A stretch of DNA of 36,686 bases from an uncultured Lewinella sp. (lineage in GTDB: Bacteria; Bacteroidota; Bacteroidia; Chitinophagales; Saprospiraceae). The notes below the pieces were generated by a model. That model made no database searches. It saw nothing but the letters and a program-made list of their open reading frames with translations, and was not told the origin of the DNA. The position numbers and the translations under genes are program-made. Of the stretch, positions 1 through 36,686 are shown in pieces (within the stretch, counting starts at the first letter, position 1; the number at the start of each line of letters is the position of its first letter). The stretch lies in assembly GCA_913056515.1 (NCBI GenBank), contig CAJXMP010000009.1, forward strand, positions 1 to 36,686. Reading direction: 5' to 3'.

Positions 1-2
1 TG

Positions 3-536
3 CATTTATTCTCGGTCTTCCCAGTGTATTTAAAGGAGGTATGGATGTTAAAAGAACATCAAGTTGGTATGCTAATGGGCTTAAATGGAGCTATTATTGT
101 ATTGTATGAAATGCCTTTAGTAGCTGAACTATCGAATCCTAAAAAATATCGACCACTAAATGTGATTGCAATAGGGGTATTTATGATTGGTATATCCTAT
201 ATGGTATTTAATTGGATTGGGTGGATAGGCGTATTACTTATTTCAACCTTGTTTGTAACATTTGGAGAAATTTTATTCATGCCTTTTTCAAATACTTGGG
301 CACTTAATTGGGCGCCCAAGGCTCGGTCTGGTAGGTATATGTCCTGGTTTTCTATGGTATATTCCTTAGCGCATATTATTTCTCCTAGTTTAGGAATGGG
401 AGTGGCTGATCGATATGGATTTGATGTACTATGGTATGTTCTTGGAGGCTTGTGCTTTATTGCTGGCATAGGGTATTTGAGCTTGAAGCGCTCCAAACGT
501 GTGCAATTGGTTGAAAAGCATAGTTTGCATATTTAA
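3..536 (+). CDS. MFS transporter, C-terminal part (5' end outside window)
   Basis: The reading frame is open to the left edge (first complete codon at base 3), so the GTG at 24 in the ORF track is not the true start. The visible ~177 residues hold several hydrophobic segments. They begin with LFSVFPVYLKE and continue with a glycine-rich membrane segment (GMLMGLNGAIIVLYEMPLV), which is typical of the start of the second half of a 12-TM major facilitator. The later stretch WAPKARSGRYMSWFSMVYSLAHIISPSLG fits TM10-11 of MFS drug or metabolite exporters. Substrate cannot be told. The stop overlaps the stop of the convergent GMC oxidoreductase. The AAAGGAGGT inside the coding region lies before an internal ATG, but conserved-looking MFS sequence continues upstream of it, so I treat it as coding sequence. 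Confidence 0.8.
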   Translation, partial: HLFSVFPVYLKEVWMLKEHQVGMLMGLNGAIIVLYEMPLVAELSNPKKYRPLNVIAIGVFMIGISYMVFNWIGWIGVLLISTLFVTFGEILFMPFSNTWALNWAPKARSGRYMSWFSMVYSLAHIISPSLGMGVADRYGFDVLWYVLGGLCFIAGIGYLSLKRSKRVQLVEKHSLHI

Positions 537-2149
537 TAGATCATCTTAGAAGAAAGGGTAAGCCGATCTTGAAGGATAAAGTCGGCTGCTCTTTCTGCTA
601 TCATCATTACAGGAGCTTGCGTATTACCTCGAATAATTTTTGGCATTACAGAAGCATCTGCTACTCTAAGCTTGCTGACTCCTTGGACCCTAAGTTTTTG
701 ATCAACCACTGAATCAAATCCAAGTCCCATTTTACAGGTGCCTACAGGGTGGTATAGCGTTTGAATAAAGGTCTTCAAGAAATCCATAATTTCATCTGGA
801 TTTTCTAGTTTTTTAGTTGGATATTTTTGCTTAACGATATGCTTTTTCAATGGGCTAGCATGCAGGATATCCTGTACTTTTAGGAATCCCTTTACGATAA
901 CTTCTTGATCCTGCTCATCAGATAAATAATTAGGATCTATTAATAGTTGAGACCGTAGTGATTTTGTTTTGAGTCGAACGGTTCCTCTACTTTTAGGTTG
1001 TAAGTGGCAAGCACCTAAGGTCATTCCTTTGTAGTTACCTAGGTCTAATAGTCCGTGTTTGATAAAGTTGGCTGGTGCAAAAAGTAATTGTAAATCTGCA
1101 GCAGGTAAACTGGAATCGGATTTAACAAACGCACCCGCTTCTGCAATGTTAGAAGTCAAGGGTCCCCTATTGAAAAGCAGGTATTGCATGAGGGGAGTGA
1201 TAACTGCAGGAAATTGATCCATGCCATCATAACTATGTTTGCTATTGGTCTCTACATTGATGCCAAAGGCCAAATGATCCTGTAGGTTATTACCGACTTC
1301 TGGGCTGTCATAAACTACATCTATACCTAAATCATTGAGGTGTTTGGCAGGTCCAACTCCAGATCGAAGTAAGATTTGAGCGCTACCAAATGTCCCTGCG
1401 CAAAGGATGATTTCTCTCCTTGCCTTAGCTTTGGTTTGCTTACCATTTAAATTGAAGCTGACTTGTGAGGCGACGTTATCTTTGAAGATTATTTTATTAA
1501 CATGCGCACTGGTTATAACCGTTAAATTTTTTCTATTGAGTATGGGTTTTAGAAAGGCATCATATACCGAGTGCCTACTTCCATTTTTTTGAAAGACATG
1601 GTATGGACCAACACCAAGTTGCTCTTTTCCATTGAAGTCATTATTTAAAGCAATGCCTTGTTCTTGGGCTGCTGCAATAAAATCCTTAGTTAAGGGATTT
1701 GATGTTCGTAATTTACTGATGAACTGTTCACCTCCTTTTTGGTGATAAGAGCTTTCTACAGCGGTATTGTTTATCCCTTTGATAAAGTAAGGTAATACTT
1801 TGTCGTAAGACCATAAGTGATTGCCAAGTTCTTGCCAATCTTGATAGTCTTGTTGAGCACCTCGAATATAAATCATTGCATTGAGCTGCGTGCAGCCCCC
1901 AAGGACCTTGCCCCTTGGTTGGTACATTTTTCTATTCTTTACATGCTTTTGAGGGACTGTTTTATAATTCCAGTCATATCGTGTTTTGAAGAGTTGATTG
2001 AAGCTTGCTGGAATTTTAAACTTGGCATTATCAGGTTGTTTACCACTTTCAAGAAGCAATACTTCATTGGCAGGATTTTTGGACAATCGATTGGCTAGAA
2101 TACATGCTGCTGTACCTCCTCCAATTATGATGTAATCCGTAGTAAGCAT
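533..2149 (-). CDS. GMC family oxidoreductase (choline/alcohol dehydrogenase-like)
   Basis: This 538-residue protein is an FAD-dependent glucose-methanol-choline oxidoreductase, close to the usual family length (~530-560). The FAD-binding Rossmann motif is at residues 6-16 (YIIIGGGTAAC), followed by LLLESG. The first GMC signature is RGKVLGG (79-85) with LNAMIYIRG after it. The second signature region is AGTFGSAQILLRSGVGP. The catalytic pair is visible as His467 (YHPVGTCKMG) and Asn509 (GNTQAPVMM). The family oxidises primary alcohols such as choline or long-chain and polyethylene alcohols; the substrate cannot be read from sequence. No signal peptide is seen, so it is probably cytoplasmic or peripheral. 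It stands alone, convergent with the MFS gene and divergent from rpmE2. No betaine aldehyde dehydrogenase is adjacent, so a betA name is not justified. Confidence 0.9.
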   Translation of the reverse strand: MLTTDYIIIGGGTAACILANRLSKNPANEVLLLESGKQPDNAKFKIPASFNQLFKTRYDWNYKTVPQKHVKNRKMYQPRGKVLGGCTQLNAMIYIRGAQQDYQDWQELGNHLWSYDKVLPYFIKGINNTAVESSYHQKGGEQFISKLRTSNPLTKDFIAAAQEQGIALNNDFNGKEQLGVGPYHVFQKNGSRHSVYDAFLKPILNRKNLTVITSAHVNKIIFKDNVASQVSFNLNGKQTKAKARREIILCAGTFGSAQILLRSGVGPAKHLNDLGIDVVYDSPEVGNNLQDHLAFGINVETNSKHSYDGMDQFPAVITPLMQYLLFNRGPLTSNIAEAGAFVKSDSSLPAADLQLLFAPANFIKHGLLDLGNYKGMTLGACHLQPKSRGTVRLKTKSLRSQLLIDPNYLSDEQDQEVIVKGFLKVQDILHASPLKKHIVKQKYPTKKLENPDEIMDFLKTFIQTLYHPVGTCKMGLGFDSVVDQKLRVQGVSKLRVADASVMPKIIRGNTQAPVMMIAERAADFILQDRLTLSSKMIY

Positions 2150-2241
2150 ACCTTAAAATATGAGTTGTTTTCGAGTACAGATTAATATACTGAAAAATAA
2201 TCAGTTCTAAATGGAATTCTGAGGAAACAATTTTTATCAAA

Positions 2242-2275
2242 AGGTTTTTTATTAATTGAAAACCTCTTATATTTG
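2242..2275 (+). promoter_or_regulatory. rpmE2 promoter (-7 box TATATTTG) with overlapping inverted repeat
   Basis: TATATTTG at 2268-2275 matches the Bacteroidota -7 consensus TAnnTTTG and would start transcription near 2282, about 23 nt before the rpmE2 ATG. No good TTG lies at the usual -33 distance. Instead there is a perfect 7-bp inverted repeat, AGGTTTT (2242-2248) and AAAACCT (2259-2265), covering the -33 region. It could be an operator. Confidence 0.5.
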
Positions 2276-2304
2276 CAGTCCGAATCAGAAAAGTATTAAT
2301 TGCA

Positions 2305-2571
2305 ATGAAAAAAGATATACACCCACAGGAATATCGTACAGTGATCTTTAAAGATCTATCAAATGACGTGTCATTTATGTCCAAGTCATGTGCGAATACA
2401 AAGGATACAATTGTTTGGGAGGATGGAAATGAATATCCTTTGATCAAGTTGGAAATTTCAAGCGCTTCACACCCGTTCTTTACAGGTAAGATGAAGTTCG
2501 TAGATACGGCTGGTCGTATTGATAAATTCAACAAGAAATTTGCTAAGTTCGCGAAAAAAGGCGCTAACTAA
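2305..2571 (+). CDS. rpmE2: 50S ribosomal protein bL31, type B
   Basis: This 88-residue protein is bL31 of the large ribosomal subunit. The start [15 protein letters not shown] and the segment [20 protein letters not shown] are diagnostic. It is the type B (zinc-free) form: the CXXC pairs that bind zinc in type A are missing and only one cysteine remains (SCANTKD). Type B copies are about 80-90 residues, as here. The C-terminus KFAKFAKKG is basic, as expected for rRNA contact. The gene is monocistronic: a -7 box lies 30 bp upstream and a strong intrinsic terminator 30 bp downstream. In many bacteria the type B protein replaces the zinc-bound form under zinc limitation. Whether this genome also has a type A copy cannot be seen here. 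Confidence 0.96.
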
Positions 2572-2599
2572 TAGACTTTTAATTTTTTGTTGCAAAAGA

Positions 2600-2638
2600 A
2601 GTTCCAAAAACCGATTCGGTCCTTGGAACTTTTTTTTT
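2600..2638 (+). terminator. rpmE2 intrinsic terminator
   Basis: AGTTCCAA (2600-2607) pairs with TTGGAACT (2623-2630), with an inner CCG/CGG pairing in the loop region, followed directly by eight T. It ends the rpmE2 transcript and separates it from the GlmU-like gene. Confidence 0.9.
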
Positions 2639-2683
2639 GGGTATAGGTTTCCATTTATAGACTGATAGAACCAATCCGTATTT

Positions 2684-3901
2684 ATGAAAAACATCATTTT
2701 ATTTGATAGTCTGAACCGTGACCAGTTATTACCTCTAACCTTTTTGAAGCCTATTTGCGAGCTTCGAGTAGGTATACTTACCATTAGAGAAAAGTGGGAA
2801 AAACTTTTGGATACGCAGGCAGCATTTATTACTCAAGATTATTTGAGTGATAAATACAGCATACAGGTTTCAGGTGACAATTTGGTCATCAATGGATCCA
2901 TTTTGCCGGATCAAGAATTGTTGACTGCCATTGACTTATTGAGTTATGGGGAGGCATTAATCTCAGGCGATGCACTGATTGCTGCTAGATTAGACCGAGC
3001 GCAATTTGAAGAATTGGTTCACACGGATGATGTTAATGATTTAATGGGGATTGAGTATAGTGGTTCACTACAAAGCTTAGACCATCCAGAGGATATTTTC
3101 TTGAAGAATGCAGAACAGATAGCATTTGACTTTGAGCTACTAACCGATGGCAGGAAATCTCAAGCTTTAAGCGATACGAATACGGTTCTTGGTACTCATC
3201 CAATATTCATAGAGGAAGGCGCAAGTGTGGAATGCACTGTGCTAAATGCTAGTGATGGACCTATCTATATTGGAAAGCACGCAACGGTTATGGAGGGATC
3301 ATTTATTCGGGGTTCTTTTGCCATATGTGAACATGCCACTATCAAAATGGGTGCAAAGATATACAGTGGGACTACCGTAGGACCTCATTGTAAAGTGGGT
3401 GGTGAAGTCAATAACACGGTATTTCAGGCCTATTCAAATAAAGGGCATGATGGGTTTATTGGCAATTCTGTGGTTGGCGAATGGTGTAATATAGGGGCGG
3501 ATACCAATATCTCCAACTTGAAAAATAATTATGCACCAGTAAAATTGTGGTCATATACTGATCAACGATTTCGTCCTACCGGTTTACAATTTTGTGGTTT
3601 GATTCTTGGAGATCATTCTAAATGCGGCATCAATACTATGTTTAATACCGGTACTGTTGTGGGTGTTTCTGCAAATATTTTTGGTGCTAATTTCCCTAGG
3701 AACTTTATACCTTCATTTTCTTGGGGAGGTGCAGCAGGTATGAAAACCTTTACGATCAATAAGGCACTCGAAACAGCTGAAGCCATGATGAATAGGAGAG
3801 GTGTTGCACTGTCTGATTTAGATAGGGCTATAATGACTCACGTGTTTGAGCAGGATGCTAGTTTTAGAACATGGGAACCTTCAAAAAGCTCGGTTAATTA
3901 A
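2684..3901 (+). CDS. GlmU-like putative sugar nucleotidyltransferase / acyltransferase (TIGR03991 type)
   Basis: This 405-residue protein matches my knowledge of the alternative GlmU family of Bacteroidota (TIGR03991, putative UDP-GlcNAc diphosphorylase/glucosamine-1-phosphate N-acetyltransferase). The N-terminal half starts MKNIILFDSLNRDQLLPLTF and lacks the canonical LAAGxGTRM loop of GlmU. From about residue 170 there is a left-handed beta-helix with hexapeptide repeats (isoleucine/valine at every sixth position, such as IYIGKHATVMEGSFIRG). The conserved block GEWCNIGADTNISNLKNNY follows. By analogy it would make UDP-GlcNAc for peptidoglycan and glycans, but the activity of this family is inferred rather than visible. 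It is followed after 3 bp by the spermidine-synthase-like gene, so the two are probably co-transcribed. Confidence 0.85.
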   Translation: MKNIILFDSLNRDQLLPLTFLKPICELRVGILTIREKWEKLLDTQAAFITQDYLSDKYSIQVSGDNLVINGSILPDQELLTAIDLLSYGEALISGDALIAARLDRAQFEELVHTDDVNDLMGIEYSGSLQSLDHPEDIFLKNAEQIAFDFELLTDGRKSQALSDTNTVLGTHPIFIEEGASVECTVLNASDGPIYIGKHATVMEGSFIRGSFAICEHATIKMGAKIYSGTTVGPHCKVGGEVNNTVFQAYSNKGHDGFIGNSVVGEWCNIGADTNISNLKNNYAPVKLWSYTDQRFRPTGLQFCGLILGDHSKCGINTMFNTGTVVGVSANIFGANFPRNFIPSFSWGGAAGMKTFTINKALETAEAMMNRRGVALSDLDRAIMTHVFEQDASFRTWEPSKSSVN

Positions 3902-3904
3902 GCC

Positions 3905-4582
3905 ATGCGTATACCTACTTGGAAAAAGTATCTAAGTTATCTTTTCGAACAACATATCGAAACCATAGAGGGTGAGCTTAATCCTTCCTTACATGTAACA
4001 TGTATAAATGGACGCTTACAATTGTCCACAGACTCAGCCGTGTATAGTTTTGATGATTTATACGATAACTTTTATTCCGCTTTTGAACAAATTGACTGGA
4101 ACAAATGGCAGCCCAAAGAGACCTTAATTCTTGGACTTGGATTAGGTTCTGTGCCTTATATGCTAGAAAATAATTTTGGGGTTTCGACTCACTATACAGC
4201 CATAGAACTAGATGAAGCAGTGATTTATCTGGCAGAAAAGTATAGACTCCATGAGCTACAGTCGCCAATTCAATGTGTAGCTACAGACGCCGCTGTTTTT
4301 GTTCAGCTGTGTTCAACTCAATTCGATCTAATTATAATAGATGTATTTGTAGATGACCAGATTCCAGCATCTATCTTAGATGCTAATTTCATGGAATCTA
4401 TTTCCAAGTTACTCACGGATAAGGGACTCGTCCTTTTTAATCATATGGCTATGGATGCTGTCCAAAAAGTAAAAGCGAAATCTTATTTGGAAACGGTTAT
4501 GCAACCCATTTTTCCACAAGCATCCATTATTCAGACTAGAAACAACTTTATTTTAACCAATCATAAGCATGCCTTTAAATGA
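3905..4582 (+). CDS. Spermidine synthase-like (class I methyltransferase fold) protein
   Basis: 225 residues with a Rossmann-type SAM or decarboxy-SAM binding core: ILGLGLGSVPYML (glycine-rich motif I), AIELDEAVIYLAEKY (acidic end of strand 2), TDAAVFVQ, and FDLIIIDVFVDDQIPASI (motif IV). This order is that of the spermidine synthase/SpeE-like family. The N-terminal ~75 residues form only a short beta segment, and the polyamine-specific catalytic GGGDG and YxDxD motifs are not recognisable, so true spermidine synthesis is doubtful. It lies 3 bp after the GlmU-like gene and overlaps the next gene by ATGA (4579-4582), which indicates translational coupling with a membrane protein of unknown function. 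I would call it a spermidine-synthase-like protein of unknown substrate. Confidence 0.8.
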   Translation: MRIPTWKKYLSYLFEQHIETIEGELNPSLHVTCINGRLQLSTDSAVYSFDDLYDNFYSAFEQIDWNKWQPKETLILGLGLGSVPYMLENNFGVSTHYTAIELDEAVIYLAEKYRLHELQSPIQCVATDAAVFVQLCSTQFDLIIIDVFVDDQIPASILDANFMESISKLLTDKGLVLFNHMAMDAVQKVKAKSYLETVMQPIFPQASIIQTRNNFILTNHKHAFK

Positions 4583-5103
4583 GATATTTATACGCACCAA
4601 AATTAGTATTAGCTCTGTTGTTAATGGCATTTGGTCTTTTTTCCTTTAGCCAAGGTCTGCAGTTGATGGGATTTATGATGTTTGGAATGGCCCTTGTATC
4701 TATGCTTGCACACTTGGTTTTTGGTCAAGTTTTTGGCGCATATAAAGCCATAGCCCAGGAGCGAAAAGTAAAGGCAATTCGGCAATTAAATGCTACCTTT
4801 TCACCTAATCTATTGGTAGGGATGCATCGGTCTTATTATTGGTTAACTTGGTCTATTATCCATGCTCAAAATAAACAGTTTGAACAGTCGGAGCATTGTT
4901 TGATAAAGGCTGTGGAAATTGGTAAAATGCGCAAGCGAGATCAGATTATGGCATTAGTTAATTTGGCTCAAGTTTTTATATCTAGAGGACAATTCAAGGA
5001 AGGGCAAACCTACTTAACTCAGTTGGAAACTTTTGAAATAACAGATTTGCGTATCAAGGAATTGGTTCAAGGGTTAAATCAAAAAATCATTTCTTCTAAC
5101 TGA
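4579..5103 (+). CDS. Membrane protein with two TM segments and helical-repeat tail (paralogue A)
   Basis: 174 residues, family not recognised by name. Residues ~8-50 form two hydrophobic segments (LVLALLLMAFGLFSF; GFMMFGMALVSMLAHLVF). The rest is an amphipathic helical tail resembling one or two degenerate TPR units: MHRSYYWLTWSIIHAQ, then EHCLIKAVEIGKMRKRDQIMALVNLAQVF. Its ATG overlaps the stop of the spermidine-synthase-like gene (ATGA), fixing the start and suggesting coupled translation. The next gene encodes a clear paralogue: both share LN-TF-P-LL, R-YY, an L-KA- or L-AA-like helix and KM at matching places. Likely an inner-membrane protein with a cytoplasmic protein-interaction domain. 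Function unknown. Confidence 0.75.
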   Translation: MRYLYAPKLVLALLLMAFGLFSFSQGLQLMGFMMFGMALVSMLAHLVFGQVFGAYKAIAQERKVKAIRQLNATFSPNLLVGMHRSYYWLTWSIIHAQNKQFEQSEHCLIKAVEIGKMRKRDQIMALVNLAQVFISRGQFKEGQTYLTQLETFEITDLRIKELVQGLNQKIISSN

Positions 5104-5110
5104 GCCTTGC

Positions 5111-5143
5111 TTTGTGGTTTTAGCGTTTAGTTTATTATTTTTG
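5111..5143 (+). promoter_or_regulatory. Bacteroidota-type promoter TTTG-N21-TATTTTTG for paralogue B
   Basis: TTTG at 5111-5114 and TATTTTTG at 5136-5143 are separated by 21 nt and fit the -33/-7 consensus TTTG and TAnnTTTG. The predicted start near 5150 leaves a leader of only about 7 nt of A-rich sequence before the ATG at 5157. The second paralogue therefore probably has its own promoter. Confidence 0.55.
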
Positions 5144-5156
5144 AAAAAAAAAGCAC

Positions 5157-5768
5157 ATGTTTAAGATTAATATTTACCTGAAATTTGCCGCTATAGTTAT
5201 AGGTATTCTTGGAGGAACAGCTTTGAGTATTGCGTGGGGTTTCTGGTATGGTTTTCCATTTATTTTAATTGGAGTTGTGGCATTAGTGAGCTATTTGTTA
5301 TTGGGGACGGTTCAGACGGCAGCAGAATTAATGCAGGTAGAAGATATTGACGGATGTGATCAACGCTTGAATTTGACTTTTTTCCCAAGGTTGTTGTTTT
5401 CTGCGAACAGAGCCTATTATTATATGTTAAAGGGAACCATTGCACAGCAGAGAGGTGATAAGCAAAGTTCGGATCAATATCTAAAAGCAGCTCAAGGCAT
5501 TAAGATGCCTTCTGATAATGAGCGTGCGATGCTAGAAATGCAATTACTTAGCCAAGCAGCAGCGCGTAATAATATGGCTCAAGTAAAAAATCACCTTCGA
5601 AACTTGAAAAAGTTTAATGTGACGGAAGAGCAATTAGCAGAACAGATTAGACAAGTGGAACGAGATATGAAGATGTTTAGTCAATCTAGAGGACATGCTA
5701 TGGGGGCAAGTAAAAAACAAATGCGTCAACCAGGTGGTGGAAAACGCCGCAGGCCTAAGATGCGCTAG
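5157..5768 (+). CDS. Membrane protein with two TM segments, helical repeats and basic tail (paralogue B)
   Basis: 203 residues with the same layout as the preceding gene product. Two hydrophobic segments sit near residues 8-50 (FAAIVIGILGGTALSIAWGF; GFPFILIGVVALVSYLLLG). A TPR-like helical region follows (FSANRAYYYMLKGTIAQQRGDKQSSDQYLKAA and NERAMLEMQLLSQAAARNN). The protein ends in a strongly basic, glycine-containing tail (GGGKRRRPKMR) that the paralogue lacks; this could bind nucleic acid or acidic lipid, but that is inference. It has its own promoter-like sequence 14 bp upstream and a bidirectional terminator directly downstream. No named family recognised. The tandem arrangement with paralogue A suggests a local duplication. 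Confidence 0.75.
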   Translation: MFKINIYLKFAAIVIGILGGTALSIAWGFWYGFPFILIGVVALVSYLLLGTVQTAAELMQVEDIDGCDQRLNLTFFPRLLFSANRAYYYMLKGTIAQQRGDKQSSDQYLKAAQGIKMPSDNERAMLEMQLLSQAAARNNMAQVKNHLRNLKKFNVTEEQLAEQIRQVERDMKMFSQSRGHAMGASKKQMRQPGGGKRRRPKMR

Positions 5769-5772
5769 AAAT

Positions 5773-5807
5773 AAAAAAGCCATGGATTATTTCCATGGCT
5801 TTTTTTT
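5773..5807. terminator. Bidirectional terminator between paralogue B and metG
   Basis: AAAAAAGCCATGGA (5773-5786) pairs with TCCATGGCTTTTTTT (5792-5807). The A-run on one side and T-run on the other let it act for the plus-strand gene and, on the minus strand, for metG, whose stop codon lies within the T-run. Confidence 0.9.
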
Positions 5808-7923
5808 ATGCAATATTAAATCCTGAAGGCCAGTCCTTTTGTGGAGCAACAAAGGATAATTCTCCTTTAGCATTCTCTGCCATCAGAATCATACCTTGAG
5901 ATTCTACACCTCTAATTTTACGCGGTTCAAGATTAATCAATAGCGCGACTTCTTGACCAATGATATCCTCAGGTTCGTAGTATTCAGCGATACCAGATAC
6001 AACTGTTCTTTGCTCAAATCCTAAATCAACGGTTAATTGGAGCAATTTCTTAGCTTTTTTTACTTTTTCCGCTGCTACAATTCGAGCTGTTCTGATATCT
6101 AATTTTGTAAAGTCATCAAATGAGATACTAGCTTTTGGCGCAGGATAGTCCTGTTCTTTTTCCGCTTCGAGAATAGCTTCTAGCTTATCTTTTTGAGCCT
6201 GAATTAAGGCTAGTCTAGATTGATCTTTACGGTCATGTATTTTGGCAAAAAGGAGTTCTGGTTCTCCAATTTTATGGCCAGCCTCTAAAATGGGACTTCC
6301 TTGTTGGATCAAGTTGTTGATATGTCTTATTTGGTCCACTCCTGTATAGTCCCAATTCAACATCTTTTTAATTTTCTTAGATGTGAAGGGAATAAAGATT
6401 TCACTGAGTACTGCCAATTGAGTAGCTATCTGCAAACAGTTATAGATACAATCCTTGATAACTTGAGCGTCTGGCTCTGCTTTGAATAGCTTCCAAGGAG
6501 ATACCTCTTGTAAATAGGTGTTACCATGAGAAGAAAGCTCCATAAAGGCTTGAATAGCAAACTTGAAGTTGTATTGTTCAACTTCCTGAATGATTTTTTC
6601 AACCAAACCATTGGCTTTATCTAAAACAGCATTTTTGGTGTTGGTTGGAGTAGGAACGATACCCTCGTAGTATTTATTTGTAAGGACAATCGCTCGGTTC
6701 ATGAAATTACCCAGATTATCTGCTAGTTCTTTATCGTGATAATCAACAAATTCATCCCATTTGAAGTCTGCATCTTTATTCTCAGGCATATTCCTCAATA
6801 AGGCATACCTTAATGCATCTTCTTTGTTTGGAAAATCTTTGAAGGTTTCTAGGTATTCATGTTGTTCTATTCCCCAGCCTTTGGACTTAGAGAATTTTTT
6901 CCCCTCGAAATTTAAGAATTGATTAGCAGGTACATTTACGGGAAGGTTGTAAGATCCATGTGCTTTTAGCATAGCAGGAAATACAATACAGTGAAAAACA
7001 ATATTGTCTTTACCTATAAAATGGACTAATTCAGCATCATCACCTTTCCAATAATCCTCCCAGTTTTTATTGTTATCAGCTGCCCATTGTTTTGTAGCTG
7101 AAATATATCCTATGGGTGCATCAAACCATACATATAGTACTTTACCTGTTCCACGTTCATGCGGTACGCTAATTCCCCAATCCAAATCTCGTGTGATAGC
7201 TCTTGGTTGTAATCCAGCATCTAGCCAAGACATACATTGGCCGTTTACATGATTTCTCCAGGATTTAGGATCATGATGCTTTTGTCCTTCTAGTATGCCT
7301 TCACCTATCCAAGCTCTCAACCATTCCTCATGCTTATCTAATCTAAAGAACCAATGTGTAGTTTCTTTTAAAACAGGTTTACTTCCACTTAATGTAGATA
7401 TTGGATTAATCAATTCAGTCGGGGATAATGTGGATCCACAATTTTCACATTGATCTCCATATGCTTCTTCATATTGACACTTTGGACAGCTTCCTTTGAT
7501 ATAGCGATCAGCTAAAAAAGCGTCGTATTCTTCATCATAATATTGCTCCGAAGTTTTTTCAATAAATTCTCCACCCTTTGCCTCTAAGGTTTTGAAAAAG
7601 TCTTGAGCTGTTTCATGATGAAGTGGTGCACTTGTACGATGATATATATCGAAAGAAATCCCTAGGTCTTTAAAGGTTTGTTTATTGAGATTGTGATAAG
7701 TATCTATGATTTCCTGTGGTGTTTTACCCTCTTTTTTGGGGCGCATGGTAATAGCCGCACCATGCTCGTCAGACCCACAAACAAATACTACATCTTTACC
7801 CATACTCCTTTGAAACCGTGCAAAAATATCTGCAGGCAGATAGGCACCAGCTAAGTGTCCTAAATGCAATGCACCATTGGCATAAGGAAGTGCTGAGGTA
7901 ATAAGTACTTTATTTTTATTCAT
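5806..7923 (-). CDS. metG: Methionine--tRNA ligase with C-terminal tRNA-binding domain
   Basis: This 705-residue cytoplasmic enzyme charges tRNA-Met with methionine. Class I signatures are clear: HLGH at residues 20-23 (HIGH motif) and KFSKS at 343-347 (KMSKS motif). The zinc knuckle is CPKC (146-149) and CENC (159-162), a four-cysteine form of the long MetG type. An anticodon-binding helical domain follows, then a C-terminal Trbp111-like OB fold from about residue 600 (DFTKLDIRTARIVAAEKV, RKIRGVESQGMILMA). The length suits the dimeric MetG with appended OB domain. It is transcribed alone toward a shared terminator. Its 5' side is unusual: a good promoter lies about 250 bp upstream, with an intrinsic terminator between that promoter and the start codon, plus a weaker second promoter candidate nearer the gene. 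Confidence 0.98.
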   Translation of the reverse strand: MNKNKVLITSALPYANGALHLGHLAGAYLPADIFARFQRSMGKDVVFVCGSDEHGAAITMRPKKEGKTPQEIIDTYHNLNKQTFKDLGISFDIYHRTSAPLHHETAQDFFKTLEAKGGEFIEKTSEQYYDEEYDAFLADRYIKGSCPKCQYEEAYGDQCENCGSTLSPTELINPISTLSGSKPVLKETTHWFFRLDKHEEWLRAWIGEGILEGQKHHDPKSWRNHVNGQCMSWLDAGLQPRAITRDLDWGISVPHERGTGKVLYVWFDAPIGYISATKQWAADNNKNWEDYWKGDDAELVHFIGKDNIVFHCIVFPAMLKAHGSYNLPVNVPANQFLNFEGKKFSKSKGWGIEQHEYLETFKDFPNKEDALRYALLRNMPENKDADFKWDEFVDYHDKELADNLGNFMNRAIVLTNKYYEGIVPTPTNTKNAVLDKANGLVEKIIQEVEQYNFKFAIQAFMELSSHGNTYLQEVSPWKLFKAEPDAQVIKDCIYNCLQIATQLAVLSEIFIPFTSKKIKKMLNWDYTGVDQIRHINNLIQQGSPILEAGHKIGEPELLFAKIHDRKDQSRLALIQAQKDKLEAILEAEKEQDYPAPKASISFDDFTKLDIRTARIVAAEKVKKAKKLLQLTVDLGFEQRTVVSGIAEYYEPEDIIGQEVALLINLEPRKIRGVESQGMILMAENAKGELSFVAPQKDWPSGFNIA

Positions 7924-7962
7924 GATTGAATGCGTTTGAGCCTCGAAGATACGAATTATGAC

Positions 7963-7989
7963 CTAAGGTAAGTGAAGAAATGTGCTCAA
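7963..7989 (-). promoter_or_regulatory. Candidate proximal metG promoter (TTG-N16-TACCTTAG)
   Basis: On the minus strand TTG (7989-7987), 16 nt, then TACCTTAG (7970-7963) is one mismatch from TAnnTTTG. It would start just downstream of the orphan terminator and give metG a leader of about 33 nt. Its -33 box lies in the T-run of that terminator. Confidence 0.35.
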
Positions 7990-8023
7990 AAAAAACAGGG
8001 TAACTACTGAAGTAGCACCCTGT
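7988..8023 (-). terminator. Orphan minus-strand terminator upstream of metG
   Basis: Read on the minus strand, ACAGGGT pairs with ACCCTGT (8023-8017 with 8001-7995) and an inner CTACT pairs with AGTAG around a TC loop. Eight T follow (8 A at 7988-7995 on plus, one shared with the stem). It is a very good intrinsic terminator. No gene precedes it on this strand; it lies 65 bp before the metG start codon. Confidence 0.85.
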
Positions 8024-8169
8024 AATAACCCCAAAAAACCAAATGAAAACAATCTACATATATAAAATAAAAAATATGTCTATTTTGAACTATAAAGATA
8101 ATAAGGTAAATATTTATAAAAAATAACCTTATTTAGGTATTATAGTAAAGTGTTGTCTATTCAACAATT

Positions 8170-8197
8170 CAAAGGTACATTTTTTTCCTTTCACCAA
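8170..8197 (-). promoter_or_regulatory. Bacteroidota-type promoter TTG-N17-TACCTTTG (minus strand)
   Basis: TTG (8197-8195; TTTTTG in context), 17 nt, then TACCTTTG (8177-8170) matches the -33/-7 consensus well. Predicted start near 8163. A transcript would run about 175 nt to the orphan terminator, or about 240 nt to the metG ATG if it reads through. Confidence 0.65.
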
Positions 8198-8274
8198 AAA
8201 GAAAAAAATTAATTTATTTGAGTTTTTAAGTCTAGGAATCGCGTAAGTCTTTATATCACAAAATAAAACAAGCC

Positions 8275-9651
8275 TTGGCTAAAATAAAAAAAGTGTTTTT
8301 CTGCTCTAATTGTGGGGTGTCCTCTCCCAAATGGATGGGACAATGTCATAGTTGTGGAGAGTGGAATACTTTCACTGAAGAAATCATTGAATCTGCTGAC
8401 AATAAGCGTACATCTTCGAAATCTAGTTGGTCTGAGAAACCTCAAGGATCTAATAAAGCTGTACCACTAGCTGAGGTGCAAGCCTCAAGTACTATTCGTT
8501 TGGGGAGTAGTGATCCAGAATTTGATCGTGTATTAGGCGGTGGGATTGTACCTGGCGGCTTAACGCTAATTGGCGGCCAACCGGGAATTGGAAAGTCTAC
8601 TTTAATGCTTCAAGTGGCAGTAAAGCAACCCCAAGCTGTGCTATATGTCTCTGGGGAGGAATCTGCTGAACAGATAAAAATGAGAGCTGACCGAATTGAG
8701 CAAGTTTCAGGTGCTTGTATGATATTAACGGAGACGAAGGTGGAGCATATATTAAAGCAAGCGGCAGAACTTAGGCCTGCTTTTCTAGTTATTGATTCCA
8801 TACAAACACTAGCATCCATACATATTGATTCTATAGCTGGCAGTATATCACAAATCAAAGAATGTGCAGCTGCTCTTCAGCGTTTTGCAAAAGATACTGG
8901 TGTCCCAGTCTTTATTATAGGGCACATCAATAAAGAAGGGTCTATTGCCGGACCTAAGCTGTTGGAGCATATAGTTGATACCGTTTTGCAATTTGAAGGT
9001 GATCGAAATTATGTTTATCGTATCCTTCGAACCCTTAAAAATAGATTTGGCTCTACAGACGAGTTAGGTATTTATGAGATGCAAACAAATGGGCTTCGGT
9101 CAGTGCAAAATCCTTCTGAGTTATTATTATCTCAAAAAGATGAGGGACTCAGTGGTTCAGCAGTAGCTTCCACCATAGAAGGTTTGAGACCTATGATGAT
9201 AGAAGCCCAGGCTTTAGTCAGTAAGGCAGTTTACGGAAATCCTCAACGCTCTGCGACTGGATTTGACTTAAGGAGATTGAACATGTTGTTAGCTGTATTA
9301 GAAAAAAGATGTGGTTTCCCACTAGCTAATTTTGATGTGTTTTTGAATATTGCAGGTGGTATTAAGGTCTCAGATCCAGCTATAGATTTATCTATTGTTG
9401 CTGCATTGATCTCTAGCTTTCAAGATGTATCTGTACCTGCTGATGTCTGCTTTGCAGGAGAGGTAGGACTTTCTGGTGAAATAAGGGCAGTAACCAGAAT
9501 TGAACAACGGATTCAAGAAGCAGATCGACTAGGGTTTAAGGAAATATTTATTTCTTCTTACAGCTCCAAAGGGCTTGATTCTAGTCGATTTAGTATTCGG
9601 ATTAGGCAGATTTCAAAAGTTGAAGACTTGTATAAAGCACTTTTCGTATAG
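8275..9651 (+). CDS. radA: DNA repair protein RadA
   Basis: This 458-residue RecA-like ATPase is a branch-migration helicase for recombination intermediates. The N-terminal C4 zinc finger is CSNC (10-13) and CHSC (24-27). Walker A is GGQPGIGKST (100-109). The RadA-specific KNRFG motif is at 255-259, and the C-terminal Lon-like domain contains VFLNIAGGIKVSDPAIDLSI and GEVGLSGEIRAV. Length is normal. The start is TTG at 8275, since no ATG or GTG gives the conserved MAKIKKVFFCSNCG start; the same AGCC-TTG context precedes the third gene of this operon. The stop is immediately followed by the ATG of the glycosylase gene, a plausible DNA-repair operon. Confidence 0.96.
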   Translation: MAKIKKVFFCSNCGVSSPKWMGQCHSCGEWNTFTEEIIESADNKRTSSKSSWSEKPQGSNKAVPLAEVQASSTIRLGSSDPEFDRVLGGGIVPGGLTLIGGQPGIGKSTLMLQVAVKQPQAVLYVSGEESAEQIKMRADRIEQVSGACMILTETKVEHILKQAAELRPAFLVIDSIQTLASIHIDSIAGSISQIKECAAALQRFAKDTGVPVFIIGHINKEGSIAGPKLLEHIVDTVLQFEGDRNYVYRILRTLKNRFGSTDELGIYEMQTNGLRSVQNPSELLLSQKDEGLSGSAVASTIEGLRPMMIEAQALVSKAVYGNPQRSATGFDLRRLNMLLAVLEKRCGFPLANFDVFLNIAGGIKVSDPAIDLSIVAALISSFQDVSVPADVCFAGEVGLSGEIRAVTRIEQRIQEADRLGFKEIFISSYSSKGLDSSRFSIRIRQISKVEDLYKALFV

Positions 9652-10260
9652 ATGATGGATAAGCGAATTGACCAAGCTTATTTTGACCAATTTGATGTCC
9701 TTGAATTGGCTCAAAACCTACTTGGTTGTTATCTATGTACACATCAGCAAGGACACATAACTAAGGGTATAATTGTAGAGACTGAAGCCTATCGAGGTAA
9801 AGACGATAAAGCCTGTCACGCTTATGGTTATAAGCGAACTAAGCGAACGCAGACTATGTTTTCCAAGTCAGGTACTGCATATGTATACTTGTGTTATGGT
9901 ATACATCATTTATTCAATATTGTAGCAGGTCCTGAAGGTGAACCTGATGCTGTTTTGATACGGGCTATTGAACCAACAGTAGGTGTTGAGACTATGCTGT
10001 CTAGGCGAAAATTTTCTAAGCTTAAGCCACAATTGACTTCAGGTCCTGGCGTTTTATCTAAAGCCTTAGGTATTAGTACTAGCATGAATGGCTTGCATTT
10101 AGCACATGTAGATTCTGATATTTGGTTGGAATACGGCACTAATATTTCTGATTCGAATATTGTAAAAGGGCCAAGAATAGGAATTGATTATGCAGAAGAG
10201 TGTGTGGACTGGCCTTGGCGTTTTTCAATAAACAATAATCCTTACCTTAGTAGAAAATAA
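9652..10260 (+). CDS. 3-methyladenine DNA glycosylase (AAG/MPG family)
   Basis: 202 residues, the usual size of bacterial AAG-type glycosylases, which flip out and excise alkylated purines and hypoxanthine. Typical motifs: LAQNLLGCYL, GIIVETEAYRGKDDKACHA (active-site Glu in the VETEAY block), AYVYLCYGIHHLFNIVAG (the YVYxxYGxHxxxN signature) and AVLIRAIEP. The start Met-Met follows the radA stop without a gap, so it is co-transcribed with radA. The following gene begins 6 bp after its stop. Pairing with radA makes sense because base excision intermediates feed recombination repair; that link is inferred from neighbourhood. Confidence 0.93.
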   Translation: MMDKRIDQAYFDQFDVLELAQNLLGCYLCTHQQGHITKGIIVETEAYRGKDDKACHAYGYKRTKRTQTMFSKSGTAYVYLCYGIHHLFNIVAGPEGEPDAVLIRAIEPTVGVETMLSRRKFSKLKPQLTSGPGVLSKALGISTSMNGLHLAHVDSDIWLEYGTNISDSNIVKGPRIGIDYAEECVDWPWRFSINNNPYLSRK

Positions 10261-10266
10261 AAAGCC

Positions 10267-11517
10267 TTGAAAAGATTATTTATTCTAAGTCTATGTTTTA
10301 TCATCACTTTGAATGTCCATGCTCAAGTGATGGAGGATCGTATTTATGATGAGTATATTGCATCTGTAAAAATATTTAGCGGCACCAATCAGTTGTCTTA
10401 TCCGATTTATTTTATTCGAACTAACAACTTCGTTTATTTAAATTTTGATGACTTGAATGAAGATCGAAATTTAGGATATCGAATCAAGTATTGTAATAGT
10501 GACTGGACCCTGTCTGATCTCTTCTACACGGAGTACATAGATGGTTATCAGGAAGAATATTTAGATAATTATGAGTTTTCTTTTAATACTATAGTAGAAT
10601 ATTCTAATTACGAGATTCAGCTTCCTAATGAATCAGTAAACTTCTTATTGACAGGCAATTATGTGATTGAAGTCTTTGATACGGACTCAAATAAAGTCCT
10701 TTTGGCCAAGCGATTTATGGTAGCTGAACCTATCTTAGGAATAGACCATAAAGTGCTCAGGGCATCTTTGAATTCTAAGATAGAAACGCATCAAGAAATT
10801 GATTTCTATGTCAATTTAGAAGGTACTGATATTCAAAACCCTAGAGCGACTCTGAAAGCCACTGTTATCCAAAATAAACGTTGGGATACAGCCATACACG
10901 ACATCAAACCTTCTTTTGTGCGGGTGAATACCGTAGATTTTGATTATCAGAATAAGATTGTTTTTGAGGCAGGAAAGGAATTTAGATATTTTGACATCCG
11001 AAACTTAACCAACCCACCAAGTCATATACAAGAAGTCATCAGAAGTTATGACAGAATTGATGTAAGTATTGAGGGACAAGCGATGCGATCCAATACGGCT
11101 TACTTTGAGTCCAATGATATCAACGGTGGTTACGTAATAGAAGCTGCCAATAACACGAATGATTTTTTGTCCGGAGAATATGTAGATGTACTATTCATTT
11201 ATAAACGACCATTTGAGAATATGGAGGCAGACTATTATGTGTTTGGGGAGTTTACTGCATTTAATTGTGAGCAGTCCAATCGCATGGTGTATAACGATAT
11301 GCTCAAAGCATATGTTTGTAAGCTACGTTTAAAGCAAGGATATTATAATTATTATATCGTGGAGCAAGGGGATGAATCCGACCGAGTAGATTATGAGGTA
11401 ACGGAAGGTAATTGGTATGAAACTGAAAATCAGTACACCATTTTGATTTACTACAAACCCTTTGGTGCTCGTTTTGATCAACTCATTGGAGTAAAAAGTT
11501 TAAGTAGTAGACCATAG
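10267..11517 (+). CDS. DUF5103 / type IX secretion system plug-type protein
   Basis: 416 residues starting with a signal peptide (MKRLFILSLCFIITLNVHAQ). The segment YFIRTNNFVYLNFDDLNEDRNLGYRIKYCNSDW followed by EEYLDNYEFSFNTIVEYSNYEIQLPN is what I know from the DUF5103 family, one of whose members was described as the plug protein of the SprA translocon in the type IX secretion system. It would act on the periplasmic face of the outer membrane. The start is TTG at 10267, which gives the full signal peptide; no ATG fits. It is separated by 6 bp from the glycosylase stop and so is read with radA, an odd grouping of secretion and DNA repair. No other T9SS gene is in the window. Confidence 0.8.
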   Translation: MKRLFILSLCFIITLNVHAQVMEDRIYDEYIASVKIFSGTNQLSYPIYFIRTNNFVYLNFDDLNEDRNLGYRIKYCNSDWTLSDLFYTEYIDGYQEEYLDNYEFSFNTIVEYSNYEIQLPNESVNFLLTGNYVIEVFDTDSNKVLLAKRFMVAEPILGIDHKVLRASLNSKIETHQEIDFYVNLEGTDIQNPRATLKATVIQNKRWDTAIHDIKPSFVRVNTVDFDYQNKIVFEAGKEFRYFDIRNLTNPPSHIQEVIRSYDRIDVSIEGQAMRSNTAYFESNDINGGYVIEAANNTNDFLSGEYVDVLFIYKRPFENMEADYYVFGEFTAFNCEQSNRMVYNDMLKAYVCKLRLKQGYYNYYIVEQGDESDRVDYEVTEGNWYETENQYTILIYYKPFGARFDQLIGVKSLSSRP

Positions 11518-11621
11518 CAGTATTTCCTTTACACATCAGACCTAAATAGGTTTATCAGGCTGTTTTATCCCTATTCAGACATCCTTCATATATATTTTTC
11601 GTCATTTAGGGAGCTAATAAC

Positions 11622-11631
11622 TACAATTGTA
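11622..11631. promoter_or_regulatory. Palindrome TACAATTGTA upstream of tolC-like gene
   Basis: A perfect 10-bp palindrome 18 bp before the ATG of the TolC-like gene. It could be part of an operator, but palindromes of this length arise by chance in AT-rich gaps. No clear -7 box is seen in the 132-bp gap. Confidence 0.2.
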
Positions 11632-11649
11632 ATCATAAATTTAAACGCG

Positions 11650-13077
11650 ATGATGAAAAGAACCATCTCCCTGGCTATTCTATTGACAGCATTTATTTTT
11701 TCTGCACAAGCACAGAAATTTCTTACGCTTGAAGATTGTATGAAAATTGCAGAGGAAAATGCTTTGACCCTGAAGCAGGCTCAAATGTTGATACAAACAG
11801 CAGAAATCAATTTAAAAGAAGCAAAAATGTCTAGGTTGCCTTCTTTGAATGGCTCCGTAAGTGGGGGACTTCAATTGGGAAGAACTATTGACCCGACTAC
11901 CAATGATTTTGGAACACAGGAAATTGGATATAACTCTATTTCATTGAGTTCTGGGTTGAGTTTGTTCTCAGGTGGCCGAATTAATTCTACTGTTCGACAG
12001 GGTAAGTATAATTTAGAAGCTGCTGTATTTGATGGAGAAGATGCTTATAACAATCTAGGCTTAACCCTAGCGACTATGTTTCTTCAGGTTATGTTGTCTG
12101 AGGACCAATTAGCCAATGCTCAGAATCAAGTTAGAGTAACGGAAGATCAATATGAGCAATCTAAAAAACTTGCTGATGCGGGTGTGATTCCAGTAAATGA
12201 TTTACTAGATATCGAGGCACAATTAGCATTGAACCAGCAAAGTGTGTTAATCGCTCAAGGAAATTTAGAGGTCGCTCAATTAACTTTGATTCAATTATTA
12301 GAGTTGGACCCCAATGAATCTATCCGTTTAGTAAGGCCTGAAATTGAAATACCTGTGGAAGATCCAATGCGCATCTCATTAGAGCAAGTTTTTCAAACGG
12401 CATTAGGATCTCAACCTTCTATAAAAGCTAATGAATATAGATTAAAATCGGCAGAGGAATCCATTGTTCAGGCCCGTTCTTTCGGAATCCCTCAGCTAAG
12501 TATTTTTGGTGGGATGAGTTCCAACTGGTCTAGTTTAGGTGTTCAGGTGGATGGATTTGAAGATTTAGTAGCACCTTTTGAAGTATTTGATGGCAATGGT
12601 CAAGCTTTTACCTTCTTTATACCTCAACAAGTACCTATTCTATCGGATCAAGCCTATATGGATCAGTTAAATCAAAATTTTGGTCAAAGCGTTGGGCTGA
12701 GTTTGAGTGTGCCTGTTTTTAATGGTTTGAGGACTCATTATGGCGTGCAACGTGCTAAGCTGAATGCTAAGAATCAGAAACTTATTAATACTCAGCAAAG
12801 GAATCAGCTAAAAACAGATATTCAAACTGCTTTAATCCAAGCTAGAACCTCTAAGTTGGCCTATTACGCATCTGAAAAGGCATTCCAGGCAGCAAATGTA
12901 GCTTATGAAAATGCAACTAAACGATTTGAGTTAGGTGTAGTAAATACATTAGAGTTAAATACCTCTAGAAATTTGCGTGATCGTGCAGAGTTGGATTTAC
13001 TTAATGCCAAGTATCAATATATATTCAACATGAAAGTCCTTGATTTTTATATGGGTAGAGGACTAACCTTAAACTAA
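11650..13077 (+). CDS. TolC family outer membrane efflux protein
   Basis: 475 residues with a signal peptide (MMKRTISLAILLTAFIFSAQAQ) and the two-fold repeated helical hairpin pattern of TolC/OEP proteins. Typical elements are FLTLEDCMKIAEENALTLKQA at the mature start, EINLKEAKMSRLPSLNGSVSGGLQLG, then VEVAQL-like long helices. The second half holds GLSLSVPVFNGLRTHYGVQRAKL and the terminal block YENATKRFELGVVNTLELNTSRN. It would form the outer-membrane channel of a tripartite pump. An adaptor gene follows after 22-28 bp. No permease gene is next to them, so the inner-membrane partner must be elsewhere. A second TolC-like gene belongs to the RND operon at 24-25 kb. Confidence 0.92.
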   Translation: MMKRTISLAILLTAFIFSAQAQKFLTLEDCMKIAEENALTLKQAQMLIQTAEINLKEAKMSRLPSLNGSVSGGLQLGRTIDPTTNDFGTQEIGYNSISLSSGLSLFSGGRINSTVRQGKYNLEAAVFDGEDAYNNLGLTLATMFLQVMLSEDQLANAQNQVRVTEDQYEQSKKLADAGVIPVNDLLDIEAQLALNQQSVLIAQGNLEVAQLTLIQLLELDPNESIRLVRPEIEIPVEDPMRISLEQVFQTALGSQPSIKANEYRLKSAEESIVQARSFGIPQLSIFGGMSSNWSSLGVQVDGFEDLVAPFEVFDGNGQAFTFFIPQQVPILSDQAYMDQLNQNFGQSVGLSLSVPVFNGLRTHYGVQRAKLNAKNQKLINTQQRNQLKTDIQTALIQARTSKLAYYASEKAFQAANVAYENATKRFELGVVNTLELNTSRNLRDRAELDLLNAKYQYIFNMKVLDFYMGRGLTLN

Positions 13078-13105
13078 AAGAAACTGAATTAATACTAACG
13101 TGGTA

Positions 13106-14497
13106 ATGAAAAAGAAAAAAGATAATACCAATAGAATTATCATCATCCTGGGAGTAATTGTTGTTGTTTTAATTGCTCTGATGTTAATCTTCAAAAAAGA
13201 TCCAGAGTATACTAAAGTGGCAGTAGAGCCAAGTGCAAAGGCAACTATTACTGAAAAAGTATCTGCTTCAGGAAAGATATTCCCGGTAACTGAAGTGAAA
13301 ATCTCTTCTCCAGTTTCAGGTGAAGTGGTTGATCTCTCCGTTGTAGAGGGTGATTCTGTACAAGTCGGTCAGATTCTAGCAAAAATCGATCCTGAAGCCT
13401 ATCAATCTCAGGTTGAAAGAGGTGTGGCTAGTGTTAATGCTGCGAAAGCTAATCTGGCTAATTCTAAAGCTCAAGTAGAGAATATCATCGCTCAACGCGA
13501 GCAAGTATTATCTCAATTATTGAATGCCCAAGAGGTTCATAAACGTAATGAAACACTATTCAAGGATGGTGTAATATCTAGCGCAGATTATGAGTCTTCT
13601 TTAGTAAATGTACAATCCTTAGAGGCCAATCTTCGTGCTTCGGATGCGGGTATCAAGTCAGCAGAGCAAAACGTGCTGGCATCTGAATTCTCCATCAAAA
13701 GTGCAGAAGCTTCCTTGAAGGAGTTGAAAACGATGTTAGGTAGAACTACCATTATTGCACCTGTTACAGGAGTCGTTTCTAGATTAAATGTAGAGGAAGG
13801 GGAGCAGGTAGTTGGAACCGTTCAAATGAGTGGAACAGAGCTTATGCGTGTGGCAAATCTAAATGCTATGGAAGTGCAAGTTGAAGTAAGTGAAAGTGAC
13901 ATTCCAAGAGTAAGTATTGGTGATTTTGTTGATGTAGAAGTAGATGCTTATGTGGATCGACTTTTCGAAGGAAAAGTGAGGCAAATTGCAAATTCAGCTA
14001 ATAATTTAGCTTCGGGAATGGGTGGAGCTTCATTAACCTCTGATCAGGTAACTAACTTTGTTGTAACTATTGATATACTTCCGGCGTCCTATTCAGATTT
14101 GATTACAGCAGATAATCAGTTCCCATTCCGTCCGGGAATGTCAGCAAATGTAGAAATCAATACCTCTACCGTTGAAGATGTTCTTACCGTGCCTGTTCAG
14201 TCTGTCTCTATTCGCGAATTTGATGAAGACGATACTAGGCTAGAGCGAGAAGCTAGTTACAATCCAAAGGATGAAAATTTTGGTGAAGTTGTTTTTGTGG
14301 TAGATGCTGATACGATAGTTATGGTTGAAGTAAGCACAGGTTTGCAGGATGATAAAAACATCCATATTAAGGCTGGACTGCAAGAAGGCATGAATGTGGT
14401 CATAGGTCCATACTCTGCGATTTCAAAGCAATTGAAGGAAGGGGAGAAAGTTACTGTGGTAGACGAAGACAAACTATACAAAGGAGGTGACAATTAA
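13106..14497 (+). CDS. Efflux RND/MacA-like periplasmic adaptor subunit
   Basis: About 463 residues. An N-terminal membrane anchor (IIIILGVIVVVLIALMLIF) is followed by the biotinyl-lipoyl half motif SSPVSGEVVDLSVVEGDSVQVGQILAKID. A long alpha-helical hairpin comes next, then the second half motif TTIIAPVTGVVSRLNVEEGEQVVG, and barrel and membrane-proximal domains. This order fits HlyD/MacA-type membrane fusion proteins; the long hairpin and the TolC neighbour suggest a MacAB-like pump. I chose ATG 13106 over the GTG at 13100 in the ORF track; either is possible. No macB-like ABC permease follows. The gene ends in YKGGDN, whose codons contain AAGGAGGTGA, a perfect Shine-Dalgarno sequence, and the next reading frame overlaps its end by 11 bp. 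Confidence 0.9.
   Translation: MKKKKDNTNRIIIILGVIVVVLIALMLIFKKDPEYTKVAVEPSAKATITEKVSASGKIFPVTEVKISSPVSGEVVDLSVVEGDSVQVGQILAKIDPEAYQSQVERGVASVNAAKANLANSKAQVENIIAQREQVLSQLLNAQEVHKRNETLFKDGVISSADYESSLVNVQSLEANLRASDAGIKSAEQNVLASEFSIKSAEASLKELKTMLGRTTIIAPVTGVVSRLNVEEGEQVVGTVQMSGTELMRVANLNAMEVQVEVSESDIPRVSIGDFVDVEVDAYVDRLFEGKVRQIANSANNLASGMGGASLTSDQVTNFVVTIDILPASYSDLITADNQFPFRPGMSANVEINTSTVEDVLTVPVQSVSIREFDEDDTRLEREASYNPKDENFGEVVFVVDADTIVMVEVSTGLQDDKNIHIKAGLQEGMNVVIGPYSAISKQLKEGEKVTVVDEDKLYKGGDN
14481..14490 (+). promoter_or_regulatory. Perfect Shine-Dalgarno sequence AAGGAGGTGA at adaptor/glycosyltransferase junction
   Basis: Ten bases fully complementary to the canonical 16S anti-SD tail, inside the last codons of the adaptor gene. 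SD sequences are seldom used in Bacteroidota. It overlaps the GTG at 14487, too close for normal use with that codon. ATT at 14493, in the same frame, would be better spaced. Confidence 0.4.
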
Positions 14498-15125
14498 ACG
14501 GAAGGAACATACCAAAGCAAATGAGCAGTGTCGGCAGGCACTGCTCATTTTTGTTAAAAATCCCGTATTGGGTCATGTTAAAACGCGACTAGCCCAATCC
14601 GTTGGGCATGAGGAAGCCTTAAATATTTATAAGGCTCTTTTAGAGCATGCTCATTCGGTAACAAGGACTGTTGAAGGATGTGAACGTATCGTTTATTACA
14701 GTCAAGATATCGTATCTGACGATATTTGGGATACTTCTCTTTTTCAAAAAAATAAACAGGCATCAGGGAATATTGGGGAACGCATGCAAAGTGCTTTTCT
14801 GGAAGCTTTCCAGCGTGGAATGGAACAAGTAGTACTAATAGGAAGTGATTGTCCTAAGTTAAGCCCTAGCCATATAGAAGCAGCCTTTCAAGCGCTAAAC
14901 CATTATGATGTAGTGTATGGTCCAGCATTGGACGGGGGATATTACTTGATCGGCCTGAATAAACCCCAATCGCTATTATTTGATTTGTCTGCTTGGAGCT
15001 CCTCCAACGTCTTGGCAGAAAGTATTCGTATATGCAGTGAAAATGGTTTAAAACTTCGATTGTTAGAAGCTTTACCTGATGTGGATTATATAGCTGATTG
15101 GGAAGCACATGGATGGGCACTTTGA
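14487..15125 (+). CDS. TIGR04282-type arsenosugar-like glycosyltransferase (GT-A fold)
   Basis: 212 residues. After a short non-conserved leader the core begins ALLIFVKNPVLGHVKTRLA, the N-terminal signature of TIGR04282-family GT-A transferases (related to CofC/MobA-like nucleotidyltransferases). Then come GNIGERMQSAF, VVLIGSDCPKLSPSHI (metal-binding acidic motif) and DVVYGPALDGGYYLIGL. The family is annotated as arsenosugar biosynthesis glycosyltransferase in some bacteria, but the real substrate here is unknown. The GTG at 14487 is the ORF-track start; ATT at 14493 is an alternative in the same frame. It overlaps the adaptor gene by 11 bp. A terminator-like hairpin occupies codons 12-22, so expression may be attenuated. 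It converges with the 15131 gene with 5 bp between. Confidence 0.85.
   Translation: MTIKRKEHTKANEQCRQALLIFVKNPVLGHVKTRLAQSVGHEEALNIYKALLEHAHSVTRTVEGCERIVYYSQDIVSDDIWDTSLFQKNKQASGNIGERMQSAFLEAFQRGMEQVVLIGSDCPKLSPSHIEAAFQALNHYDVVYGPALDGGYYLIGLNKPQSLLFDLSAWSSSNVLAESIRICSENGLKLRLLEALPDVDYIADWEAHGWAL
14521..14552 (+). terminator. Intragenic terminator-like hairpin at start of glycosyltransferase gene
   Basis: ATGAGCAGTG (14521-14530) pairs perfectly with CACTGCTCAT (14539-14548) around an 8-nt loop, followed by TTTTG. It sits 24 bp after the adaptor stop, where an operon terminator would be expected, yet inside the reading frame of the next gene. Confidence 0.6.
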
Positions 15126-15130
15126 TGGCG

Positions 15131-15574
15131 TTAAGCTCTCCTTTTATCAATGATGCGTTTCAATCTGACTTGACCGATTTTTTGATCTACCTTACTTATA
15201 TTTCCTAATTCTTGCCAGTATCCATCCAATGTTAAGGTGTTGAAATCTCTATCATAGAGTAGCTGGAATTTCTTTTTGAAATGAATCCCTGCTTTAGGAT
15301 CATCAGGAAAAACAATTTTGAAATCCTCCAAATATACCGAGCGATCGCTGTAGAGTCTGCCTTTAGCTACCGTTCGAGTAAATGTGGTATCATTAGTTAT
15401 ACAATAAATCTCCGCTTCTACTTTACTAAAACTACGCTTGATATCCATCTTCAGGATATACTCTTTTCCATGTTGTACTAATGCACCTTCCCACCTACCT
15501 TCAAGGTATTTTTGTGCTTGACTAGAAATAGGGAAGAGCAAAAGTATTATTGCGAGTAAAAGGGTATTTCTCAT
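15131..15574 (-). CDS. Small secreted protein of unknown function
   Basis: 147 residues with a clear signal peptide (MRNTLLLAIILLLFPISSQAQ), then a predominantly beta sequence: YLEGRWEGALVQHGKEYILKMDIK, VEAEIYCITNDTTFTRTVAKGRLYSDRSVYLEDFKIVF, LTLDGYWQELG. The GRWEGAL start and repeated short strands resemble lipocalin-like or small beta-barrel periplasmic proteins, but I do not recognise a named family. No cysteine-based heme site is present. It begins 8 bp after the stop of the diheme cytochrome gene, so it is the last gene of the four-gene minus-strand redox locus. It might be a periplasmic accessory of that locus; function is not known. Confidence 0.7.
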   Translation of the reverse strand: MRNTLLLAIILLLFPISSQAQKYLEGRWEGALVQHGKEYILKMDIKRSFSKVEAEIYCITNDTTFTRTVAKGRLYSDRSVYLEDFKIVFPDDPKAGIHFKKKFQLLYDRDFNTLTLDGYWQELGNISKVDQKIGQVRLKRIIDKRRA

Positions 15575-15581
15575 ATAAAAC

Positions 15582-16607
15582 TTAATTTGATGAAGCCATG
15601 TAGGCTTTGAGGTCTTCTAATTGTTGAACACTCATTCTTTCTTGAGTGTAATTGGGCATGTACGATTTCTTACCAGGAATAGGAGAGGTGCCCCAGCGCA
15701 CTACTTGGTATGTCGAGTACCTATTATATTTATTAAAGTGTTTATCTAGGAATTTAAGGGAAAGCTTATCTGGGCCTAATTCAAATAAGGAGAATCGCTG
15801 ATTTTCATGACAATGCAAACAGCTATGTTGGTAGATAGCTGCACCATTTTCTATGTCTACCTGGCTAATATCTTCTGGTCCCTTTGACCTGTTTTCTGGT
15901 GGTGCAATGAAATGGGCAGGTGAAGCTTGCAGGTATTTAGATTGAATCAAATTACGCGCCATATCTTGGTCTTCGCCCGAACTAATGGCTTGATTGATTT
16001 GATTCGCTTCTACTTCAGATAGAATCAGGTCCTTCATTTTTAAGCCTGTTTGCTCAAAATATGCCAAGATAGATTCAACTTCCCATTCCTCTAGTAGCCT
16101 GCCTTGTGCACAAGTTGTTGCACATAATTGAATAGCATTTCTCAAATCATGCCGAGCGTCTTCTACTAGGTCACCATATTTTTTGACATAATCTCCATTA
16201 TAGAAGGAGGTTCTATTTATAATACCGTAGAAAGTTGTTCCTTGCAAAAAGGGTAAGCCATTACTGACTGCATAATCTAATCGAGCTTGAGGATCAGCTA
16301 CTGCAAGATCTGGATCTTCTTTCAGCATATTGTGGCAGGAAGTACACAAAAAGTGTGAACTTTGCTTTTTGGTTTTACCTCCATTAGCTTTAGTAGTGAT
16401 TCCTGTAGTCAATAATTCCATTCCTTTTTCCACAGATACCCCTTCTATGTTGGAGTTAACTGTATGCGGTAATGCTTCTCCGCCAAGTTGCACCAATATA
16501 TCTTGGACATTATCCTCTGGGGAAAAGTCGATAGAGCTCACCTGCCAAGTAGCTGCCAATCCTATGAATGCAAGGAGTGATATAGTGAACATATATTTCA
16601 TGATCAT
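15582..16607 (-). CDS. Exported diheme cytochrome c
   Basis: 341 residues with an N-terminal signal or anchor (YMFTISLLAFIGLAATW). Two c-type heme sites are plain: CTSCH (88-92) and CLHCH (263-267). Between them CATTC (162-166) keeps the two cysteines but lacks the heme-ligating histidine, so it is probably a disulfide or a degenerate third site. In the C-terminal domain MPNY near residue 317 offers a methionine ligand. Expected role: periplasmic electron carrier. The ATGATCATG at the start gives an ATGA overlap with the upstream beta-barrel gene, which supports the 16607 start and tight co-expression. It lies in a locus with a heme lipoprotein and an outer-membrane barrel. Confidence 0.88.
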   Translation of the reverse strand: MIMKYMFTISLLAFIGLAATWQVSSIDFSPEDNVQDILVQLGGEALPHTVNSNIEGVSVEKGMELLTTGITTKANGGKTKKQSSHFLCTSCHNMLKEDPDLAVADPQARLDYAVSNGLPFLQGTTFYGIINRTSFYNGDYVKKYGDLVEDARHDLRNAIQLCATTCAQGRLLEEWEVESILAYFEQTGLKMKDLILSEVEANQINQAISSGEDQDMARNLIQSKYLQASPAHFIAPPENRSKGPEDISQVDIENGAAIYQHSCLHCHENQRFSLFELGPDKLSLKFLDKHFNKYNRYSTYQVVRWGTSPIPGKKSYMPNYTQERMSVQQLEDLKAYMASSN

Positions 16608-17482
16608 CTAACTTTAAAAACTCTTGAAATAGTGAATCCAAGTCTAAATCCACCATCTAGCCAAGAAGATGTGGTTGAGGCCAAGAAATCTGTCTGAGGT
16701 ATCCCTCTAGCATTCGTTAAGTTCATTTGGAAAATATGTCCTCCTGTATTGAATTCCATGCCCACCCCAATTGGGATGTAAAAATCGGGCAAGTTGGCGC
16801 TTGATTCCTGAAATAAACTTTGTGGTCCATTTAATGGCATATTGATATCACCAATAAGTGCAAACGTTTTATTCAATTGGATGCGAGTAGCCATTCCAAC
16901 AGAAATAGTGGTATTCATATCTTCAATGAGCACTATATTCCTATGTAGTGCAGATATATTTGCTTGAAGACTTAATGCTGGACTAATTCGTTTTCCTATC
17001 ACCCATTGACCACAGTAGGACATCCTATTCAGAAAATTCGGAAAATGAGATAATGAACTAGGCGAGTCACTCTTCTGCATCGTAGAAACTGTGGCTAAGC
17101 CTACTAAGGTTAACGAGAACGGTTTGCCGTCCTTTTCATGTGCTAAATTCCACTTAGCTAATCCATTGACTAGCATCCTTAATCCAGCAGAACCTTTTGA
17201 TCTGGATAATCCCACTAAAAATTTATCGGAAAGACCATATTCTCCACCGATATAAACGTCAGTAGCTTGTTCTAAACCGTAAAAGGTATTCCACGCTCCA
17301 CCAACATCTCCAAAACGGTGTCCAATTCTAATATCCAAGGTGCCTTTCTGTAATACTTCAACGGAATGACTATTGATTACTCTAGAATCGTTGAACAATT
17401 TAGTTGGGCTTTGCGCCTTAAGTGAGCAGGTGCAAAGTAGCAGTATCGCTATTCTATATGTATTTTTGATTATTTGCTTCAT
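16604..17482 (-). CDS. DUF5777-like outer-membrane beta-barrel protein
   Basis: 292 residues with a signal peptide (IAILLLCTCSLKAQ) and then alternating hydrophobic/polar strands with aromatic girdle residues: VEVLQKGTLDIRIGHRFGD, ATDVYIGGEYGLSDKFLVGLSRSKG, SPALSLQANISALHRNIV, GMATRIQLNKTFALIGDINMPL. The final strand is FRLGFTISRVFKVR. This matches my memory of the DUF5777 family of Bacteroidota barrels, which I recall as occurring near cytochrome and YceI genes. It probably spans the outer membrane. Its stop overlaps the diheme cytochrome start (ATGA) and it starts 26 bp after the heme lipoprotein gene. Whether it works as a sheath for an electron-transfer complex is inference. Confidence 0.7.
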   Translation of the reverse strand: MKQIIKNTYRIAILLLCTCSLKAQSPTKLFNDSRVINSHSVEVLQKGTLDIRIGHRFGDVGGAWNTFYGLEQATDVYIGGEYGLSDKFLVGLSRSKGSAGLRMLVNGLAKWNLAHEKDGKPFSLTLVGLATVSTMQKSDSPSSLSHFPNFLNRMSYCGQWVIGKRISPALSLQANISALHRNIVLIEDMNTTISVGMATRIQLNKTFALIGDINMPLNGPQSLFQESSANLPDFYIPIGVGMEFNTGGHIFQMNLTNARGIPQTDFLASTTSSWLDGGFRLGFTISRVFKVR

Positions 17483-17508
17483 TGTTAATCTGTGCTGTTC
17501 AGTATTAA

Positions 17509-17865
17509 TTAGTTTTCAGGATAACCAGATTGGATCCAACATTGTAATGCTAGCATCTCTTCCGCAGTGAGTGGTGGATGAGATGGAGGTGGCATGTCTA
17601 CTGCATTAATCGAGCGTGATATTATTTGATCTGGTAAATAGGCTTCTAGACCGGCATAGGTATCAAAATTACCTGGCGCACTATTATCTACATGACAACC
17701 AGCACTAGCACATTTGGTGTCAATTATGATTTGTATATCTGCTGTATAAACGAAGCTTTCTAGCGTTTCATCTTCACAAGGATTACCCTCTACTTGATCA
17801 TCTAAACAAGCAGTTAGAGCAACAAGTGCAAAACCTATAATAAGGAACAGTAAGCTTTTCGTCAT
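17509..17865 (-). CDS. Heme-binding lipoprotein (planctomycete-type cytochrome c-like, CX4CH motif)
   Basis: 118 residues. The lipoprotein signal is MTKSLLFLIIGFALVALTAC, with lipobox LTAC giving Cys20. The mature part has KCASAGCH (about residues 51-58), a CX4CH heme motif instead of the usual CX2CH; this spaced form is found in Bacteroidota and planctomycete cytochrome c-like domains. The tail VDMPPPSHPPLTAEEMLALQCWIQSGYPEN is characteristic of these domains, with a probable Met ligand in MPPP and a WIxxGYP end. It should be anchored in the outer membrane and possibly surface exposed. It is the first gene of the four-gene locus, and a -7 box TAATTTTG lies about 39-46 bp upstream. Confidence 0.82.
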   Translation of the reverse strand: MTKSLLFLIIGFALVALTACLDDQVEGNPCEDETLESFVYTADIQIIIDTKCASAGCHVDNSAPGNFDTYAGLEAYLPDQIISRSINAVDMPPPSHPPLTAEEMLALQCWIQSGYPEN

Positions 17866-17903
17866 AATAGGTGGTTTATATTCCAGGTATCAGCCTAACT
17901 ACT

Positions 17904-17911
17904 CAAAATTA
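17904..17911 (-). promoter_or_regulatory. -7 box TAATTTTG for the heme lipoprotein/barrel/cytochrome operon
   Basis: On the minus strand TAATTTTG (17911-17904) fits TAnnTTTG. The predicted start is near 17897, giving a leader of about 30 nt. No TTG was found at the usual -33 distance, so confidence is moderate. Confidence 0.4.
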
Positions 17912-17944
17912 AGAGAAAAATAAACATAAATGTCCGAGCAATGT

Positions 17945-17952
17945 TATTTTTG
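17945..17952 (+). promoter_or_regulatory. -7 box TATTTTTG for bacilliredoxin gene
   Basis: TATTTTTG fits TAnnTTTG and ends 18 bp before the ATG at 17971. No matching TTG at 17-23 nt upstream was seen. The divergent -7 box of the cytochrome operon lies only about 35 bp away, so the two promoters share a compact region. Confidence 0.4.
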
Positions 17953-17970
17953 TAAAAAAATAAAAAGAAT

Positions 17971-18384
17971 ATGTATCCAAAAGAATTAGTAGCTCCAATG
18001 GCAAAAGATTTAAATGACGCAGGATTTCAGTCATTAATTTCAGCAGAGGATGTTGATCAAGTGTTGGGCGCTAAAGCAGGAACGGTATTAGTTGTAGTGA
18101 ATTCAGTTTGTGGATGTGCTGCAGCCAATGCAAGGCCTGGTGCAAAAATGTCATTAAATCATTCGGCAAAGCCAGATCAGACTGTTACAGTTTTTGCTGG
18201 GGTGGATCGAGAAGCTGTAGATAAAGCAAGATCTTACATGCTACCTTATCCTCCATCATCTCCTTCGATTGCTTTATTTAAAGAAGGTAAATTGGTTCAC
18301 TTTTTAGAGCGACACCACATTGAAGGTCGATCAGCAGATATCATCGCAGATAATTTGAAAATGGCTTATGACCGTTTTTGTTAA
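17971..18384 (+). CDS. BrxA/BrxB family bacilliredoxin
   Basis: 137 residues, thioredoxin fold, the usual size of YphP/YqiW (BrxA/BrxB) proteins. The start MYPKELVAPMAKDLNDAGF and the active site VNSVCGCAAANARPG carry the diagnostic CGC motif. The C-terminal half has SIALFKEGKLVHFLERHHIEGR, also typical. In Bacillus these proteins remove bacillithiol from mixed disulfides. Whether this organism makes bacillithiol is not visible here, so a general thiol-disulfide role is the safe call. Monocistronic: its own -7 box is upstream and an intrinsic terminator follows the stop by about 6 bp. The neighbouring divergent operon encodes exported heme proteins, but there is no direct evidence of a shared role. 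Confidence 0.93.
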   Translation: MYPKELVAPMAKDLNDAGFQSLISAEDVDQVLGAKAGTVLVVVNSVCGCAAANARPGAKMSLNHSAKPDQTVTVFAGVDREAVDKARSYMLPYPPSSPSIALFKEGKLVHFLERHHIEGRSADIIADNLKMAYDRFC

Positions 18385-18387
18385 AAA

Positions 18388-18418
18388 TAAGGAGAGCAAT
18401 TTGCTCTCCTATTTTTTT
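18388..18418 (+). terminator. Bacilliredoxin intrinsic terminator
   Basis: GGAGAGCA (18391-18398) pairs with TGCTCTCC (18402-18409) around a 3-nt loop and is followed by TATTTTTTT. Well placed just after the stop at 18384. Confidence 0.9.
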
Positions 18419-18464
18419 AGCCATAACTAGCTATTGTATCCCGGGGGGAGGGAGTTATGCCTGG

Positions 18465-18484
18465 TGCAAATCCAATGATTTGCA
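18465..18484. repeat. Perfect 8-bp inverted repeat TGCAAATC-CAAT-GATTTGCA
   Basis: TGCAAATC (18465-18472), CAAT, GATTTGCA (18477-18484) can form a tight hairpin with a 4-nt loop. It lies between two convergent genes, has no T-run, and is not needed as a terminator for either. Role unknown. Confidence 0.5.
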
Positions 18485-18574
18485 TGTTCTTTTCAAGATG
18501 TAAAGTTGGAAGTTCTACAGGATATTGAAATGGAATTATCGTTGAAGTATGAAGTGCTTATATAAATATAAAAT

Positions 18575-18603
18575 CTTAATATATTAAAGTCAAGTATATT
18601 AAG
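18575..18603 (-). terminator. Weak AT-rich terminator candidate for pdxH
   Basis: CTTAATATA (18575-18583) pairs with TATATTAAG (18595-18603) around 11 nt, overlapping the pdxH stop. On the minus strand it is followed by ATTTTATATTTATAT, a poor T-tract. It may stop pdxH transcripts weakly. Confidence 0.3.
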
Positions 18604-19255
18604 GGGCCAGTCTTGATTTTGTCCATTTATTTTCTTCTTTGTGGTAAACTATTCTATCGTGTAATCTACTCGGTTGCCCTTGCCAAAACTCATATGTTGT
18701 GGGCATTACTAGATACCCACCCCAATGTTTGGGTTTAGTTATTTTTTGGGTAGATTGATGATCTAATTTTGCTTGTTCAAGAGAATCACTGAGGACTTTC
18801 CTCGAAGGTATAACCTGTGATTGAGGAGATGCTATTGCTCCTAACTGACTTTCTACTGGTCTTTTATTGAAATAAGCTGAAGATGCTTCTTCACTTAATT
18901 TTTCCACTGGACCACTTATTCGAACTTGCCTTTGGAGTTTATCCCAAAAGAAAACCAAGGACGCCCTAGGGTTGTGTTTGAGGTCATTTCCTTTGCTAGA
19001 GCTGTAGTTGGTGAAAAATCTAAAACCTTCTTCTGAGAATCCTTTAAGGAGTACAATTCTTCCTTGAGGATAGCCCTGTGGACTTACTGTGCATAAGGTC
19101 ATTGCATTGGGCTCGAGTATACCACTCTCTAGAGCATCATTAAACCAGGATTCAAATTGGTCAAGCGGATTGTTAGCTGTGTTATCAATAGAAAGGATAT
19201 CTGACTGATAGTGCTGGCGGAGTTGTTCAACTTTGGATGAGTCTCTATTTGGCAT
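18599..19255 (-). CDS. pdxH: Pyridoxamine 5'-phosphate oxidase
   Basis: 218-residue cytosolic FMN enzyme that oxidises pyridoxine/pyridoxamine 5'-phosphate to pyridoxal 5'-phosphate, the last step of vitamin B6 synthesis and salvage. Family signatures are clear: AMTLCTVSPQGYPQGRIVLLKGFSEEGFRFFTNYSSSKGNDL, then ASLVFFWDKLQRQVRISGPVEKL, and the C-terminal active-site block FWQGQPSRLHDRIVYHK (the WQG and R-x-H-D-R pattern). The C-terminus is RLAP, the usual end of PdxH. Normal length. It is monocistronic; an orphan terminator lies on the same strand 31-49 bp upstream of its start, with a near -7 box TACCTTTA (19275-19268) between. Confidence 0.97.
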   Translation of the reverse strand: MPNRDSSKVEQLRQHYQSDILSIDNTANNPLDQFESWFNDALESGILEPNAMTLCTVSPQGYPQGRIVLLKGFSEEGFRFFTNYSSSKGNDLKHNPRASLVFFWDKLQRQVRISGPVEKLSEEASSAYFNKRPVESQLGAIASPQSQVIPSRKVLSDSLEQAKLDHQSTQKITKPKHWGGYLVMPTTYEFWQGQPSRLHDRIVYHKEENKWTKSRLAP

Positions 19256-19274
19256 GTTTTTTTGCTATAAAGGT

Positions 19275-19304
19275 AAAATAAAAAAGCCCCTGATACACAG
19301 GGGC
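19275..19304 (-). terminator. Orphan minus-strand terminator upstream of pdxH
   Basis: On the minus strand GCCCCTG (19304-19298) pairs with CAGGGGC (19292-19286) around 5 nt, followed by TTTTTTATTTT. The RND operon upstream on this strand already ends at its own terminator near 19527, so this hairpin has no known client. The pdxH start codon lies just downstream. Confidence 0.8.
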
Positions 19305-19526
19305 ACACAAAAAAACAAAAACTATGAACAAACACTCAATACTTGTCAAAAATTGTTAAACCGCTTGATATCAAATCACAGCAAAACATTTATCACGTAT
19401 AGCGGTCTGAAAATATATAAGGGGAGAACGAAATTACTTTCAAATACAAATAGCAAAAATTATTAATAAATAGCACTTTGTATTATAAGTAATTGTGACA
19501 TTGCTTTTATAAAATAAAAATACAAT

Positions 19527-19563
19527 AAAAAAGCCAGCTTGTCAATACATGCTGGCTTTTTTT
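19527..19563. terminator. Bidirectional terminator at end of RND operon
   Basis: AAAAAAGCCAGC (19527-19538) pairs with GCTGGCTTTTTTT (19551-19563) around 12 nt. It lies 15 bp beyond the stop of the RND permease gene and could also stop plus-strand transcripts. Confidence 0.88.
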
Positions 19564-19577
19564 ATTCAATTTTAGTA

Positions 19578-22500
19578 TTATCTGTGACTAAATAACTTAG
19601 AATTTTTTATTCTAAATGCAATCCAATACATGGTTGGAACTACTACTAATGTCAGGAAAGTTGCAAAAACTAATCCATAGATCACGGTCCAGGCCATAGT
19701 TCCCCAGAACTTTGCATTGTCACCTCCCCAAGAAATATTTGGATCGGTATTTTGGATCAAGCTAAAAAAGTCAAAGTTGAATCCAACAGCTAATGGTATT
19801 AGTCCTAGGACCGTTGTTATAGCTGTAAGAAGTACCGGTCTTAACCTGGTTTCTCCACCTTTGATAATAGACTTTTTCACTTCCTCTTCATCTAATTTTT
19901 CGTCTTCTTTCAAGCCTAATTCAGCTCTTTTGTTCTTGACGAGCAAGTTGGTGTAGTCAATAAGTACTATGGCATTATTTACTACGATACCTGCTAAGGA
20001 GATGATACCCACCCCAGTCATGATTACAACAATATTCATATTCGTCAACACATACCCAAAAAACACGCCAATAGTCGAGAAAAGTACAGAAATAATGATA
20101 ATGAATGGCGACGAAACGGAGTTGAACTGCGCAACAATGATTAGGAAAATACTAAATATGGCAATTAGCAAGGCTGTAGTTAAGAATTCAACAGCTTCTG
20201 CTTGTTCTTCCTGTTCGCCGGTAAACGTGATGGTGTATCCATCAGGCAAATTGAAAGCTTGCGCTTTTGTCTGAATGGTATTTACAATCTCATTGGCGTT
20301 ATATCCATCAAGTACATTTGAATTAATGGTAATCACCCGTTCCTGGTCCTTCCTGTTAATAGAGGTATAAGACGTCGAATATTCAATATCTGCAACTGCT
20401 GCAATAGGCACCTGAGAAATACGACCATTAGCCGGATTTCGGAAAGTGATGGCTTGATTCAATATTTCAGAAATATTATTTCTGCTGACATCTTTTGCAC
20501 GGAGTTGAATAGGATAATCTTCATCATTCGTTTTGAACTTAGAGACTTCCTTACCAAAAACAGATGTACGAATTGCATCGGAGATGGAATAGGTTGATAA
20601 TCCAAATCTTCTTGCAGCTTCTCGATCTACATTGATGATTAATTCAGGTTTAGAGAATTGAACATCTTTCTTCAGCTCTTCGATACCTGGAATATTCTGC
20701 TCATTAATGAATTTGATTAAGTCAGCAGAGATTTTTGTGAGTTCATCTACCTCCTCTCCTTGGATCTCAATGTTAATTGGTTTCCCGGTAGGAGGTCCAT
20801 CTTGATTCTTATCCACTACAATTTGCACCCCTGGATATCCTTTTAAAGCTGCTCGAACTTCCTCCATGATATCAAAAGTAGAAACGCCCCCTCTTTCTTC
20901 AGACGGAACAAAGGAGATAGACAAGCGGGCTTTATTGGGTGATGCACCAAATGATGGTCCAGCATTGGGGTCTCCTGTGTTTTCTCCAATTTGTGCCAAT
21001 ACGGCCTCGATAATCTCTGAATTTCGATCAACAATATCAGAAATCTTTTCTTCCACTTCTACCATGAAGGCATCTGTTGCTTCTATATCTGTACCAACAG
21101 GGAATTCAATAAAGGCATTTACATATTGTGGATCTGCACTTGGGAAAAGTTCCACCTTTGGTGCTTTCCTACCCAATAGCATTAAGGATATGATAAGTAG
21201 GACAAATGAGCCAGCAAAAATAATGGCCGGTGTTTTTCCTCTCAGTGCAAAGGAGATAAACCTATTATAAATGTTCTCTAATATTGGAAGTGCGTTTGCT
21301 TGGAATTTGAAAGAGGCATTTCTTAAAAAGAAGGTATTTAGTAAGCTAACGATCACAACGATACCCATAATATTTCTCATCCAAATGGAACCCAAGAAAT
21401 GGGCAATGATACCCACAATTAGTAAGCCTAGTGAGAAGAATAATACATTCTTTCTTTTTCTTTGGCGTTCTTCTTTTGTATCTGCTAATTGATCAATTTT
21501 CATAAACCTTGAGGTCAATACTGGGTTGATAACAAGGGCCACAAAAAGTGATGAAGCAAGCACAATAATGAGTGTAATCGGTAAGTATTTCATGAAGCTA
21601 CCCATTAATCCAGGCCAAAAGGCCAGTGGAACAAATGCAGCTAGAGTTGTTGCTGTTGACGCAATAATAGGCAAAGCCACTTCTCCTGTTCCATATTTTG
21701 CTGCTTCAATGGGTTTGTATCCTTCCTGCATATATCGATAGATATTTTCCACTACCACTATGGCATTATCTACAAGCATTCCAAGTGCTAGAATAAGGGA
21801 AAATAATACTACAGTATTTAAGGTATAACCTAATAGGTTCATGATGAATATTCCCATCAACATCGAAAGTGGTATAGCTACCCCAACGAACATTGAATTA
21901 CGAATACCTAAGAAAAATAGCAGTACTAATACCACTAAAATGACACCCGATATGATACTGTTCTCTAGGTTGGACACCATCATTCTAGTCTGTACAGACT
22001 GATCATTAAATGTCGTCACATTTAAATCTGCAGGTAGGACATTAGCCTTCGCATCTTCTAAAATTTGAGCAATCTTATCTGATGCATCCAACTGGTTCTC
22101 TCCTTTTTCTTTGATTACGTCAAGGGAGATTACCGGAAGTTTATTCGCCCTGGAGATGGATGTTTTTTCGGCAAAGGCAAATTCAACATCTGCAATGTCT
22201 TCCAAAAAGATACTCTTTTGAAATTCACTTTTTACAATCAGTCTTTTTAATTGCTCTACCGATTCAAATTCACCAATGATACGGATAGATCTCCTAAAGT
22301 CATTACTGGTGTATTCACCAGCTGACATGGTCAAGTTCTCTGAACGGATGGCGTTTTCAATATCTGCAAAGCCAACTTCCATGGCTTTCATTTTGTCTAG
22401 GTCCGCACTTATTTTCACCTCTCTATCTAAGGCTCCCTTCAGATCAACTTGAGAAACTTCTTTCAGTTCTTCTATTTCATCTTGGATATATTCCGCATAG

Positions 22501-22997
22501 GATTTAAGCTCATCATTACTGTACGAACCAGCGATATTGATGGTTACAATAGGAATATCAGATAAATTGACTTCAAGAACTTCCGGTTCTTTTGTTAAAT
22601 CTGTAGGTAGTTCTGGTTTAGCTCTATCTACGGCATCCTTTAGTTTCCTAGCGGCATCCTTTAGATCAATATCTGTATCGAATTCAGCAATAATCAATGA
22701 ATAATCCTGAAGCGATTGAGAGGTAACTGACTTAAGTTCGCTGATTGTTGCGATTTCTTTTTCTAAGGGTTTGGTTACCAAGTTTTCGATATCCTCTGCT
22801 GAGTTACCGAAGTAAACGGTGTTTACATAAATTTCTGGCCAAGGAATCTCTGGAAAAGATTCTTTGGGCATACTATTATATGATTGTACACCGAACAATA
22901 GTACCATGAAGGTGAGCAACATGACACTCGTTCTATTGTCGACAGCAAGTGAGGTTAGTCCAAACTGCCTTAGTTTATTTTTGATTTTATCTTTCAT
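19578..22997 (-). CDS. RND efflux transporter, permease subunit (AcrB/HAE1-like)
   Basis: 1139-residue inner-membrane proton-driven pump with the RND layout. TM1 is near residues 20-40 (TSVMLLTFMVLLFGVQSY), then a periplasmic porter domain, TM2-6, a second porter domain, and TM8-12. Typical blocks are FPEIPWPEIYVNTVYFGNSAEDIE, GMLVDNAIVVVENIYRYMQEG in TM4, and GIISLAGIVVNNAIVLIDYTN in TM10. The TM4 proton-relay pair reads Asp-Asn rather than the Asp-Asp of AcrB; one acidic residue is kept. Slightly longer than AcrB (1049), mainly through an insertion near residues 500-560 with extra hydrophobic sequence (NVLFFSLGLLIVGIIAHFLG). It follows the adaptor gene by 10 bp in the tetR-tolC-adaptor-permease operon. 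Confidence 0.96.
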   Translation of the reverse strand: MKDKIKNKLRQFGLTSLAVDNRTSVMLLTFMVLLFGVQSYNSMPKESFPEIPWPEIYVNTVYFGNSAEDIENLVTKPLEKEIATISELKSVTSQSLQDYSLIIAEFDTDIDLKDAARKLKDAVDRAKPELPTDLTKEPEVLEVNLSDIPIVTINIAGSYSNDELKSYAEYIQDEIEELKEVSQVDLKGALDREVKISADLDKMKAMEVGFADIENAIRSENLTMSAGEYTSNDFRRSIRIIGEFESVEQLKRLIVKSEFQKSIFLEDIADVEFAFAEKTSISRANKLPVISLDVIKEKGENQLDASDKIAQILEDAKANVLPADLNVTTFNDQSVQTRMMVSNLENSIISGVILVVLVLLFFLGIRNSMFVGVAIPLSMLMGIFIMNLLGYTLNTVVLFSLILALGMLVDNAIVVVENIYRYMQEGYKPIEAAKYGTGEVALPIIASTATTLAAFVPLAFWPGLMGSFMKYLPITLIIVLASSLFVALVINPVLTSRFMKIDQLADTKEERQRKRKNVLFFSLGLLIVGIIAHFLGSIWMRNIMGIVVIVSLLNTFFLRNASFKFQANALPILENIYNRFISFALRGKTPAIIFAGSFVLLIISLMLLGRKAPKVELFPSADPQYVNAFIEFPVGTDIEATDAFMVEVEEKISDIVDRNSEIIEAVLAQIGENTGDPNAGPSFGASPNKARLSISFVPSEERGGVSTFDIMEEVRAALKGYPGVQIVVDKNQDGPPTGKPINIEIQGEEVDELTKISADLIKFINEQNIPGIEELKKDVQFSKPELIINVDREAARRFGLSTYSISDAIRTSVFGKEVSKFKTNDEDYPIQLRAKDVSRNNISEILNQAITFRNPANGRISQVPIAAVADIEYSTSYTSINRKDQERVITINSNVLDGYNANEIVNTIQTKAQAFNLPDGYTITFTGEQEEQAEAVEFLTTALLIAIFSIFLIIVAQFNSVSSPFIIIISVLFSTIGVFFGYVLTNMNIVVIMTGVGIISLAGIVVNNAIVLIDYTNLLVKNKRAELGLKEDEKLDEEEVKKSIIKGGETRLRPVLLTAITTVLGLIPLAVGFNFDFFSLIQNTDPNISWGGDNAKFWGTMAWTVIYGLVFATFLTLVVVPTMYWIAFRIKNSKLFSHR

Positions 22998-23007
22998 GTG
23001 TTCAACC

Positions 23008-24150
23008 TTATTCTTTGATTTCTACTGCTTCGTTATTTACCACCATTCGTGCACCTTCTAAGATGACTTGCTCTTGTCCAGTAAGCCCTTCCGTTACGAT
23101 GATTTTTCCATCTTGTACTTCTCCAGTAGAGATATACGTTTTGGTAGCTTTTAAATCATTGGTGCTTCCACTGATAGTGTATACATAACTTTTACCCCCT
23201 ATCTCCTGCTGAACAAGTTCTACAGGAATACTAATGGCATCTTTCTGTGTATAGTCATTCAATTTTACATTTGCCAACAAATTGGGCTTTAAAAGTTTGT
23301 CTTTATTTGCTAGAACAGCTTCTATTTTGAATGTTCTATTAGCTGTGTTAATGGCATCTCCAATCAAACTGATTTTGGCAGTGCGCGTCTCGCCTAAGGC
23401 CGGAAGTTGGACTTCTATCTCATCTCCTTTGTTGATAGCTTTTAGGTAGCTTTCAGGAACTTCAGCAACTACCTTAACTTTATTTACATTCAATAAGGTC
23501 ACTAATGGCATGCCTGGTGCAGCAAGTTCTCCTTCTTTAATATTGAGACTTAATACTGATCCAGAGATAGGCGCATAGATAGTGGATTTTCTTCTATTAT
23601 AATCCAAAGTTTCTAGCGATTTCTCTAGCCTTTCCTTATTGTTTTTAGCTTGTAAGAATTGGATTTCAGAACCTATGTTTTGATCCCATAATCGCTTTTG
23701 TCTGTCATAAACTTCCTCTGCCAATTCGAGCGCAGTAAGTAATTCAGCTCTTTGTTTCTCTAAACCTTCTAAATCTAGTTTAGCTAGCACTTGCCCTTTC
23801 TTGATCGATTGTCCTTCCTTCACTCTTAAGCTAATCACTCTTCCACCTATATCTGAGCTGGCATTTACAATATCATCGGATAAGATGGAACCTTGAACAC
23901 TGATATAATGCTTAAAATCACCTAACTCAGGTTGCACCATGGTCACTGGTCTTTTATTGACTACTTTGGGTGACAAGGCATCTACGGAATCTTGAACCTC
24001 TTGAATATAGGTTTCTAGGTTATCGACTTCCGTTTTTAATTGCTCTAAGAGGGCAATTCTACCTTTTAAATCCTCTGGGATAGTTTGTTCTTCTGGTGCG
24101 CAAGCTAATACACTTAGGATAGCGATTGCAGTTAATATGTGGTATTTCAT
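23008..24150 (-). CDS. RND efflux periplasmic adaptor subunit (lipoprotein)
   Basis: 380 residues. A lipoprotein signal (YHILTAIAILSVLAC, Cys17) is followed by a short coiled coil (IALLEQLKTEVDNLETYIQEVQDSVDAL). The lipoyl half motif GGRVISLRVKEGQSIKKGQVLAKLD comes next, then a hairpin and the return motif STIYAPISGSVLSLNIKEGELAAPG, and barrel domains ending VILEGARMVVNNEAVEIKE. This is the AcrA-like membrane fusion protein linking the RND permease and TolC-like channel of the same operon. An extra coiled coil before the first lipoyl half is somewhat unusual. Spacing is 26 bp from the TolC-like gene and 10 bp to the permease gene. Confidence 0.95.
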   Translation of the reverse strand: MKYHILTAIAILSVLACAPEEQTIPEDLKGRIALLEQLKTEVDNLETYIQEVQDSVDALSPKVVNKRPVTMVQPELGDFKHYISVQGSILSDDIVNASSDIGGRVISLRVKEGQSIKKGQVLAKLDLEGLEKQRAELLTALELAEEVYDRQKRLWDQNIGSEIQFLQAKNNKERLEKSLETLDYNRRKSTIYAPISGSVLSLNIKEGELAAPGMPLVTLLNVNKVKVVAEVPESYLKAINKGDEIEVQLPALGETRTAKISLIGDAINTANRTFKIEAVLANKDKLLKPNLLANVKLNDYTQKDAISIPVELVQQEIGGKSYVYTISGSTNDLKATKTYISTGEVQDGKIIVTEGLTGQEQVILEGARMVVNNEAVEIKE

Positions 24151-24176
24151 TTTATGTTGATTCTTTATGTTTATAA

Positions 24177-25559
24177 TTATTGACCTAATGCTTTTGCCAA
24201 GTCAGCTTCTGCACGTAGCAATTCGAAAACTGCTTGATAATAATATTGCTGACTTTGGTACAGCCCTTGCTCTGCTGTCGATACTTCAATACTAGAACCT
24301 ACCCCTTCTTTATATTTGATTTGGGTCGTTTCATAGATTTGCTGTGCTAAGTCTAGATTGTCTTTTCTGACCTCTAGTCTTGCTTGTGCATTGATGAAAT
24401 TCGTTTTAGCATTACTCAATTCGAGCGTAAAACCTTCCAATGCTTGCTCTTTACGAACTTTGACTTCTTCTAGGTCGATTTTGGCTCTTTCGATTTGTGC
24501 TTTTCTGCCCATCCCAGCAAAAATGGGGATGTTGAGTTTAGCTCCAAAGACAGAGGTTGGCAACCAAGTACCATTTGAAAAATCATCCCCTAAATAGGTG
24601 TTTTGGTATGAAACGTAAGCAGACAAAGAAGGTAAGTATCCTGCTTTATAGCGTTGGATATTTAATTCATTAAGTGCAATAGTAGTGTTTAGATAATCCA
24701 CTTCAGGTCTATTGTCAACTGAAAGGGTTGAGGCTAATAGTTGTTGACCTTTTGAAGTCTCCAATACCTGTTCAATAGATCCTTCAATATCCATTTGACT
24801 CCCAACAGGAAAGCCCATCTGCATCTTCAGTGCATTAAGCGCCACCACTCGTTGTCTAATTAAATTTTCTCTTTCCGACTCTAGGTTAGAGAGGGACAAT
24901 TTCAATCGATCGACATCTAATTTTTCAACGAACCCCTCCTTGAATGTAGCTTCCGTCTGCTCTAATAAATGACTAAGATTAGTAATATTAAGATCTAGAT
25001 TCTTTAGATTCTCATCTATAATCAAAAGGGGCAGGTAGGCATCGATTACATTCTTTCTAACGTTAGCGAAGCTGATATTCAAATCCTTTTGCACTAGGCT
25101 ATTGTATGATCGTGCTGCTCTTAAACCCACTATATAACTGCCATCAAAAATGAGGCTAGACAGTGTTACGCTTGGTGTTAGATTATGCGATTGGGCAAAA
25201 GTAAACTCTTGCGTACCTACATCTATTGGGAAAGGCTGTACTAGACTTTCTTGGAATAGTATGCCGTATACTGCAGGTGTAAGGAAATCTGGGGCAATTT
25301 GCCTAGGCTTCTCAATAAAATATTGATACTCTAGGCCACCATTAATTTGAGGTAGTCCAATTGCTGCAGTTTCTTTGACCCGCTGTTCGGCATCACGGAT
25401 TTGAAGCTTTTTGAGTTGGATGTCTGGATGATTATCCTGCGCATAGTTGATTGCTTGGTCCAAGGTGAAGGTTTTTCCTTCTTGATTTTGCCCAAACAAG
25501 GTCATTCCGTGAAGGAATAATGCTAACCAAACTAGGTGCCAACGATACTTTTGATTCAT
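24177..25559 (-). CDS. TolC family outer membrane efflux protein (RND operon)
   Basis: 460 residues with a signal peptide (WHLVWLALFLHGMTLFGQ) and the OEP pattern: FTLDQAINYAQDNHPDIQLKKLQI, ETAAIGLPQINGGLEYQYF, a first long helix pair, then GAKLNIPIFAGMGRKAQIERAKIDLEEVK and the terminal IKYKEGVGSSIEVSTAEQGLYQSQQYYYQAV with DLAKALGQ at the end. It forms the outer-membrane duct of the RND pump. It starts 11 bp after the TetR gene stop and precedes the adaptor by 26 bp. Sequence similarity to the other TolC-like protein in the window looks limited to family motifs, so this is not a recent duplication. Confidence 0.94.
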   Translation of the reverse strand: MNQKYRWHLVWLALFLHGMTLFGQNQEGKTFTLDQAINYAQDNHPDIQLKKLQIRDAEQRVKETAAIGLPQINGGLEYQYFIEKPRQIAPDFLTPAVYGILFQESLVQPFPIDVGTQEFTFAQSHNLTPSVTLSSLIFDGSYIVGLRAARSYNSLVQKDLNISFANVRKNVIDAYLPLLIIDENLKNLDLNITNLSHLLEQTEATFKEGFVEKLDVDRLKLSLSNLESERENLIRQRVVALNALKMQMGFPVGSQMDIEGSIEQVLETSKGQQLLASTLSVDNRPEVDYLNTTIALNELNIQRYKAGYLPSLSAYVSYQNTYLGDDFSNGTWLPTSVFGAKLNIPIFAGMGRKAQIERAKIDLEEVKVRKEQALEGFTLELSNAKTNFINAQARLEVRKDNLDLAQQIYETTQIKYKEGVGSSIEVSTAEQGLYQSQQYYYQAVFELLRAEADLAKALGQ

Positions 25560-25570
25560 TATGATTATCG

Positions 25571-26164
25571 TTAAAAATTAAAATAGTTGTGTATTAATGT
25601 TCTACCTTTCTCCGAGGCAATGCCGTGAAGGTGATAGAGAATAAATTCCTTGAAAATATCTTCTTGTGAATATCCCATAGCTTGGTAACCAGATTCTTTA
25701 ACTACCACGTCAATTTTAGATGCATATAGAATAGATACTAAGTCTATATTCAGTTCTTCTCGGTATATCTGTTCTTCTTGACCTCTTTTTAGGTTTTGTT
25801 TGATGACTTCTAATAAGAATCCCTTGTGGTGTTTTTCCACATGGCTCCAACATTCTGGGTAGTATTTTTGTAATTCATAGGTAAGATTTGGGGGAAGCAT
25901 GCGAATGTGTTTAATGGCCATAGTGGTCATTTGGTACATTTCTTCTACAGCATTCTCGGTATTGGAAGATATGAGCTGAATCTCTTCTTGCTGTTCTTTA
26001 ATGAACGCTTTGATGATTTGCTCTATTAAAAAGGATTTGTTAGGGATGGTTTGATAAAGTGTTTTCTTGGAAATGCCAAGGTCTGCACTTAATTTGTCCA
26101 TGGTGATATTTCTAATACCATAGCGCAAAAATAATTCCCTAGATCTTTCTAATAATTTATTCAT
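25571..26164 (-). CDS. TetR/AcrR family transcriptional regulator
   Basis: 198 residues from ATG 26164. The ORF track begins at a GTG 45 bp upstream, but that would place the promoter box inside the coding region, and the family normally starts just before LLERSRELFLRYG. The N-terminal helix-turn-helix is plain: ITMDKLSADLGISKKTLYQTIPNKSFLIEQII (about residues 20-52 in this numbering). The rest is an all-helical ligand-binding domain without recognisable ligand specificity. As first gene of the tolC-adaptor-RND operon it very probably regulates that pump and itself. Whether it represses or activates cannot be told; repression relieved by substrate is the usual mode in AcrR-like cases. Confidence 0.93.
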   Translation of the reverse strand: MNKLLERSRELFLRYGIRNITMDKLSADLGISKKTLYQTIPNKSFLIEQIIKAFIKEQQEEIQLISSNTENAVEEMYQMTTMAIKHIRMLPPNLTYELQKYYPECWSHVEKHHKGFLLEVIKQNLKRGQEEQIYREELNIDLVSILYASKIDVVVKESGYQAMGYSQEDIFKEFILYHLHGIASEKGRTLIHNYFNF

Positions 26165-26188
26165 AATTACTTTTGAAAACTGACTGTG

Positions 26189-26237
26189 CAAAACTACAAT
26201 ATTATACACTGGAAACTCTACAAGGTTTTAAAGTTTC
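26189..26237 (-). promoter_or_regulatory. Promoter and candidate operator of the TetR-RND operon
   Basis: On the minus strand TAGTTTTG (26196-26189) is a -7 box about 25 bp before the ATG; a TTG lies at 26223-26221, 24 nt upstream, slightly long. An inverted repeat GAAACT (26212-26217) / AGTTTC (26232-26237) flanks this TTG, a plausible place for TetR-type autoregulation. Confidence 0.4.
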
Positions 26238-26346
26238 TTTGTTTTTTTCGATTAAATGATAGGAAATAGCGATAAATTTATACTTAATCTTTTTCGGTCA
26301 TTAAGTGTTGATATATATAGTACTTAGGCACTTTTTTAAATCGCTG

Positions 26347-26354
26347 TAATTTTG
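26347..26354 (+). promoter_or_regulatory. Candidate -7 box TAATTTTG for the cytochrome c/anmK operon
   Basis: TAATTTTG fits TAnnTTTG, with a leader of roughly 80 nt to the ATG at 26443. No TTG lies at the proper -33 distance, so this is a weak call. Confidence 0.3.
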
Positions 26355-26442
26355 TTTTGCAGATTGTGATTAGTGCGAATTTTTATTTTGATTAAATCAA
26401 TGGAAACGAATAAAGTTTCCTTTGTTTAAATAGTAATATGTT

Positions 26443-26775
26443 ATGAAAAAGCTTTTGTTTCTAGGCTTGTTTTTTTCAATGGTTTACGCTTGTGGAAGTG
26501 GAACTGAATCGACCAAGGAAAAACGAGCTGAAACACCCTTAGGTTTGAAGATTTATAAGCGATATTGCGTGAGTTGCCATGGTATGTATGGTAATATGGG
26601 GACAAGTGGTGCTTTCGATCTAACGAAATCTACTTTGAACATGGATGAAAAAATAAGTGTTATTACCAACGGAAGGAAGTTAATGACAGCTTTTAAATCC
26701 ATACTTAGTGAGGAGGAAATTAAGGCGGTTGCTAATTACACCGAGGAACTGAAGGTCAAAACAAGTGACAAGTAA
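26443..26775 (+). CDS. Monoheme cytochrome c lipoprotein
   Basis: 110 residues. The signal is MKKLLFLGLFFSMVYAC with Cys17 as lipidation site. One class I heme motif, CVSCH at 42-46, is preceded by GLKIYKRYC and followed by HGMYGNMG. The distal methionine is likely in KLMTAFKSILSEEEIKAVANY, the usual C-terminal helix of small cytochromes c. It should be a membrane-anchored electron carrier in the periplasm or at the outer membrane. It overlaps anmK by 11 bp, so it is co-transcribed with a cell-wall recycling gene, an unexplained pairing. It is not adjacent to the heme-protein locus at 15-18 kb. Confidence 0.92.
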   Translation: MKKLLFLGLFFSMVYACGSGTESTKEKRAETPLGLKIYKRYCVSCHGMYGNMGTSGAFDLTKSTLNMDEKISVITNGRKLMTAFKSILSEEEIKAVANYTEELKVKTSDK

Positions 26776-27874
26776 AATTACATATCATGGAATAGGTCTA
26801 ATGTCTGGTTCATCCTTGGATGGTCTAGATATTGCATTATGTAAAGTTGACCTAGACCTTAAGTCCAAGTCGGTAAAAATGGATTTGCTGCAAGCCGATT
26901 GTGTGGCCTTCCCAACAGACCTGCAGGATCAATTAGCACAGGGTCCGCAGTTGGAATTGAGATCATTCCTAGAATTAGATGCTACTTTAGGTCAATTCAT
27001 GGCAGCTGCAGTGCATCAGTTTTTGGAGCGCGCACCTGAAATAAAGGTGGATTTTATCGCTTCACACGGTCATACCATTATACACGATCCTGTTAAAGGA
27101 TATTCTTGTCAGATTGGATCTGCGGCGCAGCTTGCTGCACAAACAGGTTTGACAACTATCAGTGATTTTAGAAATATCGATATTGCACTTGGTGGGCAGG
27201 GAGCACCAATGGCTCCACTCATTGATCAAGTTTTATATCATGCTGATGTTTGTGTGAATATTGGTGGTATTGCAAATCTCAGTTACAGTAATGGTGCACA
27301 AAGAGTTGGATTTGATTTTGCTCCCGCCAATCAGTTATTGAATTATCTTTCCGCTAAGCTGGGTTCTGCCTATGATGATCAGGGCAAAATAGCTCAATCT
27401 GGACAAGTGCATGATAGTCTACTGCAGGCTATGCTAGAAGTACCAATGATTGTTGCTGCAGCGCCTAAGAGCTTTGACAATACGGAGTTACAGACTGTTT
27501 TTTTACCCATCTTAAATCAATCAAATATTAGTATTGCCGATCAGTTAGCTACCTGTGTAGAATTAATTGCAATTACTTTTAAGCATTGTATGGAGGACCT
27601 CAAAAAAGTGGGTACTTTTGATACGCCGCTTAAAGTATTATTTACTGGAGGTGGGGCTAAAAATGATTTTTTAATCCATCGAATGATGGAGCTCTGTTCT
27701 CTAGATATTACTCGAGTAAAGATTAGTGCAGAAGAATCAGATATGAAAGAGGCTATGTTGATGGTATTGGCTGGTGTATATCGATTGAGTGGAATGCCCA
27801 ATCTGTTATCTTCTGTTACGGGTTCTGCGGAAGATAATATGGGTGGTGCGGTCTATCAAGCAAAAGCAAAGTAA
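26765..27874 (+). CDS. anmK: Anhydro-N-acetylmuramic acid kinase
   Basis: 369 residues, normal for AnmK, which opens and phosphorylates 1,6-anhydro-MurNAc to MurNAc-6-P in peptidoglycan recycling. Family blocks are GIGLMSGSSLDGLDIALC at the start (phosphate-binding loop MSGSSLDG), DFIASHGHTIIHDP, IGSAAQLAAQTGLTTISDFRNIDIALGGQGAPMAPLID, and LFTGGGAKNDFLIHRM. The start is GTG at 26765, needed to give the conserved N-terminus, and it overlaps the cytochrome gene by 11 bp. The epimerase gene follows with 2 bp between. No murQ or ampD gene is in the window. Confidence 0.96.
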   Translation: MTSKITYHGIGLMSGSSLDGLDIALCKVDLDLKSKSVKMDLLQADCVAFPTDLQDQLAQGPQLELRSFLELDATLGQFMAAAVHQFLERAPEIKVDFIASHGHTIIHDPVKGYSCQIGSAAQLAAQTGLTTISDFRNIDIALGGQGAPMAPLIDQVLYHADVCVNIGGIANLSYSNGAQRVGFDFAPANQLLNYLSAKLGSAYDDQGKIAQSGQVHDSLLQAMLEVPMIVAAAPKSFDNTELQTVFLPILNQSNISIADQLATCVELIAITFKHCMEDLKKVGTFDTPLKVLFTGGGAKNDFLIHRMMELCSLDITRVKISAEESDMKEAMLMVLAGVYRLSGMPNLLSSVTGSAEDNMGGAVYQAKAK

Positions 27875-27876
27875 GC

Positions 27877-28872
27877 ATGAAAAAGGTATTTGTTACAGGA
27901 GGGACGGGATTATTAGGAGCTAGATTGATTCAGGAGCTGATAGCTACAGATTCCTATGAAATTCATGCGCTTAAACGAGCTCATTCAGATTTAAGTTTAT
28001 TAGCAGGATTGGAGGATCAGATCCATTGGATTGAGGGAGATATGCTTGATCAATATGCTCTGGAGCAAGGTTTAGCTAATGCTGCAATCGTTTTTCATTG
28101 TGCGGCAATGGTGTCTTTTGATCCACGTGATCGAGAGCATATGCATGAGGTTAATGTAGCAGGTACAGCTTTGTTGGTTGATCTATGTATTGGAAGGGAA
28201 GACTTGAAATTAATCCATGTTAGTTCAATTGCAGCGGTAGGTCATGAAAAAGATCCTAATCGACTTATTTCAGAAGTGGTTCCATGGGAAGAGGACGAAA
28301 ATCGATCAGAGTATTCCAAATCCAAATATTTGGCTGAGATGGAAGTACATAGAGGTATTGCAGAGGGTATTCGAGCTGCCATTGTCAATCCTTCTATTAT
28401 CCTAGGTTTAGGATTTCCTGCCAAAGGCTCTACTCGAATGTTTGCCAATGTCCGCAAAGGTTTTCCATATTATACCGAGGGGATAAGCGGTTTTGTGCAT
28501 GCCGAGGATGTGGCTAGATTTATGCTTTTACTCGCTGCAAGTGAAATAGAAGGAGAACGGTATATCCTCAGCCAAGGTAATTATTCCTACAAGCAAGTAT
28601 TTGATTGGATGGCTGAGGGTTTTAAGGTGGCTAAGCCTAACAAACCAGTTAATCGCTTAATAAGTGCGCTCGTTTGGCGATTGGATAAAGTGCGATGTTT
28701 ATTTACGGGTGCTCGACCTTTAGTAACAAAAGAGACGACAGCTTCTGCCTTTGCTGTGCATCGATATGACAATACCAAGTCTTTAGCTTTGCCTGGATTT
28801 ACTTATGGTAATTTGCAGGAACAAATTAGTCGAAGTTGTCAAATACTTGAACAGTCCTTATTACTCGATTAA
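27877..28872 (+). CDS. NAD-dependent epimerase/dehydratase (extended SDR)
   Basis: 331 residues. The NAD-binding motif VTGGTGLLGARL (TGxxGxxG) is at residues 6-17; DML follows the second strand; VFHCAAMVSFDP and NVAGTALLVDLC are typical of extended SDRs; the catalytic Ser is in LIHVSSIAAVG and the YxxxK pair in EYSKSKYLAEMEV. The C-terminal half (GISGFVHAEDVARFMLLLAA) resembles dihydroflavonol reductase/3-beta-HSD-like and hopanoid-associated sugar epimerase groups. Substrate unknown. It is the third gene of the cytochrome c-anmK operon and its end overlaps the convergent monooxygenase gene by 12 bp. Confidence 0.87.
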   Translation: MKKVFVTGGTGLLGARLIQELIATDSYEIHALKRAHSDLSLLAGLEDQIHWIEGDMLDQYALEQGLANAAIVFHCAAMVSFDPRDREHMHEVNVAGTALLVDLCIGREDLKLIHVSSIAAVGHEKDPNRLISEVVPWEEDENRSEYSKSKYLAEMEVHRGIAEGIRAAIVNPSIILGLGFPAKGSTRMFANVRKGFPYYTEGISGFVHAEDVARFMLLLAASEIEGERYILSQGNYSYKQVFDWMAEGFKVAKPNKPVNRLISALVWRLDKVRCLFTGARPLVTKETTASAFAVHRYDNTKSLALPGFTYGNLQEQISRSCQILEQSLLLD

Positions 28873-29976
28873 AATCTGCTCTAATTCTAAAGCTTGTTGG
28901 TTTATACTTTCTAATAAACCACTTGCGTATGCATTGAATCCAACAAAAAAGGCTTGATTACCTTTCTCTGTGCGGTGTCTAAACTGACCTGGATGTCCAT
29001 GCTCATTCAATAAGGATTGAACAAAAGGTGCAAATTGCTCCACGGCTGACTGATAGCCTGTGGCGAAAATGATGTGATCAAAATGGTCGGATTGGTTATT
29101 AGTGAATTGAACGCTTGCTCCATTAATGATTTTTATGCTAGGTCTAATGGAAATGTTACCTTTCCTGATTTCAGCAACAGTACCTAGGTCAATTACAGGT
29201 GTTTTACCCAATTTTCTTAATTGTTTTGCTGGAAAAATGTTGGGTCGCTTTATTCCATATTTATTTAGGTTTCCAATACTCAAATATTGAACGAGTCTAC
29301 CCAATCGATCTCCAATAAAAGGTGGAAAGATGGCTAGTTTCTTTGCGGTTAATTGTGTTGGGTTGCCTAAGAAGTCTCTTGGAACAATGTTCACAGGACC
29401 GCGAACAGATAAATAGGTTGTTTTGCCATTCAATGCCAAGTCTAAGGCAATTTCAGCACCTGAATTACCCATTCCGACTACTAGTATGCGATCACCTTCC
29501 AGTTGCTTAGGATTCTTATAGTTCTTACTATGCATGATTCCTCCAGTGAAACTTCCCAAACCTATTATTTCTGGTGAAAAAGGCACTCGATTAAACCCAG
29601 TAGTAATAATGATTTGGCTTCCCTTTATTTCTTCCCCATTAGAAGTAGTTATGGTCCATCCATTTTCTTTTTCTTCGATATGTTGGACAGTAGTATTTAA
29701 TCTTGGTTTAATATCAAAGTGCTGGACATAGTCATCAAAATAGGTCAGTAGTTCGGCTTTGGGAACATAGGTTGGATAGGATTCAGGAAAGGGTAGATAG
29801 GGTAGGGCGGATAAACTTTTGACAGTATGTAAAGAGAGTCTATCATAGTGGTTATGCCATGCTGGACATATGCTATTGGCTTGTTCAAGGAGTTCGAATG
29901 GTATATTATTCTTGGCAAGAATGGCTGCACAAGCTATACCTGCAGGTCCTGCTCCAATGACTACTATTTTTTCCAT
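28861..29976 (-). CDS. Flavin-containing monooxygenase-like NAD(P)/FAD oxidoreductase
   Basis: 371 residues from ATG 29976. The ORF-track ATG at 30021 lies beside the ettA terminator hairpin, and translation from it would put the whole hairpin in the coding region, so the internal ATG directly before KIVVIGAGPAGIACA is the better start. FAD site: VIGAGPAGIACA. FMO/BVMO-like fingerprint: FTGGIMHSKNY (FxGxxxHxxxY). NADPH site: LVVGMGNSGAEIAL. The C-terminal ATGYQSA is also typical. The layout is closest to YUCCA-like and CzcO-like class B monooxygenases. Substrate unknown; cytosolic. Transcribed after ettA but separated from it by a terminator, and it overlaps the convergent epimerase gene by 12 bp. 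Confidence 0.85.
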   Translation of the reverse strand: MEKIVVIGAGPAGIACAAILAKNNIPFELLEQANSICPAWHNHYDRLSLHTVKSLSALPYLPFPESYPTYVPKAELLTYFDDYVQHFDIKPRLNTTVQHIEEKENGWTITTSNGEEIKGSQIIITTGFNRVPFSPEIIGLGSFTGGIMHSKNYKNPKQLEGDRILVVGMGNSGAEIALDLALNGKTTYLSVRGPVNIVPRDFLGNPTQLTAKKLAIFPPFIGDRLGRLVQYLSIGNLNKYGIKRPNIFPAKQLRKLGKTPVIDLGTVAEIRKGNISIRPSIKIINGASVQFTNNQSDHFDHIIFATGYQSAVEQFAPFVQSLLNEHGHPGQFRHRTEKGNQAFFVGFNAYASGLLESINQQALELEQILIE

Positions 29977-29986
29977 TGGTAAAAGA

Positions 29987-30018
29987 TAAAAAAAAGTGAC
30001 TGCTTGAAGGCAGTCACT
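29987..30018 (-). terminator. ettA intrinsic terminator
   Basis: On the minus strand GTGACTGC (30017-30010) pairs with GCAGTCAC (30003-29996) around 6 nt, followed by TTTTTTTT. It starts 7 bp after the ettA stop. Confidence 0.92.
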
Positions 30019-30024
30019 CATTTA

Positions 30025-31701
30025 TTATTTGTTGATTACATTTTTGAATCTTGGACGTTTCGGAGTTACATCTCCAAGACGTTCTTTTTTGTTTTTCTCG
30101 TAATCTGAATAGTTTCCTTCAAAAAAGCGGACCTCTGAATCTCCTTCAAAAGCTAAAATATGAGTAGCCAATCGATCAATAAACCATCTATCGTGAGAGA
30201 TTAGTATAACACATCCTGCAAAGTTTTCGATGGCTTCCTCTAAAGCACGTAGTGTGTTTACATCGATATCGTTTGTCGGCTCATCCAGTAGAATGACGTT
30301 TCCACCTTCTTTAAGTGTGATGGCTAGGTGCACTCTGTTCCTTTCACCCCCAGATAAGATGCCCACTTTCTTTTGTTGGTCTTGACCTGTAAAGTTGAAC
30401 CTACTGATATATGCTCTTGCATTTAGGGATAGGTTACCAAATTCAATGAATTCATTTCCGCCCGATATCACTTCAAAGATGGATTTTTCTGGAACCAAGT
30501 CTTCATGTGATTGATCCACATAGGATAACTGTACAGTTTCACCAATGGTCAATTCTCCCGAATCGGGCTGCTCCAAGCCCATTAGCATTTTGAATAAGGT
30601 GGATTTACCTACTCCATTAGGCCCAATCACACCAACTACCCCAGCTTTAGGAATATCGAAGCTTAAGTCATTGATTAAAATGCGATCACCGAATGATTTC
30701 TTCAAGTTGGACGCTTTAATCACAACATCACCTAATCTTGGACCATTAGGGATAAATAATTCCAAGTTCTTTTCTCTTTCTTTTACCTCTTCTGAAGCTA
30801 ATTTATCATAAGCGTTAAGACGAGCTTTGGATTTGGATTGTCTTGCTTTTGGAGACATACGGGTCCACTCCAATTCTCGTTCTAGAATTTTTCTTCTCTT
30901 TGATTCTTGTTTTTCTTCTTGGGCAAGTCGTTTTGCTTTTTGATCTAACCAAGAAGAGTAATTTCCTTTCCATGGAATACCTTCTCCTCGATCTAGTTCT
31001 AATATCCAACCAGCCACATTATCCAAGAAATAACGGTCGTGCGTTACGGCAATAACGGTACCAGGGAAATTCTGTAAGTATTGTTCTAACCAATGCACAG
31101 ATTCAGCATCTAAGTGGTTCGTAGGCTCATCCAAAAGTAGGATGTCTGGATTGCTAAGTAGAAGTCGACATAGCGCAACCCTTCTTCGTTCCCCTCCGGA
31201 TAGATGCTCCACGCTGGAGTCTCCTTCTGGACAACGCAAAGCCTCCATAGCAGTTTCCAATCTATGGTCTAGTTCCCAGGCATTAAGATGCTCCAGTTGC
31301 TCCATCATTTCCCCTTGCTTGACAATGAGATCATTCATTTCATCATCGGACATCGGCTCGTTGAACTTTAGATTAAGTTCGTCGTATGCTTTAACCAGGT
31401 CTACGATATGTTGAACACCTTCTTCAACGATTTCTCTTACTGTTTTGGAGTTATCCAATTCAGGTTCCTGTGCTAGATAACCAATCTTATATTCTTGTTC
31501 AAAAAAGATATCACCTCGGTAATCTTGGTCGATACCTGCAATAATTTTCAATAGGGTTGATTTACCTGAACCATTAAGACCTAAAACACCAATTTTAGCG
31601 CCATAGAAGAAAGACAGGTAAATGTTTTTAAGAATTTGCTTATTGGGTGGGATAACCTTGCTCACCCCCGACATAGAAAATATGATCTTCTCGTTCGACA
31701 T
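30025..31701 (-). CDS. ettA: Energy-dependent translational throttle protein EttA (ABC-F)
   Basis: 558 residues, the standard EttA length (~555). Two ABC ATPase domains without membrane segments: Walker A GLNGSGKST (41-49), signature LSGGE (167-171) and Walker B LLLDEPTNH; then GPNGVGKST, LSGGERNRVHLA and VILLDEPTNDID. The linker contains the charged P-site-tRNA-interaction region (KRLAQEEKQESKRRKILERELEW, then MSPKARQSKSKARL). EttA binds the ribosomal E site and gates elongation according to the ATP/ADP ratio. A -7 box TATATTTG lies 30-37 bp upstream and a strong terminator directly downstream, so it is monocistronic. Confidence 0.96.
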   Translation of the reverse strand: MSNEKIIFSMSGVSKVIPPNKQILKNIYLSFFYGAKIGVLGLNGSGKSTLLKIIAGIDQDYRGDIFFEQEYKIGYLAQEPELDNSKTVREIVEEGVQHIVDLVKAYDELNLKFNEPMSDDEMNDLIVKQGEMMEQLEHLNAWELDHRLETAMEALRCPEGDSSVEHLSGGERRRVALCRLLLSNPDILLLDEPTNHLDAESVHWLEQYLQNFPGTVIAVTHDRYFLDNVAGWILELDRGEGIPWKGNYSSWLDQKAKRLAQEEKQESKRRKILERELEWTRMSPKARQSKSKARLNAYDKLASEEVKEREKNLELFIPNGPRLGDVVIKASNLKKSFGDRILINDLSFDIPKAGVVGVIGPNGVGKSTLFKMLMGLEQPDSGELTIGETVQLSYVDQSHEDLVPEKSIFEVISGGNEFIEFGNLSLNARAYISRFNFTGQDQQKKVGILSGGERNRVHLAITLKEGGNVILLDEPTNDIDVNTLRALEEAIENFAGCVILISHDRWFIDRLATHILAFEGDSEVRFFEGNYSDYEKNKKERLGDVTPKRPRFKNVINK

Positions 31702-31730
31702 CTCACTTGTTATGCGTTAAGAAATATGGT

Positions 31731-31738
31731 CAAATATA
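31731..31738 (-). promoter_or_regulatory. -7 box TATATTTG for ettA
   Basis: On the minus strand TATATTTG (31738-31731) matches TAnnTTTG; predicted start near 31724, leader about 23 nt. No TTG at 17-23 nt upstream was found. Confidence 0.45.
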
Positions 31739-31766
31739 AAGAGAAGTCAAGAGAATCTTGAATAAA

Positions 31767-32162
31767 CTAAAAAGCATCAAAAAATGCATCGGGTAAATAT
31801 TCTAAAATGACCTCTTCTTTTTCGTTGATGGTTACATTGGCCACGTCGAAGCGAATATCTCCTTGGTGATTATTCATATTTGCAAATACAACAGCTGCAT
31901 CTAAGAGGAGTTGCTTTTTCTTTTTATTGATGGCTAGCGATCCAGGTCCAAAGAAATCACTGGACCGTGTTTTGACCTCCACAAAGAGTAATACTTGATC
32001 TGTTGTTTTAGCGATGATGTCAATTTCTGCTTTCCCGGTTCGCCAATTCCGCTCTAGGATTTCATGTTGGGTCATAGACAAGAATTCAGTTACTAAATCT
32101 TCTCCAATTTGCCCGAGTTTTAAGTGCTCGATGTTGTTTTTATTATTATCTTGGGGTTTCAT
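31767..32162 (-). CDS. YraN family (UPF0102) putative endonuclease
   Basis: About 131 residues from ATG 32162. The ORF track uses a TTG 36 bp upstream that looks more like a -33 promoter element. Motifs of the UPF0102/YraN group, a restriction-endonuclease-like fold: LGQIGEDLVTEFL, ILERNWRTGKAEIDIIAKT (the E-x-D core), VLLFVEVKTRSSDFFGPG (E-V-K) and IRFDVANVTI. The pattern E...D...ExK fits a PD-(D/E)XK nuclease site; the biological role of the family is not established. Located between ettA and pgi, divergent from pgi with 60 bp between start codons. Confidence 0.9.
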   Translation of the reverse strand: MKPQDNNKNNIEHLKLGQIGEDLVTEFLSMTQHEILERNWRTGKAEIDIIAKTTDQVLLFVEVKTRSSDFFGPGSLAINKKKKQLLLDAAVVFANMNNHQGDIRFDVANVTINEKEEVILEYLPDAFFDAF

Positions 32163-32170
32163 TGTCCTAC

Positions 32171-32198
32171 CAAATTTTAAAGTTGAAATTTTCGTCAA
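32171..32198 (-). promoter_or_regulatory. Candidate yraN promoter (TTG-N16-TAAAATTTG)
   Basis: TTG (32198-32196), 16 nt, then TAAAATTTG (32179-32171), which has one extra base compared with TAnnTTTG. If real, the transcript starts only a few bases before ATG 32162 and the TTG proposed as start codon by the ORF track is the -33 box. Confidence 0.3.
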
Positions 32199-32222
32199 AC
32201 TATCATTAGATACTCTAAAAAC

Positions 32223-33527
32223 ATGCGACTATCTCTAGATTTTGGTTATTGTCAAAAATTCATTGATGATCAATCTGTTAAGGGGCTGGTATCCAAAGCA
32301 GTCCAAGCTTCTCAATCGCTTCAAGACAAAACCGGTAAAGGAAATGATTTCTTAGGTTGGCTAGACTTACCTGAACGAATGCAGGAACAAGTAACTCGTA
32401 TTCAATCTCTTGCTGATCGTATTCGAGCGAATAGTGAGGTCCTAGTGGTTATTGGTATTGGAGGCTCTTATTTAGGAGCAAAGTCAGGTCTTGCATTTTT
32501 ACAACACCATTTTTCCAACGAACTACCTGCTGAAAAAAGAGGCGGACCTGCCATTTATTTCGCAGGTACTAATATGTCTCCACAGTATCTTAAGGATTTG
32601 ATGGCGTTGATTGGTGATAGAGATTTTAGCTTGAATGTAATTTCAAAATCGGGAACTACTACGGAGCCTGCTATAGCTTTTAGATTTTTGAAAGAAAAAC
32701 TAGAGGATAAGTATGGATCTACAGGCTTAAAGGATCGGATATTTTTGACTACAGATCCTGAACGAGGCGCTTTAACAGCTATGTCTGAGCAGACTGGTTA
32801 TGAAAAGTTGGTTATTGATCCACATGTTGGGGGTAGGTTCTCTGTACTTAGTCCTGTTGGATTACTTCCTTTTGCAGTTGCAGGTATTAATATCGCTGAG
32901 CTACTGGAGGGAGCAAGAGCGGCTATGAATGATGTGGCATTGCCTTACGAGGAGAATCCTATGTTGCAATATGCAGTGATGCGTAATCATTTATATGCGG
33001 CTGGTTTCAAGATCGAAATGATGGTTAACTACGAGCCAAGGCTGCAGTATATTGCAGAATGGTGGAAGCAACTTTATGGAGAAAGTGAAGGAAAAGAGCA
33101 CAAAGGTATTTTTCCGGCATCTGCTTCTTACACCACAGATTTACATAGTTTAGGTCAATATGTTCAAGATGGTGAACGTCATTTGTTTCAGACCGTTCTT
33201 CACTTGGAAGAAAGTGGGGCAGACATGGTAATAGGCTCTAATGAATCCGATTTAGATAAGTTGAATTATCTAGCTGGAAAGCCACTAGATTATGTCAATA
33301 AGAAAGCTGAAGAAGGAACACTTGAGGCGCATTATAGCGGTGGAGTGCCCAATATGATTATTAAAATAAAGCGTGCGGACACTTTAAGTTTAGGATATTT
33401 GTTTTATTTCTTTGAGTATGCCTGTGGAGTCAGTGCCTATATGCTAGACGTGAATCCTTTTGATCAGCCTGGTGTTGAAGCCTACAAATCCAATATGTTT
33501 AGGCTATTAGGAAAACCCAACGTGTAA
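32223..33527 (+). CDS. pgi: Glucose-6-phosphate isomerase
   Basis: 434 residues, the shorter bacterial PGI type of Bacilli and Bacteroidota (~445). It converts glucose-6-P and fructose-6-P in glycolysis. Motifs: VVIGIGGSYLGAKSGL (SIS phosphate loop), NVISKSGTTTEPAIAF, and DPHVGGRFSVLSPVGLLPFAVAG (PGI signature 1 region). Catalytic Glu is expected in the QLYGESEGKEHKGIFPAS block, and FEYACGVSAYMLDVNPFDQPGVEAYK forms the C-terminal signature with the conserved Lys. ATG start; a second, different isomerase gene begins 6 bp after the stop. Confidence 0.96.
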   Translation: MRLSLDFGYCQKFIDDQSVKGLVSKAVQASQSLQDKTGKGNDFLGWLDLPERMQEQVTRIQSLADRIRANSEVLVVIGIGGSYLGAKSGLAFLQHHFSNELPAEKRGGPAIYFAGTNMSPQYLKDLMALIGDRDFSLNVISKSGTTTEPAIAFRFLKEKLEDKYGSTGLKDRIFLTTDPERGALTAMSEQTGYEKLVIDPHVGGRFSVLSPVGLLPFAVAGINIAELLEGARAAMNDVALPYEENPMLQYAVMRNHLYAAGFKIEMMVNYEPRLQYIAEWWKQLYGESEGKEHKGIFPASASYTTDLHSLGQYVQDGERHLFQTVLHLEESGADMVIGSNESDLDKLNYLAGKPLDYVNKKAEEGTLEAHYSGGVPNMIIKIKRADTLSLGYLFYFFEYACGVSAYMLDVNPFDQPGVEAYKSNMFRLLGKPNV

Positions 33528-33533
33528 TTGTAT

Positions 33534-34520
33534 ATGAAAGATCAAATCAGCAGTTTCCCAAATCAATTGAATGAGGCCTTAGCCTTAGCTAAGGATTTGC
33601 AGTTAAGTAAACCTCAACAGCTTATTCAAAACATTCATATTGTTGGTTTGGGAGGTTCTGGTATTGGTGCCAACTTCGTACAATCTTTTGTGAAATCGGT
33701 TTGTAAAGTTCCCATTACAGTTAGTAAAGACTATGAAGTTCCTGCCTATGTAGGGCCAAATACACTTGCTATTGCTTCATCTTATTCCGGAGGAACAGAA
33801 GAAACCTTGGCATGTGTGGAGCAGTTCATCCAAGCGGATGCACATGTAATCGGTATTTCTTCTGGTGGGAAACTTAAAGAAATTTGTTCCTCAAATGGAT
33901 TTGATTTTGTGCAGTTACCAGCAGGTAAACCTGCTCCTAGAGCTTGTCTGGGGTATTCTATGGTAGCACAATTAGGCATCCTTCATGCATTGGGATTTAT
34001 AGATGATGCTTATTTACATCAAGTAGCTCAATCAGCTGAGATGTTGCAATTAGAGCAAGAACAAATCAAAGATAAAGCGATGCAAATTGCAGGACTTTTG
34101 AAAGATCGTATGCCGATTATATATGCTTGTTCTGATATGGAACCAGTAGCTATCCGGTTTAGGCAGCAATTGAATGAAAATGCTAAGGTCCTATGTTGGC
34201 ACCATGTTATTCCAGAAATGAATCACAATGAGTTAGTGGGTTGGAGAAATCAGGATAGTAATGCCTTTGTGATTTTTTTGCGTAACCGTAATGATTATTC
34301 TAGGAATCAAACACGCATTGAAATTAATAAGGAGATTATCTCTAACTATGCGGGCGCGGTTATGGATTTATATTCTAGAGGAGCGGGTAAATTAGTTCAA
34401 GCCATGTACTTAGTTCACCTAGTAGATTGGGTATCTGTTTTGCTGGCCGAAATGCGTGGAGTAGATGCCATGGAGATTAAAGTTATTGATTATTTAAAAT
34501 CAGCTTTAGCTTCTTCCTAG
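33534..34520 (+). CDS. Bifunctional phosphoglucose/phosphomannose isomerase-type SIS protein
   Basis: 328 residues from ATG 33534 (the ORF track's TTG is 6 bp upstream, right at the pgi stop). Two SIS domains: IHIVGLGGSGIGANFVQSF near the N-terminus, TLAIASSYSGGTEETLACVEQF, then QFRQQLNENAKVLCWHHVIPEMNHNELVGW, the conserved active-site region of the archaeal-type PGI/PMI family (TIGR02128-like). Such enzymes interconvert glucose-6-P, fructose-6-P and mannose-6-P. It directly follows a classical pgi, so its main job here may be mannose-6-P isomerisation or a related sugar phosphate; this is inference from neighbourhood. Cytosolic. Confidence 0.9.
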   Translation: MKDQISSFPNQLNEALALAKDLQLSKPQQLIQNIHIVGLGGSGIGANFVQSFVKSVCKVPITVSKDYEVPAYVGPNTLAIASSYSGGTEETLACVEQFIQADAHVIGISSGGKLKEICSSNGFDFVQLPAGKPAPRACLGYSMVAQLGILHALGFIDDAYLHQVAQSAEMLQLEQEQIKDKAMQIAGLLKDRMPIIYACSDMEPVAIRFRQQLNENAKVLCWHHVIPEMNHNELVGWRNQDSNAFVIFLRNRNDYSRNQTRIEINKEIISNYAGAVMDLYSRGAGKLVQAMYLVHLVDWVSVLLAEMRGVDAMEIKVIDYLKSALASS

Positions 34521-34534
34521 TCAAAAAAAATTTT

Positions 34535-34542
34535 TACTTTTG
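34535..34542 (+). promoter_or_regulatory. -7 box TACTTTTG of tRNA-Leu
   Basis: TACTTTTG fits TAnnTTTG and ends 12 bp before the mature tRNA 5' end, so transcription would begin a few bases upstream of it. No TTG at the -33 distance was seen. Confidence 0.5.
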
Positions 34543-34554
34543 GAATCTGAAAAT

Positions 34555-34642
<88 letters not shown>

Positions 34643-34673
34643 AAGCGAGTGAATTATTCCACTCGCTTTTTTA
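34643..34673 (+). terminator. tRNA-Leu terminator
   Basis: AAGCGAGTG (34643-34651) pairs with CACTCGCTT (34660-34668) around 8 nt, and the T-run continues to 34672. It begins on the base after the CCA end. Confidence 0.93.
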
Positions 34674-34728
34674 TTTTCAATAGGGCTAAAGACCTACATC
34701 TTGTATTTTTTTATTGTATTTTCTAATT

Positions 34729-35940
34729 ATGAAAGATCAGGAATCTCGTATGGAAGCTTTTGATGCTCCTAAGTTTGCATCAGGGAAACGATTCTTTTTC
34801 CTATTGCTGCTATTAGTATGCTTATTATTGAGTATACTTTTTATTCCTTTTCCACATTATATTGAGGCTAGTGGAGAGGTGTCTACTGCTACGCCTGTAA
34901 GACCTTTAATTGCTAAAAATGATGGTCGGATTGAGCTTCAAGCTGCTTCGGGAGACGTATCGAGTAATGAAGTGCTATTCCAGCTGAGTGATGCTTTTTC
35001 AGTTCAAGAATTATATCAGGCTGTGGCTTGGGTTAATCAATTAAAGCGTGGGGCTTTGCCAGATCCGTCAGGAGTGCAATGGCCTGCTATTTTTGGTGAA
35101 GAATGGGTAGCCTTGGTTGCTAGATTTGAAAGTCAACAATTGAATAAACTTCAACAAGTTTTTCTCCAGTTAAAGGATCAAAAGAGTGATGCCATCAAGC
35201 AGATTGATGAGGAATTGAATCAAACAGATGAACTGATTGATTTGACGAAAAGTGAATTAGAATTAGTAGAGGCTAGATTTAAAGAAAACCAAGCTCTATA
35301 TGCTAATGGGGGAATAAGTAAGCAAGAATTAGAGGCATGGGAAAAAGAGGTATTATTCACTGCGCAAAAGTTGTTGGGTTATGAAACAACGGCTATACAA
35401 TTAGAGGGATCTAGGGAACAATTACTGCATGAAGTACTCAAAGAGGAGAAAGGTTTAAAACTCAGTGATGAAGAAGCAGTGATTTTCTTTGAAAGAGATT
35501 GTAATGCTTTAATTAAGCGATTAAATCAAGAGATCAGAAGGAATGAGTATAAAACAGCTATATCAGGTGAATTGACTTGGAGTCAAGGTATAAAATCAGG
35601 ATCCTATGTGCAAGTAGGGTCGGTCTTGGGATATGTCAAACCTGCTCAAGCTAATTGGACCATAGTTGCGAATATCCAGGCTAAAGATTATCACCTCTTA
35701 GATGTTGGTCAAGCTGCTAAAGTGTATTTAAATGCCTTTCCAAAATGAAAGTTTGGCTACCTCTCTACTTCAATAGATCAAGTAGAATTGATTAAAAATA
35801 CCAAGGGCTATAGTATCGAAATACCATTGAATAGTAATCAAAGCAATCGATCTAAAAACATGGAATTGCAGATGGGTATGGCTGGTCAAGTTAAGATTGA
35901 GGTTGGGAAACAAACATTTCTAGATCGGTTAATGGAATAA
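34729..35940 (+). pseudogene. HlyD family secretion adaptor interrupted by an in-frame TGA
   Basis: The ORF track ends at TGA 35746-35748 after NAFPK. The same frame then continues without another stop to TAA 35938-35940, encoding KFGYLSTSIDQVELI and MELQMGMAGQVKIEV. This is exactly what an HlyD-type adaptor should have after its AFP segment (FxKFGYLxG, then GMAGxVxIE). The intact protein would be ~403 residues: an N-terminal membrane anchor (FFLLLLLVCLLLSILFIPF), IEASGEV, lipoyl half, coiled coil around residues 135-245, second lipoyl half and barrel. ATG 34729 is preferred over TTG 34714. No peptidase-ABC transporter or bacteriocin gene is adjacent. Possible causes: nonsense mutation, sequencing error, or read-through. 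The truncated 344-residue product would lack its final beta domain. Confidence 0.8.
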
Positions 35941-35965
35941 AAAAAGCCACGGTAAAAACCGTGGC
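35939..35965 (-). terminator. Orphan minus-strand terminator downstream of the HlyD remnant
   Basis: On the minus strand GCCACGG (35965-35959) pairs with CCGTGGC (35952-35946) around 6 nt, followed by seven T. For the plus-strand HlyD gene the hairpin has no T-run. No minus-strand gene lies between it and the gyrB terminator near 36421. Confidence 0.8.
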
Positions 35966-36448
35966 GACATCATTAACCATTAAAAACTTTTAGATATTCA
36001 GTTCAAAACTGCTAGGTCTGAAATATTGGTGTTTATCAGTATAGTTTTGTTTGAATATCCGCAAACTAACCAAAAAATGAAAACTTCATTCTTAATGGTA
36101 ATTTTTGATACGATATAAAGTGAGAATAATCTTTATGTGGAAAGCGTCAAGGTGTGTCTTAATAACAATTTCAATTTAACTGGATTATATCTAGTAAATT
36201 TTCAAAAATCTTGCTAGGGCTCTATTTAATCTTTTTTTGGACTTAATCTTTCGTTTTTTGGTATAAACATTCGGTTAACTGATTGATTTTTAGATATTTA
36301 AATTAATATCATACAATTTTTTTTGGACTTTTTTTGGTCCTATCGTATACAAAAGAATAGAAAGGTTATTGTTTTATGGTCTTCGATGGATTGGGTAGAG
36401 ATCTTGAGATTAAATAAAAAAAGCTCCGAATAAGTTCGGAGCTTTTTT
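35941..36448. other. 508-bp gene-free region between HlyD remnant and gyrB
   Basis: No supported protein gene on either strand. It holds the orphan terminator at its left end and the gyrB terminator at its right end. Between them is very AT-rich sequence with two copies of TTTTTTTGGACTT (36232-36244 and 36318-36330), the second part of a weak GGAC/GTCC hairpin. A plus-strand -7-like TAGTTTTG occurs at 36042-36049 without a good -33 box. A small RNA is possible. Confidence 0.6.
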
Positions 36449-36450
36449 TT
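36414..36450. terminator. gyrB terminator (bidirectional)
   Basis: AAGCTCCGAA (36421-36430) pairs with TTCGGAGCTT (36435-36444) around 4 nt, with an A-run on the left and T-run on the right. On the minus strand it lies just after the gyrB stop, which is within the T-run. Confidence 0.92.
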
Positions 36451-36686
36451 ATGCATCTACATTAGCATATTTAGCATTAGCTTCTATAAATGCCCGTCTT
36501 GGAGGGACTTCATCTCCCATCAACATGGAGAAGATGCGATCACTTTCGAACGCATCATCAATTTGAACCTGTTTGATGATTCGAGTATCTGGATCCATGG
36601 TTGTTTCCCAAAGCTGTTCAGCATTCATTTCACCAAGACCTTTGTATCGTTGAACTTTTACGTTACTGGCATCTTCTTTTCCGCCT
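36449..36686 (-). CDS. gyrB: DNA gyrase subunit B, C-terminal end (5' part outside window)
   Basis: The minus-strand frame is open to the right edge and gives about 79 residues ending in a TAA at 36451-36449; it is absent from the ORF track because no start is present. The sequence [22 protein letters not shown] is the diagnostic C-terminal TOPRIM-adjacent block of GyrB/ParE. The following [33 protein letters not shown] is the usual GyrB ending in Bacteroidota, with the [10 protein letters not shown] motif. ParE is the main alternative, but ParE normally ends differently after this block. GyrB is the ATPase subunit of the gyrase that introduces negative supercoils. A strong terminator follows. 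Confidence 0.93.

Follow-up and report, generated by a model that had tools for sequence, protein, structure and literature searches.

Gene content of the locus

Four open reading frames were found on the minus strand of the window, i.e., the whole 36,686-nucleotide stretch of DNA from an uncultured Lewinella sp. that was analysed here, and their coordinates were verified on the window sequence (Table 1). They encode a lipoprotein (LIPO), a DUF5777 outer-membrane beta-barrel (BARREL), an exported diheme cytochrome (DIHEME) and a small exported protein. LIPO and BARREL are separated by 26 bp, BARREL and DIHEME overlap by 4 bases, and the small gene follows DIHEME after 7 bp. Four tightly spaced genes on one strand, as given in the initial annotation, were thus recovered. 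The ATGA overlap that it reported between BARREL and DIHEME holds if translation of DIHEME starts at Met1 (16607) and is lost if it starts at Met3 (16601), where the alignment of most DIHEME homologues begins and which would give a 2-base gap to BARREL. Moreover, since the small gene is linked in 4 loci only, the description as a four-gene locus overstates the unit: the conserved core is the BARREL-LIPO-DIHEME trio, and the small exported gene is accessory. The divergently oriented bacilliredoxin gene was found in the same position in 22 loci. We regard this as conserved synteny only and claim no membership in a complex.

Table 1. Genes and sequence features of the locus (positions in the window)
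Feature	Position	Strand	Remarks
Lipoprotein (LIPO)	17509..17865	-	118 aa; lipobox LTAC; acidic +3/+4 after the lipid Cys (CLDD); no Pfam family
CASAGCH (CX4CH) heme-attachment motif of LIPO	17692..17712	-	from the sequence
DUF5777 outer-membrane beta-barrel (BARREL)	16604..17482	-	292 aa; 12 predicted strands; PF19089
Exported diheme cytochrome (DIHEME)	15582..16607	-	341 aa; TsdA-like two-domain architecture; start possibly Met3 at 16601
Heme 1 motif CTSCH, residues 88-92	16332..16346	-	Cys88, Cys91, His92 invariant (54/54)
CX3C, Cys162-Cys166	16110..16124	-	both invariant (54/54); hhalign against TsdA
Heme 2 motif CLHCH, residues 263-267	15807..15821	-	Cys263, Cys266, His267 invariant (54/54)
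Met317 (invariant YMP), predicted distal heme 2 ligand	15657..15659	-	invariant (54/54); aligned with TsdA Met209
Small exported protein, accessory	15131..15574	-	homologues confined to 4 loci; below the cut-off of every Pfam family
Bacilliredoxin BrxA/B, divergent neighbour	17971..18384	+	TIGR04191, E 1.7e-59

The heme-attachment motif of LIPO is followed downstream by an MPP motif. LIPO homologues carry CX2CH, CX3CH, CX4CH or CX5CH at the same position, and this variation at one homologous site supports the notion that heme attachment is real in LIPO but uses an unusual spacing. Searching the LIPO profile against the PDB returned only a marginal match, to the monoheme cytochrome 4rlr (E 0.13).

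BARREL matched PF19089 (DUF5777) over the full profile with 230.4 bits, compared to a gathering cut-off of 23.1 (E 2.5e-68). The 12 strands were predicted in a mid-confidence AF2 model built with 11 homologues (pLDDT 74.9), for which Foldseek retrieved FapF, the COG4313 channel and NanC. A 12-stranded channel such as the COG4313 barrel measures about 10-12 angstrom across once its plug is removed (PMC4493636). Comparison of the BARREL profile with PDB sequences gave nothing meaningful, and our literature search found no paper naming DUF5777 and no biochemical data for the family.

Conservation of the trio and exchange of partners

A scan of genome contigs for DIHEME yielded 10 relatives, nearly all from Saprospiraceae or Lewinella and one from a Crocinitomicaceae bacterium. 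DIHEME was present in 41/249 genomes of the order and in 6/396 genomes of the phylum. DUF5777 is near-universal in the order (216/249 genomes), which makes a general envelope function likelier for this family than specialised extracellular respiration.

Neighbourhoods of up to 14 kb were extracted and their genes mapped, giving 54 distinct DIHEME loci, drawn mostly from one family. BARREL was located at most four genes away from DIHEME in 45 of them, a linkage that exceeds chance. A LIPO-family homologue, as read from the gene maps, joined BARREL and DIHEME in 37 of these 45 loci and was absent from the other 8. The three genes thus form a conserved unit, as the earlier grouping had implied. 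An automatic count of heme neighbours (32/54) was an undercount, since CX5CH motifs and some signal peptides were missed. Exported genes with heme motifs were concentrated near the core (64/492 genes, versus 1/156 far genes; Fisher p 1.8e-7). Two gene arrangements were observed: LIPO-BARREL-DIHEME, as in the window, and DIHEME-LIPO-LIPO-BARREL, a paralogous cluster in several Saprospiraceae in which a two-heme and a monoheme lipoprotein lie between DIHEME and BARREL. The gene order was reversed in the Crocinitomicaceae bacterium (locus L009). Among 15 related loci, with no phylogenetic correction applied, BARREL and DIHEME distances correlated beyond what the bacilliredoxin gene accounted for (partial r 0.46), and the corresponding value for LIPO and DIHEME was only 0.10.

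The DIHEME loci were compared with 34 DUF5777 loci that lack DIHEME, 14 from the order and 20 from other families of the phylum. A YceI-like lipocalin was encoded in 31 of these 34 loci, usually next door to the barrel gene. In contrast, no YceI gene was adjacent in any of the 45 loci with BARREL and DIHEME, and a single distant copy was seen, 5 kb off in L118. The difference gave a Fisher p of 2e-17 with the L118 copy included, a value that overstates independence because the loci are related. DIHEME thus stands in place of YceI at the DUF5777 loci of this subfamily. Both versions, YceI-partnered and DIHEME-partnered, coexist in single genomes such as G162 and G227, indicating a real division between paralogues. 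In a tree of 58 barrels, the main DIHEME-partnered barrels formed one clade of 35 rows (support 100/99) apart from the YceI-partnered ones.

The companion families of DUF5777 included PSCyt1-type two-heme lipoproteins, tRNA_anti-like proteins and YceI. Heme lipoproteins were found beside the barrel in 13/14 of the order-level loci without DIHEME and in 11/20 of the phylum-wide ones, which shows that the linkage of DUF5777 to heme lipoproteins, named as a check in the initial annotation, extends far outside the family. Compared to these DUF5777/YceI/heme-lipoprotein clusters of Bacteroidota, the locus studied here shares the barrel family and has heme lipoproteins related to theirs, but DIHEME replaces both YceI and the tRNA_anti-like protein. 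DUF5777 is a very common outer-membrane protein of Bacteroidota. Its partnering with either YceI or DIHEME narrows its function to redox or small-molecule chemistry of the envelope. Neither this exchange of partners nor the TsdA-like architecture described below was part of the initial annotation.

The small exported protein of the window was considered as an equivalent of YceI and dropped, its alignment with YceI covering the signal peptide only. It looks lipocalin-like, by eye only.

Relationship of the diheme cytochrome to TsdA

The family libraries place only the C-terminal domain of DIHEME, as cytochrome c, where PF13442 spans the second heme motif (E 7.7e-8). The SoxA-TsdA domain PF21342 gave no match in the window DIHEME at E values up to 1, was absent from the list of 25 families matched by the 54 DIHEME homologues and was not found at the locus in a search of its own genome. 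It was the pattern of an invariant CX3C in the N-terminal and an invariant YMP in the C-terminal domain, seen in the conservation data, that first pointed to TsdA. SoxA alone was also tried as a relative of DIHEME and rejected, as it gave no match.

The profile of the 54 DIHEME sequences was compared using hhalign with that of 8 TsdA-family proteins from Bacteroidota, which match the solved TsdA at E ~1e-62. The two profiles aligned over both domains (P 1.8e-10, probability 97 percent), whereas control profiles of MauG-type proteins and two-heme lipoproteins gave P values of ~1e-4 against DIHEME. When the domains were aligned separately, the N-terminal pair gave a modest P of 1.6e-5 and the C-terminal pair 6.8e-11, compared to ~2e-3 for the crossed pairs. 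The two cytochrome c domains of DIHEME are therefore in the TsdA order, and this order is specific.

Several residues described for TsdA (PMC4423706; PMC6879331) could be placed in this alignment. Cys162 lined up with the Cys that ligates heme 1 in TsdA (Cys96 in the mature protein, Cys123 in the precursor) and is predicted to do so in DIHEME as well. Lys143, invariant in 54/54 sequences, aligned with TsdA Arg109, which is itself Lys in some TsdAs. However, the catalytic Arg119 and the active-site Ser127 of TsdA were not matched: Ala158, or Ser in homologues, occupies the first position and Cys166 the second, creating the invariant CX3C. Because these two catalytic positions differ, we call DIHEME TsdA-like by its alignment, not TsdA, and thiosulfate chemistry itself is not predicted. 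Alternatively, Cys162 and Cys166 could form a plain structural disulfide.

Similarly to TsdA of Allochromatium vinosum (PDB 4wq7), DIHEME has in domain 1 a CXXCH motif followed by the position of the Cys ligand, and in domain 2 a CXXCH motif followed by a Met. Unlike TsdA, it has no PF21342 match, carries a longer insert in domain 1 within its 341 aa and is linked to an outer-membrane barrel and a heme lipoprotein. The AF2 model of DIHEME was poor (pLDDT 65); the top six Foldseek matches were all TsdA entries, at a non-significant E of 0.6. Searching its own genome, which is 87 percent complete, with the TsdA profile yielded nothing beyond a C-terminal match that resembles a fragment, with stop codons outside it.

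Possible functions of the trio

Our tentative first choice, to which we give a little less than an even chance, is that the trio is a small outer-membrane-linked redox enzyme module that handles a substrate and is not a wire through the membrane. We infer heme ligation, substrate and electron path from the observed linkage, partner exchange, domain architecture and invariant residues. The 12-stranded BARREL would serve as a channel or scaffold that admits a small redox-active substrate or positions it for the periplasmic partner, candidates being thiols or other sulfur compounds, quinones and products of lipid oxidation. In the periplasm, this substrate would react with DIHEME at heme 1, which Cys162 would ligate and where Cys166 may act as an additional, resolving thiol. 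From there electrons would reach the His/Met-ligated heme 2, which would exchange them with LIPO, anchored in the outer membrane, and with the periplasmic cytochrome pool. LIPO may thus act as an outer-membrane-tethered electron partner that is dispensable in some species. A bolder version of the enzyme module, which we consider rather improbable, is that DIHEME represents a novel class of cytochrome enzymes with a Cys-ligated heme. A heme-bound Cys and a resolving Cys (CX3C) would cooperate in it, and substrate would be fed directly to the heme-thiol site by an outer-membrane channel whose usual client is a YceI quinone or lipid carrier. A heme-ligating Cys beside an invariant second Cys would, if true, extend the cytochrome chemistry of the SoxA/TsdA type.

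The main rival to the enzyme module is a redox or repair function for lipids and quinones of the outer membrane, which on present evidence we also judge to be on the unlikely side. By analogy with BcnA-LcoA detoxification, DUF5777 would act on isoprenoid quinones or oxidised outer-membrane lipids, and DIHEME would replace the quinone-binding YceI as a direct electron donor. YceI lipocalins bind ubiquinone-8, and BcnA, a YceI protein, counters lipid peroxyl radicals together with the cytochrome b561 LcoA (PMC9113575). The common presence of YceI beside the other DUF5777 barrels, and its replacement here by DIHEME, is consistent with such a role. So is the resemblance of BARREL to the COG4313 channel, whose family is implicated in hydrophobic uptake (PMC4493636). 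Genes for MauG/CCP-type diheme proteins adjoin L006 (by Pfam), L085 and L107, yet these are three loci only. The parallel with BcnA-LcoA, where a YceI-type protein and a cytochrome together protect the envelope by redox chemistry, is also incomplete, since the present locus has neither b561 nor YceI and does have an outer-membrane barrel. A quinone site in the proteins studied here is putative, and the TsdA-like position of the Cys favours chemistry of the sulfur type.

The initial annotation had proposed a minimal trans-outer-membrane conduit, in which electrons pass between a surface heme lipoprotein and the periplasmic DIHEME, with the DUF5777 barrel as their passage or meeting point. This has become a minority view, and we now think it quite unlikely. 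As in MtrCAB and Pcc, genes for an outer-membrane barrel, an outer-membrane lipoprotein cytochrome and a periplasmic cytochrome lie together, the trio is conserved and heme lipoproteins accompany DUF5777 widely. The L009 cluster continues with a CTQCH protein that matches a T9SS sorting domain weakly, under the cut-off. The acidic residues after the lipid Cys resemble the LES of surface lipoproteins (PMC5080379), with CLDD here and CYYDNEE in paralogues, but the match in LIPO is incomplete, as the residue at +2 is hydrophobic. In MtrB, it takes 26 strands to enclose MtrA (PMC7198977), whereas the 12-strand model of BARREL leaves no room for a cytochrome, which is thus unlikely to sit inside the barrel. 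A barrel too narrow for this purpose had been named beforehand as a ground for giving up the conduit, and the mid-confidence model largely points to one. Instead of the multiheme chain of a porin-cytochrome conduit, with its decaheme subunits, the sequences of the trio hold only three heme motifs (1 + 2). No sequence relation to MtrCAB/Pcc was found, nor was an MtrB homologue in the 87-percent-complete genome. The LIPO gene is missing from 8/45 loci with BARREL and DIHEME, and nearly all genomes of the order have DUF5777 with YceI. Cyc2, a single polypeptide whose N-terminal CXXCH domain is fused to a porin modelled with 16 strands, sets a single-heme precedent (PMC8406198) and likewise has few hemes at an outer-membrane barrel. 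However, the trio is not a Cyc2-type fusion: its genes are separate, its cytochromes are different ones, and BARREL has no heme motif and 12, not 16, strands in the AF2 model. The one report on extracellular electron transfer in Saprospiraceae found in our literature search deals with multiheme proteins. Neighbourhoods of a barrel and cytochromes need not be electron conduits.

Finally, that independent periplasmic redox proteins are chance neighbours of a barrel with an unrelated function is very improbable: BARREL is not adjacent in nine DIHEME loci and three non-heme ORFs separate the two genes in L007, but the linkage in 45/54 loci spans many genera and both gene orders, partners are exchanged and are clade specific, and some of the genomes behind the nine unlinked loci carry a second, linked copy.

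Heme-motif spacing in the lipoprotein family

Most members of the lipoprotein family carry CX4CH at the homologous heme site. The spacing was not constant: we observed CX5CH in two neighbourhoods from related genomes (L075 and L089), CX3CH in a third (L109) and CX2CH in paralogues. CX5CH would be an unusual motif for c-type heme.

Redox genes adjoining the cluster

The divergent bacilliredoxin BrxA/B gene adjoined the cluster in 22 loci. It is possible that BrxA/B is a thiol-redox neighbour of the putative CX3C heme enzyme, or that the arrangement merely reflects old synteny. In three loci (L006, L085 and L107), the cluster was adjoined by a gene of about 445 codons with two CXXCH motifs, the L006 copy of which matched CCP_MauG (E 4.2e-20). 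In a Crocinitomicaceae relative (L009), the last gene of the cluster encodes a CTQCH protein, a possible extracellular heme protein; its match to the T9SS C-terminal sorting domain was weak and below the cut-off.

Other genes

In the window's own genome, the weak TsdA-profile match at L155 was confined to the C-terminal cytochrome domain and contained two stops, and is possibly a degraded cytochrome gene. Two groups of efflux genes, identified by eye, flank the window locus.

Coordinates of the features discussed
Feature	Location	Strand	Remark
CX5CH lipoprotein homologue	L075:7499-7894	-	
CX5CH lipoprotein homologue	L089:5323-5745	+	
CX3CH lipoprotein homologue	L109:5510-5890	-	
Bacilliredoxin BrxA/B gene	window 17971-18384	+	divergent, adjoins cluster
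Two-CXXCH gene, CCP_MauG match	L006:2648-3997		
CTQCH protein	L009:4804-5685		
Weak TsdA-profile match	L155 (G000:C262:1686-1994)		
Outer-membrane-factor-like and membrane-fusion-like pair, without adjacent pump	window 11650-14497	+	by eye
Separate fusion protein and large RND-like pump	window 24150-19578	-	by eye
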